Under the pieces are notes generated by a model. That model was not told the DNA's origin, did not search any database, and worked only from the letters and a program-made list of their open reading frames with translations. From the NCBI GenBank assembly GCA_945903305.1, contig CAMDOA010000006.1, positions 1 through 64,000 on the forward strand: DNA of 64,000 nucleotides, given 5' to 3'. The stretch's first letter is position 1. Each line of letters starts with the position of its first letter. The stretch is from Chitinophaga pinensis. GTDB lineage: Bacteria > Bacteroidota > Bacteroidia > Chitinophagales > UBA10324. Shown here one piece after another: positions 1-64,000 of the stretch. The translations under genes were made by a program, and so were the position numbers.

Positions 1-10
1 TCTTTACCTC

Positions 11-1000
11 ATGAGCAAGAAACCTTCCCCTCAAAATCAAAAAGAAATAACCGACAGCGGGTTCAGTAATAATGCGCAGCGCAACCGTGCCGTAAATGAG
101 AATGGTAATTTCAATGTAAAGAATATCGGGTTGCCGTTTTTTCGTTCGTATGATATTTACAATCACCTCATCATGATGCCCTGGGCAAAGTTCAGTGTCA
201 TGGTGTTCATTGGATTCTTAATTATCAATTCTTTTTTTGCCATTATTTATTATTTAATTGGTGCTAATCACTTTCCGGGCATTGATGCTTCTACAGAAGC
301 AAATACTTTTCTCGATTCTTTTTTCTTCAGCGCACAAACACTCACCACTGTTGGTTATGGAAGAATAAGTCCCATGGGTTTTTGGGCAAGTGCGGTAGCT
401 GCTGTTGAATCGCTGGTTGGTTTATTATCGTTTGCATTAGCAACTGGTTTGTTGTATGGGCGCTTCAGTCGGCCGCAGGCAAAAATTTTACACAGTGCAA
501 TTGCATTAATGGCTCCATATAAAATCACGCAACGCGGATTAATGTTTCGCATTGCCAATATGCGACGCAATATTCTGAATGAAGTGGAAGTATCAGTTAC
601 CATTTCATTAATGAACGATGAACCTGGCGGATCAATCCGTCGATTTTATCCAATGGAACTGGAAATAAAAATGATTCGCTTCTTTCCGCTCTCTTGGACA
701 ATTGTGCATCCCGTAAATGAGAAGAGTCCGATATATGGTTGGGGAAAAGAAGATTTAGAAAAAGCAGATGTAGAGATTCTTGTTTTTATAAAAGCATATG
801 ACGAAACATTTTCGCAACATGTTCACACCCGTTTTTCGTATCGCTATGATGAAATAATCTGGGGTGCAAAATTTATCCGCAATTTCGAAACCAATCAATC
901 AGAAGGATACACCCATCATTATCTTCATCGCATTTCTGATTTTGAACATGCTGAGTTGCCGGAGTTGGAGTCAATAGAAAATAAAACATACAGCTTGTAG
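11..1000 (+). CDS. Inward-rectifier (Kir/KirBac-type) potassium channel
   Basis: 329-aa ORF with two TM segments flanking the selectivity filter TLTTVGYG, followed by a cytoplasmic beta-rich C-terminal domain typical of Kir channels. Confidence 0.9.
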   Translation: MSKKPSPQNQKEITDSGFSNNAQRNRAVNENGNFNVKNIGLPFFRSYDIYNHLIMMPWAKFSVMVFIGFLIINSFFAIIYYLIGANHFPGIDASTEANTFLDSFFFSAQTLTTVGYGRISPMGFWASAVAAVESLVGLLSFALATGLLYGRFSRPQAKILHSAIALMAPYKITQRGLMFRIANMRRNILNEVEVSVTISLMNDEPGGSIRRFYPMELEIKMIRFFPLSWTIVHPVNEKSPIYGWGKEDLEKADVEILVFIKAYDETFSQHVHTRFSYRYDEIIWGAKFIRNFETNQSEGYTHHYLHRISDFEHAELPELESIENKTYSL

Positions 1001-1037
1001 CACTTTAAAAAACGAAACTGATTTATAAATAAAATTT

Positions 1038-1661
1038 CTACGACCTCGGCTTCTCTATCAGCAGCCGCTCAATACTATTATATAATGAGTCAATCATCAA
1101 TGTATCCTGTACTACATTAAAGTATCCTCTAATCATTCCGGTGCCATCTACCAATACCATTCGATCGGTGTGTGTGAATTCTTCTTCGCCATTCACATCT
1201 TCTACTACAGGGACTTTAAAACCCTTTTCAGCTAAACTATATATGCTGTCTTTTATTCCGGTTAAAAAATACCACTTATTATCAATCGCTTTATATTTTT
1301 CAGCATAAGTTTTTAATGCAGCCACCGAATCTCTCATAGGATCAACTGTGATAGAAATAAATTTTATCCGTTGTTCTGTTTTATAATTCTCCTGCATTTC
1401 ACTCAGGTGGCTACTCAACTTCGGACAAACACCAGGACAGTTTGCAAAAAAGAAATCTGTTACATACACATATCCTTTCAAATCATCGGAAGTAACAGTA
1501 TCACCAAACTGATTCACTAATTTGAAAAACGGAACCTGATAAAATTCAGTAAGCCGCGGCGATAGCATCGGCGTTTTATAAATATCGTAATAAATCCAAA
1601 AGCCAAAAGGAAACAACAGAATGATTGCCATGGCAATCACTCCCATTGATGGTTTTTTCAT
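1038..1661 (-). CDS. SCO1/SenC family protein (copper chaperone for cytochrome oxidase)
   Basis: N-terminal TM, CxxxC motif in FFFANCPGVCPKLSSHL, conserved His in FTHTDRMVLVD; adjacent to cox genes. Confidence 0.92.
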   Translation of the reverse strand: MKKPSMGVIAMAIILLFPFGFWIYYDIYKTPMLSPRLTEFYQVPFFKLVNQFGDTVTSDDLKGYVYVTDFFFANCPGVCPKLSSHLSEMQENYKTEQRIKFISITVDPMRDSVAALKTYAEKYKAIDNKWYFLTGIKDSIYSLAEKGFKVPVVEDVNGEEEFTHTDRMVLVDGTGMIRGYFNVVQDTLMIDSLYNSIERLLIEKPRS

Positions 1662-1978
1662 TACCAGATTGTATTTTTCATATCAAGCCAACTGCTTCCT
1701 TCGGCAAGAAAAATACAGATTGTATATAACAACAATATGAGTGGAACCAGTATGGTTATAATCATGTGTTTCACTTCAAATTTCAAGTGCATAAAAGTAC
1801 CAACAATGTAAAACGCCTTTGCCATACTCATCACAATGAAAAATATATTCAGTGGCATGCGAGCCATATCTATTGGATAAAATATAGCTGCTACTACTTC
1901 CACAACTGTTAAAATCAACATAATCCAGAAAGTTCTCCAGATCACCTTTACCATATTACCGTGTGCTTCTGCTGACAT
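1661..1978 (-). CDS. Cytochrome c oxidase subunit IV (prokaryotic type)
   Basis: 105-aa, three TM segments, FIVMSMAKAFYIVGTFMHLKFE motif typical of this family; located after the subunit III genes. Confidence 0.85.
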   Translation of the reverse strand: MSAEAHGNMVKVIWRTFWIMLILTVVEVVAAIFYPIDMARMPLNIFFIVMSMAKAFYIVGTFMHLKFEVKHMIITILVPLILLLYTICIFLAEGSSWLDMKNTIW

Positions 1979-2007
1979 GATTTTATTATTTTTCTATTAG
2001 TTAATTT

Positions 2008-2673
2008 TTAAAGAAGGTAGAAAGCCATGAACACAAATACCCAAACCAAATCAACAAAGTGCCAGTACAATCCGCACTTCTCCACCATTTCGTACGAGCC
2101 CTTGCGGTCGTAAACACCACTGGTTACATTACTTAGAACTATACAATTTATTATCACTCCTGTAAGTACATGGAATCCATGAAATCCGGTAATGCAAAAG
2201 AACAACCAGCCAAATGCTGTGGCGCCAAATGGATTACTGGTCATCACCATTCCTTCGCCAATCAAGTGCATCCACTCCCATGCCTGACAACTTAAAAATG
2301 CAATTCCTCCAATGATGGTGAAGAACAACCACATGGCCACTTTCTTTTTATCTTTTTCAGCATTGCCATAATGAACTGCTAATACCATTGTAACAGAGCT
2401 CATGATGAGAATGAAAGTCATTAAACTCACAAACATCAATGGCCAGTTGGCATGTTCAACAAACGGAAATGATTTAAATACCTCATTAGGTACCGGCCAC
2501 GAATCGTAACTGAAACGCAGTGCGCCGTAGGTTACCAGAAATGATGCGAATGAAAAACTATCGCCGAGCAGAAAATACCACATCATCAATTTACCCCAAC
2601 TCACTTTGAACGGTGATACTCCTCCGTTCCAGGAATTTGTTGAAGTGGTGGGTGCTGTAAGAGTTGCTTCCAT
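2008..2673 (-). CDS. Cytochrome c oxidase subunit III (copy 1)
   Basis: Multi-TM protein with WEW...FGWLFFCITGFHGFHVLTGVI...YWHFVDLVWVFVF, typical of subunit III. Confidence 0.9.
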   Translation of the reverse strand: MEATLTAPTTSTNSWNGGVSPFKVSWGKLMMWYFLLGDSFSFASFLVTYGALRFSYDSWPVPNEVFKSFPFVEHANWPLMFVSLMTFILIMSSVTMVLAVHYGNAEKDKKKVAMWLFFTIIGGIAFLSCQAWEWMHLIGEGMVMTSNPFGATAFGWLFFCITGFHGFHVLTGVIINCIVLSNVTSGVYDRKGSYEMVEKCGLYWHFVDLVWVFVFMAFYLL

Positions 2674-2686
2674 CAGAGTTGTATGT

Positions 2687-3265
2687 TTAGAAGAATTTTA
2701 TTTGGAAGAAAATGAAAAGATAAATCCATAAAAAATCAACGAAGTGCCAGTAAGTTGCCATCAAACCAATTTTATGAAGATGGTTTGGATTGTAAGATTT
2801 TATGGTAGTATGTATTGAAACGATTGCCAGAAGCACTATTCCTAGTACCACATGAACAACATGCACCATTGATATAACATAAATGAACGAGCCGCCAGGA
2901 TTTCCATCCAGGTAAACTCCTGTTTTAGCCATTGCCAGCCATCCCAAGTATTGCAGAGTGATGAAAGCAATTCCTAAAATTAAAGTTGACCAAATCAATA
3001 ATTTGTATTTCGAAATATCGCCTGAAACATGAGCCGCTTTTGCAAAATAAAATGTTATGCTGCTTAAAATTATTATGCCGGTACTAATCCAAAACTGTAT
3101 TGGCATTTTTACAAACAACCAATTTCCTGCACCCTGACGAACCAAGAAAGCACTGGTGAGTGCCGTGAAAAGCATGGCAATGGACGCTAAACCCAGATAC
3201 AATCCAAACCGTTGTGCATTGGCTAGTTTTTTATTTTCTTCGGATAAAGTCATTGCGTCTATCAT
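2687..3265 (-). CDS. Cytochrome c oxidase subunit III family (copy 2, divergent)
   Basis: 192-aa multi-TM, YLGWLAM...GGSFIYVISMVHVVHVVLGIVLL...YWHFVDFLWIYLF. Start may be the internal ATG at 3253 (MTLSEENKK). Confidence 0.87.
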   Translation of the reverse strand: MIDAMTLSEENKKLANAQRFGLYLGLASIAMLFTALTSAFLVRQGAGNWLFVKMPIQFWISTGIIILSSITFYFAKAAHVSGDISKYKLLIWSTLILGIAFITLQYLGWLAMAKTGVYLDGNPGGSFIYVISMVHVVHVVLGIVLLAIVSIHTTIKSYNPNHLHKIGLMATYWHFVDFLWIYLFIFFQIKFF

Positions 3266-3273
3266 TTTTATTA

Positions 3274-4167
3274 TTACAGTTTATCGAAGTACAAAGCAAG
3301 TTGTACAATTGGTAAATAAAAAAATGATCCAAACATTAATTGCCTTGCAGCTTGAATACTGCATTGACGATATAAATTAATTGCCTGCCACAGATAAACC
3401 AAACCGGCAGCAACAACAATAAACATTGAAACTAATCCGGTGAAACCAAAAGCAAATGGTAAAACACTAATGGCGATTAAAACAACCACACTAAAAACTG
3501 TTTGCATGGCACTTGCTTTTGACCGCCCTTCAATTGAAGGAAGCAATTTAAAACCTGCGCGTTTGTATTCATCATAACCAACCCAACCAATGGCCCAGAA
3601 GTGTGGTAATTGCCAGAAGAACTGTATAAGAAAAAGAAGTGCCGCCTGTTCGTTCAATAAATTAGTTGTTGCAACATATCCAATCATTGGAGGTAGTGCA
3701 CCCGGAATGGCTCCAACATAAACGGCAATGGGACTGAATCTTTTTAATGGTGTATAAATAAATGCATAGGAAAGTAACGCAATGGCACTTAACAAAGCTG
3801 CTGCTTCATTAAAATAAAACCAAAGAATTCCGATTCCGCTCACAGCCAGTATTCCGCTGAATAATATTGCTTCTACTATGGCCATTCTATCGGTTGGCAA
3901 AGGTCGGTTTGCCGTGCGCTTCATTAACTTGTCAAAATCCTTTTCAATAATCTGATTCAATGCGTTGGATGCACCTGCGGTTAACATTCCTCCCACACAA
4001 ATCATTATGAACCCTTGCCAGTTTATTGCGCCGGTTAATCCCATTAGGTAACCTATACCGGAAGAAAAAACCACTAACATCGACAAACGGAATTTCATCA
4101 GTTGCGCATAGTCTTTCAACTTCGCAACTATGAATGATGAAATTTCTATTCGTTCGGTCTTTTGCAT
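3274..4167 (-). CDS. ctaB: Protoheme IX farnesyltransferase (heme O synthase)
   Basis: 297-aa UbiA-type prenyltransferase, NQIIEKDFDKLMKRTANRPLP and YDEYKRAGFKLLPSIEG motifs; in cox cluster. Confidence 0.93.
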   Translation of the reverse strand: MQKTERIEISSFIVAKLKDYAQLMKFRLSMLVVFSSGIGYLMGLTGAINWQGFIMICVGGMLTAGASNALNQIIEKDFDKLMKRTANRPLPTDRMAIVEAILFSGILAVSGIGILWFYFNEAAALLSAIALLSYAFIYTPLKRFSPIAVYVGAIPGALPPMIGYVATTNLLNEQAALLFLIQFFWQLPHFWAIGWVGYDEYKRAGFKLLPSIEGRSKASAMQTVFSVVVLIAISVLPFAFGFTGLVSMFIVVAAGLVYLWQAINLYRQCSIQAARQLMFGSFFYLPIVQLALYFDKL

Positions 4168-4191
4168 TTTGATTCTTTCTGAAAAAATTAA

Positions 4192-6072
4192 TTATCCATG
4201 ATGTGTTGTTTCTCCTGGTCGCATTGGAACTGTTTGCGGAATAAAATCTTCGCCATCTTTTCCATAATCATAAGGCCCGCGATGAACTGTTGGAATCGGT
4301 CCATCCCAGTTACCATGACCTGGATTAATTGGTGTTGTCCATTCAATAGTATTTGCCTTCCATGGATTTAATTCAGTCATTTTCTTGCCGCGATACATGC
4401 TGTACAGGTAATTAAAAACAAAAAGCAATTGAGCTAGGAAAACAACAATAGCAGCAATGGTGATGAATTCACTTAATGCCCCGAATTTATTGAACGATTC
4501 AAAAGCTCCATGTGAATAGTAGCGGCGAGGTACACCTGCCATTCCCTGATAGTGCATTGGCCAGAAAATACAGTACGAGCCCACAAAAGTTATCCAGAAA
4601 TGGATGAATCCCATTGTGCGGTTCATGAATCGACCAAACATTTTAGGAAACCAATGATACACACCGGCAAACATGCCAAAGAAAGCAGCAACTCCCATTA
4701 CAATATGGAAATGCGCTACTATAAAATAAGTGTCATGTAACTGAATGTCAATAGCAGAATTACCTAAAAATATTCCTGTTAATCCACCTGATATAAAGAG
4801 CGAGACAAACCCGACAGAAAACATCATTGCAGGGGTGTATCGAATATTTGCCCGCCACATGGTAGTTATCCAATTGAAAACCTTTATAGCTGATGGAATA
4901 GCAATTAACAAAGTTAAAAACACGAACACAGAACCCACAAATGGATTTAAACCTGTAACAAACATGTGATGCGCCCAAACAAAAAATGCAAGTGCTGCAA
5001 TGGCTAACATGGAAAGTATCATAGCTCGATACCCGAAAATTGGTTTGCGCGAATTCACTGCTAACACTTCAGATACAATTCCGAAAGCAGGAAGAATGAC
5101 AATGTAAACTTCAGGGTGACCAAGGAACCAGAATAAGTGCTGGTACAAAATAGGGTTTCCGCCTTCATGAGGCATAGCTCCTATTCCACTCATGTAAATT
5201 TTATCGAGATAAAAACTTGTTCCCATTGAACGATCAAACATTAAAAGAATGGCTGCTCCTAAAAGCACAGGGAAAGAAAGTAAACCGAGTATGGCAGTGA
5301 TTAACAATGCCCAAATAGTTAGCGGCAATTTTGCCATTGACATTCCCTTGGCCCGCAAGTTTAGAATAGTAGTAATGTAATTTAAACCGCCTAACAAACT
5401 TGAGACAATGAAAAACGACATGCTGACTAACCATAAATCTGCCCCTGTTTCTGATCCAACAGATGCTTCTCTTATAGCACTAAGCGGTGGATAGAAAACC
5501 CAACTTACTCCTGCAGCACCACTTGGAACAAAAAATGAAATGAACATTACAAGACCTGCTAAAAAGAAAAACCAGTATGAAAGCATATTTAAAACCGGCG
5601 ATGCCATATCACGAGCACCAATCTGAAGAGGTATTAAAAGATTGGCAAATGTTCCGCTTAAACCTGCAGTCAAAACAAAGAATACGAGAATGGTACCATG
5701 CATAGTTATTAGCATGTTATAAAAATCAGGAGTCATAACTCCATTTGGCGCCCACTTATCGCCAAAAATTGCACCTATAAAGTGAAGAGGCACATCAGGA
5801 AAACCCAATTGCATTCTGAAAATATTAGAAAGCCCGCCACCAATAATTGCCCAGAATATTCCTGTAATTAAAAATTGCTTGCCAATCATTTTATGATCGG
5901 TGCTGAAAATATAAGTATGAATGAAATTCTTTTTATTCCGATCGCTATCATGGTGCCCATGATCTTCCTCAAATCGAATTACCCCTTCGGTATCCTGATA
6001 ATGAACATGATCAGTAATGGTAGCACCTTTTGGATGTTCATGATGCTCATGATGAATATCTTTTTCGCTCAT
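4192..6072 (-). CDS. ctaD: Cytochrome c oxidase subunit I
   Basis: 626-aa, FWFLGHPEVYIVILP (cross-linked Tyr, A-type), VWAHHMF, IQLHDTYFIVAHFHIVMG heme/CuB ligands. Confidence 0.97.
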   Translation of the reverse strand: MSEKDIHHEHHEHPKGATITDHVHYQDTEGVIRFEEDHGHHDSDRNKKNFIHTYIFSTDHKMIGKQFLITGIFWAIIGGGLSNIFRMQLGFPDVPLHFIGAIFGDKWAPNGVMTPDFYNMLITMHGTILVFFVLTAGLSGTFANLLIPLQIGARDMASPVLNMLSYWFFFLAGLVMFISFFVPSGAAGVSWVFYPPLSAIREASVGSETGADLWLVSMSFFIVSSLLGGLNYITTILNLRAKGMSMAKLPLTIWALLITAILGLLSFPVLLGAAILLMFDRSMGTSFYLDKIYMSGIGAMPHEGGNPILYQHLFWFLGHPEVYIVILPAFGIVSEVLAVNSRKPIFGYRAMILSMLAIAALAFFVWAHHMFVTGLNPFVGSVFVFLTLLIAIPSAIKVFNWITTMWRANIRYTPAMMFSVGFVSLFISGGLTGIFLGNSAIDIQLHDTYFIVAHFHIVMGVAAFFGMFAGVYHWFPKMFGRFMNRTMGFIHFWITFVGSYCIFWPMHYQGMAGVPRRYYSHGAFESFNKFGALSEFITIAAIVVFLAQLLFVFNYLYSMYRGKKMTELNPWKANTIEWTTPINPGHGNWDGPIPTVHRGPYDYGKDGEDFIPQTVPMRPGETTHHG

Positions 6073-6082
6073 CGCTTAATTT

Positions 6083-7129
6083 TTAATGATTTGAATGTTC
6101 GCTTTTTTTCTTTTCGTCACCTTCCATTTTTGCCAATGATCCAATTTTCTTTTCTTCATCTGTGCCTTTTATTGCAAGTTCAAAAAAAGATTTTTGGGTT
6201 TTCAACCAAGCTTCGTGTTGCGTTTTAGTATCAACATAAACCATCATTTTCATTGCAGAGTGCCCTTTACCACATAAATAATCGCAGCACATTTCATAAT
6301 CAAATGCTGGGTTTCCGGTTATCTTCCTCATTTCATCAGTTGTAATGGTTGGTGTGAATTTGAAGTGTGTTGGAAGACCTGGCATAGCATCCATTTTTAT
6401 TCTGAAATGGTTTAAACCAACATTATGAATTACATCGCGTGCGCCAATTTTTATCAGGTATTCTTTGTTCACCTCAAAGTGCAAATCAGACGGCATGAGA
6501 TCATCCAATCCTGTACTATCAGTGAAATCAATCCCAACTGAATTTGTTTCATCAATCAATTTCCAATTATTTGTTCCTAATTTCCCATCCGGTCCTTCGT
6601 ATCGCACTAACCAGTTAAATTGCTTTCCAGTAATTTCAACAACTCTTGCATTATCAGAAGCAGGGCCTGTAATTCTAAACCAATAGTATAATCCAACAAC
6701 AACAAGAATAGTTAAGGCAATTGCAGGCACAATTGTCCAAATCATTTCAAGCTTGTTATTCTCAGGATAATAAAACCCAAGTTTTCCTTTTTTACCATGA
6801 TACTTCCAGGCAAAATATCCTAACGCCACTTGTGTGAGTACAAAAACAATTCCTGTTAAAATCAAAGTGATATTAAACATGCTGTCAATCCAATGACCAT
6901 GTTCTGAAGCCGATACTGGAAGAAACAATGGAAGGTAATGGTAGGTACTCCAAACTATTCCAACTAAAAACACAACAGTGAATATGTACCAAAGTACTCC
7001 GTTAATTTTATCGGTATCTAATTCAGCATCATCGCCTCTGAGAATATTTATGTATTCATTGGCTTTCGAAATCTGAACTACCAGAATGCCAATGAGGAGT
7101 AAGGCTGCTATTACTAAGTATGTTGTCAT
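6083..7129 (-). CDS. ctaC: Cytochrome c oxidase subunit II
   Basis: CuA motif region DVIHNVGLNHFRIKMDAMPG ... CCDYLCGKGHSAM; N-terminal TM hairpin. Confidence 0.93.
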   Translation of the reverse strand: MTTYLVIAALLLIGILVVQISKANEYINILRGDDAELDTDKINGVLWYIFTVVFLVGIVWSTYHYLPLFLPVSASEHGHWIDSMFNITLILTGIVFVLTQVALGYFAWKYHGKKGKLGFYYPENNKLEMIWTIVPAIALTILVVVGLYYWFRITGPASDNARVVEITGKQFNWLVRYEGPDGKLGTNNWKLIDETNSVGIDFTDSTGLDDLMPSDLHFEVNKEYLIKIGARDVIHNVGLNHFRIKMDAMPGLPTHFKFTPTITTDEMRKITGNPAFDYEMCCDYLCGKGHSAMKMMVYVDTKTQHEAWLKTQKSFFELAIKGTDEEKKIGSLAKMEGDEKKKSEHSNH

Positions 7130-7153
7130 TGCAAGTTCTTTTTCTCAGTCAGT

Positions 7154-8335
7154 TTAAAGGGAATTATTAATACTCTCTTGTAAAAATGGATGATTCTTTG
7201 GAACCAGTGGTGCTTTTGCCAATGAAGAAAAAACCACATAAAGCATCATGCCAATAAACAAGCAAGGCAATCCTATTTCAAGAAAACCAAAGCCATTATT
7301 ATCTCCAACGGTGGCTGGCATTATCATTAAATAAAAATCAATGAAATGACCAACAATAATTATACATGCCACAAGCACTAAACGACTCATGCTTCTTTTT
7401 GCATCGCGAGACATGAGTAATAAAAATGGTAGCACAAAATTCAATACAAAAATTCCGTAGAACAATGGCTTATAATGACCATATCTGTGTTGGAAATAAA
7501 TAGTTTCTTCCGGAATGTTTGCATACCAGATTAACATGAACTGGCAGAAGGTTACATAAGTCCAGAAAATGCTGAAAGCAAACATCATGATTCCGAGGTT
7601 ATGCAAATGATTCACATTTACTTCTTTCAAATATCCTTGCTTCTTTAAGTAAATGGTGAATAATGTGATGACTGCAATACTTGTAACCCAGAAACTTGCG
7701 AATGAATACCAGCCATACATGGTGCTGTACCAGTGCGGGTCTAATGACATTAACCAATCCCATGCTGTTACTAAAATATATACTGCGAAGAATGGAATGA
7801 ACACTGAAGCAATTACTAAACTTCGCTTGTACATGGAGGTATCACCTGCAGCCATTGTATCTTCTTTCAATGATGTTTTTCGAAGAAGTATCGTACAGAT
7901 TACTAAAGCGCCAACAAAAAAAGCAAAACGAACAAAAAAGAATGGAAGATTTAAATAAGGTTGTTTGCCTTTTAAAATAGGGTCATGCTCCATTGCATCG
8001 TGATGTGTCCAATGATATAAATTTCCATGACCGGCAATTAACACCAATAATAATATTATCGCCGATACCGGCATCCATTGCGAAATGGCTTCAGGTACTC
8101 TTTTAAACACAACTGAAAATCCACCCCATGCAAGGTAAACGGCAGCAATAAAAAATGCAGCCCCCATTCCGATGCCCATAAAGAACACGCTATCTAAAAG
8201 GAGGTTTGCCCAAACACGGTTTATTTCGTCTCCACTATAAACAACAAAGCCTCCTGCTAAAGCAGCAGCACCAATTAGCATTAATACTATGCTTATGGTT
8301 TTTAGTCGCGATGTAAAATTAAAAGTCTCGTTCAT
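7154..8335 (-). CDS. actF: Alternative complex III subunit ActF (quinol:cytochrome c oxidoreductase membrane subunit)
   Basis: 393-aa, ~10 TM; last gene of the act set directly upstream of coxB; family resemblance to ActF. Confidence 0.87.
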   Translation of the reverse strand: MNETFNFTSRLKTISIVLMLIGAAALAGGFVVYSGDEINRVWANLLLDSVFFMGIGMGAAFFIAAVYLAWGGFSVVFKRVPEAISQWMPVSAIILLLVLIAGHGNLYHWTHHDAMEHDPILKGKQPYLNLPFFFVRFAFFVGALVICTILLRKTSLKEDTMAAGDTSMYKRSLVIASVFIPFFAVYILVTAWDWLMSLDPHWYSTMYGWYSFASFWVTSIAVITLFTIYLKKQGYLKEVNVNHLHNLGIMMFAFSIFWTYVTFCQFMLIWYANIPEETIYFQHRYGHYKPLFYGIFVLNFVLPFLLLMSRDAKRSMSRLVLVACIIIVGHFIDFYLMIMPATVGDNNGFGFLEIGLPCLFIGMMLYVVFSSLAKAPLVPKNHPFLQESINNSL

Positions 8336-8357
8336 TGCAGCGTTTAATTTTCAGAGT

Positions 8358-9017
8358 TTATATTTTTTTTGTTGAATCAGTTACAGCAGCTGTTCCAGTT
8401 AAAACTTTGCGGTAATCATCCTGCATGCTTCGTACATATGAAATTACTTTCCATATTTCGAGTCTATCTAATTGCGAGGTGTATGAACCCATTAAATTTT
8501 TTCCGAAGTGAACAGAAAAATACATTTTACCTTCAGGCAACGCTAAAATTGCATCGGTGAAATAAGATGGAGGAGGCGGAAACTTGCTTGTTACATTATC
8601 GCCTACAACAATATGCCCCGAACCTTTTCCATCAGTTCCATGACAGATGGCACAATAAATATTAAATAATCCTTTTCCTTCGCCTAAAATTTCAGGCGTT
8701 GTGGTTAACGGGTTTTTTACATTCGTTCCGGCAATTTCGTAATCCTCAGGTGTATTGGAATAATGAAATGGCATAAACGCACTTTCATTACCGACAATAC
8801 CCTGATAAATTGGTATAGTACCGACTACCGGCTTTTGCGCATTCATACTGTCAGGAAAAATATTATTCTCAAGGTATGTTTCGTAAGCTACCGGATGCGC
8901 CATATCAGGCATGTACTCGCGACCGGGAGTTCTGCGTGGTTCATTGCTACAAGCACTTTGCAATAACCAAACAAACAAAACCAAACCTGCTGTTACTATT
9001 GATGACCTCTTTATCAT
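8358..9017 (-). CDS. actE: Alternative complex III subunit ActE, lipoprotein mono-heme cytochrome c
   Basis: Lipobox-like LLQSAC at N-terminus; one CxxCH motif (YCAICHGTDGKGSG); position in act operon. Confidence 0.92.
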   Translation of the reverse strand: MIKRSSIVTAGLVLFVWLLQSACSNEPRRTPGREYMPDMAHPVAYETYLENNIFPDSMNAQKPVVGTIPIYQGIVGNESAFMPFHYSNTPEDYEIAGTNVKNPLTTTPEILGEGKGLFNIYCAICHGTDGKGSGHIVVGDNVTSKFPPPPSYFTDAILALPEGKMYFSVHFGKNLMGSYTSQLDRLEIWKVISYVRSMQDDYRKVLTGTAAVTDSTKKI

Positions 9018-9037
9018 GATTCTTTTTTCGAAATCAA

Positions 9038-9574
9038 TTAATAATGTCTGCTTAATTCTCGTTCCTTTATTTCTTCAGCTCCTGATGATTGAAGCATTTC
9101 CTTCATCTTTCCAATTTCTTCTTCAGTAGTTTTTTTACTGATTCTGAATACCACCGCAAATTTATCGTCGGTGGTGCGTTCATCCAATGTTTCACGAATT
9201 CTACCCGGATATAAACCTGAACGAAGCAAGAATGTTAGTGTCATTCCGATAGAAGCACTCAACACGGTAAATTCAAATAAGATTGGAATAAATGCAGGAA
9301 ATGAAAAGTGTGGTTTGCCTCCAAAATTCAATGGCCAGTCAGAAGTGAAAGACCAGGTCATGAATGAAAGAGCAATAGCAAGTCCGCTAAATCCATAAAT
9401 GAATCCTGTAATGTGAAGGCGCGATTCATTTAACCCCAATGCATCATCTAAACCATGCACTGCAAATGGTGATACCACATCATAAACTTCCAGATGACTT
9501 TCGCGCATTGCTTTTACGCCATCAATCATTTTGTCTTCGTCGCTGTATAATCCTACTAAAAATTTATTTCGCAT
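9038..9574 (-). CDS. actD: Alternative complex III subunit ActD (DUF3341 family)
   Basis: 178-aa, two TM segments, synteny between actC and actE. Confidence 0.88.
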   Translation of the reverse strand: MRNKFLVGLYSDEDKMIDGVKAMRESHLEVYDVVSPFAVHGLDDALGLNESRLHITGFIYGFSGLAIALSFMTWSFTSDWPLNFGGKPHFSFPAFIPILFEFTVLSASIGMTLTFLLRSGLYPGRIRETLDERTTDDKFAVVFRISKKTTEEEIGKMKEMLQSSGAEEIKERELSRHY

Positions 9575-9577
9575 GGT

Positions 9578-10999
9578 TTAATGACCTTGAGTTGTTCCGG
9601 ATAAATCGTTATGACTATGTGCATGAGCAGCAGCAGCTTTTTTCTGTGCATCACCTGAAATTCTTAAAATGTGTTTTGTTTCAGCCATTGCTATTACAGG
9701 CATTGTCTTCGCAAACAGCATAAATGCAGTGAGAAACAATCCAACAGTTCCGGCAAAAATACTTATCTCAACATAAGTCGGAGTATAGTATGACCAAGCC
9801 GAGGGAAGGAAATCGCGGTGAATGGAAGTAACGATAATTACAAAACGCTCGAACCACATTCCGCAATTGATAATGATTGACATGAAGAAAGTAAACCAAA
9901 CACTGCGGCGCAATGAACGAACCCAGAATAATTGCGGACTGATAACATTGCAGGTCATCATTCCCCAATAGGCCCACCAGTAAGGGCCAAGTGCTCTGTT
10001 TGAAAAAGCATATTGCTCGTAAATATTTCCGCTGTACCAAGCAACAAATAATTCAGTGATGTAAGCTGACCCTACAATAGAGCCGGTTAACACAATGATT
10101 TTATTCATTGATTCAATGTGTTCCAAAGTAATATACTCTTGCAGGTTCATTACTTTTCTTGCTACCAACATCAAGGTCAATACCATAGCGAATCCAGAGA
10201 AAATTGCACCAGCAACAAAGTATGGAGGAAAGATGGTAGTATGCCAACCAGGAATAACTGAAGTGGCGAAGTCAAAAGATACTATGGTGTGAACTGAAAG
10301 TACAAGTGGAGTTGAAATACCAGCAAGTACTAATGATAATGCTTCGTGTCGCTGCCAGTGTTTTGCTGAACCCGTCCATCCGAAACTCAGAACGCCGTAA
10401 ATAAATTTTGATAATTTCTTTTTTGCACGATCACGAACTGTTGCTAAATCAGGAATTAATCCGGTGTACCAGAATAAAAGTGAAACAGTAAAGTATGTAG
10501 AGATGGCGAACACATCCCACATTAAAGGTGAGTTGTAGTTTGGCCAAACCGGTCCGCGAGTATTAGGGTATGGAAGGTTGTAAAAAATTAACCAAACACG
10601 ACCCATGTGAAAAATCGGAAACAAACCTGCACATATCACAGCGAAAATGGTCATGGCTTCTGCTGCGCGATTAATAGCCATGCGCCATTTCTGACGAAAC
10701 AATAATAAAATTGCAGAGATCAAAGTTCCTGCGTGACCAATACCAATCCACCAAACGAAATTGGTGATATCCCATCCCCAGTCCACCGTTCTGTTCAATC
10801 CCCACTCTCCTATTCCAAACCAAACTGTCCAACCAATCATGAACAAACCCCATGTCATTAACAACGCGGTGAATGTTATGGTAATCATGAAAAGTCTGGT
10901 GGGCTTGCTTTCTATAGGGCGACAGATATCTTCAGTAATCTGATGATAATTTTTGTTGCCGTAAATAAGCGGGGCCCTTACGGCCGATTCTGCGTGCAT
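9578..10999 (-). CDS. actC: Alternative complex III subunit ActC (NrfD-like quinol-interacting membrane subunit)
   Basis: 473-aa, multi-TM NrfD/PsrC-like protein, e.g. WGWDITNFVWWIGIGHAGTLISAILLLFRQKWR; synteny. Confidence 0.93.
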   Translation of the reverse strand: MHAESAVRAPLIYGNKNYHQITEDICRPIESKPTRLFMITITFTALLMTWGLFMIGWTVWFGIGEWGLNRTVDWGWDITNFVWWIGIGHAGTLISAILLLFRQKWRMAINRAAEAMTIFAVICAGLFPIFHMGRVWLIFYNLPYPNTRGPVWPNYNSPLMWDVFAISTYFTVSLLFWYTGLIPDLATVRDRAKKKLSKFIYGVLSFGWTGSAKHWQRHEALSLVLAGISTPLVLSVHTIVSFDFATSVIPGWHTTIFPPYFVAGAIFSGFAMVLTLMLVARKVMNLQEYITLEHIESMNKIIVLTGSIVGSAYITELFVAWYSGNIYEQYAFSNRALGPYWWAYWGMMTCNVISPQLFWVRSLRRSVWFTFFMSIIINCGMWFERFVIIVTSIHRDFLPSAWSYYTPTYVEISIFAGTVGLFLTAFMLFAKTMPVIAMAETKHILRISGDAQKKAAAAHAHSHNDLSGTTQGH

Positions 11000-11020
11000 A
11001 ATTTTTCTTTAGTTATCTGA

Positions 11021-14000
11021 TTAAGCCATGTTTTCGTTATTCCTAACTTTAACCATGTAACCGATTGATGGTTTCACATGCAATTCTGCAAGCACATGGT
11101 AATTGCGTTCATCTTCACGGGTTTTTGCAACCGCTGTTTCTTTATTATTTACATCACCAAAAACAATCGCATCAGCAGGACATGCAGATTGACATGCAGT
11201 TTTAGCTTCGCCATCACCCAATGGTCGGTCTTGTTTTTTTGCAGTCAATTTTGCATCCTGTAATTTCTGCACACAGAAACTGCATTTTTCAATCACACCT
11301 CTTGAGCGAACAGTTACATCAGGATTCAACACCATTCGGGTTAAATCGTCAATCATCATGGCGACACCTTCACTCTTATTGTAAGTATTCCAAGGGAAAC
11401 TATCTGCTGTTGTATAATCGAACCAATTGAAACGGCGAACTTTATATGGGCAGTTATTTGCGCAATACCTGGTTCCGATACAACGGTTGTAAGTCATTTG
11501 ATTTAATCCTTCGCTGCTGTGATTAGTAGCTGCAACCGGACAAACATTTTCGCAAGGAGCATTTTCGCAATGCTGACAAAGCATTGGTTGGTGAACCACT
11601 TCAATATCTTCCCAATCTTTTACATCGTCGTATTGATTACCAAGTCCAATGGCATTTGAATGAGATTCCTTGGTTACTCTTTCTTTATCACCTGCAAATG
11701 AATAGTAACGGTCAATGCGAATCCAGTGCATTTCGTGAACACGACGAACTTCATCTTTACCCACTACTGGAACATTATTCTCTGCTGAACAAGCAACCTG
11801 GCAAGCACCACATCCGATACATGAATTCAAATCAATGTTCATTCCCCACCGCAACCCTTCATACTTATGAATTGTTTGAGGATACAGCGTTACTCCATCT
11901 ATCTTTTCAAATTCTTCGGAAGAATGATTTCCTGATTTTGGATTTTTCTTGTATTCTGATAAAGTGGTTTCTTGTAAAATATTCCTTCCTTCAATAGTCC
12001 CATGGGTTTGCGTAATAGCTAATTCATATTTATTGCCTGTTGGTTTTACACTTACACTTGAATTGGAATAATTCATTGTATCAACATTCATTGTAACAAA
12101 TGGATATACATTTTTTCCAACTCCGTTTCCGGCACGGCCACATTTTTCTCTACCCAATCCTACAGCAACTGCTATTGTATTATTTGCCATTCCGGGTTGA
12201 AGAACTACAGGTAATTCCAATTTGAAATCTCCTGCACTTACTTCAATCATATCACCTTCAACCAAATTATTTTCTTTACCATAAGGAACAGAAATCATGG
12301 CAACTGTATCCCAAACCACTTTTGTAATAGGATCCGGATTTTCAAGCAACCAAGGATTGTTTGCATACTTTCCATTTCCTAAACCAACTGATTCAAATAT
12401 CAAGAGCTCCATTCCATCCGACTTCTTTCCACCTAAACCAGAAGCAGCAGCATTTACATCGCCTGCAAATGCAAAAGTGGTTGTTGCAGTAGCCGCTTTT
12501 TCATAAACACCTACACGAACACAATTATCCCAGAATGATTGAAAACTTAATTCCTGAGTTTGAGTTGGGAAAACATATTTCTCCCAATTTTTCTTAATAA
12601 GATTTGAATAATCATCGGCACTATCCATCCATTTCAATAAACTATCAGCTGCCTGACGAGTATTAAAAATCGGATTGATACAAGGTTGGCTCAAACTGTA
12701 TTTTCCTAATTTTACTTCAGCATCATTCCAACTTTCTAAGAAGTGATTATCCGGTAAATGATATTTTACAAAGGAAGTGGTTTCATCATTTCTATCATTG
12801 AAAGAAATTGTGAGCCCAATTTTTTTCAATGCCTCACCGAATTTTTTTCCTTTCGAAAAACTGTAAACCGGATTGGTATTGTAAATGATTAACGCATCAA
12901 CTGAACCTGCTTCCATTTCGGTGAGTAAATCAGAAAAGTCTTTGTCATTTCCCTGCGCAACATTGGAATAATTATCTAAATCAATGGTATTACCGTAGCT
13001 GCCAAGAATATCATTGATAGCATTAATTAATATTTGTGAGTTGGTATTGTTTGAACCGCATACTACTAATGAGGCACCTTTATTCGCCCACATTTCAGCA
13101 GCTGCTTTGTTCAACGATTTGGCAGCTTTATCAGAAACTTTTCCTCCGGTAACTGCAGTTTTTCCTGCAAAACCTGCTATCATATTATAGAGTGCAATTA
13201 TTGCATCTCCTTCTTCGGATGGTTTTATTGCTATTCGTTTATCAGCATTACTACCGGTTAATGACACATTGGATTCAAACTGATAATGGCGCGACATTTC
13301 TGCTTTTGCCTTAGATACTTTTCTGTTGGTTACATATTGCTTGGTGAACTCAATAGGAGATATCCAGGTGCCTAAAAAATCGGCAGCGAATGAAACTATC
13401 ACCTTTGCCCTATCGAAATTGTAACCCGGAATTAATTTTTTACCAAAACTTTTTTCATTGGCAGAAATAATTCCGGAATTTGACATGGGTTCGAAAACTA
13501 TATGCCTTGTATTACCATAGTATGTTCCGAATTCAGCAATCAAATTTTTTGTTGAAGGACTTAAAACTGTAGATGAAAGTATGCGAATGTTTCCTCCCTT
13601 TGTTTTTATTGCAGCTAACTGATTTTTAATATCTGAATCTGCTGCCGACCATTCAATAATTTTCCCTTCTTTTTCAGGTGCAGATGTTCTTGCTTTATCA
13701 TATAAAGAAAGTATAGAAGCTTGTGCACGGGCACTTGTGCCTCCTTTGGTAATAGTTGAATGTGAATTGCCTTCAATTTTAATTGGTCGGCCATCCCTTG
13801 TTTTTACCAATATGCTGCAATAGTCGCTGCCATCAGCATAAGTAGATGCATAATAATTAGCCAATCCCGGAACAATTTCTTCCGGCTTAATAATATATGG
13901 AATTGCCTGGCGAACCGGAATTTTACAACTTGCGGCAACAGTAGCTGCTGTTACACTGAACCCAAGCATTTTTAAAAAATCGCGGCGAGCTCTTGGTTTT

Positions 14001-14128
14001 TGAACAAAGTTGCTGTTAAAAATTTCCTCTATCGGAAGTTCTTCAGCAAACTCTTTGTCGCGCTCATGAATAAACTCCGGCGTTTCTTCTAATTCAGCGA
14101 GACCTTTCCAATATGATTTATTTTCCAT
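11021..14128 (-). CDS. actB: Alternative complex III subunit ActB (molybdopterin-oxidoreductase-like domain fused to Fe-S ferredoxin domain)
   Basis: 1035-aa; Tat-like RARRDFLKMLGFSVTAATVAASC; C-terminal Cys clusters CIGCGACQVAC, CQHCENAPCENVC, CIGTRYCANNC, CSFC...CQSAC. Confidence 0.95.
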   Translation of the reverse strand: MENKSYWKGLAELEETPEFIHERDKEFAEELPIEEIFNSNFVQKPRARRDFLKMLGFSVTAATVAASCKIPVRQAIPYIIKPEEIVPGLANYYASTYADGSDYCSILVKTRDGRPIKIEGNSHSTITKGGTSARAQASILSLYDKARTSAPEKEGKIIEWSAADSDIKNQLAAIKTKGGNIRILSSTVLSPSTKNLIAEFGTYYGNTRHIVFEPMSNSGIISANEKSFGKKLIPGYNFDRAKVIVSFAADFLGTWISPIEFTKQYVTNRKVSKAKAEMSRHYQFESNVSLTGSNADKRIAIKPSEEGDAIIALYNMIAGFAGKTAVTGGKVSDKAAKSLNKAAAEMWANKGASLVVCGSNNTNSQILINAINDILGSYGNTIDLDNYSNVAQGNDKDFSDLLTEMEAGSVDALIIYNTNPVYSFSKGKKFGEALKKIGLTISFNDRNDETTSFVKYHLPDNHFLESWNDAEVKLGKYSLSQPCINPIFNTRQAADSLLKWMDSADDYSNLIKKNWEKYVFPTQTQELSFQSFWDNCVRVGVYEKAATATTTFAFAGDVNAAASGLGGKKSDGMELLIFESVGLGNGKYANNPWLLENPDPITKVVWDTVAMISVPYGKENNLVEGDMIEVSAGDFKLELPVVLQPGMANNTIAVAVGLGREKCGRAGNGVGKNVYPFVTMNVDTMNYSNSSVSVKPTGNKYELAITQTHGTIEGRNILQETTLSEYKKNPKSGNHSSEEFEKIDGVTLYPQTIHKYEGLRWGMNIDLNSCIGCGACQVACSAENNVPVVGKDEVRRVHEMHWIRIDRYYSFAGDKERVTKESHSNAIGLGNQYDDVKDWEDIEVVHQPMLCQHCENAPCENVCPVAATNHSSEGLNQMTYNRCIGTRYCANNCPYKVRRFNWFDYTTADSFPWNTYNKSEGVAMMIDDLTRMVLNPDVTVRSRGVIEKCSFCVQKLQDAKLTAKKQDRPLGDGEAKTACQSACPADAIVFGDVNNKETAVAKTREDERNYHVLAELHVKPSIGYMVKVRNNENMA

Positions 14129-14161
14129 CCGGTGTTTTTTTACAACTCGAGTTTGAAAATT

Positions 14162-15409
14162 TTAGTAATGACATTTTTGACATTCCGTTCCACCTAAATC
14201 ACCTCCTGTTACATGTTTTATTTTTCCGGTTTTCAGTTCATCATGCAAGCGTGTAAAGAGTGGTTCGTAGTATTTATTTTGTTCGAAAGTTGTTCCTGTG
14301 TTTCGGTGACAGTTAACACACCAGCCCATTGACAAACTTGAAAATTGCTTCACCTCATCCATGGTTTCAATTGGACCATGACAAGTTTGACAAGCAACCT
14401 CTCCTGCTTTCACATGCTGAGAGTGATTGAAGTAAACATGATCAGGTAGGTTGTGAATTTTTACCCACTTGATTGGTTGGTTATTATCAAAAGCAGCATA
14501 AATTTTTGCAATTTCAGCCGTGCCTGTAATTGGCCCTTCCTTAATTGCTTTGTGGCAATTCATACAAACACTTACTGAAGGTATTGAAGCCACTTTACTT
14601 TTCTCAGCACCAGAGTGACAATACAAACAATTGATTTGATTTTGTCCGGCGTGAATTTTATGGGAGAATTTAATTGGCTGAATGGGTTGGTAATCGCGGC
14701 TGCGACCTAATCCCTGCCCTTCTTTCACCATCCAGTATCCGAGAAACATCACACACATAAATAACATTAAAGCAACATTTCCTTTTGAGAATATGGCTTT
14801 GAAGAACGGGCGCTCTTCAGGTATTTCATCTCCAATTTTTTCTCCTGCGTAATGGCGAAGATTATTGTTGATTCGGAATATTAAAAAACTTATTCCCATT
14901 AACACAACCACTACCACCCACAGAATTCCGGTATAACTATCAGCATTTTCTTCATCAGCTCCGGCACTCCCTGCAGTTGGGGCAGTAGCGGCAACCGGAA
15001 CTTTATTACTCGCATCATTAATATAGGCAATGATGGATTTTATATCATCGTCAGTAAAAGAAAGGAACTGAGTCATGCTCGCTTTCTTGTATTCTTCGAA
15101 AATGGCAATGGCATCTTTATCGCCCGAAGCGCGGAGGGCAACATTGTTTCGAATCCAGCTAATTAACCAAGCTTCAGATCTTTTTTTATCAATATTTTTT
15201 AACGATGGGCCAACTAATACCTGATCTTTATCAGGAGTAACATGGCACGAACGACAGTTGTTTGCATACAATTTTTGACCGTCGGCTACACTTACGGCTG
15301 CATTTGAAACTGAACTGTTAAAATAAAAAACGAAGGAAAAAAGAAATACTATTTTGGCCGAAACCCTTGTTAACTCAGCAATCCGCGAGGGCTTGTAGTA
15401 AAATGTCAT
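14162..15409 (-). CDS. actA: Alternative complex III subunit ActA, multiheme cytochrome c
   Basis: ORF extends to 15478, but the ATG at 15409 (MTFYYKPSRI..., then a hydrophobic segment) is the more likely start. Six CxxCH motifs: CRSCH, CLYCH, CMNCH, CQTCH, CVNCH, CQKCH. Confidence 0.92.
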   Translation of the reverse strand: MTFYYKPSRIAELTRVSAKIVFLFSFVFYFNSSVSNAAVSVADGQKLYANNCRSCHVTPDKDQVLVGPSLKNIDKKRSEAWLISWIRNNVALRASGDKDAIAIFEEYKKASMTQFLSFTDDDIKSIIAYINDASNKVPVAATAPTAGSAGADEENADSYTGILWVVVVVLMGISFLIFRINNNLRHYAGEKIGDEIPEERPFFKAIFSKGNVALMLFMCVMFLGYWMVKEGQGLGRSRDYQPIQPIKFSHKIHAGQNQINCLYCHSGAEKSKVASIPSVSVCMNCHKAIKEGPITGTAEIAKIYAAFDNNQPIKWVKIHNLPDHVYFNHSQHVKAGEVACQTCHGPIETMDEVKQFSSLSMGWCVNCHRNTGTTFEQNKYYEPLFTRLHDELKTGKIKHVTGGDLGGTECQKCHY

Positions 15410-15435
15410 GCGGGCTATTTTTTTTTGAATGGTGG

Positions 15436-15443
15436 CAAAAATA
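15436..15443 (-). promoter_or_regulatory. Putative Bacteroidota -7 box (TATTTTTG on minus strand) upstream of the act-cox operon
   Basis: Minus strand reads TATTTTTG, matching TAnnTTTG, 26 nt upstream of the actA ATG. Confidence 0.45.
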
Positions 15444-15751
15444 TACAGGCAAGTGAAGTTTTTACATTCTTGTGACAAAATAATTTAACACAACCATTTT
15501 TAGTGGAGTGTTTCATACCAAATGCACATTCAAAATTTTATTTACTCTGTTCCCTACATTCCTTTGTAACACTTGATGAATAAGGGTTTCAGGCAATTTT
15601 AAAAAATATTAAAGTTTAAATTTTCACTATTTTTCCGATTCGTTTTTTTAACTAATAAATTTTTACTTTAGAATAATTCTAAGATTTTAGAAGCCGGTTT
15701 CAATAATTTGCACGGGCTTTGTCTTTATCCTTGCATTCAACAAGAAAATTT

Positions 15752-16921
15752 ATGAAAAATATTTTTTTACTTTTTGTTTCCATCAGTGTTTTTGGAGGCT
15801 GCACAAGCATTCAAAAAGAATTACGCAATGGCAATTATGATTCAGCTTTTGAAAAAGCATTGAAGCGTGTGAAGAATAATCCCGGAAAAGATAAGTATGC
15901 CATTTGGTTGGAAACTGCCGCCCAAAAAGCATATGCCCGTGATATGAAGCAGGTGGACTACTGGAAAAAAGAGGGAGAACCATCGCGCCTTGTTGACATT
16001 TATTATTTGCTGAATGATATTTATTATCGATTCAATGCAGTGGAACCAATTACACCGCTTGCAATAAAAAGCAGGAATCGTGATGCAAATTTTAAAGATG
16101 TAAGTGATGCAGAATTAATTGCTGCTAAAACAAAAGCGGCTGAATATTTATATGCTCATGCTGTAAAAATTTTAACCAGCAACAATCGATACGATGCCCG
16201 AGATGCATATGAAGAATTGATAAAGGTGAAAGAGTTTTTTCCGGGATTTCGCGATGTGGATGCTCAAATACAGAATGCCTATAATAAAGGTATCAGTCAT
16301 GTGCTGTTGAATGTAGTGAATATGTCGAACGCTATTATGCCTGCCGGATTGGAAAAACAACTGACTACTATTGATTTGGTTGGGCTGAATTCGTTTTGGG
16401 TGAAGTTCGACAGCAAGGCAAATGAAGGAACTACTTATGATTACCGCGTGAAGGTTCAATTGGTAAAAATTGATGCGGGCCCCGAACAGTTATTGAAAAA
16501 TAAATATACCGATACCCGAAAAGTGGATGATGGTTTTGATTATGTGCTGGATGCAAAAGGAAATGTGAAAAAGGATAGCTTGGGTAATGATATAAAAACC
16601 AAAAAATATAAAATGATTGCCTGTGATGTGATTGAAACTGTGCAAAAGAAAGAAGGTATTGTAGGAGCAACCGTCGATTTTTTTACCGCACAAAATGAAT
16701 TGATTTACTCGTACCCTATTAGTGGAATGAGTCATTGGCAGTATGTAAGTGCCATTGCCATCGGCGATTTGAATGCGCTGACTGATGCAAGCCGCGTGAA
16801 ACTTGCACACACCGTTCCTGCACCTTTTATTTTGGATGAAGAAATTGTATTGATGGCCGGCGAACAATTAAAACCTTACTTGAAAAGTGCGATTGAAAAT
16901 AATAGGGGTTTGATGAAATAA
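15752..16921 (+). CDS. Putative lipoprotein of unknown function
   Basis: ORF 15719..16921; ATG at 15752 gives MKNIFLLFVSISVFGGCTSIQKEL with a lipobox-like FGGC; helical N-terminal half. Confidence 0.75.
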   Translation: MKNIFLLFVSISVFGGCTSIQKELRNGNYDSAFEKALKRVKNNPGKDKYAIWLETAAQKAYARDMKQVDYWKKEGEPSRLVDIYYLLNDIYYRFNAVEPITPLAIKSRNRDANFKDVSDAELIAAKTKAAEYLYAHAVKILTSNNRYDARDAYEELIKVKEFFPGFRDVDAQIQNAYNKGISHVLLNVVNMSNAIMPAGLEKQLTTIDLVGLNSFWVKFDSKANEGTTYDYRVKVQLVKIDAGPEQLLKNKYTDTRKVDDGFDYVLDAKGNVKKDSLGNDIKTKKYKMIACDVIETVQKKEGIVGATVDFFTAQNELIYSYPISGMSHWQYVSAIAIGDLNALTDASRVKLAHTVPAPFILDEEIVLMAGEQLKPYLKSAIENNRGLMK

Positions 16922-16923
16922 TA

Positions 16924-19467
16924 TTAATTTTTATTCCGATACAAATTCGCATCCACCACTTCCACCATTTTATCAATCTCCATTTCTTCATCTAAAAAAC
17001 TGGCGATGGTTTCGGCGGCTTCCTGCGGGTTGGCAATCACCTCTTTGTAATTCAGTTTTAAAACTTCAGCACTGGGAGTTCGTGCAATCCACGCATCGGC
17101 CTTTTCTAATTGCTTAGTAAAAGCTTCGGCTAATGCAATTGGATATGCGTCCTGCCGCACTGCACGATTGTGCCCGAGCATAACCTGTTGCGAGCGCAGC
17201 ACTTCATCCATATCGCGCTGCATGAAAATAATTTTGTAGTTGTATGCAGCAGGTAAATTAGGGAGCAATGGTGCTACCACTTTTACTGCCTTGTCAACTG
17301 CTTCATTCATCCAACCATTATCGCGAAATAAACTTTTTACTTTTTCAAATTCGAGGTATCCTTTCGGATTGTTGGTGTCATTTGCACGAATGTTATCGGT
17401 GAGAATTTCTACTCCTCCTGCATTTAACATTTGCATAATCATGCTGGTGCCGGTGCGTGGCAATCCTGAAACGATTGTGATTGTGCCTTTTATGTTATCC
17501 ATAATAAACTGTTCGTGGTATTTTGCTTTTTCTGTATTGTGTAAATGGTCTCTGTAAATTTTTAACAGCCACTGATGCGTTTTTCGGTTTCCGTGCGATT
17601 GATTAATGACCACTCCAAATGCCATTGCTGAACTTTCATATTGTTTGAGATTATATAATGCTTCGCCCAAACAATAATGTGCTTGTGGCATGGCGTACAT
17701 TAATCCAATTGCAGCTAAAGATTCTTCTGCTGCCTGTTCATATTCTTTGGTGCGAAGCAATGAGCGTGCAATTCCTAAATGGGCCGAAGCATTGTTTGCG
17801 TCAATATCCAATGCGCGGTTATATGCCTGTTGTGCTTTCTCCCATTTTCCCAATCGCTGATATACTCTTCCTAACTCATTGTAGTAATATGGCAAGTGTG
17901 CCGAGCGCTGTTCAGCTTTCTCGAGCAATTCCATTGCTTTGCGTGGTTTGTTTTCAGCAATGAATAATCCTGCTTCCAGTAAATCGAGTCGAGCCAATTC
18001 AGCGGCTTCTGTTGTACGCAGTTTATCCATCAGCACGCGGCACTCTTCATTTTTATTCAATGCCATGTAACATTCATGCAGCGCCAAACCATACCGGAGT
18101 TTATCCATGTTCTCCGAAAATATTTTTTCGAGAATCACCATCGCCTCGCCGAATTTTTTCCGGTACATCAACACACGAGCTAAATAAAATTGTGATTCGT
18201 CGGTAATTTTTTTCAGTGCTTTCTCCTTGTCTTCGCCGGGTTTTTCTACATAACCCAATTCAATCAACTGATCCATTGCCGCTTTTGCCGCCCACGGATC
18301 TTCGCGCACATCGCCGGGCAACATGCCTGCATTGCCTTCTGTTACATTTTCCCAACTGTCAATAAAGGTTGGCTCAACTATTTTATTGAATGACTGCAAC
18401 AACGATTTACCAATCATATCTTTTCCAACCGGCAAACCAAAAAGTGTGAGAACAGTTGGAGCAATGTCTAACAAGGTTGCACCATATATCCGTTCATCTT
18501 TTTTTATATGCGGACCTTTCATGGTAAAAATTCCGAACGGCGCATGTTCAAATGCAGGCCCCGCAGGTTCTTTCGGAATTCTGTTCGGACGCAAATGATC
18601 AGAATGAAAACCATGATCGCTCATGATAATGACCGTAGTATCATCACCCGCCAACTGCAACATTCGTTCAAGCATCATGTCATGAAAACGATAAGCGCCC
18701 TGCACCACATCTTTATACAATTCATATAAATTATCCGGAATATTTTTTCGTTGCGGCGGATGAAATTTCATGAAGCCATGACAGAAATGATCAATGGCAT
18801 CGTAGTACACCGCCATGAAATCCCACTCGGTATTTTGCATTAACCAGGTGGCAGCGCCGTGAATGGAAGAACACTCAGCTAAAATTTTTGCAACCGATGA
18901 AAGATGTTTGTCTTTATCCTGATCAACTTTTAACGCTTCGGGAACAAACGGTAAAATGTGCGACAGCGTTAACTCGCCCGGATGCACGCGCCACTCGCTG
19001 ATGTGTTCCATTGCTTTCGGATGAATGCTTCCATCGGGCATTGGCCATGGCTCGCCATACTTGCTTTTTACTTTCTGAAAAAAATTTGAAACCATTACAC
19101 CGTTAATGGGCTCCGCAGGATTGCTTGGCCACCAACCAACAATATTTGATTTCAATCCTTTCTGACTTAACATGTTCCACAGCGCTTTCACTTTTCGTGA
19201 GCGTGATGACACCGGGCGAACACCCTGATTGTTAGCATCCGGTTCCACAAAACCAAGTATGCCATGTTCATCGGCAGTTTTTCCGGTTGCAATTGAAGTC
19301 CATAATATCGGAGAGAGCGGAGGGTCAAGAGTGGCGAGATTTCCCATCACTCCCTGCTCTACAAATTTGTTGAGCGTGGGCAATAAACCCGCATCGAGCA
19401 TGGGCGAAATAATTTTCCAGTCCGCTGCATCCCAACCAATGAGTAAAACTTTTTTTGCGAGCCTCAA
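16924..19467 (-). CDS. Three-part protein: alkaline phosphatase-superfamily (type I phosphodiesterase/sulfatase-like) + TPR + sulfotransferase domain
   Basis: 847-aa; metal-site motifs VLLIGWDAADW, PPLSPILWTSIATG, YYDAIDHFCHGF, IIMSDHGFHSD; central TPR-like helices (PYYYNELGRVYQRLGKWEKAQQAYNRALDID...); C-terminal P-loop-like ITIVSGLPRTGTSMIMQML and FMQRDMDEVLRSQQ. Confidence 0.88.
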   Translation of the reverse strand: MRLAKKVLLIGWDAADWKIISPMLDAGLLPTLNKFVEQGVMGNLATLDPPLSPILWTSIATGKTADEHGILGFVEPDANNQGVRPVSSRSRKVKALWNMLSQKGLKSNIVGWWPSNPAEPINGVMVSNFFQKVKSKYGEPWPMPDGSIHPKAMEHISEWRVHPGELTLSHILPFVPEALKVDQDKDKHLSSVAKILAECSSIHGAATWLMQNTEWDFMAVYYDAIDHFCHGFMKFHPPQRKNIPDNLYELYKDVVQGAYRFHDMMLERMLQLAGDDTTVIIMSDHGFHSDHLRPNRIPKEPAGPAFEHAPFGIFTMKGPHIKKDERIYGATLLDIAPTVLTLFGLPVGKDMIGKSLLQSFNKIVEPTFIDSWENVTEGNAGMLPGDVREDPWAAKAAMDQLIELGYVEKPGEDKEKALKKITDESQFYLARVLMYRKKFGEAMVILEKIFSENMDKLRYGLALHECYMALNKNEECRVLMDKLRTTEAAELARLDLLEAGLFIAENKPRKAMELLEKAEQRSAHLPYYYNELGRVYQRLGKWEKAQQAYNRALDIDANNASAHLGIARSLLRTKEYEQAAEESLAAIGLMYAMPQAHYCLGEALYNLKQYESSAMAFGVVINQSHGNRKTHQWLLKIYRDHLHNTEKAKYHEQFIMDNIKGTITIVSGLPRTGTSMIMQMLNAGGVEILTDNIRANDTNNPKGYLEFEKVKSLFRDNGWMNEAVDKAVKVVAPLLPNLPAAYNYKIIFMQRDMDEVLRSQQVMLGHNRAVRQDAYPIALAEAFTKQLEKADAWIARTPSAEVLKLNYKEVIANPQEAAETIASFLDEEMEIDKMVEVVDANLYRNKN

Positions 19468-19602
19468 GAAGGATTTTTGATTTTAGATTTTAGAATTAAG
19501 ATTTCTGTTCTTCTGAAAAAATTTCGCACTGAGCTACAGAGTTCACGGAGGGATTTCATTTTCAGGTTTTGATTTTTATTGTTGATTGCATTTTGCTAAT
19601 TG

Positions 19603-19809
19603 CTAATCGCTAATTTCCTTTTTCTGTTCCGTATTTTCTTCCGGCTTCGGTCTTTTATCTTCCAACTCTTTTCGCTTGCTCCTCCACATTTTTAATCCCA
19701 CATCACCAAGGGCAAGCAAGCCAAGCATACCTTCTTCGGGAATTTCAAATTTTTCGTTGTTCAAAAAAATTTGTTCTTCGGGTTTTGTATCTGAATTTTT
19801 TTCAGTCAT
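19603..19809 (-). CDS. Small charged protein of unknown function, possibly linked to the downstream AP-TPR-sulfotransferase gene
   Basis: 68-aa ORF, same strand, about 135 bp upstream; EEGMLGLLALGDVGLKMWRSKRKE core with charged ends. Short, so coding status is uncertain. Confidence 0.5.
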   Translation of the reverse strand: MTEKNSDTKPEEQIFLNNEKFEIPEEGMLGLLALGDVGLKMWRSKRKELEDKRPKPEENTEQKKEISD

Positions 19810-19970
19810 CTGCTTTTTGATAATGCTGCAATGTATGAAGAAGAATAAATTATTGCGATGATAAAAATTATATAGGGAGAATAATTTTAAATACTACCTT
19901 TCAGAAAAGTTTTTAGTCTTCACGCATGAAGAAAGATTCCTTCGCAAAAAAATTAGCCGGTTAAATAGCT

Positions 19971-22331
19971 GTGAGTTCTGCATTTCTTGCAGCACAGCAG
20001 GAATGTGATGCACAGATAGTTTATACGAATGTGGAGCCGGATTCATTGATTGGTTTTGGAAATACTTATGAGAGCTACTCTTTAGATTTGAATAATGATG
20101 GTGTTACTGATTTTTTATTTGTGAATGATGAAGAAATTTATAGTTCTACTTCGTTTACATTCCCATATAATTTCAATGTTTTTTTAAGCCCTGGTATAAA
20201 TAAAATTGCAGCGACACCTGTTTCAAGCGGCAGTTTCAATATTGAAGTGTTAATGTCCGGAGATACAATTGACGCAAACCAAAATTGGCACAACAATAAT
20301 TTATTAGGTCCGGGTTGGCAGGGTAATTACCCAATAAATGGTTTTATTGGATTAGAATTTATAAAAAACAGCCAAACTCATTATGGCTGGGCACGATTGT
20401 ATTCGCCGAATGGTGCTGACTATTTAGTTGTAAAAGATTTTGCTTACAATACAATTGCTAATGCACCAATTTTGGCCGGTGAAACATCTTGTAATACATC
20501 GGTGCCACCACCTTCAATAAATTGGAATGGTATATCATTAGAAAGTATTGGCAATGGAACTCCTCAATGGTTTTTAAATGGTGATACACTTTCAGGGTAT
20601 AATGCAAATAATATTTCGCCACCTTTAACAGGAACTTTTCATGTTATTTACTCTGATTCTTTGGGTTGTAATTCTCAATCTCAAATATTTTATTACATAA
20701 GTTGTGATAGTGTTGTTTCTACTATTGTTGCAAGTGCTGATACATTGTGTTTTGGAATGAGTTTGACACTTGAAGCTTTTCCTGCTAACCAATATTTTTA
20801 TTATCAATGGCAAAACAATAATTTAAATTATGGCGATAATAGCCTTGGAGATTTTTCATTGCAAACAAACATTTTAGATAGCATAAATAATTTTAGTGTA
20901 ATAATTTCTTACCCTGAAATGGGCTGCGCTGATACCTCCCTCACAATTAATGTATATGAATTTCCAGAAATAATTCCAACAATAACAATTTCCGGCGATA
21001 CTTTAATTTCGTCCACATCACAAAGTTATTTGTGGCTCAATTATCAAAATTTACCTGTTGATTCTGTGCAGTTTTTTTTGCCGCCAAGCACTGGAATTTA
21101 CAGCGTATTCGTTACAAATTATTTTGGATGTTATGGTTGGTCGGAAATTGTTTATTATGACCAATGCTGGTATATTCCCAATACAGTTCAAAATCTTGGC
21201 GACTCTATATATTGCCCGGGTGCACCATTTAATGATTCACTCTTAATCAATTATAATTCAGATTATTTATATCAATGGAATATGAATGGTTCACCGGTAA
21301 CAGGTGCCGATTCAAATATTTTTTATGCAGTGTTACCTGGGAATTATAATGTACAAATTACAGATACAACCAGCGGATGCATTGTCATTTCAAATTCTAT
21401 TCATCTTGAATATTCCATATCTCCTATTCCATTTATACTGCAGTCGATTGACACCTTATTTACTTATTCAGGCATGAATGGATATCAATGGTATTTAAAT
21501 TCACAACCAATTTCATGGGCAACAAACTGGTTTTATCTTTTCAATCAACCAGGGAATTATTCAGTTGAAACTTATAATGAAATTAATTGTTCAGCAACTT
21601 CTCAAGAATATTTTTTCAGTAATTGTTTTATTGCCATTCCACAGATTCAAAACTCAAATGGAAATTTGTTATGTGAAGGAGAATCCACCACTTTATTTTT
21701 AATCGCTTCGGCAGGAAACAATGTTCAATGGTTTATGAATGGCGACAGCATAATTGGAGCCACCACTTATTCAACAGTAGTTTATACTTCCGGAAATTAT
21801 TCTGCAATTGTCAGCAATGGTTCGTTTGGATGTTCCGCTGTATCTGATACCATTTTAATAATAGTTTACCAAACCACCACTCCTGTTATTACACAAAATG
21901 GTGATACGCTTTTTTCCTCAGTGCCATTTGGAAATCATTGGTACTATAATTCTGTGGAACTGGCCGGAATAGCAGCAACCCATTACTTTTTAATTCCAAG
22001 CCAAAATGGAACTTATTATGTTGCGAATACCGATCTGAATGGTTGTGAAACTATTTCTGCTCCATTTATTTTTTCAACAACCAGCATCGCCCCAAATGTT
22101 ATTGAGCCTTATGAATTAATAGCTGATGGAAAGGAAATTATTTTCAAAATAAAAAACATTAACCTGATGGGTGGTGAGTTAACAATTTATAATGTTCTAA
22201 GTAAAGAAATTTATTCTACTCAAATAAAAAATGAAATAATGAGATTTAAGTTGAATGAAGCTAGTGGAATGTATTTTATAATGATTGAAAATGATCGTTT
22301 TTTAAGAATTGAAAAAATAATTTTGAATTAA
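19971..22331 (+). CDS. T9SS-type secreted protein (C-terminal sorting domain); N-terminus interrupted by an in-frame TAA
   Basis: 786-aa open frame from GTG; C-terminus ...LTIYNVLSKEIYSTQIKN...SGMYFIMIENDRFLRIEKIILN is T9SS type A-like. The natural ATG appears to be at 19926, with TAA at 19962-19964 between it and the open frame. Confidence 0.75.
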   Translation: MSSAFLAAQQECDAQIVYTNVEPDSLIGFGNTYESYSLDLNNDGVTDFLFVNDEEIYSSTSFTFPYNFNVFLSPGINKIAATPVSSGSFNIEVLMSGDTIDANQNWHNNNLLGPGWQGNYPINGFIGLEFIKNSQTHYGWARLYSPNGADYLVVKDFAYNTIANAPILAGETSCNTSVPPPSINWNGISLESIGNGTPQWFLNGDTLSGYNANNISPPLTGTFHVIYSDSLGCNSQSQIFYYISCDSVVSTIVASADTLCFGMSLTLEAFPANQYFYYQWQNNNLNYGDNSLGDFSLQTNILDSINNFSVIISYPEMGCADTSLTINVYEFPEIIPTITISGDTLISSTSQSYLWLNYQNLPVDSVQFFLPPSTGIYSVFVTNYFGCYGWSEIVYYDQCWYIPNTVQNLGDSIYCPGAPFNDSLLINYNSDYLYQWNMNGSPVTGADSNIFYAVLPGNYNVQITDTTSGCIVISNSIHLEYSISPIPFILQSIDTLFTYSGMNGYQWYLNSQPISWATNWFYLFNQPGNYSVETYNEINCSATSQEYFFSNCFIAIPQIQNSNGNLLCEGESTTLFLIASAGNNVQWFMNGDSIIGATTYSTVVYTSGNYSAIVSNGSFGCSAVSDTILIIVYQTTTPVITQNGDTLFSSVPFGNHWYYNSVELAGIAATHYFLIPSQNGTYYVANTDLNGCETISAPFIFSTTSIAPNVIEPYELIADGKEIIFKIKNINLMGGELTIYNVLSKEIYSTQIKNEIMRFKLNEASGMYFIMIENDRFLRIEKIILN

Positions 22332-22332
22332 G

Positions 22333-23667
22333 ATGAAAAAAGATTCGTTTGAAAAAAAATTAGCTGCATATATTGCTATGTCATCAGCATTTCTTGCTGT
22401 GCATTCAAATGCGAATGCGCAAATTATTTATACAGATGTGAATCCTGATTTTGTATCGAGTAATGGTTCTTATTATCTTGATTTGAATAATGATGGAATT
22501 GTTGATTTTAATTTGAATGCCTCTATGAGTGCATCATATTCATATTATCCTGGTCAGTTTTGGTCATCTCATTATGAAATTTCTTTATCGATACAAGGCA
22601 TTGGATATAATAAAGTAAAAAACGACCTTCTTCAATTCCCTTTGGCATTAAACGCCGGAGACACTATTATTCCCTCAATCAGCCAGTTAGGTAATGGTCA
22701 AATTTTATATCATCACCAGCATAGTGAACTGTTCAGCATTGGACCATTCGGCACTAATGTTTCATATTCTTTTGACAGCATTGCAGGAAACTGGACAAAT
22801 CAAAATGATAGATATTTAGGTTTAAAAATTAATGTTGGCGGGAATAATTATTACGGATGGGCAAGATTAGTAATAGATGGCTACCAGGTCACCTTGAAAG
22901 ATTATGCCTGTTTTATTTTTCCTGATTATCCGATTATTGCAGGAGAAACAAGCTGTAATTTCTATCAACCAACTTTATTATCGAGCCCATTAGATTCTAT
23001 TTGTGTTGGAGAAATAGTAACGCTGCAAATTCTAAATTATCAGGGCGATACAATACATTGGTACAGAAATGGAATTTTACTGCCTCTTTATTCATCTCAT
23101 ATTTCAGTTAATCAATCAGGAACTTATTATGCTGAAATAATCTATAACTATTGTCCATCCGAAACCTCAAACACTATTTCAATAACAAATGTTGGTACAC
23201 CAAATATTCCAATAATCAATCTGCAAAATGATTCATTATTTACAATTGAGTCTCCTGTTTTTCATTACCAATGGTTTTATGGAACTTATCCCATTCCGAA
23301 TTCTGATAATTATTTTTTTGTTCCCCAATGGACAGGTTTTTATAAAGTGAAAGTCACAAATCAGAATAATTGTTCACGCACATCACCTGTTTTTAATTAT
23401 GTTCTGACAAACGCAAACCCAGCTTCTTATTTATCTGATATTTTAATTTTCACCATTGAACAAAATCATTTGCAGCTTATTTCGCTGCCTGAACAATTAG
23501 TTCGCGGAGAAATAAAAATATTTGACATCAAGGGAAAATTATTGATTGAACAAAAACTAATGAATTCTTCCGAACAAATTCCACTAACAAATTTCTCTTC
23601 CGGAATTTATTTTTTCGAAATCAGAAAAGATGAATTGGTTGTGCGGAAAAAATTCTTTGTGAATTAA
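22333..23667 (+). CDS. T9SS-type secreted protein, paralog of the preceding gene
   Basis: 444-aa; MKKDSFEKKLAAYIAMSSAFLAVHSNANAQ signal peptide; C-terminus IKIFDIKGKLLIEQKL...SSGIYFFEIRKDELVVRKKFFVN. Confidence 0.85.
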   Translation: MKKDSFEKKLAAYIAMSSAFLAVHSNANAQIIYTDVNPDFVSSNGSYYLDLNNDGIVDFNLNASMSASYSYYPGQFWSSHYEISLSIQGIGYNKVKNDLLQFPLALNAGDTIIPSISQLGNGQILYHHQHSELFSIGPFGTNVSYSFDSIAGNWTNQNDRYLGLKINVGGNNYYGWARLVIDGYQVTLKDYACFIFPDYPIIAGETSCNFYQPTLLSSPLDSICVGEIVTLQILNYQGDTIHWYRNGILLPLYSSHISVNQSGTYYAEIIYNYCPSETSNTISITNVGTPNIPIINLQNDSLFTIESPVFHYQWFYGTYPIPNSDNYFFVPQWTGFYKVKVTNQNNCSRTSPVFNYVLTNANPASYLSDILIFTIEQNHLQLISLPEQLVRGEIKIFDIKGKLLIEQKLMNSSEQIPLTNFSSGIYFFEIRKDELVVRKKFFVN

Positions 23668-23690
23668 TTTCTAACCTTATAAAAAACAAA

Positions 23691-23720
23691 ACGGACACTT
23701 CCTTTTCAGAAAGTGTCCGT
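23691..23720. terminator. Putative intrinsic terminator between convergent genes
   Basis: Perfect 10-bp inverted repeat ACGGACACTT-CCTTTTCAGA-AAGTGTCCGT, A-rich on the left and T-rich on the right, so possibly bidirectional. Confidence 0.75.
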
Positions 23721-23740
23721 TCATTTATTGTTAGAGAAGT

Positions 23741-23986
23741 TTATTTCTGCAATCCTTCAACCAACACGGTAACTTTATTATCTGCCACTTCAACAAAACC
23801 ACCAAGCACTTTATAGTTGGTAGTTGTTTTATCGTGGTCAACCTTAATGTTGCCTTCTTTCAAACTGCTGATCATGGGCGCATGGTGATTCAAAACCTGA
23901 AAACTTCCATCAGTTCCCTGCATTTGAACCGCTGTTGCTTCGCCGTTGAATATTTTACTTTCCGGAGTTAGGATTTCAAGTTTCAT
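23741..23986 (-). CDS. atpC: ATP synthase epsilon subunit
   Basis: 81-aa MKLEILTPESKIFNGEATAVQMQGTDGSFQVLNHHAPMISSLKEG. Confidence 0.95.
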   Translation of the reverse strand: MKLEILTPESKIFNGEATAVQMQGTDGSFQVLNHHAPMISSLKEGNIKVDHDKTTTNYKVLGGFVEVADNKVTVLVEGLQK

Positions 23987-24004
23987 TCGAATAGTTGTTA
24001 GGTT

Positions 24005-25600
<1,596 letters not shown>

Positions 25601-25700
25601 TCATTAATATTTTTCAGACACAAGAAAGAATAGTAAAGGTCAAAAAATATTGAATTCGATACCTTTTTAATACCAAATAAAATTCTTAACGCAAAAAAAA

Positions 25701-25730
25701 AGACCGTCACAAAATTTGTGGCGGTCTTTT
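25701..25730 (-). terminator. Putative intrinsic terminator of the upstream minus-strand gene set
   Basis: AGACCGTCACAAAATTTGTGGCGGTCTTTT hairpin (one G-U type mismatch) followed on the minus strand by a U-run (plus-strand A9). Confidence 0.8.
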
Positions 25731-25754
25731 AAATAGTTTTTAAATTGAAGGAAA

Positions 25755-28316
25755 TTATTTAGTCCCCTTTACATTGGTTGAAACCGGAGCAAAGTTCAAT
25801 TTCATAGTAGTTGATTTCTTTAGACCATTTGAGAAGTGTAATGCACCAATTCCCTTGTCAAGAGATAAACCATAAAGTTCAGGATGCAGATATTTACCTT
25901 TCTCTTTTCCTTGTTTTTCAACTTCAGGAATAACACGATGAGCGTTTGCAAATTTATCCTGACGCACACCGGTTACTTGCCAGCTAACCTCAACATTTGG
26001 TTGGTTTGTTTTAATTTTAAATTGGTTGCCTACAATTTTTTCGGCCACCATCACCTGAGCAAAAGTTCCGATAGCAGTTAACTGATAACGGAAATCTTTG
26101 TTCAATGCATCAAAGTAATCAGGCATTGTAACAGTAGCATCACCGTTAGGATCAGTTGTTACATTGCCATTGTATATGTTCATCATATCAGGGCTTTCTA
26201 CAAAACTGTGATACAGGAATTTATTTTCAGGATCAAGCGGGTGATCAATTTTAAATGTACCACCCCCTTTTGTTAAAAAACCTGTTACATCCACATCACC
26301 TTCAAAATATCCGGCAAGTGTGCTTAAGAATCCATTTGATAAAGGCACAGCCACTACAGCAGTAACATAATCTGGTGCGTTCACTGTTTCTGCTTCCGCA
26401 TAGGCTTCAATACCAGTAGCAGATGTAGTAGTTGGGAAAGAACCACCAAGGCCGTAACTTGTAGTACCAATATTATAGGTTGAAGTGATTGAGTTACCTA
26501 CATTAACTGCTCCGTTTGAAACCGTGTTTGCACCATAAGTGTTTTCGCCTACAGAAATTGAATAAGAACCTTGACCTCCAGAGGAATAATAATAACCTGC
26601 AGGATTTCCAACAGCATAAACATCCGCAATTGTGGCATTAACCAAAGTATTATTATTTCCATAAACCGGAATGTAAGAAGATATTCCATAAATAGCAGTG
26701 GCTGCATTTGAAGCACCGTATATTCCAATGGTTGCTGCACTTCCATATACACCAATGTCTTGACTTGCCGGTAAAGCAGTAATTCCTTGAAATCCAATTC
26801 CCATAACACCCGCACCATATGCTGCACCATTATAATCACCATACACCCCAATGTTTCCCTGCCCTAATGATGTTGTATTTTGGTTGCTTCCCCATATTCC
26901 TTTATTACCAACCGTTGTTCCAGAATACTTACCATAGATAGCAGCAGCTGTATTGGTTGAGTTTACATCAAATTTATAAGTTGGAGCAGTGTTATTAATT
27001 CCAACATTAGAAGTGTTGTTATTATAAATATTATTACCACTTGCAGTCCAAACTGAATTAATAACACTACCGGCAAAAGAAATACCTGTTCCTGCGGTAT
27101 AAGAACCACCACCAGCTGGAAGAGTTACTGTTCCTCCACCTAATGAAAGTGATAGTTGATTTCCGGCAATGCTCAATGTTTGAATTTCATTGGTTGAGTT
27201 GTTATCGCTGTCACCGGTGTTTGATATCACATTACCTGTAATATTGATTCCTGTACCTGCGGTATAAGAACCACCTCCACCTGTAGCATTTATAGTGAAA
27301 GTTGGATAAGTTCCTGTTACATTAATACCTGTCCCATTTAATAATGTAACCAACTGATCAGGTGCAGTATTGGTAATCACATTTCCACCTAAGTTAATTC
27401 CTGTTCCAGCAGTGTAAGTTGTACCGGTTGGTAACACCACGCTTCCACCATTGGTTAATGATAAAGTATTTCCAATCAAATTTAATGTTTGCGCATCTCC
27501 ATCATTCGATGGAATCCAGCTGCTGCCACCCCATTTTAAAACCTGACCGGCAGTTGCTGCCTGTTGAGCGAGGTCAAGTGGGTTAGCCAATGTACCATCG
27601 CCAATTAAACGAGCAGTAACATTCACTGAACCGCTGCTTGCTCCAACATTATCACTACCCGGAGCCCAATTGGTTCCATTCCATTTTAAAACCTGTCCGC
27701 TTGAAGCGCCTTGTTGTGCAAGCCCAAGTGGGGATGCTGAAGTTCCATTACCATTTAATGTAGAATTGGTAACTGCAGTTTGCGTTCCCCAGTTGTCGCC
27801 GCCGCTAATATTACCAGGAACCCACTGGCTTCCGTTCCATAACAACACCTGATTTGCAGTGGCTCCTGTTGAACTGACATCCGTTAAATCATCTAACGAA
27901 AGTGCAGGATTGTTTATAGTGCTTCCGGCTACTAATGCGTAAGGAACACTTAACAATTGTGAAGTACCCATATCAATATATGAAGCACCGCCTGCTGGGT
28001 CCATTTCTACTTTCATGAACTTGGCGTTTGTTGCCCAGCTGATAGTTGAGAAGTTTCCTGAAACAATAGTTCCGGTTCCAACAGGTAAAGTAAATAATCC
28101 AAACTGATTGGTAGTTGTTGAATGTGTTTCAGAATAAAGAGTAGTTCCGGTTGCTGAAGCATCTTTAATGGAAATCCGGATACTGATGTTTGTGCTTATT
28201 AAAGCAGCTCCGGTTGTGTTTCGGGCAATAGCCTGATAAGTTAATTGTTGCGGAATTTGTGCAAATGAAAAAGTCGCAATTAAGCAAAATGTTAAAAGTG
28301 TAATGAATTGTTTCAT
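25755..28316 (-). CDS. Secreted tail-fibre-like repeat protein
   Basis: 853-aa; signal peptide; IPQQLTYQAIARNTTGAALISTNISIRISI N-terminal domain; repeats of AQQGA.SGQVLKWNGTNWAP and YTAGTGINI.GNVISN; C-terminal FKIDHPLDPENKFLYHSFVESPDMMNIYNGN domain. Confidence 0.8.
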   Translation of the reverse strand: MKQFITLLTFCLIATFSFAQIPQQLTYQAIARNTTGAALISTNISIRISIKDASATGTTLYSETHSTTTNQFGLFTLPVGTGTIVSGNFSTISWATNAKFMKVEMDPAGGASYIDMGTSQLLSVPYALVAGSTINNPALSLDDLTDVSSTGATANQVLLWNGSQWVPGNISGGDNWGTQTAVTNSTLNGNGTSASPLGLAQQGASSGQVLKWNGTNWAPGSDNVGASSGSVNVTARLIGDGTLANPLDLAQQAATAGQVLKWGGSSWIPSNDGDAQTLNLIGNTLSLTNGGSVVLPTGTTYTAGTGINLGGNVITNTAPDQLVTLLNGTGINVTGTYPTFTINATGGGGSYTAGTGINITGNVISNTGDSDNNSTNEIQTLSIAGNQLSLSLGGGTVTLPAGGGSYTAGTGISFAGSVINSVWTASGNNIYNNNTSNVGINNTAPTYKFDVNSTNTAAAIYGKYSGTTVGNKGIWGSNQNTTSLGQGNIGVYGDYNGAAYGAGVMGIGFQGITALPASQDIGVYGSAATIGIYGASNAATAIYGISSYIPVYGNNNTLVNATIADVYAVGNPAGYYYSSGGQGSYSISVGENTYGANTVSNGAVNVGNSITSTYNIGTTSYGLGGSFPTTTSATGIEAYAEAETVNAPDYVTAVVAVPLSNGFLSTLAGYFEGDVDVTGFLTKGGGTFKIDHPLDPENKFLYHSFVESPDMMNIYNGNVTTDPNGDATVTMPDYFDALNKDFRYQLTAIGTFAQVMVAEKIVGNQFKIKTNQPNVEVSWQVTGVRQDKFANAHRVIPEVEKQGKEKGKYLHPELYGLSLDKGIGALHFSNGLKKSTTMKLNFAPVSTNVKGTK

Positions 28317-28340
28317 TGTTAGTTCGATTCTTTAAATTTT

Positions 28341-28847
28341 TTAGTAAGAGATTTTTTGAATTTTAAATGAATGTTTTATTTCTCCTTGTGCATTTACCAC
28401 ACAAACAAAATAAGTAGCTGAAGGTAACTGCGATAAATTAAATGACTGTTCCAACTGAGTGCGGCTTCTATCCAATGTTCCGGGAAGTGCAAGAGTTCTT
28501 CCTAACAAATCATACATTATGACTCCATAAGTTTCTGCATTATCAGATTGAAGGTTCACGGTAACCAAATCTTTAGTCGGGTTTGGATAAATATTTATTG
28601 TTAATCCATCGTCAAACAATTGCTGAATGCCAACATCTTTATCATCAGGTTGCTGAAAACCCTGTGTGAGAATATTATTCCCCAATGAAAAAGTTTGTAT
28701 CATCATTTCGCCGCTTGTTGCGGAAAGTGTGTACCCTCCATTGTTTGACCAATTACCAAAAGAAGCAATAACTGTGGGGGCAAGGCTGAACTGAGCCATC
28801 GTAAACAAAGGCATCAGCATCAGAGAAAGCATGGATAAATATTTCAT
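28341..28847 (-). CDS. Small T9SS type A sorting-domain protein
   Basis: ATG at 28847 gives MKYLSMLSLMLMPLFTMAQ signal peptide; C-terminus LTINIYPNPTKDLVTVNLQ...YDLLGRTL...LPSATYFVCVVNAQGEIKHSFKIQKISY. Confidence 0.88.
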   Translation of the reverse strand: MKYLSMLSLMLMPLFTMAQFSLAPTVIASFGNWSNNGGYTLSATSGEMMIQTFSLGNNILTQGFQQPDDKDVGIQQLFDDGLTINIYPNPTKDLVTVNLQSDNAETYGVIMYDLLGRTLALPGTLDRSRTQLEQSFNLSQLPSATYFVCVVNAQGEIKHSFKIQKISY

Positions 28848-28908
28848 CTGTTTAAATTTAAGTTTGCGAATGTAAAAATCAAATTGAATTTTGGTTAACA
28901 TGTAAATA

Positions 28909-31900
28909 TTAATTTTTTATTAGCATTATAGTCAGCTGCCCCTGCATTTCCGGTTTTGAACTATCGTCGCTTACAACACATCCAAGCCCCATAACCACAA
29001 ATTTTGCTCTTACATCAATGGTATGATTTCCTGATGAAAGCACCGTTGCAAAAGACATGTCCCAATTAGCAACAGCCCGGGAACTGTAATCATTATTTGA
29101 AGCATAAACTCTTCGGTAACCTCCTCCGGCAGCATTAATTACATTATCAATATGAACAGCAATATCCACAACCGAATATTGATTGGCCAATGTGCCATAT
29201 CCATAAACTCCGCCATCAGTACTGATATAAGCAGTATAACCAATCGGTACTGTTATGGTTTGGGTTAATCCTGGTATTAAATACCAGGCGATTGGTGTTG
29301 TATTAATTTTTAAAGTATCCGTTCCATAAACGGTTGAAACAATTTGGCCTAATGTACCTCCCCCGCTAATTGTTCCCGGAGTCCATGTGGTTCCGTTCCA
29401 TTGTAGCACCTGGCCAACAGTAGCTCCTTGTTGTTCAATTTTTAAAGGGGTTCCGGCAGTTCCATTTCCATCAATAGTGGCGTCAGTAATTGCATTATTG
29501 CTGAATGTAGTTCCAGTCAAAGATATTCCGCTTCCGGCAGCATAAATTGTTCCTGCAGGAAGTGTAACCGAATTTCCGTTGCTTATGCTTAATAAAGTAC
29601 CCGCTATAGAAAGAGTTTGTCCATCATTATCATTTCCTGGTTGCCAGGTTGCTCCATTCCATTTTAAAGTTTGGCCGCTCGCTGCTCCTTGCTGCGCAAT
29701 TTTTAAAGGTGTTCCTGCGCCATTACCTGCCAATGTAGCATCGGTAAGTGCATTTAAACTGAATGTGGTTCCTCCCAAACTAATACCGGTGCCGGCTGTG
29801 TAAGTTGTTCCGGTTGGTAGTGTTACATTATTTCCATTACTGATTGAAAGGATATTTCCGGCGAGCGAAATAGTTTGTGCATCCAAATCAGTATCAATAT
29901 CATTGGCAGGTAACCATGTTGCGCCATTCCATTTTAATGTTTGCCCGCTCGCAGCTCCTTGCTGCGCAATTTTTAAAGGAGTTCCAGCTCCATTTCCCGC
30001 CAATGTAGCATCGGTAAGTGCATTTAAACTGAATGTGGTTCCTCCCAAGCTAATTCCGGTGCCTGCTGTGTAAGTTGTTCCGGTTGGCAGTGTTACATTA
30101 TTTCCATTGCTGATTGAAAGAATGTTTCCGGCGAGCGAAATAGTTTGTGCATCAATATCAATATCATTTGAAGGTAACCAGGTTGCGCCGTTCCACTTTA
30201 GTGTTTGTCCACTTGTTGCGCCTTGCTGCGCAATTTTTAATGGAGTAATTGAAGCTCCATCGCCTGAAAGTGTTAAGTCGGTTTGTGCTGATGAATTAAT
30301 TGTAAAGTTAGGATAAGCACTAGTAGTAATGGTGGTTGAACCTGTTCCGGTTAAAACAACTGTTTGATCGGGTGCTGAATTTGAAATTACAGTTCCGGCA
30401 ATTCCAATTCCGGTTCCGGCAGTGTAGCCTGAACCGCTTGGAAGTGTAATGGTATTGCCATTTAAAATACTTAAATCATTTCCTGATAAAGAAAGAGTTT
30501 GCGCATCGGTATCAGTGTCAACTGAACTAATAGTAAAGTTTGGATAAGCACTTAAAATTGTTGTGGCACCACCACCGGTTAAAACAACCGTTTGATCAGG
30601 TGCTGAATTGGTAATTACAGTTCCGGCAATTCCAATTCCGGTTCCGGCTGTGTAAGGTGTTTGTGCAGGAATGTTTACTGAGTTTCCGTTTGAAATACTT
30701 AAAGTATTTCCAGCAATAGAAAGATTTTGTGCGTCGGTATTTAATGAAGTATTAGAAATCACAGTTCCAACAATTCCAATTCCCGGCCCAGCAGTGTATG
30801 GAGTTTGTGCTGGAATGTTCACTGAGTTTCCATTTGAAATAGTCAATTGATTTCCGGTTATAGAAAGTTGTTGACCATCTGTAGCATCAATCGTGAAGTT
30901 CGGATAAACATTCGAAGTTATTGTTGCTGAACCCGTAGCAGTGAGTGATACAATTTGGTCAGGCGCAGTATTACTGATAACTGTTCCGGTTACATCTATT
31001 CCGGTTCCGGCTGTATAATTTGTTCCTGTATTTATAGCAACTGTATTTCCGTTTGAAATGGTTAACTGATTTCCTGAAACTGAAAGCGTTTGTAATTCAT
31101 TGGTATTACTTAAATCGCCGGTATTGCTGATCACATTTCCGGCAATGTTAATTCCCACTCCGGCTGAATAATTTATTGCAGATGGAATAGTAACTGAGTT
31201 GCCATTACTAATGGAAAGTGTTGAGCCGGCTATAGAAATTGTTTGAATATCATTATCGAGATCGTTTGCTGGAGCCCAGGCAGCGCCATTCCATTTCAGT
31301 GTTTGTCCGAAAGTGGCTCCTTGTTGTGCCATACCCAAGGGCGATGCAAATGTTCCGCTTCCATCGAGAGTTGAATTAGTTACCACACTTTGTGATCCCC
31401 AATTATCGCCGCCTGAACCAACCATATCATTTGCAGGCGCCCATTGCGAACCGTTCCATTTTAATGTTTGACCCGATGCCGCTCCTTGCTGTGCCATTCC
31501 AAGCGGACTTGTTGTTGTTCCATTTCCTCCAAGAGTAGTATTTGTAACGGCGGTTTGCGCTCCCCAATCATCGCCGGCGCTGCTGTTCAATACACTTCCG
31601 GCAACCAATGCATAAGGTACACTTAACAGTTGCGATGTTCCCATATCAATGTAAGATGAACCACCGGTAGCATCCATTTCAACCTTCATAAATTTTAAAC
31701 CAACTTCCCAGTCAATACTGGCAAATACACCCGACTGAATTAGTCCGGTACCTATTGCCACGGTAAATAATCCGAATTGGTTGGTAGTAACCGCATGTGT
31801 TTCGGAATAGACTGTTGGCCCTGATGATGTTGCATTCTTAATAGAAATACGAATGCTGATGCTGGAATTAATTAAGCCAGCGCCAGATGCATTGCGTGCC

Positions 31901-31989
31901 ACTGCCTGATAGGTTAAGGCCTCTGGAATTTGCGCAAATATTTTGGCAGTAAGCAACAGGAAAACAGAAAGCAGGAAAATCTTTTTCAT
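28909..31989 (-). CDS. Large secreted tail-fibre-like repeat protein, paralog of 25755..28316
   Basis: 1026-aa; signal peptide; IPEALTYQAVARNASGAGLINSSISIRISIKNA; many copies of two repeat types; no T9SS C-terminal domain seen. Confidence 0.8.
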   Translation of the reverse strand: MKKIFLLSVFLLLTAKIFAQIPEALTYQAVARNASGAGLINSSISIRISIKNATSSGPTVYSETHAVTTNQFGLFTVAIGTGLIQSGVFASIDWEVGLKFMKVEMDATGGSSYIDMGTSQLLSVPYALVAGSVLNSSAGDDWGAQTAVTNTTLGGNGTTTSPLGMAQQGAASGQTLKWNGSQWAPANDMVGSGGDNWGSQSVVTNSTLDGSGTFASPLGMAQQGATFGQTLKWNGAAWAPANDLDNDIQTISIAGSTLSISNGNSVTIPSAINYSAGVGINIAGNVISNTGDLSNTNELQTLSVSGNQLTISNGNTVAINTGTNYTAGTGIDVTGTVISNTAPDQIVSLTATGSATITSNVYPNFTIDATDGQQLSITGNQLTISNGNSVNIPAQTPYTAGPGIGIVGTVISNTSLNTDAQNLSIAGNTLSISNGNSVNIPAQTPYTAGTGIGIAGTVITNSAPDQTVVLTGGGATTILSAYPNFTISSVDTDTDAQTLSLSGNDLSILNGNTITLPSGSGYTAGTGIGIAGTVISNSAPDQTVVLTGTGSTTITTSAYPNFTINSSAQTDLTLSGDGASITPLKIAQQGATSGQTLKWNGATWLPSNDIDIDAQTISLAGNILSISNGNNVTLPTGTTYTAGTGISLGGTTFSLNALTDATLAGNGAGTPLKIAQQGAASGQTLKWNGATWLPANDIDTDLDAQTISLAGNILSISNGNNVTLPTGTTYTAGTGISLGGTTFSLNALTDATLAGNGAGTPLKIAQQGAASGQTLKWNGATWQPGNDNDGQTLSIAGTLLSISNGNSVTLPAGTIYAAGSGISLTGTTFSNNAITDATIDGNGTAGTPLKIEQQGATVGQVLQWNGTTWTPGTISGGGTLGQIVSTVYGTDTLKINTTPIAWYLIPGLTQTITVPIGYTAYISTDGGVYGYGTLANQYSVVDIAVHIDNVINAAGGGYRRVYASNNDYSSRAVANWDMSFATVLSSGNHTIDVRAKFVVMGLGCVVSDDSSKPEMQGQLTIMLIKN
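29651..30190 (-). repeat. Near-identical ~270-bp tandem repeat within the tail-fibre-like gene
   Basis: Copy starting at 29651 (gctccattccattttaaagtttggccgctcgc...) recurs 270 bp later at 29921 (gcgccattccattttaatgtttgcccgctcgc...); a diverging further copy begins near 30185. Confidence 0.9.
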
Positions 31990-32014
31990 GTTCAGAAATT
32001 TAAAAATCAGGTTT

Positions 32015-32022
32015 CGAAATTA
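32015..32022 (-). promoter_or_regulatory. Putative -7-like box (TAATTTCG on minus strand) upstream of the tail-fibre-like gene set
   Basis: Minus strand TAATTTCG, 25 nt upstream of the 31989 ATG; fits the TAnnTTYG pattern seen elsewhere in the window. Confidence 0.35.
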
Positions 32023-32201
32023 ACACTTGCAATTTATAACATTTTTTCAATTTGATTTCAGTATTACTTATTCATGGAATAAATAATTTTTTAAACTTTT
32101 CTTTCCATTAGATTTTTCTAAAAAAGAATATTAAAATATCATTCAATTGTTTTTTCTTCAGCATCTGTAAATCCATTTTCAAAATTTTACAAACTCCGAA
32201 T

Positions 32202-32209
32202 TACTTTCG
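32202..32209 (+). promoter_or_regulatory. Putative -7-like box (TACTTTCG) upstream of glyS
   Basis: TACTTTCG only 6 nt upstream of the ATG at 32216. Confidence 0.35.
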
Positions 32210-32215
32210 CGCGCT

Positions 32216-33760
32216 ATGGCAGAACAAAGGGATTTATTTAAAGACATTATTTCTCATGCGAAGGAATATGGATTTGTATTTCAATCGAGTGAAATATATG
32301 ATGGACTGAGTTCAGTTTACGATTACGGACAGAATGGGGTGGAACTGAAAAAAAACATTCGCGAATACTGGTGGAAATCAATGGTGCAGATGCACGAAAA
32401 TATTGTGGGGCTCGATGCCGCCATTTTTATGCACCCCACAGTTTGGAAAGCAAGCGGACATGTGGATGCTTTTAACGATCCGCTTATTGACAATAAAGAT
32501 TCGAAAAAAAGATACCGTGCTGATGTATTGATTGAAGATCACATTGCCAAGATTGAAGCGAAGATTGAAAAGGAAGTAGAAAAATCGCGCGCGCGCTTCG
32601 GCGAAAGTTTTGATGAAACGATGTATCGCTCCACCAATCCGCGCGTGATGGAAAATCAAAAAAAAATTGATGACATCAACACCCGATTTAAAAAAGCACT
32701 GGAAGAAAATAACCTGGACGATGTAAAACAAATCATCATTGATCTGGAAATTGTTTGCCCCATCAGCGGCACCCGCAACTGGACCGATGTGCGACAATTC
32801 AATTTAATGTTCAGCACCTCCATTGGTTCAGTAAGTGAAGAAGCAAATACTATTTATTTACGACCAGAAACTGCACAGGGAATTTTTGTTAATTTTTTAA
32901 ATGTGAAGAAAACCGGCAGAATGAAAATTCCATTCGGCATTGCACAAACCGGAAAAGCGTTCAGAAATGAAATTGTAGCACGACAATTTATTTTCCGCAT
33001 GCGCGAGTTCGAGCAAATGGAAATGCAGTTCTTTATTCGCCCGGGTACTGAAGAGAAATGGTATTCATTTTGGAAAGAACAGCGAATTAAATGGCATCAG
33101 GCATTGGGTATTTCCGAAAAAAAATATCGATTTCATGATCACCTGAAATTAGCGCACTATGCAAAAGCTGCTTGCGATATTGAGTTTGAATTTCCGTTTG
33201 GCTTTAAAGAACTAGAAGGCATTCATTCGCGCAGCGATTTTGATTTAAGCAGTCACGGAAAATTCAGCGGAAAAAAATTGCAGTACTTCGATCCGGAATT
33301 GAACGAGAGTTATGTTCCGTATGTGATTGAAACAAGTATTGGATTAGATAGAATGTTTCTCGCTGTTTTTTCATCGTCACTGAAAACCGAAAAGTTAGAA
33401 GACGGAAGCGAACGCACAGTTTTGAGTTTGCCTCCATGTTTGTCGCCTGTGAAAGTTGTCGTACTTCCATTGTTGAATAAAGATGGCTTGCCTGAAAAAG
33501 GAATGGAAATTTTCAACCAACTGAAAACATCTCACCTCTGTCATTACGAAGAAAAAGATACAATTGGAAAAAGATACAGAAGGCATGATGCCATCGGAAC
33601 TCCATTCTGCATCACAATTGACCATCAAACTTTGCAGGATGATACTGTGACCATTCGCGAGCGCGACACCATGAAACAGGAGCGCATTGCAGTGAGCGAA
33701 GTGCTGAAAATTGTAAGTGAGAAAGTGAATATGAACCGGGTGCTGGAGAAAATAGTTTAA
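32216..33760 (+). CDS. glyS: Glycyl-tRNA synthetase (single-chain class II type)
   Basis: 514-aa; YDGLSSVYDYGQNGVELKKNI, HPTVWKASGHVDAFNDP, YLRPETAQGIFVNF, EFEQMEMQFF motifs. Confidence 0.97.
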   Translation: MAEQRDLFKDIISHAKEYGFVFQSSEIYDGLSSVYDYGQNGVELKKNIREYWWKSMVQMHENIVGLDAAIFMHPTVWKASGHVDAFNDPLIDNKDSKKRYRADVLIEDHIAKIEAKIEKEVEKSRARFGESFDETMYRSTNPRVMENQKKIDDINTRFKKALEENNLDDVKQIIIDLEIVCPISGTRNWTDVRQFNLMFSTSIGSVSEEANTIYLRPETAQGIFVNFLNVKKTGRMKIPFGIAQTGKAFRNEIVARQFIFRMREFEQMEMQFFIRPGTEEKWYSFWKEQRIKWHQALGISEKKYRFHDHLKLAHYAKAACDIEFEFPFGFKELEGIHSRSDFDLSSHGKFSGKKLQYFDPELNESYVPYVIETSIGLDRMFLAVFSSSLKTEKLEDGSERTVLSLPPCLSPVKVVVLPLLNKDGLPEKGMEIFNQLKTSHLCHYEEKDTIGKRYRRHDAIGTPFCITIDHQTLQDDTVTIRERDTMKQERIAVSEVLKIVSEKVNMNRVLEKIV

Positions 33761-33793
33761 AGTTTAAATAATAAAGTATAAATCTCAGATACC

Positions 33794-34627
33794 ATGAACG
33801 ACGATGAAATTACCCCCGAAGATGAACTGAAAGCGGAAAATGAAATATTAAAACTGCGGCTTGAAATGGAGCACGGCATGCAAAGCATGCAAAGCATGGA
33901 AAGCATGGATAGCAATTTGCCCCCTGAAATAGAAAACCAATGGCTCAATAATATAATGAACTTTGAGCAGCAACATAAAAATGCAAAACGGATCAGTGTG
34001 TATGAGTTTATTGGCAAACCCGAATTTAAAAAAGCAAGTGAACTGAATAAAGAATCTGTAGCTGAGGAACTGGAGCGGCTATTAACAATACTGGACCAAA
34101 ACGAAATTGAGCTTTCCAGTATCAGCGAATACGATGATGAATTGATTTATAAATTTATTACTGAAGAATTATTTCTTCAGGAAACAGATGACATACGAAT
34201 TGAAGGAATTATATCTTGTTTTGATTATGAAGAATTTCATCCAAATCATCAAAATGATTTAGACCGGTACACCCGCGAATACATTGAAGATATTTTCGGA
34301 ATGAAGTGGCATTCTGAATACAGTGTGACCATGATGGAGGATGAAATAAAATTAAATGGAAAAAAAATGCTGAAGAAAATTTTTTCTGAAAAGGTAGAAT
34401 TGTTTCATGAGTTGCACCAATCTATTTCGGTTTCAGATTTAGCAATTAATAAAATTGATTTCAGTATTGAAAAAGAAAAAGCCAAAGTAGAGGCACACTT
34501 TGAATATGAGGTACAACAATCGGATGGTGAAAAACAAAACCATAAAACCAACTGCACTTTTCAGTATGTATATAAATGGGATTGCTGGTGCCCCAAAGAA
34601 ATAACATTCGACAACTTTAATTTGTAA
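33794..34627 (+). CDS. Hypothetical acidic protein
   Basis: 277-aa ORF in good context between glyS and a lipoprotein gene; no recognised domain. Confidence 0.75.
   Translation: MNDDEITPEDELKAENEILKLRLEMEHGMQSMQSMESMDSNLPPEIENQWLNNIMNFEQQHKNAKRISVYEFIGKPEFKKASELNKESVAEELERLLTILDQNEIELSSISEYDDELIYKFITEELFLQETDDIRIEGIISCFDYEEFHPNHQNDLDRYTREYIEDIFGMKWHSEYSVTMMEDEIKLNGKKMLKKIFSEKVELFHELHQSISVSDLAINKIDFSIEKEKAKVEAHFEYEVQQSDGEKQNHKTNCTFQYVYKWDCWCPKEITFDNFNL
33876..33911 (+). repeat. Four 9-bp tandem units (GCATGVAAA-like) encoding MQSMQSMESMDS
   Basis: gcatgcaaa gcatgcaaa gcatggaaa gcatggata read directly. Confidence 0.85.
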
Positions 34628-34639
34628 ATGATTTTCGAA

Positions 34640-35017
34640 ATGAAAAATAAAATCCTTTACACTTTTTTATTTTTCATTTATTCTTTTGTGTTTTCCTGTA
34701 AAAACAGTGAAAAAAAAGATACAGTAACTCCTGTTCATAACGCTGATTTGCATGTAACCGTAATGCGAACCGACTCAACCGGCATATTGAAACCACTGAA
34801 TGCTGTAACAGTATATTTATTCCTGACCGATAACGACCGCACTCAAAATCAAAACACAAAATTCAGTGGAACAGTGAACGACAGTGGAAAAATTTCTTTC
34901 AACAAATTACCCGATGATTATTATTACCTATTGGCTTCACACGCCGCTTACGGTATAAAAAAATCGGAAACGGCTACACCGAACAATAGTGTTTCGTATG
35001 AAGAGATTAATTATTAA
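34640..35017 (+). CDS. Small putative lipoprotein
   Basis: MKNKILYTFLFFIYSFVFSCKNSEKK: hydrophobic leader with lipobox-like VFSC; ORF opens at 34628. Confidence 0.7.
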   Translation: MKNKILYTFLFFIYSFVFSCKNSEKKDTVTPVHNADLHVTVMRTDSTGILKPLNAVTVYLFLTDNDRTQNQNTKFSGTVNDSGKISFNKLPDDYYYLLASHAAYGIKKSETATPNNSVSYEEINY

Positions 35018-35046
35018 ACCTTCGCGCTTTTTATAATTTCGCCATC

Positions 35047-35616
35047 ATGCTTCCCAAAGTTATAATTGTTACAGCTCCTTCAGGCGCAGGAAAAACAACC
35101 ATCGTAAAACATTTGTTGGCGCGTTTTTCTGAACTCGCGTTTTCCGTTTCGGCCACCACACGCCCGCCTCGCTCCGGCGAAATTGATGGCATTGATTATT
35201 ATTTTATTTCGGTGGAAGAATTTAATGAGCGGGTGTTGAACAAAGAGTTTGTGGAATATGAAGAAGTTTATCACCAGACTTTTTACGGAACATTAATGGA
35301 AGAAGTAAAAAGATTATGGAAAGAAGAATTAGTAGTGGTATTTGATGTGGATGTGAAAGGCGCAATTACATTGAAAAAAAATTTTGGCGAAAGCGCACTT
35401 TCCCTTTTTATTAAACCCCCATCAACAGAAATTCTGGATCAGCGATTACGCAACCGCGCCACCGATGAGTTATCGAAAATTGAAGAGCGCATTAACAAAG
35501 CGCATTATGAACTGGAGTTTGAAGAATACTTTGACCTCACAGTAGTGAACGATGATTTACATACTGCATTAGAAGAAGCAACGGAGGCGGTGGAAGAATT
35601 TATCAATAAAAAATAA
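35047..35616 (+). CDS. gmk: Guanylate kinase
   Basis: IIVTAPSGAGKTTIVKHLL, FSVSATTRPPRSGEIDGIDYYFIS. Confidence 0.97.
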   Translation: MLPKVIIVTAPSGAGKTTIVKHLLARFSELAFSVSATTRPPRSGEIDGIDYYFISVEEFNERVLNKEFVEYEEVYHQTFYGTLMEEVKRLWKEELVVVFDVDVKGAITLKKNFGESALSLFIKPPSTEILDQRLRNRATDELSKIEERINKAHYELEFEEYFDLTVVNDDLHTALEEATEAVEEFINKK

Positions 35617-35675
35617 AAATATATTTTGCGGTTTAATCTTGTTTCATACTTTCGGAAATTCAATTCTAAAAAATA

Positions 35676-36062
35676 ATGCAAACAAAAGTTACAGAAGGCG
35701 TTCGTATCAGTGTCGAAGTTTTTTATCAGCCCGATTATTCACACCCTAATTCGGGCGAGTATATGTTTGCTTATCGAATTACCATTACCAATGAAAGTGA
35801 ATATGCGGTTAAGTTATTGCGCCGCCATTGGACCATTACTGATGCAAACGGAATAACACACGAAGTGGACGGCGAAGGGGTGGTAGGCCAGCAACCGGTT
35901 ATTGAACCCGGAAATTCTCACCAATATGTATCCGGCTCTGCGCTGAAAACTGAAATCGGAAAAATGCGTGGCACCTATTTAATGCAGCGACAATATGATG
36001 AAGTAAAATTCAAAGTGCTTATTCCGGAATTTCACATGGTAGCACCCTATAAATTAAATTAG
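35676..36062 (+). CDS. apaG: ApaG domain protein
   Basis: 128-aa; YMFAYRITITNESEYAVKLLRRHWTITDANG...VVGQQPVIEPGNSHQYVSG. Confidence 0.95.
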   Translation: MQTKVTEGVRISVEVFYQPDYSHPNSGEYMFAYRITITNESEYAVKLLRRHWTITDANGITHEVDGEGVVGQQPVIEPGNSHQYVSGSALKTEIGKMRGTYLMQRQYDEVKFKVLIPEFHMVAPYKLN

Positions 36063-36175
36063 TGAAAAGTAAATGGTGAATTGTTAATGTTCAATTCATA
36101 AACCTTTAAATTTATTTAACCACTTTTTATCAAATGCTATTTTCGCAACATTGAATTCCCTATCAAAAAAATTTC

Positions 36176-37129
36176 ATGAAAGTTAATGAACACATTGCTC
36201 AGAGAAATAAAACCTTGTTTTCATTTGAAATACTTCCCCCTTTAAAAGGGGTAGGAATTCAATCGATATACAAGACTTTGGATCCATTGATGGAATTTAA
36301 ACCTCCGTTTATTAATGTAACCTATCATCGTTCCGAATTTATTTTCAGAAAAACTGCCGATGGTGAATTCGAAAAAAAAATAGTTCGCAAGCGGCCGGGT
36401 ACTGCCGGTATATGTGCAGCAATAATGACCAAGTATAACATTGATGCTGTGCCACATTTAATATGCGGTGGATTTTCTATTGATGAAACCGAGGATGTAT
36501 TAATAGAATTAGATTTTTTAGGAATTAATAATGTGCTGTTACTTCGTGGCGACAAGATGAAAAGTGAAGAAGTTTTTACTTCGCAAAACGATGGACATAA
36601 AAACGCAACTGAATTAGTGAAGCAGGCTAACCGAATGAATAAAGGTATTTATCTGGAAGAAGAATTAAACAATGCCATGCCAACTGATTTTTGTATTGGT
36701 GTGGCCGGTTATCCTGAAAAACATTATGAAGCGCCTGACATGAATTCTGATTTAATTTATTTAAAAGAAAAAGTAGATGCCGGAGCGCACTATATTGTAA
36801 CGCAAATGTTTTTCGACAATAAAAAATATTTTGAATTTGTAAAATCATGCCGGAACGCTGGCATCACCGTTCCGATAATTCCCGGGCTTAAACCCATTAC
36901 TACAAAAAAACAAATTACTAATCTTCCGAAAATTTTTAATGTTGAAATTCCGAAAGATTTATTAAAAGAATTTGAAAAGTGTGATAACGAAAATGATTTT
37001 AAAAAAGTGGGAATTGAATGGAGCATTAATCAATGCAAGGAACTGATAAAAGAAAATGTGCCGGTTATTCACTATTATACCATGAGCAATTCAGAGTCGG
37101 TAAAAAACATAGTTGAAAAACTGGCTTAA
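36176..37129 (+). CDS. metF: Methylenetetrahydrofolate reductase
   Basis: 317-aa; FSFEILPPLKG, NVLLLRGD, GVAGYPEKHYEAPD, YIVTQMFFDNKKYFEF. Confidence 0.96.
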   Translation: MKVNEHIAQRNKTLFSFEILPPLKGVGIQSIYKTLDPLMEFKPPFINVTYHRSEFIFRKTADGEFEKKIVRKRPGTAGICAAIMTKYNIDAVPHLICGGFSIDETEDVLIELDFLGINNVLLLRGDKMKSEEVFTSQNDGHKNATELVKQANRMNKGIYLEEELNNAMPTDFCIGVAGYPEKHYEAPDMNSDLIYLKEKVDAGAHYIVTQMFFDNKKYFEFVKSCRNAGITVPIIPGLKPITTKKQITNLPKIFNVEIPKDLLKEFEKCDNENDFKKVGIEWSINQCKELIKENVPVIHYYTMSNSESVKNIVEKLA

Positions 37130-37142
37130 AAAATAAGCGGCA

Positions 37143-38525
37143 TTAAAATCTTTTTTTATCGGCAAGTCGCTTTACATTTTCCTGCTCGGTTATATAGTTA
37201 AGAATAAACAAACCGGCCACAAAAAAAGGAATACATGGAATTTTATATCGCACTAGTGCCCCGAAATTATAGGCGGTAAACCCAACACAAAACCCGAAAA
37301 ACATGGCGAAGAATATACAAAAGAAAACAGTGGCATTGTTTCCGATAGCTCTAAATGTTCGTCCAATTCCGGTTCGGTAAAAAATTCTGATTGTTAGCAG
37401 CATGAGCGCGAAACTTTCCAATGCTGAGAGCAGCATTACCGGATTTTTTGTTTCCCATGGATAAGGCCGAAAGAGTGTGACATTAATAGCTGCAGGAATA
37501 TTTCTAACAATACTGAATGTAGAGCCATCCATAGTACCCAAATGATACCCTGAAGCATTTGATGTTTCAGCAAGAAAGGTATGATACCCTTGAAAACTGG
37601 TAGCTGTTTTTAAAGCCCCTTGTATTGAGTACTGTTTAAAATCCTGCCCCAATCGATTTACAACAAAGTATCCGGCTATGGCTGAAACCACCACAACCAT
37701 TGGTCCCATCATAATTCTTAAAAACTGAAGTTTGACTCTGTCGCGGTAGGTAAGAAAAATCCAAAACACCAATGATGGGGCAAAACTTAAGATTATGTAA
37801 GGTTTTATTACCAGGCAGAAATAACTTGAAATTACCAGCATGATTGCCGAAGAAATCATTTTGTCTCTTTTAATAAATAAATTATAGGAACTCCAGGTAA
37901 TCCATCCGATGCAAGCAAGTGTGACAGAATCTTTTAACACACCTGAGCCCCAAAAAAACACCGAAGGAATATATAAGGTGGCAATTGCAAATTGTGATTT
38001 TAATTTTGGGAAAGCATCGGCAAAAGTGATGAACAGCGCCCACACTCCGGTAAAAGAAAGTGCAGCAAAAAAAAGGGCAATTGGAAGATAAGTATTGAAA
38101 GTGAACAGCGAGAAAACGCCCGCTATTTTTCCAATCATGTAAGAACTATCATCAGTTCTGAAATACATCCACGGCATATATTCCTCACTGGTGGGAAGGT
38201 TGTAATCATTTCCATTAAAAAGTAAAATAAAAAAGTCGACCACATTGTCGCCAAATGCACCATACATAACAGTTGCATTATTGAAAAATGAATTAGTATC
38301 GCCTCCTTTGTAGTAAAAAAAATAAACTAATCCCACACCAATTGCGCCCATAAATTTCAAGGCTAATCCCTGCATAAAATACTTTCGTAATAATTTATCT
38401 TCCGGATATAAAATGTTTCGGATAAACAGAAAAAACATAAAAAGAAGAATTAAATAAATAGGTGTTAAAACCAAATCAACATTACTTAAAAGTGGTTTCC
38501 AATAAGCTTCTTTCAGTGTGAACAT
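37143..38525 (-). CDS. Polytopic membrane protein of unknown function (possible polysaccharide-related)
   Basis: 460-aa with about 10 hydrophobic segments; YYKGGDTNSFFNNATVMY; sits next to the polysaccharide cluster on the opposite strand. Confidence 0.7.
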   Translation of the reverse strand: MFTLKEAYWKPLLSNVDLVLTPIYLILLFMFFLFIRNILYPEDKLLRKYFMQGLALKFMGAIGVGLVYFFYYKGGDTNSFFNNATVMYGAFGDNVVDFFILLFNGNDYNLPTSEEYMPWMYFRTDDSSYMIGKIAGVFSLFTFNTYLPIALFFAALSFTGVWALFITFADAFPKLKSQFAIATLYIPSVFFWGSGVLKDSVTLACIGWITWSSYNLFIKRDKMISSAIMLVISSYFCLVIKPYIILSFAPSLVFWIFLTYRDRVKLQFLRIMMGPMVVVVSAIAGYFVVNRLGQDFKQYSIQGALKTATSFQGYHTFLAETSNASGYHLGTMDGSTFSIVRNIPAAINVTLFRPYPWETKNPVMLLSALESFALMLLTIRIFYRTGIGRTFRAIGNNATVFFCIFFAMFFGFCVGFTAYNFGALVRYKIPCIPFFVAGLFILNYITEQENVKRLADKKRF

Positions 38526-38630
38526 TAAATCAAATCTATTGATTGAAATTTCATTTCCCGAATAATTTTTTTCTGTTTTTCTGCATTGGCTTTTTCAATT
38601 TTGTATTTTGCGCGCTTAATTGATTTTTTA

Positions 38631-40520
38631 ATGTGTGGTATTGCCGGTTTGTTTTCTTTTAATAACAATAATCAATTGTGGTTTCAGGCACTTTCACAAG
38701 TTAATGAATCAATGATTCGCAGAGGCCCAGATGCGGGCAATACCTGGTTTGATCAAACAGCTGGACTCACGCACAGGCGGCTTTCCATTATTGATACCAG
38801 TGAAAAATCGAATCAGCCATTTTTCGATGAAAACCACCGATACGCCATTATTTTCAATGGCGAAATATTTAATTACCGCGAATTAAAATCAACTTTAATT
38901 TCAAAGGGAATTTCATTTCGCACCAATAGCGATACCGAAGTCATACTTAAATTATATATCCAGGAAGGCGAAAATTTTTTAAATAAGTTGAATGGTTTTT
39001 TTGCTTTTTCGATTTATGATTCCGTCGAACAAAAAATGTTGATTGCCAGAGACCGATATGGCGAAAAACCACTTTATTTTTTTAACAACGAAAATGTTTT
39101 AGCCTTTGCTTCGGAACTGAAATCCATTAGTTGCTTTCCGATTACAAGGGAAATAGACCCTGTTTCACTTTCGTTTTACTTTCAATTAAATTACATACCA
39201 CAACCGCGGTCAATTTATAAAAATATCAGTCAGTTAAATCCGGGGCATTACTTAATAGTCAGTAAAGATACCGTTGAAAAAAAACAATATTATAAAATAC
39301 CTTTTAATAAAAAGGAGGAAATAGTAAATACTGATTATTTAACTGCTTGCAGTCAATTTGAAAATCTGATTGATGCCTCGGTTAAAAAAAGATTGATTAG
39401 TGATGTGCCGCTCGGGGCATTTTTAAGCGGCGGCATTGATTCGTCAATAGTCGTTGCACTTGCTTCGCGATATACCAATCAACTAAAAACATTTTCAATC
39501 GGTTTTCACGACGAACCTTTTTTCGATGAAACTAAATATGCCAACCTGGTTGCAAAAAAATTTAATACTAACCACACAGTTTTTTCTTTAACCACACAGG
39601 ATTTATTTGACGATTTATTTTTAATGCTTGATTATTTAGATGAACCGTTTGCTGATTCATCAGCTTTGCCAGTGCATATTTTAAGCAGACACACCCGAAA
39701 ACATGTAACAGTTGCGTTGAGTGGTGATGGTGCCGATGAATTATTTGGCGGATACATGAAACATGTGGGAGAATATAAAATAAGAAATGCCGGTTATATT
39801 GAATGGTTAATCAGCCGTTTAAATTTTATATTGAAAAAAATGCCGCAATCGCGCAATAATAAATTAACAAATATTTTTCGGCGGCTGAACAAAATGTCTG
39901 ATGGATTATTGCTAAATGTAAAAGACCGATACCGCTTGTTTTCAAGTATCGGGAGCTACGAGTATGTCAATAATTTACTTACCGATAAATGGAGAGCGAA
40001 TAATCATACAATTCAGGAAACCGAAAATGAATGGTTAAATTATTTGCTGTCAAATAAGGATATGAATGAAGTATTGCTGACAGATATGAATTTAGTATTG
40101 CCCAGCGATATGTTGTATAAAGTTGATCGAATGAGTATGGCAAATAGTCTGGAAGTAAGAGCTCCCTTTTTGGATTTCGAATTGGTTGATTTCGCTTTTT
40201 CATTACCTGCTGATTTTAAAATAAAAGATGTAAAACGAAAAAGATTAGTTCAGGATTCTTTCAGAAAAATTCTTCCTGAACAATTATACAACCGACCTAA
40301 ACAAGGCTTTGAAGTACCTCTCCTGAAATGGTTTCGAACAAAATTAAAATCTTATATAAATGAACTAACTGGTGAAAAATTCATTATTAATCAAGGGGTT
40401 TTTAATATAAACGAAATCATAAAGTTAAAACAACAATTAAATTCAGCGAATCCTGGTGATGCAACAGCAAAAATCTGGGCGATTATTGTATTTCAACATT
40501 GGTGGAAAAAAAATTTTTAA
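38631..40520 (+). CDS. asnB: Asparagine synthase (glutamine-hydrolysing) family amidotransferase
   Basis: MCGIAGLFSF N-terminal nucleophile Cys at 38631; SDVPLGAFLSGGIDSSIVVALAS PP-loop; VALSGDGADELFGGY. Confidence 0.93.
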   Translation: MCGIAGLFSFNNNNQLWFQALSQVNESMIRRGPDAGNTWFDQTAGLTHRRLSIIDTSEKSNQPFFDENHRYAIIFNGEIFNYRELKSTLISKGISFRTNSDTEVILKLYIQEGENFLNKLNGFFAFSIYDSVEQKMLIARDRYGEKPLYFFNNENVLAFASELKSISCFPITREIDPVSLSFYFQLNYIPQPRSIYKNISQLNPGHYLIVSKDTVEKKQYYKIPFNKKEEIVNTDYLTACSQFENLIDASVKKRLISDVPLGAFLSGGIDSSIVVALASRYTNQLKTFSIGFHDEPFFDETKYANLVAKKFNTNHTVFSLTTQDLFDDLFLMLDYLDEPFADSSALPVHILSRHTRKHVTVALSGDGADELFGGYMKHVGEYKIRNAGYIEWLISRLNFILKKMPQSRNNKLTNIFRRLNKMSDGLLLNVKDRYRLFSSIGSYEYVNNLLTDKWRANNHTIQETENEWLNYLLSNKDMNEVLLTDMNLVLPSDMLYKVDRMSMANSLEVRAPFLDFELVDFAFSLPADFKIKDVKRKRLVQDSFRKILPEQLYNRPKQGFEVPLLKWFRTKLKSYINELTGEKFIINQGVFNINEIIKLKQQLNSANPGDATAKIWAIIVFQHWWKKNF

Positions 40521-40614
40521 CAAATAGTATCGAATCAAAAAAAACATAACTGTTACCTATAATCATTTCTCCAGAAAAATTAATTGAATTCATTTTAACT
40601 TGCGCTCAAGGTAA

Positions 40615-41817
40615 ATGACGAAAATTTTACGAATCATTAACAGGCTTAATCTTGGTGGCCCCACATTTAATGCGGCATTTCTAACCAAGTATCTGGAACC
40701 TGAGTTTGAAACACTGCTCGTATCGGGCATGATTGACGAAACAGAAGAGAGTTCTGAATTTATTGCCCGGGAGCTTAGCCTTGAACCTATTTATATTCCT
40801 GAAATGTATCGCGATATCAATTTGTTTCAGGACCGCAAAGCATATAAAAAAATAAAAAGCATTATTCGCGAATTTAAACCCGACATTGTTCATACTCATG
40901 CTGCAAAAGCGGGAACGCTTGGCCGGTTAGCCGCAATTAATTGTAAGGTGCCGGTAATACTGCATACTTTTCACGGGCATGTTTTTCATTCCTATTTCAG
41001 CCCGTTTAAAACACGCATGTTTTTAGAAATTGAGCGCTATCTGGCAAACCGAAGCAGCAGAATTATTGCTATAAGTGAGCGACAAAAAAAAGAATTGGGT
41101 TTAATATATAAAGTAGCACCATTAGATAAAATTGAAGTAATTCCGCTCGGGTTTAATTTAGAACCTTTTCAGGAAAATCAAGATGCCAAAAGAATTCAGT
41201 TCAGAAAACAATACTTGATTGATGATGATGAAATTGTCATTTCTATAATCGGACGGTTAGTGCCAGTTAAAAATCATAAATTATTTATTGATGCAATGAA
41301 AATCGTATTCGAAAATACAAATAAAAAAGTGCGTGCATTCATTGTTGGCGACGGACAAGAAAGAGTGAATCTGGAAAATTATATTCAATCGATTGGAATT
41401 GATTATGTAAATTTTACAAAGGAACAATGCAAAGCTCCAATCACCTTTACATCATGGAGAAAAGACATTGATGTTGTAAATGCCGGATCAGATATTATTG
41501 CTTTATGCTCTTTTAATGAAGGAACACCGGTAAGTTTAATAGAAGCTCAGGCAGCAAATAAACCCATTGTTACAACTCGTGTAGGAGGCATTACAGATGT
41601 AGTTATTCCATCAAAAACTGCCCTTGTTTCCTCAAAAAAAAGTGTAACGAACTTTGCCAGAAACCTTTTTATGATGATTGAAGATGATGAAATGCGAAAA
41701 CAAATGGGTTTATCAGGACACGAATTTGTTGCTCAAAAATTCAGCTATACCCGATTAATATCCGACATGGCTGCATTCTATAACAAACTATTAAAAGAGC
41801 AATCAGGTTTAGGTTAA
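40615..41817 (+). CDS. Glycosyltransferase family 4
   Basis: RIINRLNLGGPTFNAAFL, HTHAAKAGTLGRLAA, IGRLVPVKNHKLFIDA, CSFNEGTPVSLIEAQAANKPIVTTRVGG. Confidence 0.93.
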   Translation: MTKILRIINRLNLGGPTFNAAFLTKYLEPEFETLLVSGMIDETEESSEFIARELSLEPIYIPEMYRDINLFQDRKAYKKIKSIIREFKPDIVHTHAAKAGTLGRLAAINCKVPVILHTFHGHVFHSYFSPFKTRMFLEIERYLANRSSRIIAISERQKKELGLIYKVAPLDKIEVIPLGFNLEPFQENQDAKRIQFRKQYLIDDDEIVISIIGRLVPVKNHKLFIDAMKIVFENTNKKVRAFIVGDGQERVNLENYIQSIGIDYVNFTKEQCKAPITFTSWRKDIDVVNAGSDIIALCSFNEGTPVSLIEAQAANKPIVTTRVGGITDVVIPSKTALVSSKKSVTNFARNLFMMIEDDEMRKQMGLSGHEFVAQKFSYTRLISDMAAFYNKLLKEQSGLG

Positions 41818-41822
41818 AATCT

Positions 41823-41830
41823 TACATTTG
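41823..41830 (+). promoter_or_regulatory. Putative -7 box (TACATTTG) upstream of the Wza-like gene
   Basis: TACATTTG matches TAnnTTTG, 19 nt upstream of the ATG at 41850. Confidence 0.35.
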
Positions 41831-41849
41831 CGGTAATCCAAAAAAATTT

Positions 41850-42611
41850 ATGCCTCTGGCTTTCATTCGAGTTCAATTATTGATTTTATTTTTCGGAATC
41901 GGGTTATTATCTCTATCGTCATGCAAAATTTTTTATCCTGATGTCATGTTTAAAACCGACAAATTTTATCAGTTTACTCCATCTGATACTATATCCGGCA
42001 ATAAAGAATATGTATTAAAAGCCAAGGATATTATGGAGATTCAGATATTATCTAATAATGGGTATCAATTAGTGGATGTACTTGGTCAGGGTGGATTTTA
42101 TAATCCGGTTACATATACAATTCACAACGAAGGTTTTGCCATTTTACCCATGCTCGATTCACTTTATCTGGCAGGTTACAGTATTACCGGTGCTGAAAAT
42201 TTATTAAGTGAAAGATATGCCTATTATTTTGTGAACCCCTATATCAGAATTAAAATTACAAACCGGCGATGTGTAGTTTTTGCCGGAAGAAGCAGCGGAC
42301 GAGTGATTAATCTTGATAACGAAAGCATGTCGTTAATTGAAGTGCTCGCATTGGCCGGTGGACTAGGAGGAAGTAAATCATATCGAATAAAACTTATTCG
42401 CGGCGAGCTTCGCAATCCACAGGTGTTTTTAATAGATTTATCTACTTTGGAAGGAATGAAACGAGCGAATTTGCAAATTGCATCGAACGACATAATATAT
42501 GTTGAACCAGCGCTTAATTTTAACGAAGTAAACCAACAAATAATCCCCATCATATCATTGATAACAACCACCATTTTAATTTATAGTACAATACTTTCAC
42601 TTAAAAAATAA
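41850..42611 (+). CDS. Polysaccharide export outer-membrane lipoprotein (Wza-like)
   Basis: Lipobox-like LSSC; YVLKAKDIMEIQILSNNGYQL, EVLALAGGLGGSKSYRIKLIRGE; directly followed by a Wzc-like gene. Confidence 0.9.
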   Translation: MPLAFIRVQLLILFFGIGLLSLSSCKIFYPDVMFKTDKFYQFTPSDTISGNKEYVLKAKDIMEIQILSNNGYQLVDVLGQGGFYNPVTYTIHNEGFAILPMLDSLYLAGYSITGAENLLSERYAYYFVNPYIRIKITNRRCVVFAGRSSGRVINLDNESMSLIEVLALAGGLGGSKSYRIKLIRGELRNPQVFLIDLSTLEGMKRANLQIASNDIIYVEPALNFNEVNQQIIPIISLITTTILIYSTILSLKK

Positions 42612-45070
42612 TGCTCGAAAAAAAAATTATACTAAGCCCGATGCAAAAAATCCTTGGCGAGGATTTTAACCCGGGTTTATTAATGATTATTGCCCGTAAA
42701 AGTTTAATCTGGTGTGTTTTAATTTTATTAATAACTGTTTCTACTTCCATTTTATATCTGAGATATACTACTCCGTTATATGAAGTAACCGCACAAATAA
42801 TGATAAAGCAGGTGAACACCTCCAATTCATTAGGCATCACCAGTGGAGTTACATCAGCCGATCAAATGGACCAGAATGAATTGCAAAAAAACATTCAGAT
42901 AATGAAATCGAATGTGATTTTGGATCGTGTAATTGACCTACTGCCTCTTTCTATAAGCTATTTTAATATCGGGCAAATTTTAGTTGAAGAACGATATAAA
43001 ACATCGCCATTCGAAATTACTCCCAATATAACCGAACACATTGTTTACGACCTTCCTATTTATTTTTTCTTCAAATCAGCCCGCGAATTTGAAATTGAAT
43101 ATCGAATTGCCCGGGTTAAATTTTCATTTAAAGGAAAGTTTAATCAAAAAGTGACTACCCCTCATTTTAATTTTATTGCCAAGCTGACCACCAAGGATTT
43201 TAAAAGCAATCCCGGTATTTATTTAAACAGCAAGTACTATTTTGTAATGAACAGCCGCGATTTACTAACTAAAGAAATCAGAAGCAAAATAAGAATTGAA
43301 CTGTATCCGCCAACGATTCAATTCAGCCTGCAAAATCCGGTACCCCTAAAAGCAGTTGATATTATTAACAACCTGAACGATCAATTTATACTTTATAACA
43401 AAGAAAGAAAAACAGAAAGCTCTTCATTAATTATCGATTTTATAGATACTCAAATTGGTTTATTGAACGCCGAATTACAAGCTTATGAAAACCAGTTGAA
43501 GGCTTTTAAAATTGAACATAATTTAATCAGCACTGAATCGAAAGAACACGAAATTGTAACAATGTTGAAAGTAATCAACGATGCACAAAACGACCTGAAT
43601 GCTGATGAAAAAAACCTGAATTACTACCTCAGTTATTTTACACAATACAAAGATTCATCAAAGCTTTTATTAGGAATTGTTGATCCAAAATACAATGGCT
43701 TACAAGAATATGTTGGCGCATTAGATAAACTACAAGCCGATAAAAGAGAAAAATTATTAAAACTAAAACCGGCAAACCCTCAAATTATTAATCTGGATAA
43801 ACAAATAGCCGAAGTAAAATCCAATATCATTCAAAACATCAATAACTCAAAGCAAAACATCAATCAAAAAAGAACCGAATTTAATCTTTCATACAACGAA
43901 TATTTAAACCAGTTTAAAGAGTTTCCGGACTTGGAAGCCGCCTTTGAAAAACTGAATAGTCTCAGCAATTTAAAGCAGAAATATTATTTAATGTTCTTGG
44001 ATAAAAAATCAAGCTTCAGCATTTCGCTTGCAGGATTTGTTTCAGACTTTGTAGTATTAAAACGAGCTGAAATTCCACGCAATCCAGTTTTCCCAAATGT
44101 GCCCTTGATTCGAACCATTGGATTAATATCCGGTTTATTGATGAGCTTATTATTTATAGTAATCAGGTATTTATTAAGCAACAAAATTTTATCAATTTCA
44201 GAAATCGATAAATTTTGTAATGCTGGATTAATTGGTGTCATTCCCATTTACCGCAAGCCCATGGATGTTTCGCAATTGGTGGTTAATATGAATCCAAAAT
44301 CAGTTATTTCTGAATCATTCCGAAGCATCAGAACTAATCTTGATTATGTTTATTCAGGAGTTGGAACAAAAATTATTTCAGTTACTTCCACTATTGCCGG
44401 AGAGGGAAAAACATTTATCGCAGTAAATACCGCCGGAATTTTTTCGGTTGGGGGAAAGAAAACAATCATACTCGATTTTGACTTACGCAAGCCCAGAATT
44501 CATAAAGCATTTGCAACCGAAAACAACAAAGGATTAAGCACCATTCTGATCGGAAAATACAAACTGGATGAATGCATAAAACACTCTGAATGGGATAATC
44601 TGGATTTTATTACATCAGGTCCTGTTCCTCCAAACCCTGCCGAGTTTATTATGTCGCAAAAAGCGGCTGATTTAATTGAAGAACTTAAATTACGATATGA
44701 TATTATAGTGATTGATACACCACCAATTGGCGTGGTAACCGATGCACTTGAATTATTGAAAAAGGCCGACTATCCGTTGTATGTGGTTCGTGCCGATTAT
44801 TCCAGTCGCAATTTTTTAAATAATGCTAACAGGCTGGTAACAGAAAATCAAATAACCCGATTATCAATAGTACTTAACAGTATGGGTTCTGGCGCATCAG
44901 GCTACTCATACAATTATGGCTATGGTTATGGCTATGGTTATGGTTATGGTTCCGGATACGGCGGGTATGGTGGTGGTGGAAGCTACGGCTATGGATATTA
45001 TTCAGATGCTGCTGCACCAAAACTATCGAGATGGAAAGGGATTGTAAAATTTATAAAAGATAAATTTTAA
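42611..45070 (+). CDS. Polysaccharide co-polymerase / BY-type tyrosine kinase (Wzc-like)
   Basis: Two TM segments flanking a coiled-coil periplasmic region; Walker A STIAGEGKTFIAVNTAG, A' KTIILDFDLRKPRIHKAF, B YDIIVIDTPPIG; Tyr-rich C-terminal tail. Confidence 0.94.
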   Translation: MLEKKIILSPMQKILGEDFNPGLLMIIARKSLIWCVLILLITVSTSILYLRYTTPLYEVTAQIMIKQVNTSNSLGITSGVTSADQMDQNELQKNIQIMKSNVILDRVIDLLPLSISYFNIGQILVEERYKTSPFEITPNITEHIVYDLPIYFFFKSAREFEIEYRIARVKFSFKGKFNQKVTTPHFNFIAKLTTKDFKSNPGIYLNSKYYFVMNSRDLLTKEIRSKIRIELYPPTIQFSLQNPVPLKAVDIINNLNDQFILYNKERKTESSSLIIDFIDTQIGLLNAELQAYENQLKAFKIEHNLISTESKEHEIVTMLKVINDAQNDLNADEKNLNYYLSYFTQYKDSSKLLLGIVDPKYNGLQEYVGALDKLQADKREKLLKLKPANPQIINLDKQIAEVKSNIIQNINNSKQNINQKRTEFNLSYNEYLNQFKEFPDLEAAFEKLNSLSNLKQKYYLMFLDKKSSFSISLAGFVSDFVVLKRAEIPRNPVFPNVPLIRTIGLISGLLMSLLFIVIRYLLSNKILSISEIDKFCNAGLIGVIPIYRKPMDVSQLVVNMNPKSVISESFRSIRTNLDYVYSGVGTKIISVTSTIAGEGKTFIAVNTAGIFSVGGKKTIILDFDLRKPRIHKAFATENNKGLSTILIGKYKLDECIKHSEWDNLDFITSGPVPPNPAEFIMSQKAADLIEELKLRYDIIVIDTPPIGVVTDALELLKKADYPLYVVRADYSSRNFLNNANRLVTENQITRLSIVLNSMGSGASGYSYNYGYGYGYGYGYGSGYGGYGGGGSYGYGYYSDAAAPKLSRWKGIVKFIKDKF
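44915..44950 (+). repeat. Six tandem TATGGY units (YG repeat) in the Wzc-like tail
   Basis: TATGGC TATGGT TATGGC TATGGT TATGGT TATGGT read directly. Confidence 0.9.
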
Positions 45071-45071
45071 T

Positions 45072-46193
45072 ATGTTTAGCAACGATTATAAAATTTATAT
45101 TGCCTACTTAATATTTTTTATTTTATCCATCGTTTTTTCGGCTCTTGTTAATGGTTTGTTTTTACGGTTTTCAAAAACATTAGGTGTCAGGCAATCTGAT
45201 TCACAAAACATTGTACGATGGGCATCCACCACAAAACCCTCAGTTGGTGGTTTTTCATTCTACATCATTTTTCTGTTTTCATTTACAGCATATACCATAA
45301 TCTCATTTGACACAAATGATTTATTTAATAAGCAATTAATAGGATTGCTTTTATCTTCCACCGTTGGATTTTTAATTGGCTTAGCTGATGATGCTTACAA
45401 CACCAATCCCATTCTGAAATTTTTAGGCCAGTTAATGTGTGCGGTTATTCTTATTGTTTCAGGTGTTATAATTAATCTTACAGATTACTACGCCTTAAAT
45501 GCGTTGTTCACTATTTTTTGGGTAATTGGTATAATGAATTCAATTAATATGCTCGATAATATGGATGGAATTTCTGCCGTAATATCTGCCATCATTTTAC
45601 TTACCTGCCTGCTTGTTCAAATTATCACAGGAAATTTTTTAACCATTTACACATTTCTGATGCTGGGAGTAATTGGAAGCATAGGCGGTTTTATGATTTT
45701 TAATTTTCATCCATCTAAATTATATATGGGCGATACCGGTAGTCAGTTTTTAGGTGTTTTACTTTCCGGTATTGGCATTATAACTCTGTGGGGATTTCGC
45801 GATGTGCCGGGACCGGTATTTCAATTTAAACAAATATTATTTCCGATTTTAACATTCAGCATTCCCATAATTGATACGACCACGGTATTTTATCGTCGGC
45901 TCATGCGCAGGCAGTCACCATTTATTGGTGGAAGAGATCATACTACTCACCACCTTGCCTACTTAGGATTTAGCGACCGGCAGGTTCTTTATATTCTTTC
46001 CGCTGTAGCCTTGCTATCGTCTTTGATTGTATGCGTATTAATTTATTTTCATTCCTTTTTAGATTCAGAAATTACACTGGTCTTTTTTGTTTACTTCATT
46101 GTTTTATTTTTTGTGGTTCAATATTATTATGAGATTGGAAATAAAAGAAAAATGAAAAATGAAATGAATGAAAAAAGTATAAAAATTGCCTGA
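45072..46193 (+). CDS. MraY/WecA-family undecaprenyl-phosphate glycosyl-1-phosphate transferase
   Basis: Polytopic; IGLADDAYNTNPILKFLGQL, NSINMLDNMDGISA, HPSKLYMGDTGSQFLG. Confidence 0.93.
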   Translation: MFSNDYKIYIAYLIFFILSIVFSALVNGLFLRFSKTLGVRQSDSQNIVRWASTTKPSVGGFSFYIIFLFSFTAYTIISFDTNDLFNKQLIGLLLSSTVGFLIGLADDAYNTNPILKFLGQLMCAVILIVSGVIINLTDYYALNALFTIFWVIGIMNSINMLDNMDGISAVISAIILLTCLLVQIITGNFLTIYTFLMLGVIGSIGGFMIFNFHPSKLYMGDTGSQFLGVLLSGIGIITLWGFRDVPGPVFQFKQILFPILTFSIPIIDTTTVFYRRLMRRQSPFIGGRDHTTHHLAYLGFSDRQVLYILSAVALLSSLIVCVLIYFHSFLDSEITLVFFVYFIVLFFVVQYYYEIGNKRKMKNEMNEKSIKIA

Positions 46194-46352
46194 TATTTTA
46201 TTCGCAATAATGAAGTTCATTTTACTATCAGCATTCTAACTGAAATTATTATGAAGGAATATTTTTTTCGCACAGGTGCATTTATTTTTTTTACAGGAAA
46301 CAAATTGCATTTCTTCGTTCATGATTATTTCTTGAAACTTATTTTTCGTTGT

Positions 46353-46360
46353 TACTTTTG
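46353..46360 (+). promoter_or_regulatory. Putative -7 box (TACTTTTG) for thyA-folA, with TTG at 46332
   Basis: TACTTTTG, 8 nt upstream of the thyA ATG; upstream TTG 18 bp away. Confidence 0.45.
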
Positions 46361-46368
46361 ATACCATT

Positions 46369-47163
46369 ATGAAGCAATTTCATGACCTTTTAAAAACCGT
46401 TTTAGAAAAAGGAATAAAAAAATCTGACCGGACAGGCACAGGGGTTATCAGCTATTTTGGATATCAAATGCGGTTTGATTTAGCTGATGGATTTCCATTA
46501 TTGACCACAAAAAAACTACATACCAAATCTATAATTCACGAGTTACTCTGGTTTTTGAAAGGTGATACCAACATAAAATATCTAAACGAAAACGGAATAA
46601 GCATTTGGAATGAATGGGCCGATACTAATGGGGAACTTGGACCGGTTTACGGCAAACAATGGCGCAAATGGGAATCGCCGGATGGCAGAATAATTGATCA
46701 GATTTCACTGTTAGTTGAGCAGATAAAAAACAATCCCGACTCGCGAAGATTAATTGTAAGTGCATGGAATGTGGCTGATGTAGATAAAATGAAACTACCC
46801 CCTTGTCATTTGCTGTTTCAGTTTAATGTTGCTGATGGAAAACTTAATTGCCAGCTTTATCAACGAAGCGCCGATATATTTCTTGGCGTTCCATTCAACA
46901 TTGCTTCTTATGCTTTGTTGCTGATGATGGTTGCACAGGTTTGCGATTTAATTCCCGGAGAATTTGTTCACACATTTGGTGATGCGCATATTTATTTGAA
47001 TCATTTAGAACAAGTGAACGAATTGCTTTCACGCGATTTTAAACCCTTGCCTACTATGAAACTGAATTCAGAAATCAAAAATATTTTTGATTTTAAATTC
47101 AGTGATTTCGAATTGTTTAACTACAATCCTCATCCATCTATTAAAGCTCCAATTGCTGTATGA
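46369..47163 (+). CDS. thyA: Thymidylate synthase
   Basis: 264-aa; [63 protein letters not shown]. Confidence 0.98.
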
Positions 47164-47657
47164 TAGTTTCCATTATAGTTGCAGCTGCGCAAAATGATAT
47201 AATCGGAAAAGAAAATAAATTGCCATGGCACTTGCCTGCTGATATGAAGTATTTTAAGCAAACAACTTCAGGTCACTGTATTATCATGGGGCGAAAAACT
47301 TTTGATGCTTTAGGGAAACCACTTCCGAACAGAACAAACATCATTATCACCCGACAGGAAGACTTTTCTGTTGAAGGCTGCGTGGTAGTAAATCAATTGC
47401 AGCATGCTATAGATTATTGCAGAGATCATGGTGAAGAAGAATGCTTCATTATTGGTGGCGGCGATATTTTTATTCAGTCATTGATCTGGACTGATCGCAT
47501 TTATCTTACCCACATTCATCATCCATTTGACGGCGATACTTTTTTTCCTGCATTAAATAAAGGTGACTGGAATGAAATTTCATCTGCTAAACATTTACCC
47601 GATGAAAAAAATAAATATGCTTATTCTTTCATAGTGTATGAACGGACTAATGGGTAA
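47160..47657 (+). CDS. folA: Dihydrofolate reductase
   Basis: 165-aa; [59 protein letters not shown] overlap with thyA. Confidence 0.97.
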
Positions 47658-47751
47658 CTGTTTCTGAATTCTTAAATCAATTTTAATTTAATAGGATAGC
47701 TGATAAAATTCAGTTTTTAAAGATTTATTTCAGGTTAGTTTTATTTCTGAA

Positions 47752-50307
47752 ATGAATAAGGAAAATTATTTATTGAAAGGACTTTCAGATTCAGAAGTTG
47801 AATGGCGGGTGAAGCGCCATGGATTCAATGAATTAAAAACTGCAAAACCGAAACCTGTTTTCAGAATTGTGTTGGAAGTTATAAGGGAACCTATGTTTCT
47901 TTTACTAGTAGCATGTGGTGCATTGTATATTTTTCTCGGAGATACAGGAGAAGGAATTATGCTGATGGCATCAGTAATCATCATCATCATCATTACTTTT
48001 TATCAGGAGCGAAGAAGCGAGCGTGCGTTAGATGCCTTAAAAGAATTATCAAGTCCGCGTGCATTGGTTATTCGAAACGGAGTAGAAAAAAGAATTGCCG
48101 GAAGAGAGTTAGTAGTGGATGATTTAATTATGTTGCAGGAAGGTGACCGCATTCCTGCTGATGCCATTGTGCTGGAGTCGCTCAATCTCAGGATTGATGA
48201 ATCCTTATTAACCGGCGAATCAGTATCAGTTCATAAATCAAAATGGAATGGCAGTGATGAATTCGTTTTTCCTTCGGGAGATAATTCAGCATTTGTTTAT
48301 TCTGCAACCATGATTGTCCAGGGCCATGGCATTGCAAAAGTTGTGGCAACAGGCACAAAAACTCAATTGGGAAAAATTGGAAAATCGTTAGAATCAGTTG
48401 AGCAAGAAAAAACTTTGCTTCAAAAGGAAACTGCAAGCATTGTAAAAATATTTTCAATCGTCGGCTTTTTCACCTGCATCTTATTAATTGTTGTTTATGG
48501 ATTTACCCGCGGCGATTGGCTGAATGGAATTTTATCAGGTCTTTCGCTCGCCATGGCGTTACTGCCCGAAGAGATTGCCGTGGTACTAACCATTTTTATG
48601 GCGGTAGGTGCATGGCGCATCTCAAAGAAAAAAGTTTTAACCAGAAAACCTTCAGCTATTGAAACATTAGGCTCTGTTACCGTTTTGTGTGCGGATAAAA
48701 CCGGAACACTTACTGAAAATAAAATGCGTTTGAAAAAACTTTTTGCGAATGGACAGTTTATTGAAGTGAATGAATCAACCAATCCGGAACTAGAAGAAAA
48801 TTTTCATTCGTTGATTGAGTACTCCATTTTAGCAAGTCAGAAAAATCCATTTGACCCGATGGAAAAAGCTATTTTAAAATTGGGTGAAATAAAACTTTCA
48901 AAAACCGAACACCTGCACAGCGATTGGCAATTGCTAAAAGAGTATCCGTTGTCGTCTGAGTTGCTTGCAATGTCGCATGTGTTTCATGAACCTGAAAAGA
49001 ATGAATATTTAATTGCGGCAAAGGGTTCGCCCGAAGCTATTTTGCAATTGTGCCATTTGAATGAAGCGGATGAAGCAGTATTGAAAAAAAATATTTCGCA
49101 ACTCGCATCAGAAGGTTATCGTGTACTCGGAGTTGCAAAATCAAAAACACATTCCGAAAAATTTCCGGATGAGCAGCTTGCTTTTCATTTTGAATTTCTA
49201 GGATTGCTCGGATTGGAAGATCCGTTGCGCGAATCGGTAGTTGAAGATTTGAAATCATGCTATGATGCAGGTGTGCGTGTAATTATGATTACAGGTGATT
49301 ATCCGGCAACAGCGCAAAACATCGCACAACAAATGGGATTAAAAAATCCGGAAGAAATAGTAACCGGTAAAGAGCTGAATGAAATGAATGAGTTGATGCT
49401 TCGTGAAAAAATCAGAACCGCCAACATTTTTGCTCGTGTGGTTCCCGAACAAAAACTAATGATTGTAAATGCGCTAAAAGAAAACGGAGAAATTGTGGCG
49501 ATGACCGGCGATGGCGTGAATGATGCACCAGCTTTAAAAGCCGCTCACATTGGAATTGCAATGGGACAGCGCGGAACAGATGTGGCACGCGAAGCATCAT
49601 CACTTGTTTTACTAGATGATCAGTTTTCATCCATCATTGCAGCTATCAGATTAGGACGACGGATTTACGACAACATGCAAAAAGCAATGGGGTATATTTT
49701 TTCCGTGCACTTTCCGATTGCAGGACTGACTTTGATTCCTGTATTTTTTATGGGTATGCCGGTGATTATGTTTCCGTTGCACATTGCATTTCTGGAACTA
49801 ATAATTGACCCTGCGAGTACTTTGATTTTTGAAGGAGAGGAAGAAGAAAAAAACATTATGAATCGACAACCAAGGAAAGTGAACGAAAAAGTTTTTGGGA
49901 TTCGCAGAATTATAATCAGCACTATTCAGGGCGCATTTGTGTTGGCGATTTCATTGGTAGTTTATTTCATTGCTATTAAAATGCAACGACCAACCGACGA
50001 AGTTCGCGCACTGACCTTCACAACATTAATATTTTCAAATCTCGGATTGATATTAATTAACCGCTCGTGGACACGAACTATTCTCGAAACATTTAAGGAA
50101 AATAATAAGTCGGTTAAATGGGTTATAGGTGGTGGTTTAATTTTTCTATCCGTTGTATTATATGTTCCATTTGTGCGTGGATTTTTCCACTTTAGTTTTT
50201 TGCATTTAAATGACATACTTATTTGCCTGTCTGCTGGAGCTATCAGCATTCTTTGGTTTGAGGTATTTAAAATTTTACGACGGAAATACAAGTATATTAA
50301 TCATTGA
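47752..50307 (+). CDS. P-type cation-transporting ATPase (P2-like)
   Basis: 851-aa; CADKTGTLTENKM phosphorylation site, IDESLLTGESVSVHK, MTGDGVNDAPALKAAHIGIAMG; M4 ALLPEEIAVVLTIF. Confidence 0.95.
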   Translation: MNKENYLLKGLSDSEVEWRVKRHGFNELKTAKPKPVFRIVLEVIREPMFLLLVACGALYIFLGDTGEGIMLMASVIIIIIITFYQERRSERALDALKELSSPRALVIRNGVEKRIAGRELVVDDLIMLQEGDRIPADAIVLESLNLRIDESLLTGESVSVHKSKWNGSDEFVFPSGDNSAFVYSATMIVQGHGIAKVVATGTKTQLGKIGKSLESVEQEKTLLQKETASIVKIFSIVGFFTCILLIVVYGFTRGDWLNGILSGLSLAMALLPEEIAVVLTIFMAVGAWRISKKKVLTRKPSAIETLGSVTVLCADKTGTLTENKMRLKKLFANGQFIEVNESTNPELEENFHSLIEYSILASQKNPFDPMEKAILKLGEIKLSKTEHLHSDWQLLKEYPLSSELLAMSHVFHEPEKNEYLIAAKGSPEAILQLCHLNEADEAVLKKNISQLASEGYRVLGVAKSKTHSEKFPDEQLAFHFEFLGLLGLEDPLRESVVEDLKSCYDAGVRVIMITGDYPATAQNIAQQMGLKNPEEIVTGKELNEMNELMLREKIRTANIFARVVPEQKLMIVNALKENGEIVAMTGDGVNDAPALKAAHIGIAMGQRGTDVAREASSLVLLDDQFSSIIAAIRLGRRIYDNMQKAMGYIFSVHFPIAGLTLIPVFFMGMPVIMFPLHIAFLELIIDPASTLIFEGEEEEKNIMNRQPRKVNEKVFGIRRIIISTIQGAFVLAISLVVYFIAIKMQRPTDEVRALTFTTLIFSNLGLILINRSWTRTILETFKENNKSVKWVIGGGLIFLSVVLYVPFVRGFFHFSFLHLNDILICLSAGAISILWFEVFKILRRKYKYINH

Positions 50308-50353
50308 TATAAAAAATTCAACATTCTAAATTGCATCAGATAATTCAAATGAT

Positions 50354-51439
50354 ATGAGCGAAGATTTAGTAGAATATGGAAAAAAGGAGTCGCGAAGTAT
50401 TTCAATACTAACTATTCTTCAATACACGGTTTTAATATCTGTGATTCTATATTTTGGAAAAACATTATTTATTCCATTAAGCATTTCAATGCTCATCAGT
50501 TTTATTTTATTTCCGATATGCAAGTGGTTTGAAAGAAAAGGAACCGGTAAAAGTTTAGCCATTGCGCTGTCTTTGCTTCTGACAACAATATTGCTGTCTG
50601 CAATAGTTGGATTATTTCTCTGGCAGATAAGTTCGTTTACTGCGGAATGGCAAAGTGTGAAAATGAAAATAGTTGAAGCCGTAAATCAATTGAGTTTATT
50701 TATTGCTGAGCAATTAAACCTCAGTTCCGAACAACAAAAAAACTGGATGAAAAGTATTGCAGATAATTCAGGAGGAAATATTCTTCCGTTCCTCAGTTCG
50801 ACTGTTTATTCTCTTTCAGTCACTTTTGTTTTAGTCATTCTCATTCCGGTTTTCTCTGCGCTCATTTTGTATCACCGTAATTTATTTGTTCATGTACTGC
50901 ATGGAATTTTTCCGAATGAAAAAATAGAAACCATTCGTGAAATTCTGAACGAAACTGTTCAATCATATTACAACTTTATAAAAGGAATGCTGCTTGTATA
51001 CTTGATAGTTGGAACATTAAACAGCATTGGACTTTTAATTCTCGGAGTACCGCATGCCATTCTGTTTGGATTTATTGCATCCATCTTAACTTTCATTCCT
51101 TATGTAGGAATCATGGTAGCATCGTTATTACCAATTTCAGTTGCATGGATTACATTCAGTTCCATCTGGTATCCGGTTGGGGTAATAGCCATCTTCGCTT
51201 TTGTTCAATACTTAGAAGCGAATATCATTTTCCCGTTTGCCGTCAGTAGCCGTCTGAACATTAATACACTGGTTACTTTGGTCATGATTTTTATTGGAGG
51301 AATATTGTGGGGAGCAGCCGGTATGATTCTTTTTATTCCATTCATCGGCATTATAAAAATGATAGCTGACCGGACGGAAAGTTTAAAAACACTGGCCCTC
51401 TTGTTGGGAACAAGTGAAAAGAAATCTATATCAAAATAA
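50354..51439 (+). CDS. AI-2E/PerM family permease
   Basis: 361-aa; polytopic; GVPHAILFGFIASILTFIPYVGIMVASLLP motif and GGILWGAAGMILFIPFIGIIKM. Confidence 0.92.
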   Translation: MSEDLVEYGKKESRSISILTILQYTVLISVILYFGKTLFIPLSISMLISFILFPICKWFERKGTGKSLAIALSLLLTTILLSAIVGLFLWQISSFTAEWQSVKMKIVEAVNQLSLFIAEQLNLSSEQQKNWMKSIADNSGGNILPFLSSTVYSLSVTFVLVILIPVFSALILYHRNLFVHVLHGIFPNEKIETIREILNETVQSYYNFIKGMLLVYLIVGTLNSIGLLILGVPHAILFGFIASILTFIPYVGIMVASLLPISVAWITFSSIWYPVGVIAIFAFVQYLEANIIFPFAVSSRLNINTLVTLVMIFIGGILWGAAGMILFIPFIGIIKMIADRTESLKTLALLLGTSEKKSISK

Positions 51440-51486
51440 AGGACACAATTCAAATGCTGAAAAAAGAAATATAAATTATACAATCT

Positions 51487-54400
51487 TCACCTGATCAGAG
51501 TTACATCTCCTTTCAGAATATATTTTTCGCCGCTCAGCATTTCAACTTCAGCAACATAAACAAAAACATTAGTGTTTTCCTTCATTCCAAGAAATGTTCC
51601 ATCCCAGCCAATTGAATAATCTTTGGTTTGAAAAACCATTTCGCCTATCCGGTCATAAACACGAAAGTCGAGTGAGGAGATTCCGACTCCATAAATCATT
51701 AAAAAATCATTCGCACCATCATTGTTGGGTGTAAATGCTGACGGTATCCAGGGCTTGGGTTCGCCCTCAATAATTATCATCGGACTTCGTGCAGTATCCC
51801 TGCAACCATTATCAGCAATAGCGGTGAGTATCACATAATATTCTCCCATCTCTTCAAAACTATGCGTAGTGTTGAATGAAGTATCAAAAGTTTGATCACC
51901 AAAATTCCAATTGTAAGCAGTTGCTCCACTCGAAATATTTATGAAGTTGAAAAGATTATTGCTATACATCATATTTCCCGGAGCAGGCGGATCCATATAA
52001 AAATTAGCTGTAGGGCCAGGTAAAGATGTAACTGCCGAAAGCTGAGTTACTGAATCAGCGCAACCACTTGCATTAGCAGTTATCATCAGCACATCATAAA
52101 TTCCTGCCATGTAATTATGCTGAATAGAATTTCCAGTGCCGGTTGTTCCATCACCAAAATTCCAGATAGCCGTTACTCCGTTAGAACTTGTATTTTGAAA
52201 CAAAACTTTGAGCGGCTCACAACCAGTGGATGGAATTATAGTGAACGATGCAATGGGTGTTGCATCAAATGTGAGAGATGCTGTTGCAGTTGCTGAGCAA
52301 CCATTGGCATCAGTTCCGGTAACACTATAAATTGTAGTTGAAGTTAAAGATGCAATCACATTCGCACCAATGTTTGTATTTAATCCGGATGCGGGTGACC
52401 ATGAATAAGATGCAGCACCATTAGCAGTAATTGAAACTGTTTCACCCGTACAAAATGAAGTGATAGCTGGATTGACCGTTACAACCGGAAGTGGAAAAAC
52501 AGTTACAACTGCAGTTGCGGTATTTGTACAACCATTCACATCAGTTCCCAAAACAGTATAAGTAGTATTTATTGCCGGGGATGCTGTTGGGTTTGAAATA
52601 ATATTTGAACTCAAACCTGTATTCGGCAACCACGAATAATTTGATGCGCCTGTTGCTGATATATTTCCTGACTGTCCGGAGCAAATACTTGTTCCGGTGG
52701 CATTCACAATGGGTAAAGCATTAACTGTAATTACAATGCTTGCAGTTCCGCTGCACCCTGTATTATCAATTCCGGTTACGATGTAAGTTGTTGTTGAATT
52801 GGGTTGCGCTGTTACACTTGCATTGGTTGAATTATTCAAACCGGTTGCTGGCGACCAGGAATATGTTATTCCGCCATTAGCAGTAATTACAGTAGTAGCG
52901 CCAGTGCAAATGGAATTACTCACAGCTGCTACATTGATGTTTGCCGCTGATGTAACCGCTGTTTGTTGTGTTGATGTATTGTTGCATCCATTCGCATCAG
53001 TATAACTGTAAGTTATAGTGTAAGGTCCTCCTGCTCCGGCAACAGCTGGATCATAAGTGTTTCCGACAATTCCGATTCCAGAAAAAATTCCTCCCGCAGG
53101 ATTTCCAACTAAATTATTTACAGGAGAAGAAAAACAATTTGTTGTACTCAATCCGTTGAACGAAACTGTTGGTAAAGGATTTACAGTTACAACTACTTGC
53201 GCGGTGCCACTGCAGTTTTGCCCTGAAGTTCCGGTTACTGTGTAAGTAATTGTGACAGCAGGTGAAGCTACCGGATTTGGAATTGCATTATTTGTTAATG
53301 CTGTTGCCGGATTCCATGAATAGGAATTTGCACCGCTTGCAGTGAGCTGCACATTTCCTCCCGTGCATATTGATGGAGCTACAGGAATAATATTTATTAC
53401 AGGAACAGAATTTACAGTTACAATAGTTGATGCGCTTGCCGAACAGCCATTGGCTGCAGTGCCGGTAACGCTATAAGTTGTTGTTGCATTTGGCGAAGCA
53501 GAAACACTTGCATTAGTTGAATTAGATAATCCAGAAGAAGGCGACCATGAATAAGTACTTGCCCCGCTTGCAGAAATATTTACCGAACCACCAATACAAA
53601 TTACAGAATTAACGGGCAGAATATTTATGGTTGGAAGAGGAAGCACACTCACCACAACTGTCGCCTGATCAGAACAACCAACGCCCGAAGTTCCAACAAC
53701 AGTGTAAGTAGTATTTACAATTGGAGATGCAGTTACCGTTGTTCCGGTTGAATTAGTTAATGAAGCAGATGGCGACCAGGTATAACTTACCGCACCATTT
53801 ACATTCAATGCTACATTTTGTCCCGAACATACCGAAGCCGGTGATGGATTAATTACAACAACAGGAAATGGATTTACAGTAACAACAACCGTATTTGTAT
53901 TACTGCATCCGTTTGCAGTTGTTCCAACTACAGTGTAAGTGGTGGTTGCATTTGGCGAGGCAGTTACTGAAACAGTATTTGTTCCACTAAGCCCAAGTGC
54001 CGGTGACCATGTATAATTTGTGGCGCCGCTTGCTATCAATAAAATATTTTGTCCGGTACAAATTGCAGCAGGACTTGGATTGATAGAAACTGTTGCACCC
54101 AAAGTCACATTAACATTGATTGAAGTAATTGCAGAAACACATGTGCCTTGTATAACCTGAAGTGTTACAGATTGAACTCCTGTTGTATTCCATGTAACCT
54201 GGTAAGGACCACTACCTGTTCCTGATATAACAGTTCCGCTTCCGAAATTCCAATTGAAAACTGCTCCGGCACATGATGTTCCGCTGTATGTTATGGTTGC
54301 TGTTTGTCCCGAACATATTGGATTTGGATTAACGGTAAACACTGAAGTTGGTACCGGAACTACCGTAACCTGAGCAGTTGAGGTTGCTCCAACACAGCCA

Positions 54401-56346
54401 ACAGCAGTAGGCGTAATAGTATAAGTCACATTTACTGAAGGGCATATTGCGTTTCCGAGTGTTGCTGAAATGTTTCCAACACCCGAAGTTCCATTAGAGC
54501 CGTTCCACGAATAAGTTGTTCCGGCAACGCATGATGTGAGTGCAATATTCATTGGCGTATTAGAACAAACAGTTTGGGTTGCTGGTGTGGCAATTGCATC
54601 GGGCACCGGTTTTACTGTAACCGTTTTTGCAATTAGTCCTGCCACTATTGTTCCGCAAGCATCCGTAATTACAGGAGGAGGAACAGATAAAAGATTTGTG
54701 GCGCCACAAGTTGTTGGGCACCCCGGAATAATCAGATTAATATTTCCGGAGCCGCTGCTCGTGCATGGATTAGCGCCCGCATTATATATTCCAAAATTTA
54801 CTGAAGATGCTGACCAAGGATGAGTCATAGTATAAGGTGCTACTCCTGAATTTGCTGTTGCACTGATAGTTAGATTGCAACTGTTTGCACAAAGTGTAGT
54901 TGGATTAACAGACCACATTGCATTCGATGATTCTAATGTTCGGCCAACAACATGCGCGCTGAATGGAGCAATAGTAACCGGGTTGTAATAAATATAAGTT
55001 GTGTTACATCCGCTGCCACCAAAATCGCGAAGCAGATGCAAGACCAATGCAATATTTTGTGCAGCACACGATGGAGCAAAACAACACGATAGTGTTTGTT
55101 TCATATCCTGATTTATCAGAGTTGCAGTACCTGATATATTGCCCCCGGGTGGAGCAACCGTCCAATAGAAAGCCGGATTTGCAGGGTCTCTTCCACAGGT
55201 GGTTGTAAAATACATGTACCCATCCGACATCCAGCTTCCGTTTGCCGGATTAGCATAATAACTTGCTGTAACAAAAAAATTAGTGATGGTAATATTTGCC
55301 GGAATAGAAACATTGATGGTGGCTGATGAAGCTGCCGGAAACCAACACGAAGGAATCATCCCTCCTGACCAGGTAACAGTGGGGCCTGTTACAATTGGGT
55401 CAATGGTAATTGGAAAAACCCGTTGTGGATTTTTTAACCAATCTGCAGGAACAATAATTTCTAAAATGTATTTACCAATCGCTTCTGTCAAACGATAAGT
55501 TCCAACCAAAAAAGAATTTTCACGCTTTAGCGGGTCAGTGTTTGAATCATAAAAAACCGGAGTTCTGAATCTTGCTTTTTCATTTTGGTCAGCATCATAT
55601 ACTACCAATTCTCCCATCCAATTTCCATTGTGTACTTCTCCTTTTTGTAAATCTTTTTTAATAGTGAATCCTTCGGGTAAATTAATTTCTTCCGAAATAA
55701 TTAAATCCGTATTTCCAACTACTGCATTTGCATTTTGAATAATGTAGTCCGATTCAATTTCGTTTTTTCGGAAAACAATTTTTTTATCAATACCGGGAAA
55801 TGCTGAATGAATGTACATTCCATTATCGCCAACCGAATAGTTGTTCGAAGAAATGGGTACTCCGTTAATTTTTGAATTGATATTGAATTTTAATTTCGAA
55901 AAATTACCCAACGAAATTTCTGTGCAACCATCCGGAAGTAAAAAAGTCGGATTAAGTTGATGCATGGCTGCCCAACCATTTTTTGTTGGACTTAAACGCG
56001 GATCAATCGCGTGCCACCATCCATCTTTAAAATAATTTATTTCATCAGCAGCATATTGATAAATCGAATCTCCATTGGAAGAAATATAGGTTCGGGTAGT
56101 GGAAGTTCTTTTTTGAATCAGCTCAAACCAATTCAAACTATCGTTAAAACAAATTCCAAAATCAGGGTTTGATTGATAGAATTCAGGAGTGATTTGTTTG
56201 AGAATATCAGTCCGATCATAGTTTTTAAATTGGTGAAATTGAGTAAGATTATATTCAACAACATTCAAATCATTTTGTGCCGTCAATACAAAAATATTGC
56301 TGCACAAAAAAATCAGAGTGAATAAAATTTTTTTATTGAACCACAT
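51487..56346 (-). CDS. Giant secreted protein with seven ~77-aa repeats, PKD-like domains and gliding-motility-associated (T9SS type B-like) C-terminus
   Basis: 1619-aa; repeats like INPSP..ICSGQNV.LTASGA..Y.WSP..GL..ST...V.ASP..TTTYTV.GT...GCS..A.VVVTVNPLP; C-terminus WIPSAFTPNNDGANDFLMIYG...MLSGEKYILKGDVTLIR. Confidence 0.92.
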   Translation of the reverse strand: MWFNKKILFTLIFLCSNIFVLTAQNDLNVVEYNLTQFHQFKNYDRTDILKQITPEFYQSNPDFGICFNDSLNWFELIQKRTSTTRTYISSNGDSIYQYAADEINYFKDGWWHAIDPRLSPTKNGWAAMHQLNPTFLLPDGCTEISLGNFSKLKFNINSKINGVPISSNNYSVGDNGMYIHSAFPGIDKKIVFRKNEIESDYIIQNANAVVGNTDLIISEEINLPEGFTIKKDLQKGEVHNGNWMGELVVYDADQNEKARFRTPVFYDSNTDPLKRENSFLVGTYRLTEAIGKYILEIIVPADWLKNPQRVFPITIDPIVTGPTVTWSGGMIPSCWFPAASSATINVSIPANITITNFFVTASYYANPANGSWMSDGYMYFTTTCGRDPANPAFYWTVAPPGGNISGTATLINQDMKQTLSCCFAPSCAAQNIALVLHLLRDFGGSGCNTTYIYYNPVTIAPFSAHVVGRTLESSNAMWSVNPTTLCANSCNLTISATANSGVAPYTMTHPWSASSVNFGIYNAGANPCTSSGSGNINLIIPGCPTTCGATNLLSVPPPVITDACGTIVAGLIAKTVTVKPVPDAIATPATQTVCSNTPMNIALTSCVAGTTYSWNGSNGTSGVGNISATLGNAICPSVNVTYTITPTAVGCVGATSTAQVTVVPVPTSVFTVNPNPICSGQTATITYSGTSCAGAVFNWNFGSGTVISGTGSGPYQVTWNTTGVQSVTLQVIQGTCVSAITSINVNVTLGATVSINPSPAAICTGQNILLIASGATNYTWSPALGLSGTNTVSVTASPNATTTYTVVGTTANGCSNTNTVVVTVNPFPVVVINPSPASVCSGQNVALNVNGAVSYTWSPSASLTNSTGTTVTASPIVNTTYTVVGTSGVGCSDQATVVVSVLPLPTINILPVNSVICIGGSVNISASGASTYSWSPSSGLSNSTNASVSASPNATTTYSVTGTAANGCSASASTIVTVNSVPVINIIPVAPSICTGGNVQLTASGANSYSWNPATALTNNAIPNPVASPAVTITYTVTGTSGQNCSGTAQVVVTVNPLPTVSFNGLSTTNCFSSPVNNLVGNPAGGIFSGIGIVGNTYDPAVAGAGGPYTITYSYTDANGCNNTSTQQTAVTSAANINVAAVSNSICTGATTVITANGGITYSWSPATGLNNSTNASVTAQPNSTTTYIVTGIDNTGCSGTASIVITVNALPIVNATGTSICSGQSGNISATGASNYSWLPNTGLSSNIISNPTASPAINTTYTVLGTDVNGCTNTATAVVTVFPLPVVTVNPAITSFCTGETVSITANGAASYSWSPASGLNTNIGANVIASLTSTTIYSVTGTDANGCSATATASLTFDATPIASFTIIPSTGCEPLKVLFQNTSSNGVTAIWNFGDGTTGTGNSIQHNYMAGIYDVLMITANASGCADSVTQLSAVTSLPGPTANFYMDPPAPGNMMYSNNLFNFINISSGATAYNWNFGDQTFDTSFNTTHSFEEMGEYYVILTAIADNGCRDTARSPMIIIEGEPKPWIPSAFTPNNDGANDFLMIYGVGISSLDFRVYDRIGEMVFQTKDYSIGWDGTFLGMKENTNVFVYVAEVEMLSGEKYILKGDVTLIR

Positions 56347-56473
56347 TGGTTTTATCGTGGTGGAAAAATACTAATATCTTTTTGTCAATAGAAATTCTAT
56401 GGTTTAAAGGCTTACTCATTCAAGAAAAAAAATTCAGAAATGTGATTTATACAAAACACGGCTTTATAACCGT

Positions 56474-59400
56474 TTATCTGATCAGCGTTACATCACCTTT
56501 CAGAAGATATTTTTCGCCGCTCAGCATTTCCACTTCGGCAACATATACATAAACATCCGTGGATGATTTCAGGCCATGAAAATTTCCATCCCAACCAACT
56601 GAGTAATCTTTTGTTTGAAAAACCAGTTCGCCCCACCGATCAAATACTTTGAAATCAAGTGTGGCAATGGCAATTCCATAAATCATAAACAAATCATTGG
56701 CACCATCATTATTCGGAGTAAAAGCAGATGGTATCCATGGCTTGGGTTCGCCTTCAATAATAATGATCGGACTGTGTGCGGTATCGCTGCAACCATTGGA
56801 AGCAAATGCGGTGAGCACTACATAAAATTCTCCGGGCTCACCAAAACTGTGTGTGGTATTGAATGATGTATCAGAAGTATTGTCGCCGAAATTCCAATTG
56901 TAAGTTATTGCTCCCGAAGATGTGTTTGTGAAATTGAAAAGATTATCGGTGTAAGGAAAATTTCCCGGAGCTGGTGGATTCATATTGAAATAAGCTGTTG
57001 GTGTAGGAAGAACTGTTACCGCAGCATTTTGAATTGAAGTATCAGCACAACCGCTTGCGTTAAATGCAATCATTATCACATCATAAGTTCCAGCGAAATA
57101 ATTATGCTGAATTAAATTTCCATTTCCACTGCTTCCATCTCCAAAACTCCACGCAGCAGTTACACCATTGAAACTTGTGTTTTCAAATTGAACAATCAAA
57201 GGTTCGCAGCCATTATTCAGAAAAACACTATACGAAGCAATCGGAAACGGGTCGAGAGTAAGTGTTGAATATGCAGTTGCCGAACAACCGTTTGCATCGG
57301 TACCGGTTACAGAATATCCTATGGCGTTAGCTGGTGTTGCAGTTACAATTGCAGTATTGTTTGTATTCAATCCGGTTGAAGGTGACCATAAATAATTTAC
57401 TGCTCCTGATGCAGTTAATACCACACTCGCACCCGGACAAAACATTGATGATGTTGAATTAACTGTTACAATGGGAAGCGGATTAACAAAAATATCGGTG
57501 TAAGCGGAAGTTGAGCAGCCATTCGCATCAGTACCTATCACCGTATAAATAGTTGATGCAACAGGTGTGGCAATCGGATTTGAAATGTTATTACTGTTTA
57601 ATGTAGCCGCAGGAGTCCATAAATAAGAATTAGCTCCGATCGCATTTAATTGAATGTTTTCTCCAAAACAAATTGTTGCCACGCCCGGATTTATTGTGAC
57701 TATCGGCAATGTATTAACAGTAATTATGGTTGATGAAGCAGCGGTGCAACCATTCGTACCTGTTCCAATAACCGAATAATTGGTTGTAGAATCCGGGGAA
57801 GCATTTACAGTTGCGCTTGTTGAATTATTTAATCCGGATGAAGGTGACCACACATATGATGCGGCACCACTTGATGTAACACTCACACTGGCGCCACTGC
57901 AAATTGTTGGGTTGGAGGGTAGAATATTTATTGTTAGATTTGGAAGCACATTTACAGCTACAGTTGTTTGAGCAGAACAACCAACCCCCGAGGTTCCAAT
58001 AAGCGTGTAAGTTGTATTTGTTAATGGCGATGCAGTAACTGAAACGCTTGTTGAATTATTTAATCCTGTTGATGGAGACCATGAATAGGTACTGCCGCCG
58101 CTTGCATTCAGCACCACACTATCACCCGAGCATATTGAAGGAGCAATTGGAATAACGGCAATAACCGGAAGCGGATTTACAGTTACAACAACTGTGTTTG
58201 TATTGGTACACCCATTTATATCGGTTGCAAAAACACTGTATGTTGATGTAACCGTTGGTGTTGCAGTTACAATGGCAACATTGGTGGCACTTAACGCAAT
58301 TGATGGAGACCAAGAATAAATATTTGCGCCACTTGTTGTGATTAAAATATTTCCACCGATACAAATAGATGGAGCTACCGGATTGAAACTGATTGTTGGT
58401 TGCGGATTTACAATAATAATTGTTGTATCAAAGCCATTGCAACCGGCAGCATTGGTTCCGGTTAAAACATAGGTGGTGGTAACTGATGGTGCAGCCATTA
58501 CTAAACTTCCGGTTGAAATATTTAATCCTGATGAAGGCGACCATGAGTATGTGTTGGCACCGCTCCCTGTAAGTAGAACACTATCGCCTGCACAAATTGT
58601 TGATGCAGCAGGTGAACTGTTTACAGTGGTAAGAGCGCTAATTGTTATTGCAGCAGTTGCAGTACCGGTGCATCCATTTGTGGTTCCTGTTATTGTATAA
58701 GTTGTGCTTACCTGTGGCGAAGCAGTTACCGTTGTTCCTGTTGATGCAGTTAAATTAATTGTAGGTGACCATGTATAAGTGGCAGCACCATTTGCTGTAA
58801 GTGCTACTGATTGTCCTGCACATATTACAGATGGAAATGGAGCTATTGTAACGGTTGGCCCTGTAGTAATTATAACCTGATGAACTATGGTATCAGAACA
58901 GGTTCCGTTGCTTACAATTAATTGTGCATTGTAAATTCCGCCGTTCGCATAAATATGTGATGGATTTTGAACCGTAGAAATTCCACCATCACCAAACTCC
59001 CAACTGTATGTAACGCCAACGCCTTTTGACGAACAGTTTGTAAACTGAACAGGCATTCCTGCACAAGCCGTTGTGTTTGTAAAAGCTGCAACCATTCCAA
59101 GTTGTGATGTTCCGCCAAATGACAGAGTAAATCCACTTGTTGAGGCCGCACTAAATCTGTTTATTAAAAGCGCATAGGTTTGATTTAAATTAATATTTAT
59201 AGCACCACTACATCCGGCGCCATTTGCGCAACCTATTCCAGTCGTTCCGTTTCCACCGGGCAATGCGTAATTACAGGAAACCAATGTCCCTAAATTACAA
59301 ACACCCGGTCCGGAACATGTAATATTATAGAGGGCAAAATCAAAATCGGTTCCTGAAATTAATGGTATGCAACTGAATGTGAAAGTGCCGCTTTGTGTAC

Positions 59401-59632
59401 ATGAGAATGTGTACCAATGTGATCGAAGGTCGGTAGTTCCAAACCAACACCCCGGAGATTCAGCAATTCCTCCCCCACTATACGCTCCACCGGCGACCGA
59501 AAAAGTATTTTCATTACATAAAAAAACAGCCGTTGGGCAATCTGTATTTTGCGCAACTAAAAAATAATTGTTGCTTAAAAACAGGAGAATGAAGAAGTGA
59601 AAAAAATTAATTTTCGTGGAGCGCATTTTCAA
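56474..59632 (-). CDS. Large secreted repeat protein with PKD-like domains and gliding-motility-associated C-terminus; paralog of 51487..56346
   Basis: 1052-aa; seven copies of the same repeat family; near-identical C-terminus WIPSAFTPNNDGANDLFMIYG...MLSGEKYLLKGDVTLIR. Confidence 0.92.
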   Translation of the reverse strand: MKMRSTKINFFHFFILLFLSNNYFLVAQNTDCPTAVFLCNENTFSVAGGAYSGGGIAESPGCWFGTTDLRSHWYTFSCTQSGTFTFSCIPLISGTDFDFALYNITCSGPGVCNLGTLVSCNYALPGGNGTTGIGCANGAGCSGAININLNQTYALLINRFSAASTSGFTLSFGGTSQLGMVAAFTNTTACAGMPVQFTNCSSKGVGVTYSWEFGDGGISTVQNPSHIYANGGIYNAQLIVSNGTCSDTIVHQVIITTGPTVTIAPFPSVICAGQSVALTANGAATYTWSPTINLTASTGTTVTASPQVSTTYTITGTTNGCTGTATAAITISALTTVNSSPAASTICAGDSVLLTGSGANTYSWSPSSGLNISTGSLVMAAPSVTTTYVLTGTNAAGCNGFDTTIIIVNPQPTISFNPVAPSICIGGNILITTSGANIYSWSPSIALSATNVAIVTATPTVTSTYSVFATDINGCTNTNTVVVTVNPLPVIAVIPIAPSICSGDSVVLNASGGSTYSWSPSTGLNNSTSVSVTASPLTNTTYTLIGTSGVGCSAQTTVAVNVLPNLTINILPSNPTICSGASVSVTSSGAASYVWSPSSGLNNSTSATVNASPDSTTNYSVIGTGTNGCTAASSTIITVNTLPIVTINPGVATICFGENIQLNAIGANSYLWTPAATLNSNNISNPIATPVASTIYTVIGTDANGCSTSAYTDIFVNPLPIVTVNSTSSMFCPGASVVLTASGAVNYLWSPSTGLNTNNTAIVTATPANAIGYSVTGTDANGCSATAYSTLTLDPFPIASYSVFLNNGCEPLIVQFENTSFNGVTAAWSFGDGSSGNGNLIQHNYFAGTYDVIMIAFNASGCADTSIQNAAVTVLPTPTAYFNMNPPAPGNFPYTDNLFNFTNTSSGAITYNWNFGDNTSDTSFNTTHSFGEPGEFYVVLTAFASNGCSDTAHSPIIIIEGEPKPWIPSAFTPNNDGANDLFMIYGIAIATLDFKVFDRWGELVFQTKDYSVGWDGNFHGLKSSTDVYVYVAEVEMLSGEKYLLKGDVTLIR

Positions 59633-59689
59633 GGCGGAAAAATAACATAGCCATTGTTACAATGAAAATTCATTCCGATGAAATCAAAC

Positions 59690-60799
59690 TCATTCAGCAT
59701 TTGGAGAAATGATGCTGACAACCGGATAGTGATCTGATAAATCTTCACCAATCACTTTAAAACTATTTATATTCCATCGCGGGTCAATTAATAAATAATC
59801 AATTCTGAAAATCGGAAGCCAGTAATCATAAGTAAATCCTATTCCCCAACTCTTTTCTAAAAAAGCATCTTGCAGATTTCCGCGCAGAGAATTATAAGTA
59901 AATGAAGATGGCACATCATTAAAATCGCCACAAACAAAAACCGGATACGGCGAAGCCCGAATGTGTTTTGCCACCACTTGCACTTGCGCTCCGCGTGTTA
60001 CATAAGTTTTTTTCATTTTACTGAAAATAGATTTTCCTGCTTTCAGATTTAATGCGCTGTCGTTTTCAAATCCAATGGCTTCATAATCTTTATAATTTAA
60101 ATGAAAACTTTGCAGGTGAACATTGTAAACGCGCACCACTCTTGCTGGGGTTTTTATATCAGTATAAATACATGCCTTTGATTCTTTTCCGTTTATAATA
60201 ACACTTCCTTTTCCGATAATCGGATACCTGCTGTATGTGCACATTCCCCAGTGCTCATACTTTTCTACCGTGTTTGTTTTTTTAAAATAGTGGTAATCCA
60301 GGTTTAATAATTTGGTAATGTCTTTTTCATTCGACCAACCCTTGTAAAAACCACTGCTGTAAAATTCCTGAAAGCAAAGAATATCCGGTTGTTCATCGAC
60401 CAGCATTTTATAAATATTGCTTTTAGTATCACTGTTGTGTTCCCAATTGTATAAATCAAAATTGCGAACATTGTAGCTCATCAATTTAATACTACCCGAA
60501 TCTGTTTCGTTCGCATTTTGTTTTGAAAATTGAAACGAGAACACATGAAAAAAAACAGGACTCGAAATTAAAATGGCAATAAAAGGAATGAATGCATACT
60601 TGATTCTTACAATGATCCAAAAGATCAAAACAATAAAATTTAAAATCAATATCGGAATAAAAGCCAATCCGAAAAATGCAATTATCCATGCTTTTCCGGG
60701 AGGGAAATAGCCAGCGCTCACGCTCACTAATAAACACATGGCAATCATTGCTGATACTATCACCATTGACCTTCGTAAAAATGTGAGCAGCTTTTTCAA
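59690..60799 (-). CDS. Endonuclease/exonuclease/phosphatase family protein with N-terminal TM segments
   Basis: 369-aa; IKLMSYNVRNFDLYNWE, DILCFQEFYSSG, VFVCGDFNDVPSSFTYNSL, DLSDHYPVVSII. Confidence 0.93.
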   Translation of the reverse strand: MKKLLTFLRRSMVIVSAMIAMCLLVSVSAGYFPPGKAWIIAFFGLAFIPILILNFIVLIFWIIVRIKYAFIPFIAILISSPVFFHVFSFQFSKQNANETDSGSIKLMSYNVRNFDLYNWEHNSDTKSNIYKMLVDEQPDILCFQEFYSSGFYKGWSNEKDITKLLNLDYHYFKKTNTVEKYEHWGMCTYSRYPIIGKGSVIINGKESKACIYTDIKTPARVVRVYNVHLQSFHLNYKDYEAIGFENDSALNLKAGKSIFSKMKKTYVTRGAQVQVVAKHIRASPYPVFVCGDFNDVPSSFTYNSLRGNLQDAFLEKSWGIGFTYDYWLPIFRIDYLLIDPRWNINSFKVIGEDLSDHYPVVSIISPNAE

Positions 60800-60801
60800 T
60801 A

Positions 60802-61707
60802 TCAGTTTCTGCTTTCTTTAAATAATATTTCCTTCTCTTCAGCGCTTAAACTTTCGTAACCCGATTTGCTTATTTTATCGAGTATTGAATCAATTTTTTT
60901 TTGTTTATCAATTTCTTTTTTTCTTACCGATGGTTTCGCTTCGGTTCTTGTGTAAGTCACTTGCATTTTTTTTCTTCCTGAAAAAACAGAAACAATGGCA
61001 TCAGCCGCTTTATTAAACCAAAGCGATAAATCATTTCCGTTTCGGTACGAAGCAATATAAATGTACCCGAACAACGCGCCGCCAAGATGTGCAATGTGTC
61101 CTCCGGCATTTCCACTGAAGTTGATGCTGATAATATCAATGCCTACAAAAATGGCTGCCAACCATTTCAATCGTATTGACCAGATGAAAAGCATGATGGT
61201 GTAATCAGGAATTAATACTGCCGCGGCAACAATGATTGCCATAATGCCCGCTGATGCACCAATGCACGAACTCTGGTCAACTACATTATTGAAGTATGGA
61301 AATATATTATAGAACAAAATATAAAGCCCGCCACCAAACCAGCTTCCCATCATATATACCGGAAGTATTTTTTTATTGCCGAGAAAGTCAGTTAGAATGC
61401 TTCCGATCCAGAATAACCATAGCATATTGAATATCAGGTGAAATAATTCGAAGTGGGTGAAGCCATAAGTAATTATGGTCCACGGGTGATAAAGCAGATT
61501 TGATAAGCCGGAGGGAAGCGCCAGAATAAAATAGGGATAGGAAATAAAATGCTGAACATTGAAATCGCTCGCACTTAAAAAAGCAAAGAGCGAAATCATC
61601 CGTAATACTAAAAACACAATAATGTTTACGACAATTAACCGGCTAACCATTTTTCCGGTTAGAGAAAAGGTGTTTTTGATTTCGCGGATTAAAAAATTTT
61701 CTGCCAT
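60802..61707 (-). CDS. Rhomboid family intramembrane serine protease (copy 1)
   Basis: 301-aa; HLIFNMLWLFWIG, SSCIGASAGIMAI (catalytic Ser region), GGHIAHLGGALFGYI. Confidence 0.92.
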   Translation of the reverse strand: MAENFLIREIKNTFSLTGKMVSRLIVVNIIVFLVLRMISLFAFLSASDFNVQHFISYPYFILALPSGLSNLLYHPWTIITYGFTHFELFHLIFNMLWLFWIGSILTDFLGNKKILPVYMMGSWFGGGLYILFYNIFPYFNNVVDQSSCIGASAGIMAIIVAAAVLIPDYTIMLFIWSIRLKWLAAIFVGIDIISINFSGNAGGHIAHLGGALFGYIYIASYRNGNDLSLWFNKAADAIVSVFSGRKKMQVTYTRTEAKPSVRKKEIDKQKKIDSILDKISKSGYESLSAEEKEILFKESRN

Positions 61708-62543
61708 CAGAAAAAATCCTTGCGGGTTTTATTCCAGTACTTAATCATAATGAAACCAAACAACATTCCGCCGAGGTGAGCAAAGTGTGCAACACCGGCT
61801 TGTGTTCCGCTTACTCCGGCATACAATTCAAATGCCCCATAAAATATCACAAAGTATTTTGCCTTGATTGGAATGGGCGGAAACATCAGATACAAATAAG
61901 TATTCGGAAACAACATACCAAAAGCAAGCAACACACCGAACACAGCGCCCGATGCACCCACCACCGGAATGTTGGCTTCCATTGAAGTGAGTTTTTGCGC
62001 AAGAATTTTCGCCTGTAAAATCATGGATGAATCAGCAGGGTTTTGCGACCACACGCCCATTAAATTATTTGCCTGATTAATGTAATCTGAATCGTACAAT
62101 AAATTCCGGTGACTCTCCAATAAAATTTTGAAATTGTCAATAGTAACGGATGAAAAAAATAAGTTGATTTCATTTTGAATTTGATAAATGTTGTAAGCAC
62201 TGAATGCCATATGTGTGAGCGCACCACCAATTCCGCATATTAGATAAAAGATCAAAAATCGTTTAGGCCCCCATACATTTTCCAGTACTGAACCGAACAT
62301 CCACAATGCAAACATATTACTGAAAATATGCATCATGCTGCCGTGCATGAACATGTGCGAGATGAATTCGTGTGGCTTGAAATATTCCGAGGTGAAAAAA
62401 AACAATCCGAGATATTGCGATAAATCAATATTGTAGGTATTCTGCAACACCACAGTTGCCAGGTACATCAGCCCATTAATAATGAGCAGATTTTTTACAA
62501 TCATCGGAAACCTATCGAAAGAAGTTGGTCTTAAATCACTCAT
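61707..62543 (-). CDS. Rhomboid family intramembrane serine protease (copy 2)
   Basis: 278-aa; HIFSNMFALWMFG, VVGASGAVFGVLLAFG, GVAHFAHLGGMLFGFI. Confidence 0.94.
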   Translation of the reverse strand: MSDLRPTSFDRFPMIVKNLLIINGLMYLATVVLQNTYNIDLSQYLGLFFFTSEYFKPHEFISHMFMHGSMMHIFSNMFALWMFGSVLENVWGPKRFLIFYLICGIGGALTHMAFSAYNIYQIQNEINLFFSSVTIDNFKILLESHRNLLYDSDYINQANNLMGVWSQNPADSSMILQAKILAQKLTSMEANIPVVGASGAVFGVLLAFGMLFPNTYLYLMFPPIPIKAKYFVIFYGAFELYAGVSGTQAGVAHFAHLGGMLFGFIMIKYWNKTRKDFF

Positions 62544-62579
62544 GAAATTTTATTAAGAATATTTTTTTGCGAAATATAA

Positions 62580-64000
62580 TTATGCAAGTTTCTCAAATTG
62601 TTTTTCAATATCACGCAGATGGAAAGTAACGAAAGTTGGTTTGCCTTCAGCGGTGTGCGATGGAGTTTCGCAACCGAATAATTCATCTAACAGATTTTTC
62701 ATTTCGCGCTCGGTGAGTCGTGTTCCGTTTTTTATGGCTGCTTGTTTTGCCAATTGCAAAGCAACTTCTTCGCGCTTGTTCAACTTCGGGGCTTGCATGC
62801 TTTGCTTGTACCCTTCAATCAGTTCTTCTAATAATTTCGATGGGTCTTTATCTTTTATATCAGATGGAGTTCCGTGAATCACCAAATCAGTATTGCCGAA
62901 TTCCTGGACATCAAAACCAAGTGCGCGTATCTCAGGAATAATTTCTTTCGCTATTTCAAAATCAGGAGTTGTTAAGTGCAGTGTTTGCGGAAACAATTGT
63001 TGTTGCGCCGCAGGAATATTGGAATTCAACTGCTGTAAATATTTTTCAAACAACACACGCTCGTGTGCCGAATGCTGGTCAACCAAAATAAATCCGGACT
63101 TGATTGCAGAGAGAATGTACTTGTCCTGCAAGTGAACCAGCACCTGTGTTTTTTCTTCGTTCGTAGTCAGTAATGGTTGATCTTCGGGAGTGGTTTCCCA
63201 CCGGCTTGGAATGGTAAATGTTCCGGTTGAAAATTCTGTGTCAGGAATGATTGCTACATCTTCTCCCTTGCGTGAATCAGAATACAAATCTTTCCAGTTA
63301 TTTTGATTCGATAATGTTCGGGAATCAATTTGTTTGTATGGCGAATAATCAGGGTTCAGTTTCGGATTTGGTTCATCCATCATTTCTTTATTCGGTCGTG
63401 AGAAACTGGTGTTCTGATTGAAACGGTTTTCGTCATTAAAATCCAGCGAAGGCGAAACAGAATATTTTCCCAATGCGCGTTTCACTGCTGATAAAATGAA
63501 AGTGTAAATGATTCGTTCGTCTTCAAATTTTATTTCCTGCTTGGTGGGATGCACATTTATATCAATACGAGCAGGGTCTATTTCCAAAAACAAAACATAA
63601 AACGCAAACGACTCTCGTGGCAGCAATTCATAAAACGCACTGGTCACGGCATGATTCAGGTAACTGCTTTTAATGAAGCGGTTGTTCACGAAAAAAAATT
63701 GTTCGCCTCGTGTCTTCTTTGCCGCTTCAGGTTTACCAATGAAGCCAATGATATTTGTAACAGTGGTTTGCTCTTCCACCGGTACTAACCGCTCATTGTA
63801 ATTATGCCCGAACAAACCCACAATGCGCTGACGAAGATTGACTGCATTCAGGTGATACACTTCCACTCCGTTGTGATGCAACTGAAAATTTATTTCGGGA
63901 TGTGCAAGCGCAATGCGTGTGAATTCGTCAATGATGTGTTTTGTTTCTACCGGATTGCTTTTTAAAAAATTGCGGCGCGCCGGCACATTGTAAAAAAGAT
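62580..64000 (-). CDS. mutL: DNA mismatch repair protein MutL (5' end outside the window)
   Basis: Frame stays open to the edge reading ...LFYNVPARRNFLKSNPVE; FFVNNRFIKSSYLNHAV, DINVHPTKQEIKFEDE, LVDQHSAHERVLFE. Confidence 0.96.
   Translation of the reverse strand, partial: LFYNVPARRNFLKSNPVETKHIIDEFTRIALAHPEINFQLHHNGVEVYHLNAVNLRQRIVGLFGHNYNERLVPVEEQTTVTNIIGFIGKPEAAKKTRGEQFFFVNNRFIKSSYLNHAVTSAFYELLPRESFAFYVLFLEIDPARIDINVHPTKQEIKFEDERIIYTFILSAVKRALGKYSVSPSLDFNDENRFNQNTSFSRPNKEMMDEPNPKLNPDYSPYKQIDSRTLSNQNNWKDLYSDSRKGEDVAIIPDTEFSTGTFTIPSRWETTPEDQPLLTTNEEKTQVLVHLQDKYILSAIKSGFILVDQHSAHERVLFEKYLQQLNSNIPAAQQQLFPQTLHLTTPDFEIAKEIIPEIRALGFDVQEFGNTDLVIHGTPSDIKDKDPSKLLEELIEGYKQSMQAPKLNKREEVALQLAKQAAIKNGTRLTEREMKNLLDELFGCETPSHTAEGKPTFVTFHLRDIEKQFEKLA

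Follow-up and report, generated by a model that had tools for sequence, protein, structure and literature searches.

A gene cassette that recurs across several phyla, a conclusion that is well supported, brings together (i) an enzyme in which a phosphodiesterase domain, a TPR superhelix and a sulfotransferase domain occupy one chain, (ii) a small ORF, and (iii) surface proteins of a family for which the name "YGW proteins" was coined in this analysis. Its members in the window, i.e., the whole stretch of 64,000 nucleotides that was analysed, are listed in Table 1. With a probability that we place somewhat short of even, it is proposed that a cytosolic, tag-guided enzyme modifies, and most likely sulfates, the YGW proteins before their export; such a tag-directed modification is suggested by the intact PAPS site, the predicted location of the enzyme in the cytosol, its TPR superhelix and the positions at which the tag is encountered. 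No published description of the architecture or of the cassette was found in a literature search that covered only a minority of subscription papers.

Table 1. Coordinates and supporting evidence of the cassette features in the window
Feature	Position	Strand	Evidence or remark
NPP/AP-TPR-sulfotransferase enzyme, 847 aa, TTG start	16924..19467	-	ORF call, Pfam, AF2, alignment
AP-superfamily NPP-type phosphodiesterase domain, residues 1-360	18388..19467	-	Pfam PF01663, Foldseek, invariant active site
TPR superhelix, residues ~400-655	17503..18270	-	Pfam TPR models, AF2 helices, Foldseek
Sulfotransferase domain, residues 656-847; P-loop GLPRTGTS 668-675, 3'-phosphate site R751/S759	16927..17502	-	PF13469, PF00685, alignment
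68-aa small ORF, putative free-standing tag peptide	19603..19809	-	Conserved, adjacent, dN/dS <1
Tag core PEEGMLGLLALGDVGLKMWRSKRKE, residues 24-48 of small ORF	19666..19740	-	Alignment of ~60 homologues
Divergent intergenic region, enzyme/tag genes versus YGW genes	19810..19925	.	Position only
YGW surface protein 1: kkLxxY signal, YGW domain, weak T9SS tail	19926..22331	+	In-frame TAA at codon 13
YGW surface protein 2, intact, T9SS type A C-terminal domain	22333..23667	+	YGW model, TIGR04183, AF2

Both reverse-strand ORFs, of 847 and 68 aa, are as the earlier note had described them, and the presence of an AP-type hydrolase, TPRs and a sulfotransferase in one chain is borne out by Pfam, where all matches exceed the curated cut-offs: Phosphodiest (PF01663) covers residues 7-288 (E=7.8e-27; 95.2 bits for a cut-off of 23), several TPR models span residues ~510-630, and the C-terminus matches Sulfotransfer_3 (PF13469, E=1.6e-11) and Sulfotransfer_1 (PF00685, E=6.6e-7). 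Across 67 full-length homologues, the NPP-type metal and catalytic residues D13, S52, D226, H230, D284, H285 and H308 (window numbering) are invariant, so that the two-metal ligand set and the nucleophile of the NPP class are complete; the nucleophile, taken for a Thr in the earlier note, aligns as Ser52. Equally invariant in these homologues are the P-loop residues G668, P670, R671, G673, T674 and S675 together with the pair R751/S759, and profiles and alignment agree that both the 5'-phosphosulfate loop and the 3'-phosphate site of PAPS sulfotransferases are kept, in line with the PAPS-binding P-loop that had been recognised from the sequence; the further polar residues D691, R694, D697, N700, E706 and K729 of this domain do not vary either. 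An AF2 model of the homologue at locus L060, based on the 67-sequence alignment, reached a mean pLDDT of 86.8, and Foldseek matched the N-terminal domain to Xac NPP, NPP1 and NPP3, and the TPR part to CTPR and to the TPR domains of O-GlcNAc transferase.

That the AP domain is structurally nearest to nucleotide pyrophosphatases/phosphodiesterases, with a fully invariant active site, would also fit an enzyme whose sulfotransferase domain does no more than bind PAPS or PAP as a sensor or regulator, the NPP domain being the working part, with PAPS/PAP itself or some nucleotide-linked modification on the YGW proteins as its target. We regard this as quite improbable, as a pure sensor need not keep both PAPS-binding sites along with the six polar residues named above. 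Regarding location, no signal peptide is apparent, the chain entering the first AP beta-strand as early as residue ~6, from which the enzyme is predicted to be apparently cytosolic, as had been supposed earlier. The genome of the window encodes APS kinase, the source of PAPS; as a discriminating marker, this gene was discarded as uninformative since it is found in 52/61 relatives with or without the enzyme.

A scan of GTDB genomes yielded 79 enzyme loci, with taxon names taken from record titles and many of the loci belonging to MAGs, spanning Bacteroidota, Gammaproteobacteria (Methylococcales), Hydrogenophilales, Nitrospirae, deltaproteobacteria, Acidobacteria and Planctomycetes; full-length homologues occur in Bacteroidota, Proteobacteria, Nitrospirae, Acidobacteria and Planctomycetes. 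The architecture is nonetheless rare, being present in 2/297 Bacteroidota genomes sampled across the phylum. At six loci, the AP-TPR gene lacks the sulfotransferase domain: in four of them (L053, L061, L062, L074) a separate sulfotransferase gene follows directly, and in the other two (L069, L073) the contig ends less than 1 kb away. The fusion would thus join functionally linked domains, and this gene arrangement argues that the domains of the enzyme work together. Diverged second copies of the enzyme, each with a tag ORF just upstream, were observed in G016 (C269:5506-7989, 35% identity) and in G037 (C339:12751-15249, 28%), where the second copy stands in tandem with the first, and the Hydrogenophilales locus L070 carries two enzyme copies (6007-8856 and 10005-12797) as well as two YGW genes with different PEP-like tails.

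The small ORF, for which a role as partner of the enzyme had been put forward in the earlier note, lies immediately upstream of the enzyme gene, and often overlaps its start, in 61/79 loci, and in two others (L056 and L060) its core is part of the enzyme chain, at the N-terminus. An alignment of some 60 homologues gives the conserved core GSLGLLALGxxGLxxWRxxR, and dN/dS against close relatives is 0.13-0.31; judged on these grounds, the small ORF is a real gene under purifying selection, and a chance or annotation artefact is ruled out by its conservation, its adjacency to the enzyme and its dN/dS. A role as partner is supported, and the three points on which the earlier reading had been staked, namely profile matches, active-site ligands and conservation of the small ORF, were all found in favour of the enzyme and the ORF. 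With a sulfotransferase gene next to an ORF of some 60 aa, the layout recalls raxX-raxST (PMC6637879), by analogy with which the small ORF could itself be the sulfated and exported peptide. We consider this very improbable: the conserved core contains no Tyr, no Ser or Thr stands within GMLGLLALGDVGLKMWR in the window, and two enzymes contain the same element at their N-terminus. As a RaxX-like sulfated peptide, the small ORF was rejected for want of an acceptor residue in the core.

On the other side of the intergenic region, the YGW genes encode proteins with the N-terminal motif kkLxxYSAxAGA and a domain ending in ...HYGWaRlDV...tIKDYAYn..., the motif being essentially confined to the family among 1521 larger ORFs of the loci. 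The YGW domain matched no Pfam family. YGW protein 2 matches the YGW model at E=9.1e-54 and the T9SS type A model TIGR04183 above its cut-off (1.6e-8), and its AF2 model shows a beta-rich fold (mean pLDDT 89.7), to which no PDB match was found at E<=0.001; for YGW protein 1, TIGR04183 remains below the cut-off (19971-22331, 18.6 bits). The TAA of YGW protein 1 (19962-19964) falls exactly at the conserved Tyr codon, where the homologues of L033 and L034 are open, and points to recent gene decay or, alternatively, to an error in the assembly. This Tyr13 is probably located within the cleaved signal peptide. Tyr174 of the YGW domain is Tyr in 67/70 aligned sequences (96%) and aromatic in all 70, with Phe or Trp at this position in some Acidobacterial copies, and the alignment of the domain revealed no obvious universal acceptor residue. 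At L057, the gene directly after the enzyme (8593-9819, +) encodes a protein with an LxxYS-type N-terminus and a T9SS-like tail, without the YGW domain, which is possibly a second client type.

By HMM search, YGW members are encoded no further than 6 kb from the enzyme in 68/79 loci, or about 65 when matches to the T9SS tail only are left out, and they constitute the sole neighbour family, the enzyme aside, that is conserved across clades; for 10/12 tested loci without a YGW neighbour, a YGW gene was found elsewhere in the genome. Among 61 relatives, 18 have the enzyme and YGW, 5 the enzyme only, 2 YGW only and 36 neither (Fisher p=4e-9), and across the 69 genomes of the genus to which Winogradskyella thalassocola belongs, the enzyme, the small ORF and an adjacent YGW gene occur in the same 8 (p ~1e-9 and ~1e-10), these p-values being indicative only as related genomes are not independent samples. 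Both YGW-only relatives are incomplete genomes, and neither the enzyme nor YGW is present in G001, of the same genus, or in G007, both of them family members with nearly complete genomes. Within the 69-genome genus, what is left of the enzyme C-terminus and of a YGW gene lies side by side in G421 (C163:26159-26985), consistent with a cassette that may be decaying jointly, and G389 has a divergent YGW match alone. Conversely, G037, G045 and G356 possess the enzyme and the tag with no detectable YGW gene. No other conserved neighbour naming a pathway was found, only clade-specific synteny. In the window, the cassette is flanked by genes of alternative complex III (molybdopterin/Fe-S protein and cytochrome c; 11021-15478, -) on one side and of ATP synthase epsilon/beta (23741-25540, -) on the other, an arrangement which seems to represent local synteny only.

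The core of the small ORF is not restricted to free-standing peptides. An HMM built solely from the free-standing small ORFs was run on the 1521 ORFs of at least 100 aa from the loci and on further YGW proteins elsewhere in the carrier genomes, and it matched only (i) YGW C-termini, (ii) the enzyme N-termini of L056 and L060, and (iii) longer versions of the small ORF. The core occurs in three settings, namely as a free peptide in T9SS genomes, as the enzyme N-terminus in the two cases, and, in other phyla, as a tail at the C-terminus of YGW proteins; in G359, an Acidobacterial genome, LGLLALGAxGLxxWRR-like tails close many of the YGW copies, some of these tails being interrupted by Pro, Asp or Glu. 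A tailed YGW protein and a free or fused tag never meet at one locus (0/53, versus 7/14 of the loci without a free tag; p=4e-6). Several loci (L078, L082, L102) show neither a free tag nor a tag-tailed YGW protein, and have IPTL-type tails instead; in these Nitrospirae and deltaproteobacterial MAGs, the YGW tails are IPTL-CTERM-like and exosortase-like matches are weak (1e-6 to 1e-9). The core is thus likely to be a recruitment tag. The earlier note had envisaged that a hydrolase and a sulfotransferase edit some sulfated or phosphorylated surface molecule in general; the neighbouring YGW proteins and the presence of the tag at YGW C-termini point to a protein client rather than to such a generic surface molecule.

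The company that the tag keeps in other phyla invites comparison with protein sorting. YGW-borne tags of Proteobacteria, Planctomycetes and Acidobacteria often score as PEP-CTERM, the genomes with tailed YGW proteins mostly carry an EpsH-type exosortase, and some free ORFs match PEP-CTERM-type models weakly, so the small ORF might descend from a detached PEP-CTERM sorting signal and the cassette might belong to an exosortase-like surface-sorting pathway. This seems unlikely to us: 7/8 free-tag genomes tested, including that of the window (G000), gave no exosortase match and the eighth (G446) a single weak one (6.5e-9), while of the two fused-tag genomes G354 has a weak match (6e-7) and G448 none; moreover, the ORF of the window matches neither PF07589 nor TIGR02595, and the small ORF has no signal peptide for entry into the periplasm. 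Among 30 relatives of the small ORF, 7 match PF07589 and 2 TIGR02595, all at E >0.005. The small ORF was accordingly rejected as a PEP-CTERM signal, profiles failing and exosortase being absent or weakly detected. The maximal means of 15-residue hydropathy windows overlap, at 0.7-1.7 for free, fused and Acidobacterial tags versus 1.4-2.0 for PEP/IPTL tails. The tag is short, rich in Leu, Ala and Gly, and PEP-CTERM-like, and its similarity in exosortase-bearing genomes could partly be convergence.

Glycans are frequent targets of AP and sulfotransferase domains, which lends itself to a different reading: stationed at the inner membrane face by the tag as an N-out/C-in anchor, the enzyme would sulfate the precursor of a surface glycan or lipid, and the YGW proteins would be surface lectins or matrix proteins with affinity for what has been sulfated. 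The tag does resemble a short membrane-associated, PEP-CTERM-like helix followed by Arg/Lys, it has been fused twice to the enzyme N-terminus, and YGW proteins of PEP-type genomes weakly match the flocculation protein PepA (E ~2e-6). Against this, the tag helix of the window is amphipathic and contains Asp and Lys, the conserved neighbours include no glycosyltransferase, polymerase or lipid gene, and in other phyla the tag is borne by the YGW clients themselves; we hold this reading to be rather unlikely.

Returning to tag-guided modification of the YGW proteins, we infer that the tag binds the TPR superhelix, that the YGW proteins are the substrates, that sulfation is the reaction and that the NPP domain has a part in it. 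Acting in the cytosol, the enzyme would reach the secreted, beta-rich YGW proteins ahead of export, and the short amphipathic tag GSLGLLALGxxGLxxWRxxR would unite enzyme and client, most likely via the TPR superhelix. In favour of this, the TPR domain of O-GlcNAc transferase, which that of the enzyme resembles, recruits protein clients. Against it, in the AF2 model of the natural tag-enzyme fusion of L060, the enzyme is confidently predicted and the tag appears as a loose, undocked helix, with nearly all of residues 1-47 at pLDDT <50. Where the YGW C-terminus is free for a tail of its own, the tag would be carried by the client; in Bacteroidota, the tag may have become a separate gene because the C-terminus of the client is there occupied by the T9SS signal, the tag being then supplied as a co-encoded peptide or as a fusion to the enzyme. 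The sulfotransferase domain would move sulfate from PAPS to the YGW client, and the NPP domain may process a phosphoester or nucleotide in the same pathway, either in PAPS/PAP turnover or on a prior phospho group. In its most general form, the idea is that a TPR-guided bifunctional phosphodiesterase-sulfotransferase may read a C-terminal tag on surface proteins and sulfate them while they are still in the cytosol, and that this tag survives as a trans-acting gene when another secretion signal takes over the client C-terminus; this extended version we put forward tentatively, as a doubtful proposition.

To our knowledge, bacterial protein sulfation is known from very few cases, for which the RaxST/RaxX pair is the standard. 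If correct, the proposal would add a tag-directed cytosolic system of sulfation, or of a related modification, acting on an unnamed surface-protein family in environmental bacteria of several phyla, and a recognition tag that is now on the client, now on the enzyme and now a gene of its own would offer an uncommon case in which the evolution of modular recognition can be put to the test. The cassette also pairs two groups that annotation would be expected to leave as "alkaline phosphatase family protein" and "T9SS/PEP-CTERM domain-containing protein".

Among known systems, RaxX/RaxST of Xanthomonas comprises a PAPS-type tyrosine sulfotransferase encoded beside a gene for a peptide of about 60 aa, the product of which is exported (PMC6637879). 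The cassette shares with it a PAPS-type sulfotransferase gene next to a small-peptide gene, and differs in that RaxST carries no fused NPP or TPR domain, that the peptide of the cassette has no conserved Tyr (the ORF of the window having no Tyr at all) and is apparently a tag rather than a substrate, and that a separate family of secreted proteins is linked to it. In the PEP-CTERM/exosortase (EpsH) system, surface proteins bear a C-terminal tag composed of a Leu/Ala/Gly helix with an Arg end, and a TPR protein is involved (PMC1569441). A short tag of this composition with its Arg end and a TPR protein are likewise present here, whereas the genomes with a free-standing tag have no exosortase or at most one weak match, the tag displays a W-R signature and occurs in trans or on the enzyme, and its partner is a predicted cytosolic NPP-TPR-sulfotransferase. 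Xac NPP, NPP1 and NPP3 resemble the N-terminal domain in fold and in the layout of metal ligands and nucleophile, but the enzyme of the cassette is predicted to be cytosolic, uses Ser as the putative nucleophile and is fused to TPR and sulfotransferase domains. Finally, O-GlcNAc transferase and SPINDLY likewise join a TPR superhelix to a group-transfer domain and have cytosolic protein clients, as proposed here; in the cassette, however, the transfer domain is a sulfotransferase and an NPP domain comes in addition.
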